Assembly: GCF_032854445.1 (NCBI RefSeq) | Contig: NC_088301.1 | Location: 54,173,187-54,237,186, forward strand | Source of the DNA: Liolophura sinensis | Lineage: Eukaryota; Mollusca; Polyplacophora; Chitonida; Chitonidae | Length of the DNA: 64,000 nt | Reading direction: 5' to 3' | In this document: positions 1 through 64,000 of the stretch, piece by piece | How positions within the stretch are numbered: the first letter of the stretch is position 1 | How the letters are laid out: each line of letters opens with the position of its first letter | Program-made: the position numbers and the translations under genes | Notes under the pieces: model-generated | What the model was told of the DNA's origin: nothing | Databases searched by the model: none | Seen by the model: the letters and a program-made list of their open reading frames with translations, nothing else

Positions 1-704
1 GGTTATGGGTTTTGCCTTCGAATCTTTGGGTCACATGCGCCTTCCTCTCTAAACGAAGGCACTACAAGAAATACAGTATAATATTGAAATTGTATACGAA
101 TGTCTGTATAGGCGCATAGAACCAAGGTTATAAAGATGTCAGTATATTGTAGGAGCGCATCTGGTTGTTCTAGTTCTTTACGCACACACCGGAAGGTAAT
201 GTGGTCTTCCCTATAATGCTGATCGTTAACCGACTTTTGGAAGCTGATACCCAGAAGGCAAACGGATTAACCCGAGGTAAACTTCCTGATTTTTTAGATG
301 AAAATGGTGATTAATACAGAAATCAAAAATGAGGAATATGGGAGCTGTGTGGTCCACAGCCAATTCTACCAGAATATGCATTCTTCTCTTATAGGTTCAG
401 TGTGTTTATAGGGTGCAACTCAAATGCTGTTAAATATGTATACGAATTTACTTGACACTGACGACTGCATCGTTATTTGCATGGTTCAATAAACAAAGCA
501 GTTTTTGATTGCGTTTCAAATTGATTAAATTCAGAAGAAAAACTTTCAGCAATTCGGGGCGCATGGCTTCTTTAGTTTCAAGGCTTCAAGCGAGAAGACA
601 CACCTGCCTTTGTAGAACAGATATGTAATGGCATCGCTACCTCAGTCAGGATCTTAATCGGGATCTGCCTAAAGCAGCGACTCGTAAATAGTAGAGAAGG
701 GAGT
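1..704. other. non-coding, nothing recognised
   Basis: AT-rich sequence with no frame that looks like protein, no repeat shared with the rest of the window and no convincing splice-site pair. The one short minus-strand open frame at the left edge has no recognisable features. Confidence 0.5.
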
Positions 705-1031
705 GGGACGTGGCCGAGTAGTTAGGTTACTTGCCTTTAATACACGAGAGTTCGTGATGGTTTAAAGTAATTTATAGATTCCCTCGTTCCCACTGTTCAA
801 TGGGCCTTGGGGACAACAAGGGTCGGCGACGCTCTTGTGGTTGGTTGCGCAGTCTGTAGCTGTCTTTGACCTCTGTCTTCTACAAAATATCTGTTCGTCA
901 CGCGTGGGAAAGTTCGTCATTAACTTACCAGTTTCTGCCACCTGCAAAACTAACCGCCGTAGGATAAGTGAAAAATTCTTGAGTATGGGGTTGATAGACA
1001 ACCAATACAAGACAAACAATAAATAAATAAA
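705..1031 (+). mobile_element. tRNA-headed SINE, full length but diverged
   Basis: The 5' end carries an RNA polymerase III A-box-like stretch (tggccgagtagttagg, from 711) followed by a weak B-box (gagttcgtgatgg, about 748). The 3' part has 'ccgccgtaggataagtgaaaaattcttgagtatgg' and ends in an (aata)n tail at about 1031. The same body and tail occur at 45538-45790, 11938-12048 and, inverted, 21635-21860, so this is one family. The short opposing open frames inside it are by-products. No flanking target-site duplication was identified. Confidence 0.7.
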
Positions 1032-1890
1032 TTTCAGAAGAAAAGATAGCTGTATCTCTCTATGTGATTATTACGAATGTCAAATGACGACATTGGAGTT
1101 TAGACAGAATAGACTTGGGGAACATCTGAGCTGAGTATGAGTTTCAATCGTAGGCATAATCGTCGCTCTAAATCACATGTAGCCGTTGACCATTGACGCG
1201 GCGTAGTTCTCGAATCACGTTTGCCCTGGACCGCCTAGGGCTTTACGTCAGATCAGTTTGTCAGATAAGCAGTGAAGGCGGCACAGCCGTTAGAATAAAT
1301 AAATATTTTTCATGTGTAGAACAACCTTCTATCGTTAGTCACCATCACTAAAATACACTTTCAATATTACTATTGCAAATTTTACCACCATTGGTTATAT
1401 TATAATATAACATCGTTGGACTTGTAGTTAAACTCTCAACTGCCTCTCTTCGGACGTGTGACAGTTCATACAGAGTTTGCTGCAAATACTGCTGAGCAAC
1501 CAGGACGTCTTGGGCAAGGGAAGTAGTTTAATTTGCCAGTGAGAAAGATAGCATCATATGTATCGTGTTGTTTATTTGCTCAATCTCCATTTAATAGGGT
1601 AACGTAAAGGAAATACATAATTATGAGCTCATTTGTTTGTTTCGAAAGAAATTTTGAATCTAACGGAAAATATTTTCTTTTCGAGATCTTACTATTCAGT
1701 ATGGAGTGAGACACTGATTCACTCCCAAGAATATGAAACTTGCAACAATTGTAAATCTCGTCCAGATGGCTAGGCGCTTCAATAATAACCAAGAAGAGTT
1801 CGCCGAAAACATGGTGTGAACCCCCCGGTATAGAACCAAATCTGGAACGAAACATAGGCATAAGGACTCATGATTTATGATATACTGCAT
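1032..1890. other. non-coding, nothing recognised
   Basis: AT-rich sequence. Two overlapping minus-strand open frames near 1580-1956 lack splice signals and recognisable composition, so I do not call them genes. Confidence 0.45.
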
Positions 1891-1894
1891 TGAA

Positions 1895-2100
1895 GGGTTG
1901 TTGTAGGGTGGGAGGGGGTGTAGACGCCCGTAGTGTAATAAAACCCCGTAATGCAATACACACTACACTGTGTGCAGCATTATAGCATAATGGGTAGCTA
2001 CTCATGGTGTAATAATTATTACATTACGGGTAGCATTACCAGTGCATTCTGACCATAATGCAGTATGTGTTGCACTATGGGTAGGAGTGACCAAGGCTTT
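1895..2100. repeat. degenerate short-motif repeat cluster with a 16-bp palindrome
   Basis: Variants of 'cataatg(g/c)gtag' and 'gtaatgcaatacac' recur irregularly, for example 'gcataatgggtagc', 'ttacgggtagcattacc' and 'gcactatgggtagg'. A perfect 16-bp palindrome (tgtaataattattaca) lies at 2008-2023. The cluster looks like a decayed tandem or inverted repeat. Its exact period could not be fixed by eye. Confidence 0.4.
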
Positions 2101-2599
2101 TTCCTGAGCTATGAATCGTGTCTTCCATAATGTAATCCGTGCATCCGTGCTGACGTGGGATATCTGCTCAGATCTCTTGTTTGTATCTTTCCCGTCATCT
2201 TACCACGAAGGGCCCACTGTGAAGTTTCGAAACGGATTTGTTTCTATATAAAGAACAACTTACATTTCCAGTCAACCATCTTTATTCTCATTACGTACAT
2301 CTTATCATGTAACTTAAATTTTTAAATTTGGCAGACACAAAATCTTACCAAAATCAACCAGTCTGGACTGGGCCCAGGTACATTTGGGCAATTTTCAATT
2401 GCGTACTAACAAACCAGGGGCAGGCTCGCGGATATCTATAGTAAAATATTTCCTATTATTCCTGTGTAAAAGTATATGGTAGGGGATAACTGCACATAGC
2501 CTGGACAAAAACGCTGCCCTTCGCCGGATACCACACAAACTGATGCCAAGCCGCTGTCTACTCAGCGACTTGTTGCGACCATAAGACATCACTGGTTAA

Positions 2600-3290
2600 G
2601 GGTTTGTCGAGGACAATCAAATTCGATTACGTTATCTGCGTAATCCTTTTACGCCTGCAACGTCAACCAGTAACACATTGTTTAGGGATCGCGTAACTGC
2701 CTAGACCATACGAAACCGCTAGCACGCTGTCCATCTTCGTCCATGTTGGGTCTTTTCTGACACAGGTAAACCGTAATGAACATCTGCGCTGGGCACAATT
2801 CACCTTCGCTGGAACCAGAGACAATGAAATAGGGTTGCGTTCACGAATCACGGTTTACGCTGTCATTTGCCGACAAAAGGGTGCGAGCGTAGCGCTGGAC
2901 CAGTCAACGTCGCGCCCATTGCTGCGTAAAGGAAGTTGATCGATTTCGTGGCGGTAGCAGAATGGATTGTTGAGCTTTCTGTGGGAACGTGCGCTCACTT
3001 AATTCGTGGGAACCTCAATGTAGCGGGATATCATGACCAGGTCCTTGCCCCGGATCGGGTACTGTTCATGGCTGCTTATGTTCCAGGCCTCCAATTCCAA
3101 AATGACAATGCGACACCACACACAGCCGTTGACACGAAATTTAATGCAAAATGCTGGTATTGACGCCATTGAGTGGCCATCGAGTTCACCTAACCTCAGT
3201 CCCATCGAACTTCGTCCCTTGAGGCTTCAACTCCAGAATGTTCCAGAACTGGTACCATGTTGGTACAGCAATGGCGTAGGTTGACGAATG
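2600..3290 (+). pseudogene. decayed Tc1-like transposase
   Basis: Pieces of a Tc1/mariner transposase can be read in order across several frames. An N-terminal part resembling the 'LRNRFLTATST' motif lies near 2610-2680. A piece beginning NEHLRWAQ follows at about 2777, then 'EVDRF.GGS' near 2935. Next is RGNLN...YHDQVLAP followed by 'FQNDNATPHTA' (2936-3163 frame), which holds the second catalytic Asp. After a frameshift near 3140 comes 'EWPSSSPNLSPIELR', which holds the final Glu. Stops and frameshifts separate the blocks, so the copy is dead. It is far more decayed than the copy at 34271 and probably an older insertion. No terminal inverted repeats were found. The short plus and minus open frames here are fragments or shadows of it. 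Confidence 0.75.
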
Positions 3291-6200
3291 CTGTGTTCGT
3301 GTTCGTTAGGTAGTCAATGAGACAACATTGCGTTGCTGTTGTGAATGCGAGAGGTAGTTTACACGGTACTGAATAAGCTCCACTGCAGCTGGTTAGTCCC
3401 TGTGAAATTCAAAAGTGACCCCACCATGCTACCAAGTGCACCGTAATGTCTAGTCATTTGTTACTGTACGCTCATTACGTCCAGAAACCAGATTTATCCA
3501 CCAGAAAATTGCTTGTGTAACTGTTGCTTGTGAAACTGTAGGACTACAGAGTGAAAACTGTACTCGAATCTAAGACGAGGCATGATGGTGGGTTTCAATT
3601 GGAGAGGCCGGTGCCTGGAGTGAAGGATTAATATTATGGTACTGTATCTATTGTACAGGCTACATCTCAATGGGCATCTGTGGCTTAGTGAAGATTTTCA
3701 CCTTTCACCTGAAAATGCGGAGAGACTGACAATACCGACATTGATGTTTTATGTAATCAACGTCCAAGGAGATTAGTCTACACATACAACCACCAAGATA
3801 TCATAGGGTTAGTTCCGTAAATCACTATCATTTGACAATGCGAACAGAATATAGTATTTCCAATATTCAGACGAACGTCATATTCATTTAACCCAGTAAA
3901 TTCAAGGGTTAAAATTTAGGTACCACAAACTGTTTGCCAGGGTTCATCAGACCGATTTTGGTAAACTGGGTTCTGTCTAGAACTCTTTAAGAGGACTATG
4001 CATATATAGTAGTTCATGCGTGTGATGATGTGGCAAGTCAACTGCTGAACCAAGAACACTGATTTAATTAAGAAATACAACGTGTCCGGCTCCTTGCGCT
4101 GCCGTGACATCCACTGTGTAAAATATATTGCGCACGAAACTACAGGAATGGATAGGCGAAATGATAATGGGAACGGATCTGTAGGTTACTGTCCTGGCCT
4201 CTGTTTTACAGATGACAATCTATGTTAATTGCGTTAATGCTACTAAGTGACATCTTTTCTCACGACGAAGACCATGAATAAGAAATGGGTTAGGCATTGA
4301 ACACGTGTCCTAAAATTCATTTAAACCGACAAAAGCTATGAATAAATTGCTGTCTTAGAATCAGTGAATACACTCATTTGAAAGTTAATGGCCCTCTAGT
4401 ATAAAACTTGTCTAAAGCATAGTCGTGAGTAAAAACTGATAATATGAGTTGAATTAGAAGTTTGGTTCAAAAGCTTTTTTTTGGACCATTAAATTTGACC
4501 ATTTACTTTTATCTCTAATAAATAAGTAACATTATATACGATATTCCTCACTTTTCTTTACGTGAAATAACATCTTGCCCACATAGTTTTAATACTGTCA
4601 GAAGAAAAACGCCTGAGGGTTGTCCAAATGATAGATACCATAAGCACCACACAAAACTGATCAAACCATCAGTGAGAGTGTAATGACTGGTATATAGACA
4701 CACTTAAGGGATAAATCATGACTACATAAGGGTATAACACCGCCGAAGCGGTGTTTGTTTGTAACCCGATACCGCTGAACCTTGTTTTGTACCGAGTCAA
4801 ATCCCTAGAATGCGCAACACAAATTGTGCCTTACTGTCTCTCATAGTTTTCTCGCTCTCTGGCGCACATCTTTTGAGAATATCCAAGCATAGGGATACAT
4901 GGTCATGTTTTTGTTTCTTTATCTTTTAATATTGTGCGATATGGTACGTCTTTTTTCAGTATCAGGTCAATGCTGTGGCGACACTATTGTCCAATTTAAC
5001 TGTGACAAGCAGCTCAGCCAGTCACTGTGTCTGCCACATTCTTGACATCCTATCTTTTAACATCGACCTTTCCCTTAATGAGAGGCCTAAGTGCAAGAAG
5101 ACATTGACTTTTTACGAGATGTCGCGGCTGTTGTGAATTTTCGCTTGTTTCCTTTTCGAAGAATGTATCGTGATCTCAGAAGCCCACTTCTTTTTTTTTT
5201 CCTGGAAGGCTACATATTCATTGTAAAGCCTTTCAATGTGACCTTAATATACCACTCATAAGCCACAAGGGGTCTCTGGGCGTCTCAAATAGCAGATAAA
5301 AAGAAGACATTCAGTGATGCTTAGCAAAGGCCAATCCGATACATATATATATATTGAACATTTAGGATGTATCGCTTTCTTGTTGCTATCTCAATGTTAA
5401 ACAAGGAATTAAGTAAATAATGATTGGTTGTTCTGTATAAAAGCCGCATTTCGAATCTGTTGTAACAGTCTATGTTTCTGATTCCGAACGCAACGGCTAC
5501 CTGTGTGAAGGAAAATGACCGAGCGATGCTTGCTCTGGTTTCACCCATCACACATCTCAATAATTAGTTTTCGAAAAGATGCCCGGGAGAGGGTCCCACG
5601 GCTGTATATGGCGGGAGACTCTGGCCAACGCTAACCAGATTATGACGCTTCAGGTAACAGGTGTCCGTCTTGTCATGTTGAATAAATAGGAGGCTGATGA
5701 TCCTACACCTACACAGGCGAGCATATCCTCTGTTCTGAGTAGTCGGCTATAACATTATAGGAATATTTTGAACTATTACTTTTAATATGTCGGCGTGTGG
5801 GTTTAAATGTAAATCCATTTGTGTATAGGCAATACCTGTTGTAATGCCCCCCTTGGGACATACAATTCTAAAAGAAGAGATCTGAATGGCAAAGGACTAT
5901 TTTCAGGAATCAGTTCATCTATACCGTGTGAACCTGTGACTGTTTGGCAGCACTTAATTATCCGTAGGTGTTTCCTTGTCATGGGAAAGAAACACTTCAC
6001 GTAATAACAACATTCTGTCGGGTGGTAAGCAAAGTCATTAAAAATGAGAGTGCCACGGGTGGCGTGGGTAGGGAGGTGTGGGTGTGGAAGGTAGTTGGCT
6101 CTGTATTATTCACTTAGTGATTGATTTATTTATTTATATTCATTTACATTATTCACCATTGTATTATGCGTACAGTGTCATAATTTATGTGCTATGGATC

Positions 6201-7440
6201 GACAGTGGGTCAGCTAAATTCACGAATATCAGCAGGGACGTTTAGATGCTTCATTTAATCAAGGAATGCGTTAACAACCTAGGGGGTTCAGGAGACTAGT
6301 AACAGAGGCTATAAATAACTGTCACCATAAACATCATGTACAAAAAAGGGTAAAAGTATTCATATTGCGATGTGCCACCGATAATACACCCACCTGTGAT
6401 CTTCATCACTTCTCTTATTCTTAAATGGCTTGCAGCAAATTGATTTGATCACGACTCCTTAATCAGAGCCATATCATATTTCATTTCATCATTCGCATGC
6501 AATTTGTTGTGCCAACAGCATAATATAGGTAAGCAGACGAACATCAGTCCACAAGGTGACAGTGGCTCAACCACCATGTTCTGCAAAGCTGGATCACGTG
6601 ACCAGCCGCTTAAAAGGTGTTTTTTCCTGAACCAGCCCAAATCTCCAGGGAGGCCACGCTATTAACCTTAACGCCGGGGCTCTGTTGACCGAGTAATCCA
6701 ATAAATAAAATGTCGGCTTTGCTTCTTTGGCCTCCTTAACATGAAGCTCAGTTATACACTCTTCAAAGCTGTCACCGGTGTGATTACCTCTTGCCCTGGC
6801 TGACAGACGCCAGCGCATCACACGAGGTCATTACGTTACGCTTTGCCCCAGCGGCTTTATATCGGTAGTAAACCACTTTTAGCGCAAAGATTCTTATCAA
6901 GCTCTTACGTCAGCTGTGTTATAGTTACCGACACTTGTTGTTTAACGATAGACAAGCCAATTTATACCCCTGTCCATAGCTATGATCATTCCAGTTTAAG
7001 AACAGTATTGCAGAGCGTTTATTATAATGTATAACTGTCCAGCGCGTGAAATTCTTATTTAGCTATGCTACATTGCTTTTAAGTGCATGGAAATACTTAA
7101 CTGTATTATCATTATTAGGGATAACACTTTCTGAATATATGACGATACTACTGTTAGGTAATTCAGAGGTAAAACATGCAAAGCAAATATATTAGAGGCA
7201 TGTCAGCGTAAATGCATTTGTGTCGCATTACCGAGCGCAAGGACATTCAAAGCATAAAACAGTTCCATATAAGAACAAATAGGCCTCCGCAAACTCATTC
7301 ACGCTTAAAACGACTAGTACTGCTAGTATATGAAATTTAATCCGCTTAGCGAAGAAGTGGACAAAATAGTGACAAAGAAGATAGTTCATTCCAGACTGAA
7401 CACATATATCAGACTTTATGGCTTTAGTTGCGATCACATC
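3291..7440. other. non-coding stretch, no supported gene
   Basis: About 4 kb of AT-rich sequence with short open frames on both strands. None shows a family motif, a signal peptide with donor, or a repeat relation. There is a short (AT)n run near 5341-5353 and an (attt)n-like stretch near 6123-6136. Confidence 0.45.
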
Positions 7441-7880
7441 GTCCGATATATCATTTTATGGTTGCTTTTGATGAAAACCATAAATTTAATCGAAAAATGA
7501 CCATGGTTTGAACAGAAATCTACTTTAGCCCTAACTGAACATATCTAACAACTATATTGTCCCTATACCTCATGCAGTCTGGCGTCTATTGCAAGCCTAT
7601 TGGGATTGGTTGCCATAGAAACCAGAAAATTGATGGAAATGACCAGTTTAAATTGGAATCTAGCTTAACCTCAACTGAACATATATACTAAATTTGAAGA
7701 TCATACCTAATGTATTTTGCCTTCTGTTGTGAGAACGTTGCCTAAATTTACATTTCAGAGGTGATTGCTAGAAAAACCAGATACTTAATTCAAATTACCA
7801 TAGTTTAAACAGGAGAGTAAAGATCATCATCAACCAAACGTGGATACGGAGTTTAAAGTTTCTATTCCATGCGGTATGAT
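7441..7880 (+). repeat. about 150-bp imperfect tandem repeat, roughly three copies
   Basis: The block 'ggttgcc..agaaacc..aaatgacca.gttt.aac..gaatct..ctta..cc.aactgaacatat' recurs with its anchor near 7447, 7599 and 7755. It also contains 'catacc..atgcagt.tggcgtct' variants. Copies are strongly diverged. The pattern resembles dispersed satellite-like repeats common in marine invertebrates, but no named family is assigned. Confidence 0.55.
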
Positions 7881-7969
7881 TTCTTTTGCGACCAAGACAT
7901 ATTATGTCAATGCGATTAAAAGCCGTTAGTCGCACGGAGTACACGGAAACAGTGTGAAATCTTTAAGGT

Positions 7970-8060
7970 AATGTGTTTCCATGCTACCCCGAACACTAAA
8001 TGTGGCATTAGTCAAAATGGGGTTATACGGCGTAAAACACCAATCAAATAAATAAATAAA
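7970..8060 (+). mobile_element. SINE 3'-tail fragment
   Basis: It ends in 'ttatacggcgtaaaacaccaatcaaataaataaataaa', a close match to the tail of the SINE copies at 11938 and 45538. The sequence upstream diverges from the SINE body. It is either a 5'-truncated copy or a different element sharing the tail. Confidence 0.6.
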
Positions 8061-11000
8061 GTAAATCAGAATAAGGTGAGTGTGCTTATCTACCTCGCAT
8101 GGACTCCTGAACATTGTTGTGGGAAGTGACACATTATACCAATTCTTACAAATTCGCTCTAGCACCCTTGCACAGTACACTTGATTTACGCAGTGCGTTA
8201 ATTAAACTGTCTTTGGACCTTGTTTTATTTTGACATAGTAGAGGTCATTGTCGATCTGGTGATTTCTGGATCATCAATCACAACTGAAATCTACCAGATC
8301 ATACTGACTCTCTCCTTACAGCCACACTTTCTTCAAGGCCTAATAAATCTGCAATAACAGACGGCGTGTGCTCACATTTTTCCAAAGGTGGAAGCATGCA
8401 TGCCAATATCATCGACCAGTCTGCGAATCCACCGATTACCTCTGTCAATAATATCTACCGACACGTCAGTAATGGAACTTTGATTACGAGAGTCAAGCTA
8501 TTAATGAAGCAGATCAATGCTTGTTACACAAAACGGATCTTAAATCAAGGTCGTGGCTGGAACATTTTACATTTAACGCATCTTGGACATTAGGACTGAG
8601 TAGATGAATATGATGCAGAAGTTTTCGCTGTCATTGAACTGTGCTTGCGAGTATATAGATTTGGTTATTACGACCACTGCACAGAAGAACCTTTCGTAAA
8701 CTCGATACACATCAACAGTTTTTTTTCAACCGGAGTTGAAGGCTTTAGTTAGTGCACACCGATATTCTATATTTTTCCTTCTTGGGAATTATTTTAGCTA
8801 AATCACCTGTTATTTATATTAAGACACGCAATAGCCCATTGACCTTTTTGTTGATGTGAACATTCGGTTACATTTCACATTTAGCAGGAACTACCTGTCA
8901 TCTTACAGCGAGATGGAGTTTTAAGATGAACCTTGTGAGTATAGGTGAACCGTATCCATTACATTGAACTATCGCTGCAGAAGATAACACTGTATGACCG
9001 CCTTATTTAAAATACAAACAATCCATCACTGGACACCCAACGCACATTTTCTTTTGACAACACAGTAATTTATGAAGATTACGTTTTTTGTAAATGATTA
9101 CCACTTAGAAATGATCACAGGTTAATGCACAGGAATATACATGTGTTATTTTGTATGATTTTCCTGAAGATTTTTTTGATCGGTAGTTATAGTATTGAGA
9201 TGCAAAAATGCTGTATATATGGAAGATAAAATGTTTCGCATGATGTACTAGAACATTCTCAGACTGATTTGAGATTAAAAATAGACCTATCAAGTAACTA
9301 AATTTATGGTGGTGTCTGGTATCCAGTATGCCATACATCAGTGCAGGAATGCAGGCAATATCCTATGAGCACAGTCAGATCTTAGAAGGCGGTAAGCAAC
9401 AAGTAATGCCCGGATATTAACTTTCATCAATCACATGGAAATCTTAATTAATGGCTAAGACTCGTGTGACGATGGCAGTAAGCGCTGTTTGTTCCAAGGC
9501 TTGCAACGTGACTATAAATCGTATAATTTACAATGAAGTGACGTTTGAAGTGTGAGTAGCTTTGACATACTATTTGGTTAGAAACCTGAATTGAAGTAAA
9601 GGATAAATGTGAAATTTGTATTCTCATAACTGAGTAGGAAAGTTAACTTGACCTAAAAGCATAGTTATCAAGAGAATCTGCATAGTTTATAATGATTGAT
9701 TCTCAAAGGGGGCTAACAATACGTAAGGTAAGTTCAACCCCAAGGTACTCTTAGAAAGCAAGACATATTTTTCAATGTACATAGGTAGGAATGAATATAA
9801 GTCTGGAATGAATTGGCCGAGAGAAGCTCCAAACTGTCTTATAACATGGTATTGAAACAGAAGTGGGATTGAGATATGCAGGTTTACCAGTAGTTGACGA
9901 AAGGACACTGTGACAAGTTTTTTTTACTGAGATAACCGATAAGAGAAATTTAACATCAAAGACATTGAAAATAAAAAACAATTACCGTAGCGAGTAATTT
10001 GTGCTTTTACTGCCATAAATAGCTGTAAACTTTTAACCAATAATGGATATGAATCCTTGCATGCTTAAGTAAAATGGCCATCGCTGCAGAACAGTAATTG
10101 TTGCTAATTTAAAGAGGTTTGTCTCACAGAAAAAATTATCTAAGATTCGTGGAGTCTAACTAATAAAATGTCAAAATATATGGGAATATTTTATATACAT
10201 TCCTTGTCAACCACGTAACAGTGTATAAGTATACAAAGCTGATAATAATTCTAAATGTGAGAAGCCCAGAACTCGAAGAACAAATAAAAAATCAATTTTT
10301 ATTCCTTGACTCTATCTCTATACAAAAGTTATTTATGAAAACAAATGAATATTTCAGCAGTTCCGTTTTTATGTGCAACTTTAATATTACACTCAACCTT
10401 TTTCATATTGTCTGTTGGCATCAATTTTGACATAACATCTCTGTTTACAGTCAAACTAATCAAAACCGATGTGGTTGGTAAATTATTCTACTGCGATAAG
10501 CTAAGGTGTCATGTTGTCGTTCTATTAACATTTGCGAACGTGTATCATGTAAGCAATCCATCTTTGACAACCAAACCTGAAATCGATATTATAAATGTTG
10601 CAAATACAATGGTATCACCTGACAAGATGACAAAGTACTAACTATGCAGGAGTTATTTAAAATATCTAAGTCAGAGGTTTTAAAAAATAAATGCACTTAA
10701 CAAAATAAACAGTGTTATTAAAGAGTTACTCCAGTTCCGATACAATATGTCAACTGCCATTTTGAAATTATATGAAGGATATCTTTCAGAACAGACTTGG
10801 CAACATGGTTCAAAGATATTTACGATATAAAGCGCCATTTAATGTTTATAACTGAAGACTCTGTTTCACTTTTGTGACCTTGAAAAACTGAGACTTTCAC
10901 TCAAATGACATCAAAAGCCTTAGTCTACGGCGTCATTTATGGCTAACGTAGGATTATCTTTCATGAAGTAGCATCAAGGCTCCGTCGAACTTTAAAATAT

Positions 11001-11937
11001 ATTGGCATATCAGCAATGTAGCAGCCCACGAGAAAAAGAAAACAGATGTACTAGCGAAGATCATAACTACCTATGTAATTACAGCATGAATTCACTTATG
11101 AAGACAAACGTTTTTCTAAAGATCTTGACGTGCAAAGTCACGTTACTGACACAACTGTGGCATTAATGATTTTTAAGGTGACAAATTCATAGTGTAATAC
11201 ACAAAAGACGCCTTTAAACTAAAAATATAGAACTGAAGCCCTTGTTATAAATCCCTTGAACAGGAAGCTATCTGCATGATTAAGAGTGTAAGGAAACACT
11301 AATCATACTTGTAAACAATGGGCCTGTTCTGTTGCACGTTTACAATCGACTGTTGACTTTATGGTCAAACATGTCCGTGATAGATGAGTACAGATGAAGG
11401 AATGGCTCTTTGATCACATTGTTACATTAAGGAGGACGCTTATCAGGTATGCGACAAGGGAAATATACTGATCAGATTGACGGTAATTGGAAGCTTCGAT
11501 CCATTGCACAAAGATGAAATGCACCGGGGGGACGATGTCCAGTGTACAAGTATGGGGAGAGTATTCCCGGCGGAGGCGTTTGAACTACAGCATGGCAAAA
11601 TGACTTTATATGTGACTCTGTCCTCTGTAGAGAAATAGAGTTGAACGATTCGACATTTGTGAGAATGAAACTTATTTGACTTATGGAATTAAGAGGACAG
11701 AATCTAAGGGTTAAAAGAATGAGTGGCATTTGATTTAATTAAGAGACATTGCTTTAGGTATGAGCTTTCTCAGGAATGTGACCAGCTGGACTGATAACAA
11801 TTTTGTCACGAGTTACGTTCCAACGGAAATATGGAAATAAGTGAAATTCCAACGGAGATGTGAAATTCACAAAGTCATTTTTAAAAATTTATATCAAAAT
11901 TTAAAACACAGTTATTTTCGAATCTTATATCTTGAAT
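8061..11937. other. non-coding stretch, no supported gene
   Basis: AT-rich sequence. Open frames near 9105, 9687-9981 and 10221-10641 have low-complexity hydrophobic composition typical of chance frames in AT-rich DNA. None has a family motif or a coherent pair of splice sites. Confidence 0.45.
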
Positions 11938-12048
11938 GGCTTTTTCCGGGTTCTGCCCGGTTTCCTCTCACCATAATGCTGGCCGCCTTCATATTACTAA
12001 AGTAATATTGAGTACAGCGTAAAACACCAGTCAAATAAATAAATAAAT
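11938..12048 (+). mobile_element. SINE fragment, 5'-truncated
   Basis: It matches the 3' half of the copy at 45538: 'ccgggttctgcccggtttcc', then 'ccataatgctggccgcc', then 'gtacagcgtaaaacaccagtcaaataaataaataaat'. The tRNA-like head is absent. Confidence 0.75.
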
Positions 12049-12849
12049 CTTGAATGAAAGCATTTCAAAGCTGTGATCACTTGAACATCAAAATCAAACT
12101 AAGTAATACTAGTATCATAAAACTATGTTAAAATATATTAGGTTGGTATTAAGTCATATTATATATTTAAAATTTGAGGGAAACTTGGCAGCTATTGTAG
12201 TTATCCAAATCCAAAGTATAATAACAGAAGACTTAGATCATATTTAATATGCTGTTACGCGATTACTTCGGGTCAGCGTAAAAAACTGAAAACTTTACTT
12301 AAAGTTAAGTCTGGTATTAAGTGTTTAGACAGTTTTGAACTACCTGGCACAGACCCACGATTAAAAAAGGCTGACCTTGTATCATTTGCAAGATGAAACC
12401 AGATACCTAATACTGTAGATAACACAGCATTGCTATCTTGGGGTCATAAACAGTATAAAAACAAAGCATTTCCCCTTGTTTTAGATTCCATCTATGTGAA
12501 TAATGAGGCCTGAAAATGGAACACATTGCGATGATTATTCAGACATGAAGAAAAGTGGAATGACAGAAACTGTCATTGTTAAACACTTAGGCATTAGATA
12601 TTGTCACAGTCGTTATATATAAACAGAAGAGGAACTAGATAATAAGATCACTGGCCAAAGGCTGTCCGTTTACAAGATGTTCGTGTTTACCGTACTGAGC
12701 AGGCCTATCCTCTCATGGAACCATCGGCTATAATGAGAGGGATCTGTTTTATCAGTAATCCAATAACTTAAGAATATCCACTCCTCGTATTTATCATCGA
12801 AACGCCACGCTTCCCTGATGGAGACGAAGGACAAATTCTCCTCTCAACA
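12049..12849. other. non-coding, possibly upstream of the exon at 12850
   Basis: AT-rich and without a supported frame. If the signal-peptide exon at 12850 is real, its promoter and 5'UTR would lie here. The last in-frame stop upstream of that ATG is in 'cttaagaata', just before 12780. Confidence 0.4.
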
Positions 12850-12925
12850 ATGGACTGCGGTCTGAGTTACCCGAGGGGACAGTTTATCGTCTTAGTAGTG
12901 CATATCGTAAATGCCATTATGTTCG
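12850..12925 (+). CDS. candidate first coding exon with signal peptide
   Basis: The ATG sits in a strong start context (A at -3, G at +4: aacaATGg). The 25 complete codons encode a short polar start (MDCGLSYPRG) and then a hydrophobic core (QFIVLVVHIVNAIMF), as in a secretory signal peptide or signal anchor. The frame runs straight into a consensus donor, GTAAGT, at 12926-12931, leaving phase 1. The combination of start context, hydrophobic core and donor is the argument for a real exon. No matching downstream exon in phase was found: the obvious acceptors at 12979 and near 13040 lead to early stops. The function of the mature protein is unknown. A chance hydrophobic frame remains possible. 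Confidence 0.4.
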
Positions 12926-12931
12926 GTAAGT

Positions 12932-15730
12932 ATTAATGACCGCAGTTTGGATTCATTCTTGGCCTTCTGTCCAAACTGCTCTGCAGTTAAGAAATAATGA
13001 CATTACTGCGTGCGTGCTGAGAAATGGGATGACCATTCAGTGGTATACCTACGGATATGGAAAGTCCACATAAGTTACACTCAGTTACGGATAAGCTTGT
13101 CAATGTAAAGCCAGGTGAGTGTTCGGGGAGTGGCGATACAAAGTTGATACCATGTAACAGGGGGTCTACAGCCGTGGAAGTAAGCATTTAATATAACGGC
13201 ACATAGTTGGCCCATCCACCACCTAACATGGTACGTTTTCAAGGCAAAATAACCGAAATTTACGAAGATGATGTGATCAAATTATGTCTACAAGATTACC
13301 TTGCATGACGAGTGAAATTACCATCGCTATGCGAATGGTGCGTTGGAAAGATCAAACGGCTGCCGACGGCCAGTTTTATTGTAATTATTGTTTGTGATAC
13401 TCTTGATTTCTACCTCGATCAAGGTCCTTTCTTGAGGTTTGTACCACAATCAAGCTGAACCTCCGGCAAAATTGATAGTTCCTCCCCATAAAAGCATTAT
13501 CTGCCGTCTTGTGTGATTCCCGTATTTTTATCGGGCTACATTTTCGTTCTTCAAAAGATGACCAACAACACAGGGATGTTCAGTGAAACTTCTAGGCACG
13601 AGTCTCGAAGCTTAATGCGTCTGTAATTAAAGCTGCTCACCGATTACAATCCACACGGGAAAGATTCGGCATCATCTACAGCTAGGATTATGTGGTACAA
13701 GGGCCCATGGTATGTACCCATGACAGCCCTTGATTAAATTATTTCCGCTCATACTTGTCTCGACAATGGCCGCCATTTAATATATCCTCTTTTATTGAAA
13801 AGATTGACAGGGGGTCCGTTTTTTAACTTTGGAATGCAGCTAAAGACAGAGAAAACAATTGAAGCTACGATCATTCGGAAATTATAGTGGCACGCCCATG
13901 CAGAGATAGTGGGACAAAATTACTAGTTGATTTACAACGTAGTAACAAAATGTAGTTTTTTAATTATATGAACGTGCACCGTTCAATATGAACTGTAAAA
14001 AGCAGAATAATTTAAAATATTTATGAAAAATTTATGATAAAGCTCAAAACATATAGTAGCGAAAGACCACAGTATGAAGGCAAAAGATTGATTTTACTAA
14101 ACTAGGGAATGCTACAGTGCAGAAAGAGGAGCAACACATTTCTGAACACGAGGCAGTGAATGTCTTCGGGCCCTGGTTCTACTTGTGTGCCTCATGTAAG
14201 ACGTATAGTGTCCTAACAGATGGTATTGTAGGTGCTTATCTGACCGCCACACTATACCCTTGATTCCCCAGTATTTGAGTGAAACGAATTGTCGACTTTT
14301 TCTCTCCTGTTCCTTCAAATACCAAACACACAACTGTTTACCTGTGGCAACTAAAGCTACTCTGCAATTTGTCTTCAAATCACATTTGAAACAGTGTTTG
14401 TCATATTTTTATTTATCGAGTCGATTCGACAAACTTCGCCTGCTTAACATGTCCCGAACGAAAAATAGTTCAAGTCGTTAGTTTCCACGCGCTTTGTTGC
14501 ATGACGCATTGTATAAAGTGTATAGTAGATGGTAATTTTTGGTTGTTTAGGACTGAACCTGATGAAAACCACACCGCAAATGCACATTTCACGAATCGCC
14601 GTTAGTCAGTTTTATATAAGATTGTTGATATGCTCTGTAGTTACTTTACCTTATAATTGCACGAATTCCCTTTTGACTTCAACTATCAAGGCAATGCATG
14701 TATTCAGATTAGTTTAACAATGATTAGCATCTGGAATGGAAAAGTGGGCATTAGTAATTTGTGGTGGTGTCAAGCCGCCATTATGCGAAACAGAAAACTA
14801 CATGCACCCTAAATATCTTGACGTTGTTCATCCTTTATCTACGATTTGTTAACCCAGAAGGACGTTTGTGAGCGAAGAAGGCAAACAACAGGGCTAGAAA
14901 ACAACAGAAGACACTTCATGGACAGGTCTACTTTCTTGGGGCTTCACAACGATTACCATGTCAGGATAAATGAATGTTCAATTAGTATACAAAGCATACG
15001 TTCACCATAAGGGTATTGGCTGTGGCAATTTCATCTTGTTAACGCGGTTTGTACTGCGCCAGACACAGTGTTTAAATACACTGCCGGAGGCAGTGGCTTT
15101 GAAGAAACCCTTTGAAGCTCAGATTGCAAACTGAGCAGAAGTGCGAGCAGTCTGTAACGAGACCTCTGGGACGAAGATAGTTCTTTGTTTGGCCCCATAC
15201 CGCAACTCCCCTATAAAAAAGAATAACACTTCAGCCAAAAATGAGTCTTTCGTATACATGTGTCCTGATGTTTTGTTACAAATTGGGTGACACGACAGTG
15301 TGATCTCACGCCAGATGCATGCGGCAATCTCCCTGCGGGGGTGGTTAGTTTACCAAAATGGATTCTTAGGAGCTCTGTACGCCAAAGATAGCACGTTGGC
15401 TACATATACAAGGAACGATAAATATCCTTTCGAAATCTGCAGGAGGTTGGTGACAAGATATGCTGAGTATTGAAAATAACATCTAGTTCGAGTGTCAGTT
15501 GGTAAAAATTAAAACGCATTATCTTAAACTATGTTCTTTTTGGTGACGACGTACAGGTTTTACACTTTCTGTTTCGTAAAATTAATTTGACAGTTTTATG
15601 GCCAATCATATCAACAAAACAAATCAGACACCATTTGTGAGTCCTCTGTGTATGTGCCTCTAATGGTAAATTTATAATAAACGTAGTATTTAAGAAGTCC
15701 TGCTTATTGTTTGTTTTACTGAGAACGTAT
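12932..15730. other. non-coding or intronic, no supported exon
   Basis: If the exon at 12850 is genuine, this would be the start of its intron. Open frames at 14112-14481 and 14529-14717 show no motif. Nothing repeated was recognised. Confidence 0.4.
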
Positions 15731-15732
15731 CT

Positions 15733-15775
15733 GTACGTCGGCTATATATACGTCGGCTATATACGTCGGCTTTGG
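15733..15775 (+). repeat. short tandem repeat, acgtcggctatat x3
   Basis: Three near-identical units of 'acgtcggctatat(at)' run head to tail. It is too short to be more than a microsatellite-scale expansion. Confidence 0.7.
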
Positions 15776-16140
15776 ACTTATCTCTTTTGTTCTCTACGTA
15801 TAAAACATGCCCGTGAGTCTAAATACCAAATTCGTAGTCCAAATTTTGAGCGCTACCATGCAGCAAGCTCCTTTCTGAGAGGGAAAAAGTGTTAATGGTG
15901 TTTGTTCCTGGGGCTAATGGACTGGTGGATAAGCTGTCGGAGCGACCACGTGATGGTTCATGTCATGATGCATACACCCATGGTGTACACGGTACATTTT
16001 TAAGATATGCCGCCAGATTACAGGTCACCTCGTTTGATTGTCGTGGGTGGCGTAACGTAATTAAGGTTTAGGGCGAGATTACCCGTTTTGTACGGAAATC
16101 TTTAAGTGGTTTATGATGTTGACAAATGAGATTTTCACAG

Positions 16141-16312
16141 GGTCAAGCCCAGTCCTTTAACTGTAATACCTACAGGCCAGCGGAAGACAAGGTTGCTTTA
16201 CGCTATCGATTTGAATACATTGCAATGGTGCACCCTTTGTTCGTCCCAGCGTTGTTTCTTGCTACCGAATTGATGGAGACACAGACACGTCAGTCTGCTG
16301 TTTTCCCACGCT
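16141..16312 (+). CDS. candidate internal exon, unknown protein
   Basis: A good acceptor (gattttcacag at 16130-16140) and a consensus donor (GTAAGT at 16313) bracket a 172-nt segment open in one frame (phase 0 in, one base left over). The peptide begins GQAQSFNCNTYRP and has a hydrophobic patch (HPLFVPALFLA) in the middle. No known domain is recognised. The phase does not join the signal-peptide exon at 12850, because that join would hit a stop within a few codons. A minus-strand frame overlaps the segment, so the coding strand is not certain. Confidence 0.28.
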
Positions 16313-16780
16313 GTAAGTGTTAAATGATATGCTATTGGTCGGGATTGTCCACAGTGTGCAAGTGATGACTCCTTATGCAAGTATTGCTTTGGATACCGTT
16401 TAAACGCAAATGGCAACTAATGCTAAATTTTAGTTTTCCAACGAAGTGTATTAAAATTTCACGTTTAAATGGGTTCAAAAAGGTGAATGTCTAGTTCTCT
16501 TGCAGCAGTCCATAAATATTTCATCTGAAATATAAAGTAAAAAAAAGCAACACGAATAAATGAAGTGGGTTGCTTTAAATAATGAATATGATAGGCGAGA
16601 TTTGGGCTGTTTTTCTGGGACAATAAAAAATCCTGCTAGTCTAATGTCAGTTCGCCCCATCGTATATATAGTATCCCCACTTAGATTATCACGTATGCAA
16701 AAATGCATTAAAAAATCTCGTACGCAGTGCGCTATCTCCTTGATTTCTGGCTCTTTGCAGGGAATTTTATTGAGACTATT

Positions 16781-17040
16781 TTACTTTCCGAATGATCCTC
16801 TACCATTTTTTCCCCGCAGTGGACCAAGATGAAGTAGGATGTACCTGTCTCCAATAACAGCAGCACAATCTCCCGTCCTGTCATTCAGGTTTGTCTGTTG
16901 GATGGAGTAAGGCTGACTGTATCGGAAATCAGACAACGCTGTATAGAATAACCGCAGCATATCCAGCAAATAGAGGGAGCCAGTCCACAGTCGGCTCACC
17001 ATGAACGGCCACGCAGGTAAGTCATCAAAATCAGGCATCA
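16781..17040 (-). CDS. candidate 3'-terminal exon, possibly lectin-like
   Basis: Read on the minus strand, a good acceptor (tttcttgtcttgccag) precedes a frame of about 85 codons ending in TAA. AATAAA follows almost at once (minus strand of 16766-16771). The peptide has ordinary protein composition. A stretch reading WTGSLY, then DFRYSQPYS, then NDRTGDCAAV faintly recalls the second half of a C-type lectin domain, where W-x-x-G and an 'ND..G..DCA.V' motif occur. The last two lectin cysteines and the WND motif are missing, so the domain call is a guess. It could equally be an unrelated exon. Competing plus-strand acceptors at 16760 and 16820 lead only to very short frames. Confidence 0.3.
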
Positions 17041-17049
17041 CTGGCAAGA

Positions 17050-20000
17050 CAAGAAATTCATCGCGTTATACGGGGATTAAAATTAACGTCTGATGGATAA
17101 AATTATGTAGGAGATGGCCTACGGCCGTTAGAACTTTAGAGATCAGACAATGAACGTTCATGTGTATATGTAAATGCCTCTTCATTGCTTTCATTTCTGC
17201 TCTTAATCAGTGGGGCAAACTGCTTTCCACTTTTGTGGGAGTATAGTTATGGCTGCAGAATTTGGTTGTGGCGGGAAAGGGATTCGTATGGATTACAATT
17301 CCCATTTATTTAAGGCGAATTAATAGAATTTAAATAAAACTGAAGAACATTTCCCTTCTGTTTGATCCCAATTTCCAAGTGCCACTGAAAGAGTCAACAT
17401 GTGTACTGATGGGAGATTATTCAAACGTTACATGTAATCATACGTTTAGAGACAGCACCAGGCACCTGCCCTGTTACTTCCCTCCATAATCGATTGTTCT
17501 GCTGACGGATTAAGAGTAGAAAGAAGTTAAAAAAATCTTTTGGGCAGTAATTCAAATCCTATTAATTGAAGTTGTACCGTATAGCTCAGAAGTGCTACAT
17601 TATTTTTTATAACAGTAATATAGCCGTAGGCTTATAACTCTAGTTTCAGTGAGTTGTTTTTGACTTCAGCTTTGGACTGACAAGTTCACTCAGCTGTATA
17701 TGAACCATATGTATTGTGCAATTTCCTAAACAGATAGTGGTATTTATGATATAGATTAATATATTTTTGATATTTTATAGCGTGGCACATTGGCCTTTAA
17801 TCCGCTCTTTAAGGTTTGACTGAAGCACTAAATACAATGAATATTGTTGCCGTAAGATGTGGACAGTTGTGCGGAATTAATGTAAACCCTTTTGTCTTTA
17901 ATTTATTTTTGCGTGACTCCACATTGACTGGTCAAATTGTACAAATTGCTTCGTATGTAATGACGATCGTATTATACCGTATTTTTCTGAGGCAAATGTT
18001 TCGTCTACCGACGGCTCAAGATTATTTACTCGAATTCGTCCGAAAAATTGCCTGAATACTGTGATTCTATGCTGTATATCAGAGAACATCCAACATTGAA
18101 GCAGACATTGATGGTACATCGGTATAATAAGCTTCACCAGGCGAATCCTGCACGGAGCATTCCACCTCCACTTAACCTATGTTTTCGTTATGGTGGATAG
18201 TTTATGCATACATAAAACAGATCATTATCCCACGCTAGGTACTGAAATCTAACGGTCATAAACTAAATATTCGATCTTAACCACTGGATATTCCGTTTTA
18301 AAGGGAATCGCATTGATTATTAGACGTACCCTTGAATGGATGTCACAACAGCTGTACAAACGACCATAAATGTATGCTACAGTTTGACAACTACTATTCT
18401 TTTATTATATAATATCCGGAGGGAGCTGAGGAATGAGGGGACTTAACAGCTGTCCATCGCCCAAGGCTGGATTTACAGCAGAGCGTTCTTAAGGTCTGTT
18501 AGCAGGTTTCTCTGTTAAGGTCTAAAACGTTTTCTTGTTTGACAAAGACAGACCAGATAAATGACTCCAGCTTATCTTGTACGTGATCCATTGAATTGCA
18601 ACGGTGGTAACTGACCTTCATCAAACCCATCACGGCGCCTGTTAATAGTATTAAAGGATATCAGATGTCGGAATGGGTGATGTAACTAATCTACACAAAT
18701 TCATTAACTGTACGATTGCAACAAACTTTAGTTACGGGGTTTTTTGGACGCCGTCGAAAACAACATCAATAGGTGTAGAGTGGGCGTACGTTTTTCCACG
18801 CTAATCGTGTCCGGGGCCTGGAAATCTGGAAATAACAAAGTACCTGTTAAGAGAATGAAAACAGCCTTTCTGTTGGGATACAAATCAGTTCAGCTTTCCC
18901 CCCTTAATTGCTTATTATCCTTGTGTAAGGTAGGCGAAAGTTTCTTGCTAATTCAACAGACTTTAAATCAGAAGAATCTTACACCGAGAATTTCTGTCAG
19001 AGAAATGACTGGAGAGGTGTGTGGCGAAGCCCTATATCCTGCCGACATGACAAAGACAGATGAGGGCCGCGAAGGCTGTCGGCCGGTAAGGTAGTACTGT
19101 TTACCTGGCGAGCCAAGAATTGGTCACATCATAAGATCGCTGGTCTAAGAGGTGGCGGCTCAGGCCGGCAGTCATCCATCTTCCCGTGACAAACTTGGGT
19201 TTGCTTCATTATTAAGTTACTGGGACCTTAACGAGGTACGAGCGAGGACACCATAAAAACCTCCTTTGGTGTTTAACGATCAGCTCAGACCTCTATTTAA
19301 GAGAAAGCTTCCACATCGACATATTCCAACTAAAGCTCTCGATCGCTGAGACTGTCTTAATGTACCAATCGGTTTATCGCATCTCAAAGTTTTGGCGTTC
19401 TTGAGTAATTGTGACTGAATTTAATATTTTATATCAAAATATGTGTAACATCTTAAAATCAACATTCAATTAGCGCAAAACAATTTGAATTAATCCTCTG
19501 TGGACTTACCTATTTAGATATAAAAGCTATCGAAACCAATATATCAGTTTATCAAACATAAAAACAAATATATCAACCAAAATGAAACTATTAATTAGGC
19601 GCCCTGTTCATAATCCTGTAGTCATTTATATAGGTAAGTGTGTGAATAATTGCTAAGGAATTCTCTTAAGGAGTTTTAAGAATTTAATAGTACCCGCCTT
19701 TCTTAATCTTTATGTTAATTGCAAGTACATAATATCATATACAATGCAAACCAGTGTACTTTACATACCCATAAAGTATACATATTTTACCGTTTTAATG
19801 AAGAATTATAAGCCAATGGGTTTTTGCCGACCAAAGCAAGTTTACCATGAATAATTTGTCCTTAATTAGTGAAATGAAGTAAAACGAAATGACAACACTT
19901 GAGTGCGAACTATATGGCCCTTGAAGTTTTTTGATGTTCATCGACTTTCAGTGGATATCAGGTTTGCTTGTGGATGGTACACGGCATTCAAGTTTTTGAT

Positions 20001-21634
20001 AATGTACCCTCCATTAATTCGTTCTGGATGAACTGGAAGTAATGATACTTTTGGAGGACCTCAAATATCTCCTTTAAGGACAGTTGTATGTATCCAAGAC
20101 AAATGGGTTTCCGCTTGTACTCTTGTTCTTTCAAGGTTGTAAATAAGTCAGTTGGGAGTATTGCTGTCAAGTGTGAGATACACTGGAGGAGAAAAAGCAG
20201 CTATGAAAGATATAAATGGCATTCCGCTTCTTGTCAGCAGTAAAAACGAACGTTCTCTGCTGTCCATGTCCATTTATCAATGCCTTCCTTTCGTTGATTC
20301 CAGATGTATTCTATTCACATCAATAATTAAATCTCTTCGCGTTTAACCTCAAACAAGACACTTCTTGCGTCGGTAAAAGTGAACGATTACTTAGGGGATA
20401 TTTAGCTCCCTACTTGTCAGAGTTACGCCTACCGTCCAGCAATTGTCATACACCCCTCACCACATGCGTCCATATGAATTATCTTTAAATTCACATCAAA
20501 TAAACCTTTAAACCGTGCGCCCATAATTTGAAATGAAGCTTTTATGAAGTACATATATAAGCCAATATATGGTTTATAGTTTACCGATACTTTGAAGTTC
20601 GACTTTTGATATACGTATGGCACATTGGCATAAATTTTTGACTTGAACATGAAGATATGTTTTTCAAAAATGTAACTGCAAATGTCATCAAGTAATTACA
20701 TTAATCACGTTGTTCTTTTGTTTTGTTTTTTACTTTTTGGAGAATTATGACTTCATGAATTTCATGAATTAAGCAGAACACTACCTTGATGTAAACATTT
20801 AAGAAGGTTGAAAAAAAATCAATATTTGAAGCCCTTTGTTACAGAGAAGAATGGCAACATTCTGACATATATTACCAACATTCGTTGGAGAAACAAAGAG
20901 TGAGTTAAAACTGGAGGTTATACGTCTTTAAGTTGCCTTTTCTCAGATTCACGTTTGTTGGTTAAGGTAAAGATATTTTTATATAACCACTTGGTAACAT
21001 GATTTGCTAAACATGAACAAAATTCAGACATCATTCAGGACGGTAGCTTTCATTTGCATGATAATAATTATACTCTAGACGCAGTATGTTCACAAGTGCA
21101 CTTTTACTGTTATTCGCATAGAAATGGAGAGGATTTCATGCGCTGTTTTCACGTGCGTACCTCAGGGCACTGCCAGAAAGCTGTACACCGAAGAATAAAC
21201 AAATAAGGCTTGTTGACGTGACACATGCGACGAAAATTTACTTAGAAGCTTGTGTGATCGGATTCCTTTTTTTACCGTGACATGAGGAGAGGTTGTTTGA
21301 GCTTTGCCGAGAGCGTTGTCCCGCACAGAGCTAACAAGATTACATTGATCCTACTGGTCTTTAAGTCTCATTGCATATAATATGATGGTGCTGGCTTAAT
21401 GCGAAAATCGATTATCTGAATGTACTGTAAGCTACAACAAAGAAGCAATAGCAGGGATGGCGCCACAGTTTCTGACGTTTAAAAGCAAAAAGCGACCTAT
21501 TTGTTGAAATGCTTACAACAGGACATATTTAGAGCATGTTTAAGAGTTCTGAAAGGAAATTTCAAATTTCAGTTGCACCTGTTAAGATGATATCAAACTT
21601 TCTTCTCTCAACGTAAGGCAGAGGCTTATTGTTA
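17050..21634. other. non-coding stretch, no supported gene
   Basis: Open frames at 17816-18055, 18744-19094 and 20152-20346 were examined. The 116-codon one at 18744 starts from TTG rather than ATG and ends beside a GTAAGG, but shows no motif or clear acceptor. No repeats were recognised. Confidence 0.4.
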
Positions 21635-21860
21635 AATTTATTTATTTATTTAATTGGAGTTTTACACCGTACTCAAGAACATCTGACATATACGGCGCCA
21701 GCCAGCATTATGGGAGGGGGGGGGGGGACCAGGATAACCCACGGCTACCTGCAGATTGCTGGCAGAACTAACAAAAACTGGATTAGAACACAAAGCGATC
21801 GCGTTGGTAACAGGAACCTTGGCCATTGTGCTGAGCCAGTGGGCCGATTTACTGTGAAAG
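21635..21860 (-). mobile_element. SINE, minus strand, near full length
   Basis: Reverse-complemented, it reads 'cactggctcagcacaatgg' (A-box region), then 'gcgatcgctttgtgttctaatccag' (matching 'gcggtcgctgtgagttgaagtccag' of the 45538 copy). It continues with 'ccataatgctggc', 'ttgagtacggtgtaaaactcc', and the (aaat)n tail at 21635-21655. A homopolymer of about 13 G on the + strand near 21715-21727 lies where the intact copy has a run of C. The 145-codon plus-strand frame across it is an artefact. Confidence 0.7.
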
Positions 21861-22639
21861 GATTTCTTCAAATGATAATCATGATAAAGACGAAAGGACT
21901 CTCACACATGAGTCAGCAAATAATTACACTGCTCTTCATAAGAATAAAACTGGTAAATACTGTGAAGGATATAAAATGTAGCTCTATATACATGTATTCT
22001 ATGTTACATTATGTCATTATCCACTTGTGTATTTTGAACATTCAGACACAACCTTTATTAAAATAGCATCCAACTTGCCAAAAGAAGTGATGGATTGCCG
22101 ATCCCAAAACGGTGGAACCAGTTTTACTACTGTTGTTGTTTTGTTTATTTGGCGCCTCAAACTTTCAGTTTAAATGCATGTGGTGAATGGATAGAGGCAA
22201 GTATTAACTTAATACCTTTTGTTTTGGGTTTGATCACCTGCCCCCAGCAGAACAATCTCAAAACAATCGGATTTGTATTACTCCTGGACACACTAAACTG
22301 TCAGACGCATTGTGACAACACCTGTGTCATTTGGGTGCATACACGATGCGGTTTATGCCACTTTCACCAACTTTCACATCTCAATTCACCCACTGTGTAG
22401 AGTCAACATGTAGTGAAAGGTTTATCCACGTGTGGTATAAATCCAGCAACTTAGCATGAGTACAGTTTTGTCAATACTTTAATTTATTGACTGAAAATCG
22501 ATCACTCTTGCTATATAAAGGTAGCTAACAATGAACATGGTCATTCCAAACAGTGGCATTTTCACAGACTTGAGTTTGTTCTAACATGGAGGGCGGCAGG
22601 CTGCTAAGTATGGCGGGTACAAATACCGGGTCACGCGAA

Positions 22640-23240
22640 AGAGAGAAAATTCATGTCGATGACGTGAAAAGACGTATGCAGAAGAGAGCAAGAGAAGAAT
22701 AAGAGAAGAACTGGTGAATGCTCTTCGACCAAATAGACAGCAAACAACATACGAAAGAATGCTGAGACTTATTCATGACTCATCTACAAGACTACACCTT
22801 CAGTTTGAGCCGTGACGGTAGTGTCAGGCTTTGAAAAGGCAGTGAACTCTGTCTTCCCTTATGCAAAAATGAAAGGTTCTTTCTTTCTTTATACCCAGTG
22901 TGTTTGGAGAAACTGTCAGAAGCAAGGCCTGCATACTCTTTACCAAAACGACTGTGATGTGAAAAAAACTTGTAAGGCGAGCAGCTCTCTTACACCTCGC
23001 TCCAAAAGTTGAAATTAAAGAATATGAATATATTCATATAATTAGAATGAAAATTGTCCATATGCAGCATCGACCTAATGTCGCCCCAAGACAGAGGAAG
23101 TATCTCACCCTTGACCAAAAACCTGAGGGAATTGAAGCAGAGACTTGAAGATGGTGAAATCCCTCATCCCCCATTCCACTTTCACCAACTCCACATTTCT
23201 ATTTCAAACAAAAGAAGTTTGCAAAAATGAAACACACCTC
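22640..23240 (+). pseudogene. decayed MULE (Mutator-like) transposase
   Basis: Several frames carry pieces typical of MULE transposases. 'QQTTYERMLRLIHD' is followed by a segment ending in 'FEP'. 'GFEKAVNSVFPYAKMKG' then 'FFLYTQCVWR' matches the family's 'DFE.A...vFP....gC.FH..Q..wr' core, and a 'LYQNDCDV' segment follows. Downstream, 'RQRKYLTLDQ' then 'LRELKQRLEDGEIP' matches the C-terminal 'r.rkY..ld.rl..l..r.' region. Stop codons and frameshifts divide the blocks. The histidine of the usual C-x(2)-H after the core reads as Tyr here. Terminal inverted repeats were not found. This is a long-dead copy. Confidence 0.7.
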
Positions 23241-23399
23241 TTGTGCATAGTGTTTACAAGTTAGATGAATTAAGTCTTATTAGATGCGAGTACTATATAC
23301 TTATATAAAGGTTTGTATTGCATACCTTTCACAACTAAAAAAACATCACACGGCATTTCTGTGATTATTCATTATTACATTAATGATGTTCAAATATCA

Positions 23400-23545
23400 T
23401 TAATTTGTACAGAGACTAAAACCAAAGCGGCGACGATAGTGTGGTAGCTGACAAACCGTCACACGTTGATGGCGTCTCTCCTTTGTTACGATAAGGTTAA
23501 TTCGTTTCTCTAAAATGCTGCTGTATCCATAGTTCGATTTTTATT
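23400..23545 (+). repeat. R1 interspersed repeat, copy A (diverged, short)
   Basis: 'gagactaaaaccaaagcggcgacgatagtgtggtagctgacaaaccgtcacacg' aligns with the head of copies B-F (gagTAAAACC..GCAGCGACGACAGTGTGGTAGTTGGCAAATGGTCACACG). The similarity fades after about 130 bp. Confidence 0.55.
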
Positions 23546-24803
23546 TGTAATTGTTTCTACAAAGTTTTTGATGTTGAACTGCTGACATTTAATATGATTG
23601 TTAACATCATATTGTCAACTCCGGACGTTCATTTGCCAACTTTTACATCCGACACGTATAATAGATGCTCCTAAAGCAATGGTTGAACACATCGGTGAGG
23701 CCACTGAAAGCTTCTTTTCCATAACCCTTCCTTTGCAATGTGTCACCATAAAACTTCACTTATGTAGGCGTAAAATTGGACAGGATAAATTACACTGCAA
23801 TTAAAATTTGACCCAAAACATTTTTTTAAGTACAACCGTTTTCTTTGACAGAAGCTGAAATATTTGACACATTCAATATTTTATTACAAAAATGCCCGAT
23901 TTTTACCACACATTTGTGACATTCATGATTAAATGATATTTTATCCGTCGTGAAGGATCTCATCAAGCCATTCACTTTATTGAAGCCATCATCATAAGGT
24001 CACAAACGGGTGTTGTATCTCTACCTGAGCTAGTTCTTCATTATTCTTTTCAATAAACCCATTGATCGTATATAATACTTTCATTTACGTCTGCTTTTCA
24101 GTTATCTGCCCGTTATAAACTTAAACCAATGCTGTTCGTGTTCATATTTCATTTTTAGCTTGGTGAACGCGTGGCCCGAGCGTTTACAGTATTTTCGCAG
24201 TCGCTTATATTGGAATCGGACATTTGCGACAAGGTAAACATTCTAAATGTATAGTTTTTGTTCATGAAACTTCTACTAGCACACGTTTCATTGCACGTGC
24301 TTTGTTTTAGGAAAAACTAAAGCAAATGCAACATCCTGCAAAATGCACTATGCTGGGTTCAAGGTTTCAAGACCAGGAAATCATTTAGTTCTAATGATGG
24401 CTTTCAGGCATTATAAACGCTACACGAGATAAGATCTGTGGGACTTGAGTACGCCTGTTTATGCTTCGTTTTATCTATATCGGTAACGCGAAACAGGCAG
24501 GTAAAGAATGGGAAGGGTACATCAGTGCCATCTCTGTCGTTTTCATTTGCTGTTCAAAAATGTGAAAACGTACAAGCATTTTTTTTCTTGGGCTGCATTC
24601 TTTGGGAGAAATGAGGCACTGATTCAATTCCAGCCTTGCAAAGAGGTATTTTCCAGTACCCAAGTAACCTACTGTGCTCGCATGACCTTGGTTGCAGGAA
24701 GAAATCGACATCTGTAGAATTATGTTGGCGCCCACTGGGACAATTGCCGTCCACCAAAGTGGTATACACAAACACACACACAAGGGAACAGCTAGTTAGT
24801 TAC
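23546..24803. other. non-coding, no supported gene
   Basis: AT-rich sequence. Overlapping short frames near 24475-24896 on both strands were inspected, and only the minus-strand segment 24804-24918 has support. A short CA run lies at about 24767-24781. Confidence 0.4.
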
Positions 24804-24918
24804 CTGCCAAAAGCGAGTGGTTTATTCTGGGCACCACCGTTACATCCACCATTTGACTCACTGTCACCACTAGCGCCTTTCTCGTCATATCCGTAGCCGG
24901 TGTAGAATGCATTCGGAT
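24804..24918 (-). CDS. candidate internal exon, glycine-rich
   Basis: On the minus strand a 115-nt segment runs from an AG (ttcttctttgtgcaaaaag) to a good donor (ggcag|GTAACT). It encodes a peptide beginning PNAFYTGYGYDEKG, continuing with a Gly/Ser/Asn stretch containing one Cys (SNGGCNGG), and ending near KPLAFG. The Tyr/Gly-rich, acidic, low-hydrophobicity composition is unlike the chance AT-rich frames nearby. The splice phases do not join directly to the terminal-exon candidate at 16781. The family is unknown. The acceptor is imperfect because a purine run precedes the AG. Confidence 0.33.
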
Positions 24919-25597
24919 CTTTTTGCACAAAGAAGAATCAAATGTTTAGCTTCTAGCCACGGTTTTATTATACCACTATGACCCGTCGTTTTTTACTTTT
25001 TGAGTGCGATATGAAGCTTATTTAGGAATTTACATACATTTATAATCTATGGGCAAAACGTGTTTCTATTGTAAACAATTGTGGACAGTTTTCTTTGCCT
25101 TTAATAAAATGAAAAAGCACCACTGAAAGGAATTTAAGCTCAGACAAAAGTGCACGCTAAGTAAACAAACTGTGATTCAGATCAGCAAATGAGAAGAAAT
25201 ATTTTGAACTAAATGGAAATAATGCCTTATTGGTTGATGGCTGGTATACGTATGTCTGTTTAGACGAATGTATTAATTATAGGCAAACAAAAAACTAAGG
25301 CTGTATGAAGGGGATTTAATCAAAACAGGAATGAGAATTTAAGAAGAGATAGCTGGGCACCCACAACCCATCACACATTCTTGTGATGGCGAGCTCATAT
25401 TCACTTAGGACATTTACACGCTCGAGGCTTCTAGACATATCCTCAGTAATGAAGTATATATTCATTGGATACAATTATGCAAATGTAGGCGCCGTGTAAT
25501 TGACATATATAACAATCATTACCCATAAATGGACAGATCCAGTGGCGGGTTGCCTGAAACGCTCGTAACCATTACAAGTAAATACCATATTGACTAG
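24919..25597. other. non-coding, nothing recognised
   Basis: AT-rich spacer between the glycine-rich exon candidate and the 24-bp minisatellite. Confidence 0.45.
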
Positions 25598-26750
25598 CCA
25601 GTAGTACGGCCAGTACGGTAGATTGCACGGTAGGATGTAGTATGAACAGCATAACGAGAGCGGTAGACAGCAGTATGACTAGTTTGACTAGAACGGTGTG
25701 CAGTGGTACGACCACCACGGTAGGACCAGCATGACTAGAACAGTAGGAAGTAGTACGACCAATACGGTAGCCAGCAGTACGACCAACACGGTAGGCAGTA
25801 GTGCGACTACCATGGCAGGAAGCAGTGCTACCAGTATGACTAGAATGGTAGTAGTACGACCAATACGGTTGTCAGCAGTACGACCAATACAGTAGTCAGC
25901 AGTACGACCCACCGTAGATATATGGACAGCATAACTAGAACGGTAGGCAGTGTTACGACCAGCACGACTAAAACGGTAGACAGAAGTACAACTAGTATGA
26001 CTAGATCGGTAGGATGTAGTACGGCCAGTACGATAATAGGACCAACACGGTAGCATGTAGTATGAACAGCATGACTAGAACGGTAGATAGTAGTATAACC
26101 AGTACAGTAGACAGCAGTATGAACAGTAAGATAAGAGCCGCAAATGGTAGTGCGACTGGTATGAGTAGGAAAGTAGGCAATAGTACGACAAGTATGACTA
26201 GAAATGCAGGAAGTAGTACAACCCTTACGGTAGACTAGAACGGTAGGCAGTAATACGACCAGCATGGTAGGATATAGTGTGAACAACATGATTAAAACGG
26301 TAGTACGACTAGTACAGTAGGGTGCAGTACGACCAGTAAGTATAGATGGGTAGGCAGCAGCACGACCAACACGATAAGATGTAGCATGAACAGCATGGTT
26401 CCGGTAATCAGTAGGCAGTAGCACCCTTAGTTCGGTAAACGGAAGTATGACCAGTGTGGTAGGCAGTAGTGCGAAGATCACGATAGTCAATAATATCACC
26501 AGTAAGGCAGGCAGCACTGCGAAGAGGACATTTGGTAGTACTATGGCCAGTATGGTAGGTAGTAATACAACCAGTATGACAGGCAGTAGTATGACCAGTG
26601 TGGTAGGCAGTAGTGCGATCAGTACAATAGCCAGTAGTATGATCAGTGTGGTAGCCAGCATCACACTCATTCCGGTAAGCGGTAGTGTGTCCAGTATGTT
26701 AGGCAGTGGTGCGAAGAGTACGTTAGACCGTAGCATGACCAGTATGTACG
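25598..26750. repeat. 24-bp minisatellite, about 48 units
   Basis: The unit is approximately CAGTAGTACGACCAGTACGGTAGG, with frequent substitutions and some longer variants that include 'gatgtagtatgaacagcatgactagaacgg' (near 25635, 26055, 26265, 26375). This hints at a higher-order pattern. Because 24 is divisible by three and some frames of the unit lack stops, long open frames appear on both strands. On the + strand these are Ser/Thr/Gly-rich octapeptides of the type SSTT.TVG (26447-26806, 119 codons). On the - strand they are Val/Leu-rich (25840-26760, 306 codons). Frameshifts between units interrupt the + frame. Confidence 0.9.
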
Positions 26751-27801
26751 CCAAGATCAATTTTCACCGTTTCCATGCAAGACATTCTGAAATAGCAAAT
26801 AACTGAAGGAAGACATTTAGGTTGTTTTCATGTACAGAAAGCTTGTTATTCCCTTAGTATATACTAGTGTTAAAGTGTTCGTTATGAGACCTTAACTGTG
26901 AGCGATTAGGCTGGTGTTCCGGGCGTATACATTGCCTTTAATATCATATTTGAACATCATGAATGTATGTCACATGGTTTAAGTGTGTCTGGTACTTAAC
27001 ACCTTGTGGTGATGTTTTTAATGCGCATGTACTCGATATGTTCGTGTTTCCATCACGCAGCATTCCATGCAGTTCCTCCATTTAAATAAGAATGACTTTC
27101 TCGATATAAAACAAAATATTTGATGTCCCCAACACAAACAGAACACTTATACGACCGACTTCTGTCTTTGTCCAAACATTCACGCACAAAATGGACTTGT
27201 CAGTATTTACCAGCAAGTCCAGTTGTTTGCTTCTTACTCACTGCGAAAGGGTGATCGATGGGTTATTTGCTCTGAGTACGCAACTTTGTACCGCTGTGTA
27301 GGGTAAGCAGTTTAACAGAAAATTTTAGTGATGTATGTAAAGCGAGAAATTATTTACACTTAGTAAATCACATAAGGTTTTTCAACAAGAGGAAGGTGGC
27401 AGAATTTAGTGACTGAAATTCATATGTTTTTGGTCATCCTGACAGTGTGAAATCTAAGTGTTAAGTTTCACATTCGTATTCCACTCGTAGTCCAAGAAGA
27501 CCAATAAGATACTGTTCGTTCTGCTATCCATTGTTTCAAATTTCTTCACTGCTTGCCAAACTGAGTTGGATTTCATTCGACTTCCAAATAAGATACAAAA
27601 TCCAGTGTTCTGTTACTGTCCAGCCCATTTATATCAACACAGATTGCAGAAAGTTTTTCCAGTTAGAACAGCTCTTCTATAACTCTTCCCAGCAATAGAA
27701 TCTTATTTCATCATGTTGGACAGACTATAACTCGTCTCTATGTACGGCACATAAATGGCACGAAGGTGTTAGATGTTAACGTAGGGAAACAGCAATCATA
27801 C
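26751..27801. other. non-coding, nothing recognised
   Basis: AT-rich sequence following the minisatellite. No open frame or repeat deserves a call. Confidence 0.45.
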
Positions 27802-27982
27802 GCTGAGTAATTGTCAGCTCCAAGGCTGGAGACGTCTTACAATTCAGATGCATAATTAAATGAATCAATCCATTATTTTGACGACTGTTGTCTGTGATAC
27901 AGAACAGAAACAGGAACCCTGTGGCTGTCAAGCGAGACGCGACGGCAATGATCAATCTCGTGGGTGGTTCTTTGATACTCAT
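27802..27982 (-). CDS. candidate first exon with membrane segment
   Basis: A minus-strand ATG at 27982 opens a frame that starts MSIKEPPTRLIIAV and includes a hydrophobic stretch (ATGFLFLFCI). It then has a polar region with His/Cys (HLIMHLNCKTSPALEL) and runs into a possible donor (cagc|GTATGA) after 60 codons plus one base. The composition is balanced. No family is recognised, and the donor is moderate. It could be the start of a membrane protein or a chance frame. Confidence 0.25.
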
Positions 27983-30900
27983 TGGATAAACGGATTTATT
28001 TCAATTGTACAGACATTTTTCAGATATTAAAAGGCATCTCAAAACTGGGATGGGTTAAATTGCTTTGTTTTTCTAACCTATATGCAATAACAACTAACTA
28101 TGTGTAGCTGTATAGGCACCCACGTGTAGTTTCTGTTCAGTGACGTCACCTGAAATTAATCCCTGATCTCGTCTCTGTCACAGTACATAGTCATGAATTA
28201 CAGAGTACCTGTTGTCGATAACCCCAAGGGTAAGATTCCACTAATAAGAGATGCAAATAATTGCTGTGTATACAAAAAACGAGTGCGTCACTCGAGGCAA
28301 GCTCTAAATTCCCAATACCGTTATGTCCAAAGCAAATTATACAGAATTGATTTCTTTTTTATTCCGTCTCACAAGGCTGTGGTAATGTAGTTTGCCTTTA
28401 GACAAACTTTCCTCCACAGGTATTCGTCTGTTTAGAGAAGAAGACACACAGGACACACACAGGTGAAATGCATCCTTGTAATCGCTGCTGTGCCAGCCAC
28501 ATATCTAGTAACGTAATGCATCGTTTTTGGTGTGTTTAAATTACTTTTGTATTTTATGCTTAGTCCCAGAAAATTAAACCCATACAACATCTGTCATGAT
28601 GAAAAGTATAAGAGACCTGGAGTATACCGCGTCTTGCCCGTAGAGATCAATGAAATCGTGTTTGCAAGATTGTACAATAATAATTTCCATTAGACAACGC
28701 AAGGTGACGTCTATTATGTATTGAATATATGTTTGTCCGTAACCATGATCTGTAGATGGCGTACATCTATCTTTAGGTATGCAGATAATACTATAGCCTT
28801 TTGGTATTTGTAAACAAAACAATGTCCAGCTTTGTTTCTGTAAGAGGAAAGCAAAATTATTCTGTTAAATGCTTGGCATTAATTTTTATCCAATTCTGTC
28901 ACTGATTTATTGAGTATTGAGTTTGTCGGCGCCTTAATGTCCATTGAATGATAGGTTTGGCAGCATGATTCCTCGCCGTTGTTATAATTATGGATTTTCT
29001 CAAGTAGAAAATAATTGCTGCCAGTTGGTGGGTGGGTCCTACTGGCCTCCTACTAATTGAGCAGCTAGGTCTAATAAGTAAAAAGGAAATACAAATTGCG
29101 ATCCTATACAAATTCTCTGCTTCTTTCTTCCTCAGAGGAGAGATCGGAATAATTTCTTTAGAAAGCAACCTTCGGTGCATTGTAGTAAGGGATTCCCTTT
29201 CATTTCATAGGTGTGTCTCACGCTCACTGTGAGCTAGGCCATTTTAACACCGAGGAGCAGATATTCTTAGAAACCGCGAAAGTGCAAGAGCAATTTACCT
29301 GTGACACTTTGGAAACAATTCTGTTCTCTTTACAGTCCTAAATTCATATTTTTTGTTGCTCCTTTAAAACGAATTTGTATTTTTGAGGATTTTTTCTTTG
29401 GGGCCGGGGGCTGTTTCATTCAAAGCAACATTTAAATAGCACATTACCGCCGCTGTTGACTGGCCTCTTCCTTTTAGCCACTGCGCCACCCTTTTAAATC
29501 CTACATTATATGGAATTTCAACACGTGTAAGTGTTTAACGCTGCTTAACATTTGATGGACATCACCATTTACGGAAGCTGCAATTCTCTATATTTCCTCA
29601 AGGTTTGCTGTTGGCGGCTGTCTTGAACATAGCAAACTATGTTGGACGCTTAAGGTGGGTGAAAATCTCTTCACACACGTAAATGTTGATATCTTCTTCA
29701 CTGGTGACTTAGGCCTCCTTTAGCGAAGAGTAGACCTAATTCAGTTTTTCTGATGTGCATAGATAATGTCCTATGTCGCTGACTGGTTGTCCCTCAGTTA
29801 ACGGGTGTCACTGGGCAGTACCAGAACGGGGTATGTCCGGCAGGTAATGGACTAGCCCTGAATTCCGCCTACGTTTTCCACGCCTGCCTATTGATTCTCG
29901 TCCCTCGCTATAATTTGAAATTACCGTCAAAGTCCTCTCGCTACCACCAACGATAACCTTCACGTCAACCGGGCTGGTGTGCAAAGTTTTTTGTGTGTGT
30001 GGCCACTGCATACAGCTTGGCACTTCATATATAAAATGATTGTCGAATTAGTGTATCGGCGGTAGTTTGTAGGTTTCAACACGCAACGGAGAGGAGTTAA
30101 TAGTCAAATATCAGGATTTTACCCAACAGTCACATGCAAACTGCAGGTAAGTTTAATGATATTTGATCAGAAAATGTAAATGAAACGTCAATGATTTCAT
30201 GGTTGGCAAATTAAATTATCAGTAAGATATTCTATCTCATCTCCTGATGTTGCCGATCATTTATTGAGCTGATCTCCGCTTTTATATTGTCATGTATATG
30301 GTCTTGACTGTGTATGTCTCAGTGCAGCATTTATAACAATCATTTAACATGTTCCAAATATTGTATTGATCAAAGAGCGACAAAGTCTTTGATCCAATTA
30401 AATTGGCATGTCTTCGTTTTGCAACGTGCATAACCTGAGGGTATGTTATTCAAACACGAAAGTATACTGGTAAGAAGCAAATAAGAGATTGCATTGTGAG
30501 AGTAGGCGATAACCCCTGCTCTTGAGTAATTACTTAATACCCTGTTGAAAACACGGTAAATACTGTCCTGGCAACTGTTCTCCGCTCCTCGGCGTGTTTT
30601 ATGTGTCATTTTAAAAATGTTTTCATTTTATTAACACCAATTTGCATTCACCTAGGTAACTATTAACGCTATTAGAAGGGTGAAACAGGATACTATTCAG
30701 AGCCGTTGGTTCATTAGACCTGTGAGACGGCGATAAGTAAGCAATTTCTGTTAATGAACATCTGTTCATGATCTGGGCATACTTAACCTCTTGGAGGCCG
30801 CGAAGATTTCTTTGCTCTGATGTCCATTGTAACCGGAATAACATCTAACGGTTGATAACGTTGGCTGTGTCCAGTCCATCGATTCCTAGTGAGTCCTATT

Positions 30901-32031
30901 CAGTGGGATTGTTGATTATTCACTTGGACGCGACAAGTTGTGATTACCGACCTTACTCTAACTCCCATCAAAGTGTTGATCCTAACAGAGTTCTACCTCA
31001 GTTTGATGTAACTAAGCACGGCCTACTTTGAGGTGACAGTTTATCAGGCCCTGATTTGGATCAGCTCTCTTTTTTCATCATCTTGGTCATTCCTTTTTTT
31101 GACCATCATTACCGATGGTTTAAACACCTTGGTGGAGAGTAATTATAGCACTATCCTACATTTGCTTTACTTCAATATCCGCAAACTAGATCTATGAGTG
31201 GGGGCGCTTCATGTGTTAATTGTGTTTCTATCTCGACTGTAATTTCCTGGTTACTCTACACGCCACAATATAAGCCCACTGCGATAGAAATAAGCCAGAT
31301 ACAAATTGCTACAGACGCCTGCAAGGTCAAAATTAAATCACCGCGAACAGATAGATATGATCTTGTAGATTATTCCCCTCGTTTTATAAACCCCATTCAC
31401 GGGCACATAGCGTCTACCATGTACCATCTCAAAATACAGCCATCAACATACAGAAAGCGAAGGCTGTACTGTCCTGTAGTAAATTCTTTTTTTTTCTTTT
31501 AGCATTGTGTGTCCTAATTGGCGCATGTGTTAATTAGGTTGTAATTTAAGAAGATTACTTATTGTTCCTGTCCTACTGAGACCGCCGCTCTGTAAATTAA
31601 CCTAGCCATATTTAACCACTCCGTCTACAGAATGTAAAATTACGCCTTTGAGAGTCGTAAAGCTTAACTCAACAGAAATGTATCGTTTGACTTTCTCCGC
31701 GAGTGTTACATGTAACTGTTAACATTATGTAATTCCAAAATAAGACAGCAATATTTTAAAAAAAGATTTTATTGGATACAAGGCTATTCATGTTTTCCTT
31801 TCTTATTTTTGTTTGTTTCTGGAGTCCAAATCGATATCCGTTCGGCTGAGATATGATTGTTTGGGGGTAATCACGTTTCAACATGTATAAAGCAAATATT
31901 TTCATACATTAAATATTTGCTCTTCATTCTGATTTCTTTAGGGTATATGCGTTTTATCATTTTAGTAAATATATCTATGTTAGTACAGCATAGCTTTGAA
32001 AAAGTTTATTTTTCTTCTGTGAGCATTTTTC
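27983..32031. other. non-coding stretch, no supported gene
   Basis: Open frames at 28193-28390, 28574-28822 (-), 28899-29180 (-), 29808-30023 (-), 30370-30844 (-) and 31194-31502 were read. None shows a family motif or paired splice sites. A strong acceptor-like tract (ttttttttttcttttag) at about 31486-31501 is not followed by a clear frame. Confidence 0.4.
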
Positions 32032-32382
32032 ATGATAATTTCTTTCTGGAAAGAATCTCGTATTTTACGGTTGTATATATTGGTGACATTTATAACATTT
32101 TCGATCCAAATACTAGTTTTACCAGTGGCCTTGCTTTTTCCCAGTGAAGGTAATGCGCATTTGTTTCCGTGGTCTGGTCCTTTTCCTGGAGACACGGCAT
32201 GTTTAAAAGCTGTTTTAAGAATAATGGATCAGAGTATAAATATATGGTACTGCAACCAATCTTGCAGCCGGAAAATGGTTAAACATGCGCCATTGTCCAT
32301 AAGGCTGGTTTTCTTGCCATTTGAGGTCTATGTTCCGTTTTCGATGACCCCAATAAAGGATGGCATGGCTTTAACTTGCTAA
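32032..32382 (+). CDS. hypothetical protein frame with one membrane segment
   Basis: A 116-codon frame from ATG has a short basic N-terminus (about residues 1-13) and a hydrophobic span at about 14-37 (LRLYILVTFITFSIQILVLP). A region with four cysteines and proline/glycine follows (GPFPGDTACLK, then WYCNQSC). This topology resembles the start of a type II membrane protein such as a Golgi enzyme, but no catalytic motif is present. A polypyrimidine tract and AG (gctttttcccag) lie inside the frame at about 32132-32143. The real exon may therefore start there and exclude the hydrophobic part. The frame ends at TAA without a clear donor or poly(A) signal. Confidence 0.25.
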   Translation: MIISFWKESRILRLYILVTFITFSIQILVLPVALLFPSEGNAHLFPWSGPFPGDTACLKAVLRIMDQSINIWYCNQSCSRKMVKHAPLSIRLVFLPFEVYVPFSMTPIKDGMALTC

Positions 32383-34183
32383 GCCGCATTGTTTCTTACC
32401 GTAGGCAACAAACTCTTAATTGACCTTGTCGACGTCTTCTTTCCGAATCCCCGGAGGCCATCATGGTAAAATCCGGGCACCGACTAATCACGTCAACTCC
32501 TCGTTCACCATAATGGAGTTTATCTCTACATTTCACTCATTGCATCATTTGGAACAGCAACACTTTTCTTCCAGCACAAGAGCTTCACATGTTTGTCTTT
32601 ATTAACTCACTTCAGGATGCTGTTGTTAAATCAGGTTTACATAGGGGAAAGCTGGTGGATAGCGATCAATACTCCTCAGTCGTGCAGCACACATTGCATT
32701 AAAGTCTGAGACGTTTCTGTACGTGTTCTCCGGCCATTTAGATGGTGTGTGGGTACTATGGGACACAACCTAATTGTCTGATAGATCTTTTGGATTACCT
32801 TAACTCTCGAATCGTAGACGCACGATTCACTTACAGTTGTCACAAATGACTATTAAGACATATGCCGATTAAACAAGTTATCGATAGAGAGTCTGTCATT
32901 CAAAGAAATCTGAGTAAATTATACGGCCCCACGCAAAGTTTTGTTGCCATACCATTTCGCCTCTTTCATCTTTATTGATGCTTTCAAATGCAAGATAAGG
33001 AAAATTTGCATTAGTCAAACAGATTTTAACTAGACATGCCTCTTCCAAACCGAAGTTATAATAAGAGTTCTCTAGGTGCCACTTGTCTGGAAAACTGCAT
33101 ATAAATCGATAAAACATAGAGACATTTTGAATCTTATGCCTTTGGGCATCATTTAAAATTATACGTAAGATGATAGTGTATAATATAACATTATGACAAA
33201 CTTCCTAGACTAAAACGCGTAGTCTGCTATTAACAAGAGCTATTTATTTCGCAAACACGCACTTGAAATCGCTTTTTCCTGCTTTTTGAAACGGCAAGCT
33301 GTTTCTAAGCAGACGTTTCGATACCCTCCACATTTCCCCAAGGGGTATGGCCAAACGGAGAGTATTGTAATTATACTACGGTACAAATAGGCGGTAAAAG
33401 TAGTAGCCAAGTGTAAAAATGAACGAAAAGGCGTATTATCTAATCCATTCATTATATACTACGTTTACCAGGCTTGCCATTGAAAACTTTTTCTCAATGA
33501 AATGACAGTACATTCTGCCCTTACTAATCAACGAAAAATATTTCACAGTTTAACTATGATTAAGTCTTAAACATACTTCCATAAAATTCTATTATTCATG
33601 ACATGGTCAGAGTTTGGAAATATAAAAATCGTTGTTGGAAGGGACTGTTGTATCAACATGAAGTTTACTTACCTTTCCTATATTACTTCCTTATAGGTGC
33701 AAGCTAACATTTTGTCACTTCAATTGTGTATTTTTTATGTCAAGAAGAAGAGATTATCTCCTTATATGTCTGGAATATATTACATATGTTATTCGTCGAC
33801 TTGACTTGCCCCTTTCTACGATATCATTATCATGCTTTAGGAACTAAAAAGAAAAAGAATATTTGACTCACCCGCCCAACCCAAAAAGACCTCCTTCCCT
33901 GAAAATAAATATCACATATCAAATTAAATGGAATAGTGGTGAAATAAGGATTTGCATCAATGTGTCACAGGTGTGTTGCCACTCTCATCTTTATAAACTA
34001 CCAGGCAAAAGAAAGGTTTCACCGTATTTTTTGTCATAAAAAAAGTAAAAGCGCGGTTCCGGGTTTGATTCTAAGCACCACTTAGTGTATGACTGCATCG
34101 TTTCCTCTACCAGAACGCATCGTCACGAACGCAGCAATTGGAATTGTGAAATTGCCACCACATGCAAAACGTCCTTTTGAGGC
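32383..34183. other. non-coding, nothing recognised
   Basis: AT-rich sequence upstream of the Tc1 copy. The left end of that element must lie in the last few hundred bases, but no inverted repeat matching the right flank could be found by eye. Confidence 0.4.
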
Positions 34184-34270
34184 ATGGCTCGTGATGCACG
34201 TCCGGTAATGTTGCATAAATACTCTTGCTCGAAAGAGCAGACATTCAGTGACCGAAAAAACACAAACAGT

Positions 34271-35281
34271 ATGCCAAGACTTACGCAAGCGCAACGAGAC
34301 CAGGCCATCGGTATGTCCACCATGGGAGTCTCGCAACGTCACATTGCAAGAACGTTCAACTGCAGCCAAACCACCATCAGGAGGTTGTTGATACGCTATC
34401 AGCAGACAGGCCAGACCCAAGACAGACCAAGATCGGGAAGACCGAGGGTAACAACTGCGGCTGAAGATCGCTACATCCGGCAGATCCACCTTCGAAACCG
34501 ATTCGTCACGGCTACGTCAACAGCGTCGACGGCACTAGGCCATGTCATCAGCCCCAGAACAACACTGCGCCGTCTTCGTTCAGCTGGTTTACGACCTTAC
34601 CGCCCCTTCCGTGGGATGGCCTTGACCCTTTTACACCGTCAACGCAGATTGCGATGGGCACGTATTGTACGTCGGTGGCAGCGACGTGACTGGGCAAGAG
34701 TGCTGTTTACAGACGAGAGCAGGTTCTGTCTATTTAGGAACGATGGCAGAGTTCGAGTTTTCCGACGAAGAGGCGAGCGTCTCGCGCCAAACTGCGTAAG
34801 AGAGGTTTATCCGTTTGGTGGCGGAGGCGTCATGGTTTGGGGAGGGATTTATGACCAAATGAAGACGCAGCTGGTTATTGTGTGAGGTAATCTGACTGGC
34901 CAGCGATACGTTGATGAGGTACTGAGACCTGTCGTCGTTCCATTCCTCCAACGACAGCCAAGAGGATCGATCTTGCAACACGACAACGCAAGACCTCACA
35001 CTGCCCGCATTGTTACAGACTACCTCGAGACCGCAAACGTCATCGTGTTGCCCTGGCCAGCCAACTCACCAGACATGAACCCCATTGAGCATCTCTGGGA
35101 TCACCTTGACCGCCGTTTGAGACAGCTGGTGCCTCCTCCAACTAACCAACAGGAACTTGAGCAAGCTCTGTTAAACCTATGGAACCTTATCCCTGTTGAC
35201 GTCATCCGGCGACTGACGACGTCAATGCTGAAGCGTGTGCTTGCTTGCATTGATGCCCAGGGTGGCCACACTCGCTACTGA
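34271..35281 (+). pseudogene. Tc1-like DD34E transposase, one in-frame stop
   Basis: This is a cut-and-paste transposase of the Tc1/mariner superfamily, 336 codons from ATG at 34271 and of normal family length. Residues 1-60 form the helix-turn-helix region (MPRLTQAQRDQ, then HIARTFNCSQTTIRRLL) with an AT-hook-like RPRSGRPR at about 52-59. A second helix-turn-helix region follows at about 65-115. The catalytic Asp is at 148 in FTDESRF, the second at 238 in QHDNARPHTA, and the Glu at 273 in SPDMNPIEHLWD, giving the DD34E spacing. The GGGGVMVWGG block is at about 183-192. Reading is continuous in one frame except for TGA at codon 205 (34883-34885), just before GNLTGQRYVDEVL. This is consistent with one substitution such as CGA to TGA. 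The frame also extends 29 codons upstream of the chosen start, but the family start is MPRL. Terminal repeats were not identified. The copy is recent but probably inactive. Confidence 0.92.
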
Positions 35282-35444
35282 TGACTGTAGTCCTTCATTT
35301 CTGTGGATACTGTGACTTTACATGCACTTGCCAGTTAACTTTACATTTGTGTAATTTTTTCTTCTGACCCCTTGTCTCTTTTATTGTGTTTTGTGGCCAA
35401 TTGAATGCCAATATTTTAAAGCATTTTTCAGAGAATATTTCACA

Positions 35445-35672
35445 ATGATTCCTGTTTATAAACCAATCCTCTTAATTCTTATATCTGCCTTTGTTTTTCT
35501 TTTATGGGCTCAAGAAGTGGGTGAAACCTTTCTTTTGCCTGGTAGTATAGTTGACGGATTTCCGGAAGACTGGTACACATACAAATGGAACCTGGCATCG
35601 AACACATCAGAAAAAATTATTGCGCTATTTAGAACTCTTATGGTGTTTGTACAAAGCTTATGGTCTTTGTAA
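35445..35672 (+). CDS. hypothetical short frame with signal anchor
   Basis: From the ATG at 35445 (acaATGa) a 75-codon frame encodes MIPVYK and then a hydrophobic core (PILLILISAFVFLLWAQ). A more polar tail follows with aromatic residues (GFPEDWYTYKWN, NTSEK). It resembles a signal peptide or type II membrane anchor followed by a short luminal stretch. The frame ends at TAA and no convincing donor was located. It lies just downstream of the Tc1 copy, so it may be host sequence next to the insertion. It could also be chance. Confidence 0.25.
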   Translation: MIPVYKPILLILISAFVFLLWAQEVGETFLLPGSIVDGFPEDWYTYKWNLASNTSEKIIALFRTLMVFVQSLWSL

Positions 35673-36400
35673 CTTATAAGTTATTATTGTAGCATGAAGA
35701 TTATCCACTTCGTTATTGGCTGATCAGGTCTGGGTTCCAGAAAGCCATTTATGTTCTAGGATTATCTACCCAGTAGAAACGTGATATATTGTGTATTACA
35801 TAGACTTGTGAAGAATGCTACATTCCAATTATTATTATCCGACCTCGTGCGGACACAACGAAAAACGTTCGCAAAAGCCTTGAAAGAGGATTACTATTAA
35901 GATATAAACGCCAGCAGCTTTGAGGGATATCTGGCAACTACAGAGTGGCACTGTTATGAAGGCACCGTTGTGAAAATCGAAATTGTCTAGATGACGCTCT
36001 CGAACTCGAAATTAGCTTAAGAAAACTGAAATCGGAAATATTTGCTTATCCATCATTCATCTGTAAATGAAAAAGACTATACTCTAAAATATTCAAGATT
36101 ACATTTTTAATTCAGAAAAGCTAATTTGTTCATTTCTACATCTTTCTTGCTGGACTAAATTATGCCTAGTATTTCTGCAACCGCCTTTATGTACTTTATA
36201 ATTTAATGCGACGATTTCCGCTGGACATAATTCATTGGGAAGACTATCAGATCACATGTTGTCCTAATGATTGAAAAAATTGCTATGTTAGTGTAGAGAC
36301 AGTGTAAAGCTGAAAGGGCACTTATGACTGAAAAAAAAACGCCTTCGATGGGACATATCATGATAAATATATAACATCTGAATTTATTATTTTTTGCAGA
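35673..36400. other. intron or upstream region of the 36491 gene
   Basis: AT-rich, no frame. It ends in an acceptor (attatttttttgcag, ending about 36400), so at least one untranslated 5' exon should lie further upstream. That exon was not identified. Confidence 0.5.
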
Positions 36401-37783
36401 GTAAAATAGTCGGGTTGCGCCCGGTACGGCCCCCGTGGGAGTGAAAGCTACGAAGAACGGAAGGCGAGAAAACGTCTGCAGCTATCTACCATGCCGATAC
36501 GACTTTTACTGTGTTTACTTCTAGCGGTCGCTGTAGACGGGAGCCTACGACGACATCATGCCTTAAAAAAGTTACATAAAAACTCTGTTGGTAGCATACG
36601 ACCCTGGTCACCATTTCACGCATGGCATCAACATCGGATTGAACCCTGGTTCCTCCGTTGGCCTGCATTCTGGCGTCTCGGGTCTGCTGCAAAAGATATA
36701 AATGTAGCTAGTGTTAAGCAAAGACGGCGCTGGAGTACTTTCAGAGCCCGAAGATCTAAATGGAGTCAGCTCTTTTCTAAACTTAACAAGCACGATTTCC
36801 ATAAGGTTCCAAAACAGAATCCATTCCTTTCTTGGCCAAACTCTATCGACAAGCTTGCGTCCACGTATGACCTTTCAAAAACGCTGGAAAGTGCCTCTCA
36901 TTATGCAAAACCACCATGGCTTCAGAGATTAAGGAATAACCGCGACGGAAACACTGTTGATTCTTTGCCAATTCAAACTCTGTATGCTGGTGACCGGCTC
37001 GCTAAAGTTTCGAACCTTAAATGGGATGAGCGACGGGGAGAGTCCAAATCTGGTTTCCTTAAAACTATTCATCCAATAAAAGGGGACTTTCCAAAATCGT
37101 CGCTGTTTTCTGAACCCTTACCGAGACTCACTGACCACAAACATCACCCAGAGCAGGAAAGAGTGGATGAAGATCTTACTTCTGGGGAAGAATGGTCAGG
37201 CCTTCCAGTGGAAACGACACAGTCTCATTCACAGAGCCCGGATTGGCGTACCAACCTAGAGAAAGCCGTAAAATTTGAAATCGCTAAAGAGTTTGACCCT
37301 TACAAATCCACCGACGACCATGTGTTGTATCAATCGGGAGAAACGTCAGCGAAGGAACCTGCAAATGGAGAAAAGGAAAGAAAGATGTCAGAGAATTTTT
37401 TTTCCCTGCCCATTCAGCAGACCGAAGGGAAAGAACCTGTGGGGCCTATTTCAGATAGAAATAGCGGAATATTTGATGGTCAGGGATTTCCAGCAAGCGG
37501 GGAAACATTTGAAGAACACTTTAGCTCTGGTGTGAAAACTTCACCAGGATTTTCGTACGGAATAGTTGGCCAGAACGACGATTCGTTCAAGCCAACTTTT
37601 GAGGAAACGTTGCAGCCGATGGAGCGTTCTACTGGAGACACGTTTGGTCATGACTTTGGATCATTTGAGCCTCTAGTACCTGGTGGAGATGATTATTACT
37701 CTACATACATGGATTTTGACGAATCTGGATTTGGATCATTTGGATCATTTGGACCCTTTGATGAAGGGTCTTTCGTAAATGAG
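36401..37783 (+). CDS. novel secreted Trp-rich, bipolar-charge protein, main exon
   Basis: An acceptor (ttttttgcag) opens an exon with about 90 nt of 5'UTR, ATG at 36491 (taccATGc), 431 codons, and a phase-0 end at a perfect donor GTAAGT (37784). Residues 1-17 (MPIRLLLCLLLAVAVDG) are a signal peptide. The mature part of this exon has no cysteine and about 12 tryptophans, clustered at 39-91. Residues 18-110 are strongly basic with a furin-type site RARR at 85-88. The middle is mixed and the C-terminus (about 385-431) is acidic and Phe/Gly-rich with a GFGSFGSFGPF repeat. I recognise no domain. Secretion, low complexity and charge segregation would suit an extracellular matrix, shell or adhesive protein. 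Several dibasic sites would also allow a processed precursor. Neither is proved. The coding call itself is strong: length, signal peptide, start context and both splice sites agree. Confidence 0.8.
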
Positions 37784-39555
37784 GTAAGTACAGATCTAAT
37801 GCCATAAAGACAGGGGGGAAGTTATCATCTGCCAGACAATATATAACATGTAAAAAAAAAACACCTGGGGCCACTTACTAAGGCCAGGAAATGAAGCAGT
37901 TAACACAAAAATCCATCTCACTGATCCACAGAGATAATTCTGCAGTAAACATACATAATAAACAAAATAGGATTAAATTTTATCCTAAAGTTAGTATTTA
38001 AAAGACATGATGGTATGGTATGATTCCTTGACAGTAATCAAGTAATTACAGTCAACTTTCGAATGCAGACATTATTCAACAGTTACGGATAATATGGTTT
38101 CGTATGTGACTCTCTGCACAGTTATGGATAATATGGGTTCGTGTGTGGGTCACTGCACAGTTATAGGTAATATGGGTTCGTATGTGACTCACTGCACAGT
38201 TATATATAATATGTGTTTGTATGTGACTCACCGCACAGTTATAGATAACTTCGGTTCGTATGTGGCTTTCTACACACTAATGGATCATATGGGTTCGTAT
38301 GTGGCTTTCTGCACAGTTATAGATAACTTGGGTTCGTGTGTGGCTCACTGCACAGTTACGGGTAATATGGGTTCGTGTGTGGCTCACTGCTCAGGTATAG
38401 ATAATCTGGGTTCCTAAGTGGCTCACTGCACAGTTATAATACGGGTTTGTACGTGGCTCACTGTACAGTTATAGATAATATGGGTTCTTGTGTGGCTCTC
38501 TGCACAGTTATGGATAATATGGGTTAGTATGTGGTTTCTGCACAGTTATGGATAATATGGGTTTGCTTGTGGCTCTCTGCACAGTTATGGATAATATGGG
38601 TTTGCTTGTGGCTCTCTGCACAGTTATAGATAATATGGGTTCGCATGTGGCTCTCTGTACGGTTATAGGTATTATGGGTTTGTATGTGGCTCTCTGCACA
38701 GCTATGGATAATATGGGTTCATATGTGGCTGTCTGCACAGTTTAAATAATATGGGTTCGCATGTGGCTCACTGTTGAGGTATAGATAATATGGGTTCACA
38801 TGTGGCTCTCCGCACAGTTATGGATAATGTGAGTTCGTATGTGGCTCACTGCACAGTTATAGATAATGGGGGATCATATGTGTTGTTTTCCTCAGTTATG
38901 GATAATATGGCTTCGTATGTGGCTCTCTGCACAGTTATAGATAATATGGGTTCATATATAGCTGTCTGCACAGTTATGGATAATATGTGTTTGTATGTGG
39001 CTCTCCGCACAGTTATGGATAATATGGGTTTGTATGTGGCTCTCTGCACAGCTATGGATAATATGGGTTCATATGTGGCTCTCTGCACAGTTATGGATAA
39101 TATGGGTTTGTATGTGGCTCTCTGCGCAGTTATGAATAATATGGGTTCATATGTGGCTCACTGCACAGTTATGGATAATATGTTTTTGTATGTGGCTCAC
39201 TCCACAGATATAGATAATATGGGTTCGTATGTGGCTCTCTGCACGGTTATGAATAATATGAGTTTTTTTTTTGGCTTTCTGCACAGTTATAGATAATATG
39301 GGTTCGTATGTGACTCTCTGCACGGTTGTGGAGAATACGGGTTCGTGCGTTGCTCTCTACACAGCTGTAGATAATATGGATTCGCATGTGGCTTTCTGCA
39401 CAATTATTGATAATATAGGTTCGTGTGTGGCTCACTGTACAGTTTTGGTTACGTTGCTGTACAGGTGGGAGGAATAAGATGTTGAAAGGAGAGCGTCGTT
39501 GCCTTCTGTGTGTTTTAATAGGTTTGATTTCACCTCGGGAAATCCATTTTCTGAG
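37784..39555 (+). other. intron of the secreted-protein gene
   Basis: It starts with GTAAGTACAG at 37784. Two acceptors are possible: 'gtgtgttttaatag' ending at 39521, or 'ccattttctgag' ending at 39555. Only the second preserves phase 0 with the upstream exon. Most of the intron is the 39-bp minisatellite at 38079-39446. Confidence 0.55.
38079..39446. repeat. 39-bp minisatellite, about 35 units
   Basis: The unit is approximately 'tatggataatatgggttcgtatgtggctctctgcacagt', highly regular in length. The period equals 13 codons, so one + frame reads as repeats of MDNMGSYVALCTV and a - frame as repeats of QRATYEPILSITV. Scattered stops and one-base changes break both frames, and single units carry variants such as 'gtgactcactg' and 'gtggctttctg'. 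It sits inside the intron of the secreted-protein gene. The open frames it creates are products of the period. Confidence 0.95.
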
Positions 39556-39660
39556 AGCTCTGTGAATCCTTTTAGAAAACGCCTTGAAGCAATCACGACA
39601 TTCCTACCAGCAATCAATTTATGTCCAGAGGGCGAAAAACCCTCTGTTGCAAATATCTAA
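39556..39660 (+). CDS. candidate terminal exon of the secreted-protein gene
   Basis: A frame ending in TAA at 39658-39660 reads SSVNPFRKRL, then AITTFLPAINLCPEGEK. From acceptor 39555 it is in phase with the 36491 exon and would complete a protein of 465 residues with one cysteine in the mature chain. The same frame is open further upstream to the acceptor at 39521 and reads FDFTSGNPFSE, which fits the Phe-rich theme. Using that site would require a different upstream donor or an extra small exon, because GTT TGA results otherwise. An ATTAAA poly(A) variant lies at 39858-39863. Confidence 0.5.
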   Translation, partial: SSVNPFRKRLEAITTFLPAINLCPEGEKPSVANI

Positions 39661-39857
39661 ACGCGATGAAAGATTTTTGAAGAAAAAAAGACAGACTGGA
39701 GTTGGCGCACGGTCGCCAGCAAGGCGACTTAATGCAATTGCTTACAATCACGATATGGTGCAAAACCAAGGGGAAAGTACGTTATGGACTTTGCACAAAG
39801 CAGGATGATCCAACTTTAATATCACAACCGCAATAATGTATGATAATAGGGTATTTG

Positions 39858-39863
39858 ATTAAA
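39858..39863 (+). terminator. ATTAAA poly(A) signal candidate
   Basis: The common variant hexamer ATTAAA lies about 200 nt after the stop of the terminal exon at 39660. No closer canonical AATAAA was seen. Confidence 0.35.
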
Positions 39864-39869
39864 GCTTTC

Positions 39870-40660
39870 ATCATTATGTGTTTTGGTAGGCTTAGACTTA
39901 AATACAAACACAATATTATCGTTCAAGTACTGTGACGTGCCAAGGAACCTTTTAAACTATACTGATTGAGTCGTAGTAATACGTTCAAGACTGAAAGACT
40001 TCTGTCGGATTATATATCACACAATCTGGTCAGTTGGCCCGCTATGTCAACTTCTGACATCTTGGTATATATAACTTGGGCATGCGCATCCATAGCTATC
40101 GATGGTAGATTGTAAGTTTATACACCTCCAACATGCATACAGGATCTGCAATTTCTTTATAATCTGGATGACTTACCTTAATTTAAGACTGCGAGGAGAT
40201 AAAAAGTCACAAAAAACAACGCATGCTCTTTCAACCCTATACCATTAAAACAATTCCAAAAGCAGTAAAGTACTGAATATCTTATTGAGCCTGACATAGT
40301 TAACATTTCAATTAGTATCCACGTCAAATTGACAAACTAGACGTAGAACTCACAATGGGGAAGCTTTACATTATTATTTGCTCACGGCTGGTGGCACAAT
40401 TCTGAACCGTAAACCTAATGCCAGAGCTTCCGGTGCCTTCGGTTAGATATTGCCCTATATGAGATGTCAATGCAATCGGTTTAGGTCCCCTCCTACAACA
40501 CGCCAAACATGTTTGATTATACAGCACGGCTATTCGGTGTCTGGAAAGCTGAAGTAGAAACAGTTCTCCGATTTACGTTTCCGCTAGCGACTTAATCAAC
40601 TGGTACCATACCCTACTCTATCTACAGCTCAAGCCACACGATTACAACTTTCACAAGGTT
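39870..40660. other. non-coding, nothing recognised
   Basis: AT-rich spacer between the 3' end of the secreted-protein gene and the (AT)n fold-back region. Confidence 0.45.
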
Positions 40661-40663
40661 GCC

Positions 40664-41339
<676 letters not shown>

Positions 41340-41459
41340 TTTGACCCCGTTTGAGTAGAGTGACATGTCCGTATTCTGATGATGGCACTATTTTGGTATA
41401 GCCTTATTGGTCATATAACAACGTATCTATTACGTCAGAGAACATTCGTAAAGTCATTA

Positions 41460-42200
41460 GGACGACATCTGAGTACAGACACATGGCAGTATTGGTGGCA
41501 ACTTGAGGACGCAGTCACTGGGTATCTGTGTACTCAGAGATAGCCTCTGTGACATTGTGTCCATCTGATTACACATACAAACGGTGACGACCTCTGTGTA
41601 CAGACAGACACACAGTGACGACCTCTGTGTACAGACAGACACACAGTGACGACCTCTGTGTACAGACAGACACACAGGAACGACCTCTGTGTACAGACAG
41701 ACATACAGGAACGACCTCTGTGTAAAGACAGTGACGATCTCCGTGTACAAAGACATACAGTGACAAGCTCAGTGTACCCAGACACGCGGTGACAACCTCT
41801 GTGTACACAGAGACACAGTAACAATCTCTGTGTACACAGAAACACAGTCACCAGCTTTGATTGCTCAGACACACAGTGACGACCTCTCACTGCACAGACA
41901 CGCAGTGATGACCTACGAGTACACGGTGACAGAATGAAGACCTCTGTGTACACTGACACACAGTGACAACCTCTGAGTACATACACACACAGTGACGACT
42001 TCTGTGCACTCAGGCACACAGTGAAGACCTATGACTACAGACACATACAGACAACCTCTGTGTACACAGGCGCACATTGACGACCTCTATGTACACAGAC
42101 ACACAATGACAACCTCTATGTTTACAGACTGACAATAACGACCTCTGTGTACATACACACACAGTGACAACCTCTGTATTCACAGGCACATAGTTACAAT
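41460..42200. repeat. 29-31-bp minisatellite, about 24 units
   Basis: The unit is approximately 'gtgacgacctctgtgtacacagacacaca' with length variants of 29-31 bp. Four nearly identical 31-bp units (cagacagacacac variant) lie at about 41584-41710 and the flanks are more diverged. The minus-strand Val/Cys-rich open frames here (for example 41534-42019) come only from the repeat. Confidence 0.9.
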
Positions 42201-42354
42201 GTCTGAAAGCTAATAAAATTAACGAAAATGGACACACCATGAAAACGCTTAAGATAGGTGGATGTTTTATTCAAGCAAAGAATACTTTGAAAAACCAAAA
42301 CTTCCACTGGTTGTGTGTCACCTGTACATGTTCAAAGTGCTCGGTGGAGAGACT

Positions 42355-42655
42355 GACTATTGCATGGAGTGTGAAACCAGCACAGCGACGACAGTGTGGT
42401 AGTTGGCAAATGGTCACACGTAACCGGTGGAATCCCTCCTCTTGTCAGTTTGCATAGGTTTTATTCTAACTGTTCATGTAATTGCTGAAAAATATCATAC
42501 TTTATTAGACAACCCCTTTCACCACGTCTTCAGCAGAATAATATGATAAAGGCCATGATGTTGATACAAGCTATTTAGAATAATTCAAAACGCTGTGCTG
42601 TCATCCTATTTAACGATATCATAAGAGAAACATGAAAAGAATGCAAAGGAAACAG
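42355..42655 (+). repeat. R1 interspersed repeat, copy B
   Basis: It has the R1 head 'gtgaaaccagcacagcgacgacagtgtggtagttggcaaatggtcacacgtaaccggtggaatccctcctcttgtcag'. This is followed by 'gttttattctaactgttcatgtaa' and a distal part ending 'caaaacgctgtgctgtcatc...gaatgcaaagg'. It is the best-preserved and longest copy. The head has features of a polymerase III promoter: an A-box-like 'tggtagttggc' and, about 31 bp on, a B-box-like 'ggtggaatccc'. Confidence 0.7.
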
Positions 42656-42711
42656 GCTTCAAATGCTATATTCACCAGCAGAATCCTGGTTTATGCAGAC
42701 TTACGCTATAA

Positions 42712-42760
42712 AAGAATTCAGCATGCATGGAGAATAAAACCAGAGCAGCTGTCAGTAGTT
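42712..42760 (+). repeat. R1 interspersed repeat, copy G (head only)
   Basis: 'gcatgcatggagaataaaaccagagcagctgtcagtag' matches the first about 45 bp of R1 and then diverges. It lies only about 60 bp beyond copy B, so it may be a broken tandem neighbour. Confidence 0.45.
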
Positions 42761-44315
42761 CTTTTCTGCACGATGTAGTGAATGAACATATTTTCGCGTC
42801 TTTCGGCATAAATTATGTTCTAGATGCACATTTTGAAACTGGGTGAAGTGGTCGGTTAGCTGTGTGCGAATATCAAGGCGTTAAAGTGTTCCACGACACA
42901 GTGGTATTACAACCGTGTCAGTACCAGACCGAATCCACCCGAAGCAGTCGTCATTTGCACGGCTTTGACAGGTCTGTGAACAGTGTTTATCGCATTTCAT
43001 TACTCTTCAAAGACACTACTTCAATCTCAAATGTCACTGAGCGTCCCAAACATGGCAAGACACAACGGAATTAGGTTAGCGCTCATTTTTAGAAAATGTC
43101 GAGTCGATACATTTAGTGAAAATTTATTCCGAGGAAGCACCTTGATACAATCAATCTTTCCGATAGCAGATTACATTACAGCACTATTAGCAGCTCAATG
43201 GCCGAGTGGGGAAACAGTGGTCACTTGCTGTCAGACACCTTAGCACTTGGACTGGATTCACGCAGTTTATCCAATAACATGTCCCTCTAATAGTCTCTTA
43301 CCATCAAATGGCTTAACTTCTGAGGAGATCGAATGTTGAGTCTTGCAAACCATACACACGAGTAATCACGCAGTACTGTCTGCTGTAGCCCTTCCATGTG
43401 CGTGACTTGTCTAGATTTATCTCAGAAGACACTAGTTTTCTACTCCAACAATCGAGCCATGTTATAATGAACCGGAGACAATGAAGCCATGTTTAATTAA
43501 CCTTTGGCTTGCAATTTCTGGATTTTTTTGTGCGAAACTTTAAAAAGCAATCGGTTTTGATATTAGACCGGCATGTAGTTCAGGGTGTTTTCTGACTTTA
43601 TACCATAGTTTATTGGTGGTTCTGTTGATTGAATCAGAACGGCCGTTATGGTTGACGTCTGGTAAGAGATAAGATTCAATTCCATTTCCTTCCATTGTAT
43701 TCCTGTGGTTGTGCCTTATCGCATATTACATATCACATGATCGCCCCATCCAAGTTTAACCTCTTCTCCAGGCGCGACTCTGTTGGACTGGTCTCTAGAG
43801 GGCAACGATATGTGGAGATGAAGGCCTTCACAATAGGTGTCTGTACACAGTGCATACACCACGCCCTTTTATGATTTGGCAATCTGTTTCTATCCTAAAC
43901 TTCTCTCAGCATATATCTGAATGTTCTTGCATACGCGAGCTATTTCCTTCAAGAGCCTATTACAAGGAAATGTAATCCCTCCCCTGCACCTCCCCACCAA
44001 AAAAAAATGATGCCTGTGGTGATATAAAGAGGCTAACGTCCCATCAAAATGGATGGTCATTAACCGCCCGTATAGGCAATAATTAAGAAAGAAGAAGTGG
44101 GAATAGGAGCCAAATCGGATACTCCAACACTTTCCGCTTTGGGCATTCGTTCTACCTCAGATGGCTACACGTACATCCAGAAGGCCGATCATGAAAACGT
44201 AAAATAACAGTCTTCTCTGCGCGGAGACTTGCAATTATATATGCCCTGAAAACATAAGAAAGCACTGTTACTCGTTTGTTTTCTTGTGTGGGGGATGTGG
44301 AAGAGTTGAGCAATT
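42761..44315. other. non-coding, nothing recognised
   Basis: Open frames at 42862-43243 lack motifs and splice signals. Confidence 0.4.
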
Positions 44316-44552
44316 TTAAGAAGTCTTAGGATTGCAAGCCGCAAATGTATGCAGTTGTTTCAAGTCAGTGTAATTTTCTTCTACGGCATGTTCAGGTGAC
44401 TGTCCATATATCGTGCTGGGAGTGTGTTTCTGTAATAGACCAACCAACTCCCACCCAGACATCCCCAAAAGGCTATCCGTGTCAGCTCTTGGATTGAAAA
44501 GGCTCCTGACTGGAGCCTCCGGCACTCTCATAGAAATTATATCTAAGACCAT
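44316..44552 (-). CDS. candidate exon, unknown protein
   Basis: A minus-strand frame of 78 codons from ATG begins MVLDIISMRVPEAPVRSLF. It is open about 8 codons further upstream to a TAG, and ends with a stop after ACNPKTS. The composition is balanced and soluble (RADTDSLLGMSGWELVGLLQKHTP), unlike the hydrophobic chance frames nearby. A possible acceptor (aattaggcag) precedes it. No family is recognised and no poly(A) hexamer was confirmed. It may be a terminal exon of a minus-strand gene extending to higher coordinates. Confidence 0.33.
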   Translation of the reverse strand: MVLDIISMRVPEAPVRSLFNPRADTDSLLGMSGWELVGLLQKHTPSTIYGQSPEHAVEENYTDLKQLHTFAACNPKTS

Positions 44553-44577
44553 GGCTGCTCTGTTACGAACTGCCTAA

Positions 44578-45537
44578 TTGTCCACGCGGTGTGTTCACCG
44601 CAGGACAATGACGTTTGATATCAAACCTTCATGTCGTGTAATCGGCGTCATTGAAGTTTCCCACTTGTAAATCATACTCAGCCTGATAACGCCAGTGATA
44701 CCTATTTCACATGACAAGGATTAATTATCCCTAGGCTGCAAATTTCCGTTGTACACAGGGATTGAATGTAGTCACCGAATATTAGAATTCCTTAGCAAAA
44801 CAAATCATATTTCTCCTTAATTGTCGATTGATTTTTGTTGTGTCGTCTCTTATTAACCTTGTTTGTCTGTATTGCAAGGTGGTAATGATACTAATATTGC
44901 TAATAATTCATATTCATTCAACACCATATCTTGAATCTCATACGAAGTATTTGCACAAGCAACGTAAACAAAACTGATAACTGTGTTTGCCTTAAACTGG
45001 CATGGCATATCCGTTCATTGTGTGTCTAACCCCATGCAAATGACGCTTTGTATAAGAATGGTCGCAACCGCAGGATACAACTTGCAACCGCAGGTATCAA
45101 GCTTAAGAAACAAGGCTGTGTAACAGTCAGAGAAATATGTTCACTGCAAGTGCACTGCTTAACTCAACTAAAACATTAAGGTTTAGCAACAAAACTTCGC
45201 AACAATGACGAACTGATTTTCCTTGAATGGAGATATTCACAAAATGTTAACTTATAGTTACTTTCCTTGCAGATTCCAAAAGTGCAGCCCATGAACAGTT
45301 GAACAGTCCACTAGACAAGACCTATTCTTTGTTAAAGTCAATGTATATGTTGTCGGGGTTGTGTCTGGCCATTTTTTAAAACCTAATTCAGCTTAAGCCA
45401 TGTTGCAAGAGGGCCAGTAATTTGCTACTGTTTAAGCTTTTACACCAACAGTTGGAATAAATCACTTGCTGAGGTAAACTGGGAAGAGACCATATTCCCA
45501 TGGTTAGGTGTGACTATTTGCCAACTACACAATGTCG
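44578..45537. other. non-coding, one acceptor-like site
   Basis: 'gttactttccttgcag' ending near 45273 is a good acceptor, but the frames after it stop quickly or lack a donor. A 21-bp direct repeat (gcaaccgcagg...) occurs twice near 45064-45107. Confidence 0.35.
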
Positions 45538-45790
45538 GGGCCTCCGTGGCTCAGTTGGTTAGCGCGCTAGCGCAGCGTAATGACCCAGGAGTCTCTCACC
45601 AATGCGGTCGCTGTGAGTTGAAGTCCAGCTCATGCTGTACGTGGGAAGGTCTGTTATCAACCCGCGGATGGTCGTTGGTTTCACCAGGATCTACCCGGTT
45701 TCCCCCCACCATAACGCTGGCCGCCGTCGTCGTATAAGTGAAATATTCTTGGATCGGTGTAAAACATTAATCAAATAAATAAATAAATAA
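45538..45790 (+). mobile_element. tRNA-derived SINE, best-preserved copy
   Basis: The head contains a clear A-box (tggctcagttggttagcgcg, from 45547) and a B-box-like element (gtgagttgaagtcc, about 45613). The body is 'ccgcggatggtcgttggtttcaccaggatctacccggtttccccccaccataacgctggccgcc'. The tail is 'tataagtgaaatattcttggatcggtgtaaaacattaatcaaataaataaataaataa'. It serves as the reference for the other copies in the window. It is not a functional tRNA gene because the acceptor and anticodon arms do not pair. No clear target-site duplication was seen. Confidence 0.85.
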
Positions 45791-46154
45791 TCACACCGCC
45801 GTGGCTGCTCTCGTTTTGCTCTCTGTGTTGTAACCTTTTATATTTAGTATACCTTCAAAGCCTTGTACACTCTATGTTTAGCTGATATGCAGTATTTTTG
45901 CTTTTCTGAAACAAGCACTCGAATCATAAGACTGAACTATATGGAGTATATACACAATATCACACTGCATACTCTGCATACGGGTCATTGTTTAGTTTCA
46001 TACAGTTGTCTTGGCCATCATGAGATGTTGACTTGTATGGTACTTGCATAATATACCGAAGGTGTTTCCGATGATCATGGCGCTAAATAGTTGTAAGGTG
46101 GCTACAACCTTGGAAGGACCAACGTCAAAGTATTACTTTGTTATCGTTTGGCAG
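45791..46154. other. non-coding, upstream intron of the Cys-rich exon
   Basis: No supported frame. It ends with an acceptor (tgttatcgtttggcag) at 46154. Confidence 0.4.
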
Positions 46155-46275
46155 GGCGATTGTGATGGTATAGAAACCAGGGCGTGCAAGGACGACTCAC
46201 AGTGCAAATGTCTAGGAATGTACTTCTGTGTTTCCGGAACCTGCTCGACCGTCTCCACCTCTTCAGACGACCAGG
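46155..46275 (+). CDS. internal exon encoding a six-cysteine domain
   Basis: Acceptor tatcgtttggcag at 46154 and donor GTAAAT at 46276 enclose 121 nt, open in phase 0 with one base left. The peptide has six cysteines spaced C-x7-C-x5-C-x-C-x5-C-x4-C within 28 residues, followed by a Ser/Thr/Asp tail (STVSTSSDDQ). Cysteine density this high in AT-rich DNA is unlikely by chance. It indicates a small disulphide-bonded extracellular domain. I cannot name the family: it could be a growth-factor-like knot, a protease-inhibitor-like module or a defence peptide. An upstream exon carrying the signal peptide must exist but was not found. The next exon is probably at 47554. Confidence 0.55.
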
Positions 46276-47553
46276 GTAAATATGACCATTTCTTCTTCTG
46301 TAACGACCAACTGGTTACATTTGAGACCCAGTCACGCTCAGCAAAGTTGGTTTAGAAAACCACAGAAGCATGAATTCAATCATAGTGGAAATATTTACAA
46401 GATCCACATGTCCGCGTCATTTTTAATATGCCTTTTAATCGTACATCCCCAGGGATACCGAAAATGTATATTTCCAGAATGACTGTTTCAATAGAAAATT
46501 CGCTATTCTCTTTACTATTTTAGTTCCTTAAAAATGTTGTTCTATATGACACTCGCTATCTAGTCAACGTGGACTCTTCTTAAATTATGACCGCTTGAAC
46601 GAATTAATAAGTAGATATGAGATATTTAGTTTTAACGCTTGCATTTACATAAAACATTTTGTTAAGACACAACTCTTTGATGACGGACCTTCACATGCTT
46701 CCATTTAATATTTTCTTTACTAGCTTTCTAGCAGTTTCTTTGAGTATACACACGAAAGCGAAAACTTATTTGAAATGCTTATTAACGTCTTGTTCCGTAA
46801 CATTGTCATTTCTGTAAATGTAATATATCATCAGAGAAAGTTCTGTAGACTTTTGTCTTTCAAAATCGTCAATATGCAGCTGAATCAAACAAGACGTTAT
46901 GTATTGGTGTGTTAGTGCAGTGAAATCTTGGTTTTATATCCCTTTGTCAATGTAAACCGAAAAAGTTTAACCTTTGGTCAAACGCTCAGGTAAATTAATA
47001 CATCCATCTTTTAGAAGAGTAAATTGGCTATTGGTTTTCACACTGAATCGGGTCTGCAATGAGGCTTGTTTTCTTCTGTGCCGAAAGATTACACCTTCAT
47101 ATAACGTGGAAATGATAGGAAATCTCTACTCAACTCTGTTTAGATCTATAAGTTACAGCGTAGGTCTACCCTAAGAAAATAAACATCATTTTTGTAATTC
47201 ATGATATATGTATGCTTCTTGCTTCGTGCGATTCACACCGAATGGCAACTACAGCCATTTAGGTTATTGGCATGGGATGGTATAACAGGATAGTTTCAAT
47301 GACAAAAACACTGCTGGAATATTCTGAGTGGTGTTAATGTTGTGTGGGCAGGTTTGAAACTAGTTCCCCCTCTGGCTTATCTACTTGAAAGTTTCTCAAT
47401 CACCTGGCGGGTGCGATGGTCTCTTTTGGTTTCTCCATCGACAATGTCGAGCAAGATTAATAACCTAAAGGATGTTATAAAACTTACTATCATGTGTACA
47501 TAAAATCATGCTTGATTCAGTTGAAACGTCGATATTTATTTTCCTACTTACAG
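46276..47553 (+). other. putative intron of the Cys-rich gene
   Basis: GTAAAT at the start and 'tttattttcctacttacag' at the end are both consistent with splicing. The short open frames inside show no motif. Confidence 0.4.
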
Positions 47554-47649
47554 AGCTTCCACCGGAGATGTCCGGGATCTGGCACGAGACGCCGATGACA
47601 GAATGACAGAATCTATCAAGAGAGGTCAAATTAGCTGGTGGCAAATAAA
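47554..47649 (+). CDS. candidate terminal exon of the Cys-rich gene
   Basis: A strong acceptor (ttttcctacttacag at 47553) is followed, in the phase left by the 46155 exon, by a short tail (ELPPEMSGIWHETPMTE) and TGA at 47604-47606. AATAAA at 47644-47649 lies about 40 nt further on, giving a compact 3' end. Another frame through the same exon stays open longer, but it does not match the phase. Confidence 0.45.
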
Positions 47650-50419
47650 TTATAAACCACCAGGCTTTGTGTTGCCATGGTTGTACCTACTAATGGCGAA
47701 TATTGACCTGAACCCGGAAACAACAGCCCATTGACCCAGGAAAAGCAGCTTATTATTTGGACGTAATTGACCTGTGCATCTTATGTGTTCACCCTCCTTC
47801 TGTCAATATCTCTGTCGTTAATTGACTTCAATGGTTACACTCGTGACACGTGCGAAACAACAGAGAGCATCCGTCATACAAGGTCGATACAAAGAAGGAT
47901 TCGTCGATCTCTTGTCCCGTTCCCCAGCGTTCAATCCTTGGTAGCCACCTCACCATCACCTGAATGTTTCTCCCTCTTGTTCTCACTGTTAACAGAGAGT
48001 GCTGGTTTACGTTCTTGAACATTATGAGTGCTGTGGATCTGTCAATTCTCTACCAGTCTAGCGTTTGGACTTCCATCTTAAATAAACTTACTGTTCGTAT
48101 AACAGTGACTTTCTCACTGTATCTGTCAAAGTGATGTCTTCTTCTGTTTAAAAGTCTCAGTGTTATGTACCTAACACAAAAGATCATACTGACGTGTACG
48201 TGACAAGGGGTTATTTGATGTCATCATGTGGCTAAAATTCTCTGACATGTACCGTACTCGTTTCTTCCAAAACTTTTTTTGAGTGTAATGCTAATTAGTA
48301 GTGTCTCACGTAAATATTTAATCGACTCAATTCAGACTCTGACTTTACAGAGTTGTCTACATATAAATTAACTGGTTCTAGCAACTGTGTCCTGACGATG
48401 GCCTGTACTTTCTAGGTTTCTGAGAGTATCTTAAGATTTTTCTGACATTTTTGAAACTATGTATTTTACTGCTGTCTATTGAATGTATATTTGAAGTTTA
48501 TACATGTATATGTGTCCAGGTTCTTCTTTACTTCTGATTCACGGAGTTCGCTATCGCTTTTAACTTAAGGTAATTAGTCCCTTACATTTTAGACGTGTGT
48601 ATACATGTCTACCCGACAAAGACAAAAATATTTGCCACAAGGGTCAAACCGCTGACGGAAATCGTGATTGATTCCTGATGCAGACTAAATCATTTTCTGC
48701 TACTGTAATGACTGTTATTAGAGGGTGACACGCAAGGCTATCAACGCGAACAAAACCGGATTGTTAAATCCATACCTATAGTTTGCCTTCGATTCAAATG
48801 GCCGAGGGTCGGTACAGCCTGCCAGACATGTGGATATGAAATTCCATGGCAATTTTATCACTCATCCTCGTTAAGCAACTCATCACACAGTATTTCTTTG
48901 ACATGTTTCAACTGTGCCCACACATCGGCTGTCTGATGGATGGGTGTATGGCATTCTGTATTACGATGTGACGGATCTGTAAAGAGTTACAGTTTTTTCT
49001 ATAACTGGAAAACACCGTTGTGTAAACAAAATACCGTCAGGAAACAGATTCTGTACGGTTAATTGGACCCACCAGCACGCAGTAACTCCCTGTTTCACAC
49101 ACTTTACCTAATATGACTTGGAAGAGATTAACACACGGCGAGATTAATCCCATTTGGAATACCGGCACCTAGTCATAATATGATCTATTTCTTTTAACTT
49201 GTCGCATATATTAAGCTCTTTGTAAAATAACTCATGCTGGCGAAAATTGCCTTTCGTTAGTGACACGTAACATCCCATGTTATTCACACGGTTAACTTCC
49301 ATATTATTCAAAAGAAATGTCAGCTGGAATACCTTTTATAATTCATAATATTAAACTCAATAAGCGTACTTTCGAGCCGAAGACTTTATTGCCCGGGGTG
49401 ACGTCATATCTATTAAAAAGCAAGCAGAATACTGGATAATGGGCGGAATCCAGTAATTGGATAGAGAGCGTCACGTCTTACCTAATATCTGATCAATGGT
49501 ATCTAACACTAGGCCCTACTCTGTTTGAAACTGTTTCAAATGTTCATGCAATATAACCTAAATAAATTACTTATTTATGCATTTTGTACCCATATGACTT
49601 CACGGCACTTTGGCTTTTGAGTTGGATTTTACAGGAAATTCTGTTATAAAAACCAACGCAGCCTGTTCGCAGAGAGTAGTGCAGGCCTTTTTTGATTGCG
49701 TGGAGTTTGTTTCAGGTCGTTCTTATAGTGAAACAGACTACCCTCTATGCCCATTATCCGGCATTTATGAATGATTATGGCGTCATTTGAGACAATGAAG
49801 TTGTGTTTTCGGAAACATTATGGAGTTTAACATTATGAAATAGAAAAGGTATTATAAATTTTCATAATAGTTTTGGAAATAATATGGTCGTGCATCATAT
49901 CAGTATGTAGACGTTGTGTTAAGTGTCGTTAATGAATGGCAATCTTGGCAGTGAGCATGAGTGATTATGAACACATAGGCTGAATATAGGCGACTAGTTA
50001 AAAGGATTACAAAGTAGCGTGCATGTAGAATGCATCACGCAGTTTCTGGAACGTTTAGGAAGGAGTCACAACATTCGTCTGGCGCAGTGTACGCCAGTAT
50101 ACATTATACACAGTAATACTGTGTGCTGATTCAAAGTTGCGGATACCCTTCAAGTTACTTTTATATATCTGTTTTTAAAGACTTCTTACAGCTTTCCGAT
50201 GGGCGATTCAAATGCATTGTGGCTGATTCAACTGCTGATTCCAAATTTAAAAACTTAACGATGCTGACTTAACATGTTTAGTACGGCTAGGTACATTTCT
50301 GATTGTTACAGTAACATCATTGATTAAATAGCTTTGTAAAAGTGCTTTATGGCGCGCAGTGGAAACCTACAATACACCATGTTATTTTCGATAAGACATA
50401 TATGTATGTTGATATAATT
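47650..50419. other. non-coding stretch, no supported gene
   Basis: One frame at 47767-48018 begins with a hydrophobic stretch and has dibasic sites (RRIRRSL) but starts from TTG with no ATG, so it is not called. The remainder is AT-rich with nothing recognised. Confidence 0.4.
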
Positions 50420-50820
50420 CCAGTAGATTTTTCAGGTTAACGTGACATCCGACAAGAACAGGTGGGGTTAATGCGTGACTCTTGCAATTCCAATAGTTTA
50501 TTGCATGTTAACCTGACATCCGGCAAGAACACGCGAAATTTATGTGTGACTTTTACATTTCCGGTAGATTATTTCATGTTAACGTGACGTCCGACAAGAA
50601 CACGCGGAATTACTGGGTGACTTTTACAATTCCGTTAGATTATTCCGTTAGGTTATTGCGTGACTCAGGCAATTCCAGTAGACAAAGGCACGTTCACCTG
50701 ACACCCGATTTGAACACGCGGGGTTAATGCGTGACTCGGGCAATTCCAGTAGAATATGGCACGTTCACCTTGCGCCCTGCTAAAACATGGGGGTTAATAC
50801 GTCGCTCGTGCACACGCCAC
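50420..50820. repeat. 70-bp tandem repeat, about six units
   Basis: The unit is approximately 'tccagtagat...ggttaacgtgacatccgacaagaacacgcggggttaatgcgtgactcttgcaat'. Units begin near 50420, 50490, 50560, 50632 (shortened), 50674 and 50745. The fourth unit has lost its middle. Overall divergence is moderate. Confidence 0.85.
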
Positions 50821-50949
50821 ATTTTACTTATAAAACCTTGCTGTAAGCATTTGTCGAGGCCTATTTGACACGTTTATCCTCATTTTAGTGTTTCTCCTCA
50901 ATGTTTGAGCTAATTGTCACAATACAGTTTAAGATATGAATAGTTTTTC

Positions 50950-51520
50950 GCATTATTGTAAATGAGTGGCTCTTGCGAATGATTAGCTGCTATATTTAGT
51001 GAATGGATTCGCTTTGTGGCTCTCACAAAATGATTAAATGTTATATCTCGTGAATAAATTCACTTTGTGGCTTTCACGAAATTATTAAATGTTATATCTC
51101 GTGAATAAATTCACTTTGTGGCTCTCACGAATTTACTAGACATTATATCTCGTGAACAGATTCGCCTTGTCCCTCTTACAAAATTATTACATGTTGTATT
51201 TCGTGAATAGATTCACTTCGTGGCTTTCACGAAATTATTAGATGTTATATCTCGCGAACAGATTCGATGAGTCGCCCTCACTAGATCGGACTAGATGTTG
51301 TACCTCCTAAAAAGATTCACTAAGTTGCTCTCACAAAAATGTTAGATGTTGTATCTCGTGAAAGATTCACCATGTCCCTGTCACAAAATGATTACATGTT
51401 TTATCTCGTGAATAGATTCACTTGGTGGCTCTCACAAAATTATTACATGCTATATCTCGTGAACAGAAAAACTTTGTCGCTCTCACGAAATAATTAGATG
51501 TTGTGTACATTCACAGTATG
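50950..51520. repeat. 51-bp tandem repeat, about eleven units
   Basis: The unit is approximately 'ttcactttgtggctctcacgaaattattaaatgttatatctcgtgaataaa'. The second to fifth units are the most regular. Later ones carry small indels, and one (near 51260-51310) has an extra 'tagatcgg'. It lies only about 130 bp after the unrelated 70-bp array. Confidence 0.88.
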
Positions 51521-52244
51521 GCTCCTGCAGAATTATTTCGCGCCGATCTGGCTTTCGTGTTTAAGTCTGAGAGCCTCACAAAAACATCGCTCCACTAAAA
51601 ATGTGCCACCAAATCACCAAGTTTCGAAGCCTTCGATAAAACCTAATTTAACATTTCTATATATCCCCGATACATTTTTATAGCCTCATACTTCTGCTTA
51701 ACCCTTATGTACTCACATTCTATTCATTTCTTATGTGCGAATGTTACCTACCCTTTTCGTCCATTCATTACACGCACTTATGCCAACATTTCTTTGTACC
51801 AAAGCGTATCTTGACTGTGATTAGTTATCAAATGTAGGGACACCGCATTTTGATTAATCTTGTTCCTCTGACCTAATATTACTCCCGACTTGCTAGAGTG
51901 CATGTAAGTTGCTACTATTTAAGCATTATATGAATAGTTAAAATGAAACTCCAGATTTCACTGAAGTAAAGTAATAATATGGCGGATTTCACCAATTACA
52001 TACGACTACCCTGCAAGTATTACACTCTCGTCATACCTCTGTTTACTGTCTATGCTGTAGTCTGGTACTTTGAATAATTCTAGACAAAAGGGTTCTACTG
52101 GGCATGTATCAGATGCAACTGTTTAACATAGATCCCAAACCTAGAGCGTGCCAAATGCAGATAGATAGTTTAATCTAAGCGACATTAGGTCAACCAACGT
52201 GAACGTTTCAAACAGGTACAAAATAATTAAGACGTACAACACAG
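51521..52244. other. non-coding, nothing recognised
   Basis: AT-rich sequence. A short stretch near 52178-52196 (gacattaggtcaaccaac) resembles the sequences flanking R1 copy D and R2 copy 2. Confidence 0.4.
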
Positions 52245-52335
52245 GGAGAACAAGAGAGCAGTGACAACAGTGTGATAGCTTCCAAATGGTCATACCTAAC
52301 CGGTGGAATACACCCTCATATTAATTCACCTCAAT
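52245..52335 (+). repeat. R1 interspersed repeat, copy C (head)
   Basis: 'gaacaagagagcagtgacaacagtgtgatagcttccaaatggtcatacctaaccggtggaatac' matches the R1 head, followed by 'attcacctcaatt', then a break into the R2 block. Confidence 0.6.
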
Positions 52336-52349
52336 TATCTTAAACTAAA

Positions 52350-52640
52350 ACAAAACCCTAATCACGGCCAATTCCCAAAACAACATTTAGCACAAACCAC
52401 CAAAGAACTAAGAAAGTATATAGGTTACGAAATTAAGACAGATTCATATGAAGTGAATTGGTCAACAGTTTTCATTGATTCAAGACGCAAGAAATGTCCG
52501 AAATAAATGCGTGAAATCAGTATCCGTCTCGTGCACAATGGCAGTTCATAAGTTTTCGATAATCCAAATATGCATGTTATCTGCGCTTTGATTGCAACTG
52601 TTGATATATCTAACGTGGCGATCTAGTCCAACACGACGAA
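52350..52640 (+). repeat. R2 duplicated segment, copy 1
   Basis: 'cggccaattcccaaaacaacatttagcacaaaccaccaaagaactaagaaagtatata' and the following about 230 bp align with 56322-56590. Shared landmarks are 'gtcaacagttttca', 'gtgaaatca', 'taagtt.tcgataa' and 'atatct/cc..a.cggcgatct'. Confidence 0.75.
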
Positions 52641-53199
52641 TATACAGTCCCTATAACATCGGGTTACGCTAAATAAGACACAATTATGCATTCAAGAGAT
52701 TCTGGGCTCTCTGCACATCTTGACTTAGAAGAAAGATATAATCATAAAAATGTCATACGAATTGATTCCGACCATTTAAAACACAGAAAACGGAATAGAA
52801 CGGTGCCATTCGGTCATCAAATATCAAACAATCTACATTACATAGATATGAAATCGGCCTTGTCTCAGGAGGCGTATACTGTGGGCTAGATACACAAAGC
52901 GGAGAATAGGATACTTTTACAGTTAATTTCGACATTTTCTCACCATGGTGTTTTGCTTCAAATGCAGTGAAAGAAAACAGGATTGTGTATAGTTACACTA
53001 CAGATTGAGAAAATACAGACCAGATTTCTTTGAAAAACACTTGGTTTACGAAGGACTGGAAGGGGTCATCAGGCTTGCTCTGTTGCAAACAGTTACCTGA
53101 TATACTGCAAGCCAGATTGTGAAGTGGCAAATCCATCACGAAAGCCAAGTAAAACAGACAAGAAATCTAGACGTTGAAATATACATTGGTATACCAGCT
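52641..53199. other. non-coding, nothing recognised
   Basis: AT-rich. Its end (tataccagctgtcaaccaagg, about 53189) resembles 56294-56312 next to R2 copy 2. Confidence 0.4.
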
Positions 53200-53460
53200 G
53201 TCAACCAAGGCATAGAGAGTAAAAACATAGTGGAGTCAGTGTTTTAGTTAGCATATGGTCACAGGTTTTAGCTGTGAGGGTTCTATTCTAATTGTTGATG
53301 TAAGTGCTAAGATAGTATGATCAGACCATGGCTTTGTAAGAATTAGGTAAAAAACAATAAATGAAGTGATGTTGATAGCAATTCATTAGAAGTAATTGGT
53401 CCAAAATGATTAAATGCCGTGTAGATTAATTAACTTAAACATTAAACGTCGCACAAAGCC
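53200..53460 (+). repeat. R1 interspersed repeat, copy D
   Basis: It has a diverged head (gagagtaaaaacatagtggagtcagtgttttagttagcatatggtcacagg), then 'ggttctattctaattgttgatgtaagtgctaa'. The distal 'aagtgatgttgatagcaattcattagaagtaattggtccaaaatgatt' aligns with copies B, E and F. Confidence 0.65.
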
Positions 53461-53860
53461 ATTTTGAATGTGTGTTTCATGTCCATACTCCATACTTACA
53501 ATAGGTTTGTGCACATAACATCACTTTTGTTGCCATACGATTGAGTCATTCCTCATTCAGTTCCGGTCTATTAGGGTTGGACAACAGTTGAATACATTTG
53601 AAAACGTTGTTTGGTCCTCACATCAATTATGTAGTCTACTGATCACAGAGCCAACGCAATAGCCCGGCAACATCTGTGTTTTCACAGCTGACTCTTTTGA
53701 AAGTGAAGTAAGGCTACAAATATGTGTATTGCTTTGTGTTAAAATTCTGGTACACTACTATGGCCATTACATGTACCTATAGACAGAAAGTGATGTGTAC
53801 TTGAAAAACCTGTTAACCTGCCGCTTATCCGAGGCAGGGTGAGGCTTTTCTGTTCGCCCA

Positions 53861-54136
53861 TTAACCTGCTTTGTAACCGCCAATTAAGCAACGATCGCCA
53901 TTCCTTTTTATATTCTGGAACTCCCTGCATGACATCAAAACGCGGCAATTATAGGACCTTAACCCGTACCGCACCCTGTTACTGCTCGATTTCCCTCGGT
54001 CTGATATTCCAAAAGAGGAAGTCATCTTTCTGGAATGATAACAGTAGGTATTTCTGGGGCGCTTGCCGTACTGTTCACATGTGTGCACACAGCGCTGCAG
54101 ACCTGCATGACAGTTGCACTGACCAGTGTCACATGT
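53861..54136 (-). CDS. weak candidate exon with clustered cysteines
   Basis: On the minus strand a frame runs about 90 codons from just after a TAA to a TAG near 53861. It starts with TCDTGQCNCHAG followed by LQRCVHTC, and later NTYCYH, SYNCRV and DRCLIGG. The cysteine clustering is unusual, but alternative frames overlap, the acceptor (actggtcag) is only fair and no donor was established. The function is unknown. Confidence 0.2.
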   Translation of the reverse strand, partial: TCDTGQCNCHAGLQRCVHTCEQYGKRPRNTYCYHSRKMTSSFGISDRGKSSSNRVRYGLRSYNCRVLMSCREFQNIKRNGDRCLIGGYKAG

Positions 54137-56280
54137 TTATCCACAGTTTCTAACAGAGTACCGATGAATACGTGTCGTGATTTACAATTTACAATGCAGC
54201 GGTTACCATGCAGGAACGCAGGAGTTTCTGACATTGTTTTCTATTGTCAATAATTAATCAAAGCCCTTCCTACAGCACTAAGCGCCACCAGATGTAGTTA
54301 TAGTTCAAGGTTATACAACACCTATCGTATCAAGCTATATATACCAAAGTGGCTGAAAAGGGACATTTACGAAATAACTTCTAAAAACCATTCTAAAAAA
54401 TCCCGCACACACATATGCCGGTTCTCAAATCGCTACATTTTGGTTTCCTATCCTTGTGGTTGCCTTATTTTCTTATACATGTAAGGAAATTGTACATACA
54501 GTACAGTTGGAGAACACGTTCATTTGTCAAATCTTCATTTTAACGATTACTATATTGCGACGAAAAAAGACATTCAGTGAAATACATGAAGTTTTAGACT
54601 CTAGGCTTATTGGACTCTACTTGGTCTAATTTCCATATACCTACTAATTCCTTCTTTTCAACTTAATGTTACCAAAGGTGTTTATCAACTTGAAGATGGC
54701 GTGTGAAATAAGTATCTGTGTATACCGCTTTTTGCGAAGTATAATTGTTACCGAAAGCAAATTAAATTTATAATCAAACCATCACCCATTGAAAGAACAA
54801 AGCGAAAAGAAGCAATTGAATCCATTTGAACACTCGAATTATTTATGTATTAGTATGATTGCTGTTTAACGCTACACGGAAGCATTTTTTTTCACGTTCC
54901 TGAATACGCTGGCGGCAAGTATTATCAGTGGAGGGGATCGCAGTGCTTGGGGTAATTCACAGAACTTTGGTAACTAACTGACGCAGTTTCCAACGTGTGA
55001 CATAGATATGCACATAGTATAGAGCAGTGGTCTTCAGTGAAGGTTAGACAACGCAAACGGTTACGCGATCGTCGTTGACCACTTATTGTCACCAAGACGC
55101 CCCCATACGCAGTGAAAAAGAGGGAGTCTAGAAATTCCCTGTTCAAGGTAGTTGGACATGAACATTTGATAAAGACTCTTTATGTTTTCAAGCTGAAAGT
55201 TCTTATTGGACAGTGGTTTTTGTTGTTTTGTGGTTTACCGGATTTCGAGCAAAACCTTTAAACCCTTTGTCCATAACCAATGGATGTATCTGTATGAAAG
55301 TTGGCATGTATGTAGTGCAATACTAGTTACATAAAGTTTGAAAGAGATGTTAGAAATCGGTCAAAATTTTAGAAGCCAACCAATGGTTAAAAAAATATGA
55401 CGTCATAAAAAGTTTTGCATTTTGATAAACTTTGATGTAATCTATTGTATTTTGGGCCTTTGTGTTTCTTATGTTAGCACCTCTTTCAGACAGAGTAAAA
55501 ATTGTTTTAGTCTGCTGAAGGTACTTAAAATCATTGGCCTGTATGTCGAAAACAAAGAGAAAAACAAGGCATGCCCTTTCCGTGGTGTATATCTATATAC
55601 ATATATCTTCTATTCAGGTCCATTCGACCGGCCGTGTCTGGTCAGCAGTGGAACGCAACCTTCGTGACACACTAATGTGTTTCATATCTTTAACACATAT
55701 GCAATGCTCTTAAAGAAACCCTACGGATATCACAGGCGTTTTCAAGCCTATCCATTTAGATGTATGAGCAACATCAGTTATACTAAATCAATTACAATCC
55801 ATGGCTCACACAGCAAAGATCTTGTTTGTCAAATCACTGTCGCAACTAATGACTTTAAAATAGATTTAAGGCCTGAAGAACTAGCACGAATGGCTTTTTT
55901 TTATTTCTTTTCTTTCTTAAATTAAATTCGATTTTGTGATTAAATCGTCTACAAATTAACGCAAAGAAGAAGTCATACACGCAGACTGAGGGCACCATTC
56001 TAATCGAATCCCCTCAGCTGGAACGCATGTTATTTTAACATGCGGGGCTGACACCACACTTAATAAAGACCAAGTCTTCAGCTAATATCTCACACATTGT
56101 CTCATTTGCGAAGTGAATTACGCTACGCTTGCCTCTTTGTGTTTACATATATACATACCTATGGTAAGAACCATTTTTAAATTTGTGAAATTACGTGTAG
56201 ATAACCTGCTGTATGGTAAGCAGTGTTTACTATAAGACCATATTACAGCAGGAGTGACTCTAACTGGAATCTATGAGTCG
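54137..56280. other. non-coding stretch, no supported gene
   Basis: AT-rich. The block 55195-55460 has the feel of an old dispersed repeat (ccataaccaatggatgtatctgtatgaaagttggcatg), but no second copy was found in the window. Confidence 0.4.
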
Positions 56281-56321
56281 AGACATTCGTATACCAACCG
56301 TCAGCCAAGATGGACGTTCCA

Positions 56322-56590
56322 TGCAAGGCCAATTCCCAATACGATGTTCAACACAAACCACCAAAGAACTAAGAAAGTATATAAATTACGAAAATAGGAC
56401 GGGATTACGCAAAAAGAATGTCAACAGTTTTCAGTCGTGTTGAAAGACAGAAGGTATGTTCTAAGCGACTGAGTGAAATCATGTGTACCATGCTAAAATA
56501 TAAGTTGTCGATAACAAAATATATATCTCAGTGCAAACATTCATATATCCAAAGCGGCGATCTCAGAATGCATGGTGACATTTCATTTAC
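56322..56590 (+). repeat. R2 duplicated segment, copy 2
   Basis: It aligns with 52350-52640. Here the R2 block follows 'gtataccaaccgtcagccaagatggacgttccatgcaa' directly. At copy 1 an R1 head lies between the corresponding flank and the R2 block, so this looks like a site without the R1 insertion. Confidence 0.75.
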
Positions 56591-56890
56591 CTGAAGCTAA
56601 TTAGGCACCAAAAGCATAGCATATCACTTATACCTGACGACTTACAAAAGAAATTATGGGGATAAAAACAATAACATTTCCCCCCTGACACCTAAAACAT
56701 TTTAAAACATATATAGCAAAGTGATCGTTTTACTAGAGAGTTTCGGAAAGTAGGACGCGCTGGAGTAGTGTTTGATAAATGTAATGTAAAGCATGAAGTT
56801 GTTCCTGGTGCGTGTACACGTTGTGTTTACAGTGGTTACTGCTTATAGATGACACAGTGTACTTTGAACAAAAAATATGTAGTCCAAGAA

Positions 56891-57136
56891 ATGGGTTTAT
56901 TGCAACTGTTTTGTTTACTTGCATGGTGTTTAATGTCGTTTGGATGTCATATCATCAAAGACTACTTACAATATGCCGGTCCCAATATGGATATACTTGT
57001 AATGCTGCCTCAGTGGATGATGACACCACACATCATTGACGCCACACAACACACGGAGAACGAGCCGACCTTCAATGCTTGGTCTTTAAAGAAAAAAAGT
57101 GGTAGGAAAACAAACGACTACAGAACAGAAGAGTAA
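56891..57136 (+). CDS. candidate small secreted peptide precursor
   Basis: From ATG 56891 (the frame is also open from 56849) 81 codons encode a hydrophobic start (MGLLQLFCLLAWCLMSFG), which fits a signal peptide. A polar chain (HIIKDYLQYAGPNMD) follows, with a basic cluster near the C-terminus (LKKKSGRKTND). Its TAA stop lies in the first bases of R1 copy E (gagTAAaacc), so the end of the frame may simply be supplied by the repeat. No splice signals and no poly(A) hexamer are close by. It may be a real precursor or a chance frame. Confidence 0.27.
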   Translation: MGLLQLFCLLAWCLMSFGCHIIKDYLQYAGPNMDILVMLPQWMMTPHIIDATQHTENEPTFNAWSLKKKSGRKTNDYRTEE

Positions 57137-57430
57137 AACCTAAAGCAGCGACGACAGTGTGATTGTTCGCAAATTGTCACGGGTAAGTGGTAAAGCTCGG
57201 CCTCTTGTCACTTTACCTTCAGCCATTCAGGGTTTTATTCTAATTGTTTATGTAAATGCTTAAAAACATATAGGCCCCTTATACATTGTCTTGATACATT
57301 GAGTTATGTAGAGAAAAAGGCAATTCAAAGAATTGCTATTTATTAGACGTTATACTGGTCCAAAATAAATCAAAACCTGTGCTGTCATCAATACAAACAT
57401 AAAAACGATGCAAAGAGGCGAAGTTGGCGA
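57125..57430 (+). repeat. R1 interspersed repeat, copy E
   Basis: It has the head 'gagtaaaacctaaagcagcgacgacagtgtgattgttcgcaaattgtcacggg' and the middle 'cattcagggttttattctaattgtttatgtaaatgcttaaaaa'. The distal part is 'tattagacgttatactggtccaaaataaatcaaaacctgtgctgtcatc'. It is nearly colinear with copy B. Confidence 0.72.
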
Positions 57431-57455
57431 TCAGAGAGAGAGAGAGAGCAATGTG
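57431..57455. repeat. (GA)n microsatellite
   Basis: A short 'gagagagagagagagag' run immediately follows R1 copy E. Confidence 0.8.
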
Positions 57456-60400
57456 TGTGATCAAGCAATCATTTTCACTGTCCCATTTGATTTAATGCTT
57501 ACATGTAGTTGTAAGCTTGACGATGGCAGTTTTCAGTGAGATGCAGTCGTGCGACGTATGCAGCAGAATTTTATTGCGAGGAAGTTTAGGTTTTACTTGT
57601 GGTGTAAGTGCAATACTATGACGTGTGTAATGAAAACTGAGTAAATTGTTATATGACCGGCCTTGGAGTTCGTTTTACGTCAATTTCCGAAAAGTATTTT
57701 GTGACGCAAAGCATGCAGTGCAGATACGGCAATGGCTATACAGTAAATTGCTAACAGTATCTGCACGCTTAATTGATTTTGGTCATTTGAAACAAATGAA
57801 AAACAAGTGATAGTGTTACAGGCAAGCGTCTGATTTCTATTCCCGAATTCTGTTATTGGCAGTATATAATGTGGCACTATGAGATAATACACTAGTTCAT
57901 TTAATAATTTTGTTTACACCGCTTATGAGGGATGATCTCTGGATTTTTACCTAATACTTGTTTTGTATATATTTTTTCTGGTTATTGTAACTTATTATGC
58001 CGCAAGATAATTGGTTTTATCAAAGTAGCCGCTTTCTTAAAATAAAACCCCGCGCATATCTTTTGGCAATGAGATGAATATCAATGCAGGGGCGGCTTTT
58101 TGATACATTTATTATCCTTGTATTTCAAGTTGATCAGGTGTATGTACAGACCGTTGAGTGCATTTAAACACGGAAAATGGGATCCTATAAATATATGCCC
58201 AAAGAACAATTTCGTTAACAATTTAGAAATTTATTTGATTTTCATTTTGGATTTATTGTACATTTGTACTCATCATTTTGTAACAATTCATAAGTGGTAG
58301 ATAGAGGTGTAGATATTTCAATGAATGTAAATATTTTTATCCAAAGAATAGACGGTCATTCAGAACTATTTGATAGCAATAACCTTTTTCCTAACCTGAA
58401 AACTTGATCACAGAATTTTATCAATGTCTGACGCAAAAAAGGCGTTACGTAAGGCTGTCGGCTGTTGGAAAATTCGGCATTCTCAGTTATCTGTTAATGT
58501 TGCATGAAAGAGGCAGCCATTGGATATACAGGCTTGCAGAAACGCCAAAAAAGTATTCTCAGTTCAAGTTTTGATGATGTTGAGATAGACAGCTCTCTAA
58601 CTTCGTCATGCAGGTTTAATATTTAAAATGTGTAATAGCTTTTTTTCAGTGTTAATGTGATGTGGCTTTTGATGAACACGTGCATTGCAGTTCAGTGGGA
58701 TATTAATAAATTGAAATGTATACAGGATCTTATAAAGAATCGCATACAAATGTATATAGAGGAAGTCAGTTTATAATTCAGAATGATATGATATTGAATA
58801 TTCAATATGGTTGCTCAAAACTTTGACCACCTCAGCGTTAAATATCTGTCTGTAACCTTTTCGGTAGCTTTCACATTTCTAGAACGTCTACAGAAAGTGT
58901 ATGTCTCGTAAACTGCAGGTCCAGCGTTCAGTGTTGAAGTCAGACCTGACTGGGTCTCGTCTGATACATGGAGATACCGCCGTGATATGACCGAAATAAT
59001 GTTCAAAGCCACGTTAAACCCCAATCAATTTCTCAAGGTACTTGACATCAAGAGTTTTAAACGTTTTAAATTTTGACTCAGATCTTGGTGGATATCAACG
59101 CACGCTAAAGTGGTCCAAGAAAAAATGTGATGACATAGGGGGCCATCTGATAACATAACACGGTCCTTCAGAGACAATTAATCAATGTGTAACTCATCCC
59201 ACATACTCACTGAGATCCCGAGCCCAATGTGACATGGGAGGTATTCCATTGTTGGGTAAGCCTCGCAGCTTCGCACATCAAAGGGTCAGAATGACTTATC
59301 AATTCAGAATGATGTATTTTAAATTGGCAATTATTTATAGAAAAAATAGCACATAGAAAGGGAACTATGAAGTAGGAGTTTAAACACCTGGGAATTCCAT
59401 GGACCCTTTTCAGCAGCAGTATAACCTATTTTAATATTCCATTTGAATGTAGCAGCAGATTTTAATTTCCTACTGGGAGTTAAGATCTGGCTTGTGAACA
59501 ACTTCGAAATCAAAATCGCCCTAAGGGACAAGCTGCATGATTATTTCCCCCCTACGATCATTTGGAAACTTGTGAGGTTATCTGAGGCTTCTTCAGCAAT
59601 GGTGTGATCATGTGGTTAATTTTGACTAACTACATGTACATCACAACAGAGGGAAGAAGGATAATTAATACTTATATAAACGTGAGATATCGAATTTACA
59701 TCGCAAAGTAAATTTATGGTCAAGCTTCCGTTATTACACAGCTCCTAGCAATACCTTTGATCCGTACCTTATATCACATTATTGAAAAATATATCAATAC
59801 AAAAAATAAATAGAAATTGCAGAGTTTTTGCATGTTTAATACCATGAACAATTTTTTTATGATCTATGAGGTATTACCCACAATGCTCGATGCGTTAAAT
59901 GGGTTACACTTTAATATTTCTCAGAAACAAGATATATGGCATTCTAACTTTACTGTTCAATATTTCAGTTATTATTTGTACCAGTATATCCGTCTGTGTA
60001 TATGTCTAACTGCGTTTGCGACACAGTGATGTCAAAGTGGTTACTCTCGAAACCAATGAGGAAGACAGAAGAGCGTTCACAACATTCTTGCAGATCTCAT
60101 CCATAACAAGCATTATCCCTCGCTGGCAATTTCAGAGTATGTGTAAGTGATAGGACCCAAACGGACATAGACGCATGCTGCAATTAGTACCGTTCGGCGA
60201 CAGGAGTTAGAGCAGTAAATTAAGCTCAGCAAAAAGACTGTGGAGGGATGTGTATACTTGGCTGTGTGTTTGGCTGCTATACTGGTCTGCGCCGTCGAGT
60301 AGGTGGTAAATCCTAGCGTGGCCACACCACCGACTCTATCCCTCATCCTCATTATCCCTTGATGGCGTCGAGCGTATCAGTGTTGGATATGTACAACGCT

Positions 60401-61365
60401 TATTGGTGTTGGTGGTTTAACACAGGTAATGCTCTACGGCATGTCTGGCGCACCTTAATTACTGATCTGTGGATAAGGAAGGAGCGAGATCCCATGAAAT
60501 CTAATCTGCAATCTCGAAGTAGGCCCAAAATAATGAAAGTGGTTGTTGTTTCAAAGGTTGGCTAAGTCTGTGTAACATATAACAATTTGTTATTTCAAGT
60601 AACAACGTACACTTAATTCATAAATTATTTTTTAAGAATTGTGTATAAAAACCATCATTTTTCTTCGAAGCTAGTGTCATATACAGATTCTAATGATTAT
60701 TAGTTAGCTTAGGGGGATAAGCAAGATTTAAGCCAACAAAATAATAAAGCCGAGAGAGAAAATGTTTAAACTAAAGGCTTATTTATCAGTGTTGTCATGA
60801 TTTTAAAATTAATCTACTGGAAATTGCCCATGCGAACTACTTGGACCCTGTATTCTGATAAAGATTCGATAACATCAGATCTTCGGTGCTAGAACTCAAA
60901 CTGGTCCATTTGGCACTATGCCATCTTTTAACAAATCACCCAGTAATCCTCTTCTGTACGTACTCTAACACAATTCAGGCCAGATATTTTTTAAACAAGG
61001 TATCAGCGTTTAGGAACACATTTTCCAGATTACTAAAGTATTTATGATTGGTGCTACACGTTGCACAAAAGGATATTCATTTATGAAAGTAGATGTTTAA
61101 CATGAAAGAGCCAAGTGGGAACCAACGCACCTGGCTGGGTAGATCTGCTAGACGAACCTAATAATATACCGATAACCAGTCTTTTCATATACATACAACC
61201 AAATAGCAATATATGCCATATATATTAGAAGCATAAAATCCATATAAACCTCAAAGTCTGCTATGTCTTCTTTAACCTTAATTGAAAGCACAAGGGTTTC
61301 TTTAAGAGAAAACATGTCTGTGTTCCAGTGAACAAAGCTCCTAATAATGTTATGTTAATTTGCAG
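57456..61365. other. non-coding stretch, no supported gene
   Basis: AT-rich with scattered short frames (57680, 58100, 58815, 59331, 60113, 60359). None has a motif or paired splice sites. No repeats were recognised. Confidence 0.4.
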
Positions 61366-61800
61366 GTTGTAGAGATTCTTGTACAGGAGTTAAATATGTC
61401 TACTATAACATCTACGTACTTTATTACTACTACATGCACTCTAGAGGGACGCTATGTAACGAAGATATAGCCTTTCTTAAAGCAAGCCACATAAATATCC
61501 CTTCTCGTCTTAGTGATATACCACATCTTTACTGGACTCTTAATATTCATAAGTTCCCATACAACGCTCAATTTAATTTTGTCGACCGAAATGTGACGAG
61601 AGCTTTACAAGAGGTAAAGTCATTTAGGAAGAAATACTGCTGTGCCATTACAAAAAAATATGGGCCAGCTGCATGTGGATTTGTACCCAATCAAACAGTG
61701 TCGTGCACAGTTATTCCAGTTTGTACCAACTGCACTATTGGCAGAACTATACATGTTTCTGTATGAACACGACTATGTGAAGAAGTTATTAAGTAATCGT
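61366..61800 (+). pseudogene. reverse transcriptase fragment, internally deleted and frameshifted
   Basis: One frame reads 'DIPHLYWTLNIHKFPYNAQF', matching the 'lP.LYW.PKlHK.Pyk.Rf' motif at the start of the palm in Penelope-like and related RTs. It then has 'RALQEVKSFRKKYC', matching the following helix. It continues with 'CGFVPNQTVSCTVIPVCTNC', which corresponds to the much later 'vFQQ..GIPMGTNCAP' motif. The roughly 100 residues between, including the first catalytic Asp motif, are missing. After a frameshift near 61700 the next frame continues with 'LLAELYMFLYEHDYVKKLL', as in 'LLADLFLY.YE.dfi..L'. The copy is inactive. The R1 copy F starts about 60 bp further on. Confidence 0.7.
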
Positions 61801-61857
61801 TTTATTCTTTTCATTTACCTGATGGTATTTTCATATAATAAATATTTTCAGCACATC

Positions 61858-62100
61858 GAGTAAAACGAGAGCAGCGACGACATAGTAATAATTTGCAAAT
61901 GGCCACACGTAAATCGCTTGTTAATTTACCTCAGTTAGGGTTTTATTGTAACTGTTCATGTAAATGCTTAAATAGTAGTAAATTACACGCCTCCTATCAC
62001 CATGGCTTAAGAACTAATACAAATGCAGTGATATTAATTACAATTTATTAGACGTCACTGGTTTAGAATTACTCAAATATTTAACATACCTTTTAACAGT
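61858..62100 (+). repeat. R1 interspersed repeat, copy F
   Basis: It has the head 'cgagtaaaacgagagcagcgacgacatagtaataatttgcaaatggccacacgtaa', then 'cctcagttagggttttattgtaactgttcatgtaaatgcttaaa'. The distal part is 'tcaccatggcttaagaactaatacaaatgcagtgat...tttattagacgtcactgg'. Confidence 0.7.
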
Positions 62101-64000
62101 AAATAATTTCCATTTGCCCTGGCGGTGCAAGATATCTATTCACCCTTGTTTTATTTGAAAGGGACAACAACCCGGACGATGCATCTTATTTGGTCTCCTC
62201 TCGTGTCGCCTACAGGACGAAGGGGATAATTCCCAGATTGAAATTGTAAATTACCCGAAAATGGATAGTAATATACTATAGAGCCCTGCATATGGCGTAT
62301 ACATCTCACCTTGTAACAACTGTTATTGACACAAGTTATTGACTTAAAGACTAGTGTGTCAAGGATGCTCCCTCAAACCTCTCCACTCTTCAGTTTCTTA
62401 ACTTCTGTGTAACACTCTGGCTGGCAGATGTGGGCAGATCATTGCAAACCTCTTGCGATCTGTTTCGTAGTTTTTACCTAATTCTGTTTCCGCTAGAGGC
62501 ATACTAAGTATCGATGTTTATTACATCATCATGGTACTTTTATGAACATTTGAAATCAAACTGCGACTGACATATACCTATAATTGTAGTGCTGTTTTAA
62601 GTAGTTTTGCAAATGCATATTGCGATTATCATTCTTCACGGTCTATGAGTGGTACATGAATGTTGGTCTTGTTTGGGCCGTTCATGAAAATTTTCGATAT
62701 GACCTAGAAAACTTTTATCTTGCTCATCAGCAACACACTGTAGAGGAATACAATACCTCTAAATTACGCAAGGAAAGTGTCGGTGTGCTAAATAATGGCA
62801 ATTGTCTAAAAACAAGTAGATCTATTAATCATCTGAATTATCCTCTCTAGTGGCGTAGAGTACAAGCTATTGCGCCAGTGGTAAAATATCGAAAGTTGTC
62901 AAATACATAAACCATTATGGTATAGAAGAGTGGCACATGTAATTGCCCTGCTTGCCAGCCTGGAACTGAATGGCGACGAGAAAAAAAGTGACGTCGGTGT
63001 TTTGTACCAGCTGTAAATCTCGTGACATAAGGTGTATACAGGTATATAGGAAATGCACCGTCTGCCCCACGTGTTGATGTGAATTATGCGCTATCTATGT
63101 ATGGTTGTTAATTGGTTGAGTGACTGGCTTTGTTAAGATTGTTCAATCATATCTATACGTCGCATGCATCTTACATAGATAGGCATAAAAACTGTAATAT
63201 ACTAAAGACAGGTGTCAAAATAGCATTTCAGACAGTTTAAGCCACAGAAAACCCTGAAATGAAGTACATATACCAGATGAAAGGTCATTAAACGCTCTTC
63301 AGGAAACAGTTTTTTAAAAAATTTTTCGATGGTCTGTTAGGACCCAGAGGGCACCATTATCACAATATGTTACATCTGTGTTTTTGGGTCGAAATCAAGG
63401 TCCAGTCGACGAATGCGTTCATACGTATTTTGAATTATGAATTATACCAGTGTATGAGTGCTAAATAGACCCTCATGTGTCTTGATAGTGGTCTCAATAT
63501 GGCCACCATAGAATCCAAAGTTTAAAACGCGTTTAAAAAGGCTGAACAAATTAAAAACAACATGTCAAACTACTTTCTTAGATTTAATGTTTTTCGACAT
63601 CGTCTCCAATCGCCTAAATGATATTCGCCAGTAATACGTGAACCATGTCCCTCTCATCTGTTTCACTACACAAATAACACTGTGTCCTAAAATAACGGTT
63701 CCTTAAAAAAAGGAAATGCTAAAAAGTTCACAGGACTACAAAAGATGTACATTTCTTTATCGTTTTACGCACCGAACGACGACTAATGAAAGAAAGAGCA
63801 AGGTTTATTATCCGAAATGTGTTTATTTATAATTTTACGATTGCATGGGCGCTACATCATGGGGGAGGAGGGTGCAAGATCAGTACAGACTCACAATTTC
63901 ATTACGGTGCTGTGGGTATTGAGCAGATCACACTTGGTCGGAAGGCACTGAGGCTTAAAGTCACTGACCACACAATGTGATGGCTTGTGGAAAATTGTGG
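62101..64000. other. non-coding, no supported gene
   Basis: AT-rich to the window edge. Open frames at 62620-62850 and 63786-63980 were inspected and show no recognisable features. Confidence 0.4.

Follow-up and report, generated by a model that had tools for sequence, protein, structure and literature searches.

The window analysed here, a stretch of 64,000 nucleotides of Liolophura sinensis contig NC_088301.1, carries on its plus strand an open exon of 431 codons (36491-37783) that runs from an ATG at 36491 to a GAG codon directly followed by the donor sequence GTAAGT. That this exon is coding, as the sequence-only reading had maintained, is argued for above all by the length of its open frame. 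The surrounding stop-to-stop frame comprises 465 codons, as compared to a maximum of 241 codons and a mean maximum of 164 in 100 windows simulated with a second-order Markov model. The period-3 signal of the exon is likewise high (6.0, where windows taken at 400-base spacing have a median of 1.0 and reach 2.7 at the 95th percentile). It is however weak in the first two quarters of the exon (1.8 and 1.5) and strong only in the last two (4.4 and 4.0), and tandem-repeat stretches of the window equal or exceed it with values of up to 9.1, so that periodicity alone does not suffice for a coding call and frame length is the better argument.

No other ATG occurs between 36400 and the one at 36491, and an in-frame TAG is located at 36407-36409; the upstream part of the exon therefore cannot code in the same frame. 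This putative 5' untranslated part (36400-36490, plus strand) is preceded at 36390-36399 by the acceptor-like sequence TTTTTTGCAG, which ranks 43rd of the 3588 AG sites of the window. As an alternative to an acceptor before 36400, a TATA-like box (TATATA, 36368-36373, plus strand), identified by pattern match only, would be a possible promoter with a transcription start near 36395-36400. At the other end the phase-0 donor GTAAGT (37784-37789, plus strand) ranks fifth of 4002 GT sites. These ranks are approximate, as the splice matrix is built on approximate metazoan frequencies, yet they agree with the good acceptor and perfect donor described from the letters of the sequence. The donor-like octamer AGGTAAGT, present at 37782, occurs eight times on the two strands of the window where 2.0 occurrences are expected, a number reached in none of 100 shuffles, and some of its copies may mark further exons.

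The translation of the exon opens with a hydrophobic, signal-peptide-like segment (residues 1-17, MPIRLLLCLLLAVAVDG; 36491-36541, plus strand), as judged by eye and in line with the signal peptide claimed previously. It is followed by a basic, Trp-rich segment (residues 18-210; 36542-37120, plus strand), which according to translation and charge table contains RRR at residues 78-80 and the furin-type RARR at residues 85-88, and by an acidic, Phe/Gly-rich segment (residues 211-431; 37121-37783, plus strand), which ends with GFGSFGSFGPFDEGSFVNE. The described segregation of charge proved to be pronounced: in the spliced mature chain, which is counted from residue 18, the N-terminal half has a net charge of +16 and the C-terminal half of -28, a difference found in only 0.02% of 20,000 shuffles (p 0.0002), and the cumulative charge excursion is likewise unusual (p 5e-5). 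Clustering of tryptophan, also noted before, is real but milder, with seven residues within 64 (p 0.02; main exon positions 39, 45, 53, 57, 61, 81, 91, 115, 143, 178, 235 and 252, plus 481 in the inferred last exon), and phenylalanine is clustered too (p 0.006). The GFGSFGSFGPF motif is indeed a repeat, encoded by 2.8 copies of a 9-bp unit at 37729-37753. The composition as a whole is not extreme, serine being the commonest residue (55 of 488), and the spliced mature chain contains no N-glycosylation sequon. The charge-hydropathy line classes the whole chain as disordered, and likewise each of four parts of it, some of the five by a narrow margin (0.404 versus 0.422 for the whole chain, 0.418 versus 0.428 for residues 110-210).

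The main exon encodes a single cysteine, which lies within the signal-like segment, and to this extent the earlier statement that cysteine is almost absent is correct. It does not hold for the protein, since the gene very probably has a second exon of 40 codons plus one base (46155-46275, plus strand; translation GDCDGIETRACKDDSQCKCLGMYFCVSGTCSTVSTSSDDQ), which contributes six cysteines in the array C-x7-C-x5-C-x-C-x5-C-x4-C. The open main exon with its segregated charges can be joined in frame to this array through well-scoring splice sites. Among the 36 phase-0 internal exon candidates downstream, that is stretches within 37800-64000 that remain open over 30-600 bases from a phase-0 AG (score of at least 4) to a GT (score above 3), overlapping ones included, 46155-46275 ranks first by splice score alone (15.8 bits; 13.4 for the runner-up). 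Its acceptor ranks 18th of 3588, its donor only 114th of 4002. Nothing else on the plus strand of the window matches the strict six-cysteine pattern, and the two minus strand matches sit in a 29-bp minisatellite (41570-42194). In 300 simulated copies of 37784-64000 a six-cysteine array of any kind appeared on the plus strand in 21, and one with phase-0 acceptor and donor in three. We consider the ranking by splice score the more independent test, as splice scores ignore cysteines whereas the pattern used in the simulation was devised with the array already known.

From this exon a phase-1 join leads to a probable terminal exon (47554-47606, plus strand) encoding ELPPEMSGIWHETPMTE and a stop codon. 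Its acceptor ranks tenth of 3588 and, of 12 terminal candidates listed, second. With the competing acceptor before 47928, whose score is slightly better, the protein would finish with AFNPW, which makes the last exon less certain than the cysteine exon. Candidate poly(A) signals (AATAAA) follow at 47644-47649 on the plus strand and at 48081. The product of the three exons would thus be a protein of 488 residues, which combines a signal peptide, a basic Trp-rich and an acidic Phe/Gly-rich segment with a six-cysteine module and an acidic tail.

The sequence-only reading knew of no family with this pattern, and Pfam and PDB likewise gave no significant match. Neither the main exon nor the spliced 488 residues matched any Pfam family up to an E value of 10, exon 2 and the spliced C-terminal 60 residues retrieved only the sub-threshold YBR126W-A (E 0.12 and 0.18, respectively), and the three plus strand frames of 36001-64000, with stops read as X, produced no significant family and one chance-level row (E 0.093). 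PDB sequences gave no match to the main exon and only non-significant ones to exon 2 (E 0.19 and 0.31) and to the C-terminal 60 residues (E 0.12). Two further candidates, the EGF and WAP domains, were set aside on account of their spacing rules, with Pfam as the test applied. In viral and bacterial contigs, where little is to be expected for an animal gene, a search suited to close relatives gave 3 and 15 pattern matches, respectively, none of them a relative by tblastn. A search with Rfam at gathering scores and a search for tRNAs returned nothing, as did a bacterial promoter and terminator scan of 36200-36500, whose models are uninformative for an animal gene. Six exact peptide and SINE-like strings did not occur in the literature searched, and publications on knottins and on disordered or unusual secreted proteins of molluscs provided comparators but, among the matches listed, no counterpart. 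The open frame and the splice sites, together with the lack of a significant family match, support the view that the gene is a real, unnamed animal gene for an unrecognised secreted protein.

What, then, might such a protein do? Knottins pair their cysteines 1-4, 2-5 and 3-6 into a knot and form a C-terminal β-hairpin in the region of the fifth and sixth, and a single-sequence AlphaFold2 model of exon 2, weak as it is as evidence of a fold, likewise places a β-hairpin at Cys5 and Cys6. The six cysteines appear in knottin order and, in a comparison limited to loop b, the five residues of this loop lie inside the range of 2-7 that is described for 90% of knottins in the available text of PMC10138031. 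The reading we favour, and to which we give about an even chance, is that of a single secreted protein, about 488 residues long, in which a disordered spacer carries a C-terminal six-cysteine head that binds or cross-links a partner. Following the signal peptide, about 414 largely disordered residues, basic and Trp-rich in the first part and acidic and Phe/Gly-rich in the second, would most likely function as a flexible extracellular spacer, whose oppositely charged ends may attract each other or charged partners in the matrix. The chain would be closed by the 28-residue module with its knottin-like spacing, in which the six cysteines presumably pair up as three disulfides of a single small domain, and by an acidic tail of 27 residues. 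A furin-type protease may trim the N-terminal part at RARR.

That the compact module binds or cross-links a partner is suggested by analogy with Draxin, an axon-guidance protein of vertebrates and the closest worked case of a head on a chain, which the chiton product resembles without our claiming membership. The C-terminal domain of Draxin has about ten cysteines as opposed to six in the chiton product, whose 488 residues gave no family up to E 10 in Pfam, a collection expected to include a Draxin model. The likeness is one of layout: Draxin has a signal peptide, a long unstructured chain and a small C-terminal cysteine-knot domain (PMC5871715), and in the chiton case the knot fold is a putative one. 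As far as the available part of that study describes it, Draxin is largely unstructured, its small C-terminal knot domain binds DCC, and a peptide upstream of it binds Netrin-1 (PMC5871715).

The matrix, adhesive or processed-precursor role proposed from the main exon may yet apply, though the pattern on which it was founded is incomplete now that the gene very probably runs on into the six-cysteine exon. We regard it as rather unlikely that the product is a disordered, charged organic component of the shell or of another extracellular matrix in which the cysteine module solely cross-links. Limpet and abalone shell matrices, according to the portions of the two studies at hand, are rich in uncharacterised proteins that are often compositionally biased or disordered (PMC3374290, PMC6003135), and these resemble the chiton product by description only, as secreted or matrix proteins without a family. 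Its repeats, in contrast, are minimal (2.8 units of 9 bp), and its unexceptional composition speaks against such a role as well. A two-part precursor, with the long chain as pro-region and with the six-cysteine module, or else peptides from the basic segment, released for defence or signalling as in the CRP-I knottin precursors of the mussel Mytilus, is in our judgement unlikely. The signal, the pro-region and the C-terminal order of six cysteines would suit it, as would RARR and the other basic sites of the N-terminal part. CRP-I precursors, whose array reads C(X3-6)C(X1-7)CC(X3-4)C(X3-5)C in the available text of PMC10138031, have however a dibasic cleavage site before the mature peptide. 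The last basic pair of the chiton chain is RK at 297-298 and none follows before the array begins at 434, so that the 130 residues preceding it are free of dibasic sites; this disfavours dibasic release of a free peptide, while other cleavage is possible. The CRP-I mature peptide is moreover encoded in the last exon (PMC10138031), whereas the chiton array probably is not, given the further terminal exon with its inferred 27-residue tail, and the pro-region would have to measure about 414 residues, unlike that of CRP-I. The arrays themselves correspond loosely, too loosely to claim membership: both stand at the C-terminus of a secreted precursor and loops b (5) and e (4) fall inside the CRP-I ranges, but loops a (7) and d (5) exceed them and the vicinal Cys3-Cys4 pair of CRP-I is replaced by C-x-C, with one residue in between (PMC10138031). 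CRP-I peptide H1, the only one compared, showed no similarity by BLASTP.

Could the gene consist of the main exon alone? The unspliced frame stops at 37807, eight codons past the donor, and would yield a protein of 439 residues without mature cysteine, for which an AATAAA at 37957 might serve as poly(A) signal. With a donor among the top five of the 4002 GT sites and a six-cysteine array in the best phase-0 exon downstream, we think this very improbable. Least credible of all, and in our view close to negligible, is a chance frame, a pseudogene frame or a part of a mobile element. The weak periodicity in the first half of the main exon would fit, as would the lack of relatives in the collections searched, whose contents do not extend to animal sequence in general; the open frame, on the other hand, is almost twice as long as the longest one simulated. 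Membership in a transposon had been named as what would overturn the gene. The main exon matches no Pfam family, and the nearest element found, a Tc1/mariner-like one (33994-35549) with 30-nt terminal inverted repeats (97%) at 33994-34023 and 35520-35549, ends 850 bases before it. Its transposase frame, which matches HTH_Tnp_Tc3_2 and DDE_3 of Pfam, is split by one stop codon.

Provided that the exons are joined as proposed, we are dealing not with a matrix polymer devoid of cysteine but with a disordered spacer that bears a disulfide-rich head, and the target of experiments shifts to the binding partner of this head, beyond the chain's behaviour as a gel or towards mineral. The case would also illustrate that the single domain-like region of an orphan gene can escape notice when one exon is read by itself. 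A further idea, which we consider distinctly doubtful, is that of a lineage-specific family of secreted polyampholyte tethers, whose long disordered chain is oppositely charged at its two ends and whose permanently attached knottin serves as a receptor- or matrix-binding head. Were it true, the knottin would be built into a large extracellular protein as a structural domain instead of being released as a peptide.

Several other features of the window deserve mention. The range first singled out (36401-39660) also includes, inside the inferred intron, a minisatellite of 35.3 copies of a 39-bp unit (38079-39448, plus strand), whose period, a multiple of three, keeps a plus strand frame of up to 172 codons free of stops. 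The same intron contains at 45535-45790 a SINE-like sequence that ends in a run of AAATA units, in which ARAGORN detected no tRNA; it may resemble the SINEs typical of molluscs. A frame of 135 codons at 61359-61766 (plus strand) has a cysteine-rich end (KYCCAITKKYGPAACGFVPNQTVSCTVIPVCTNC) and no Pfam match. Finally, a diverged, frame-keeping array of 24/48-bp units at 25600-26806 leaves 307 codons open on the minus strand, in a frame without Pfam match, and 132 on the plus strand; it could be an exon of a repeat protein or a mere minisatellite, and it shows the strongest period-3 signal among the sampled windows.
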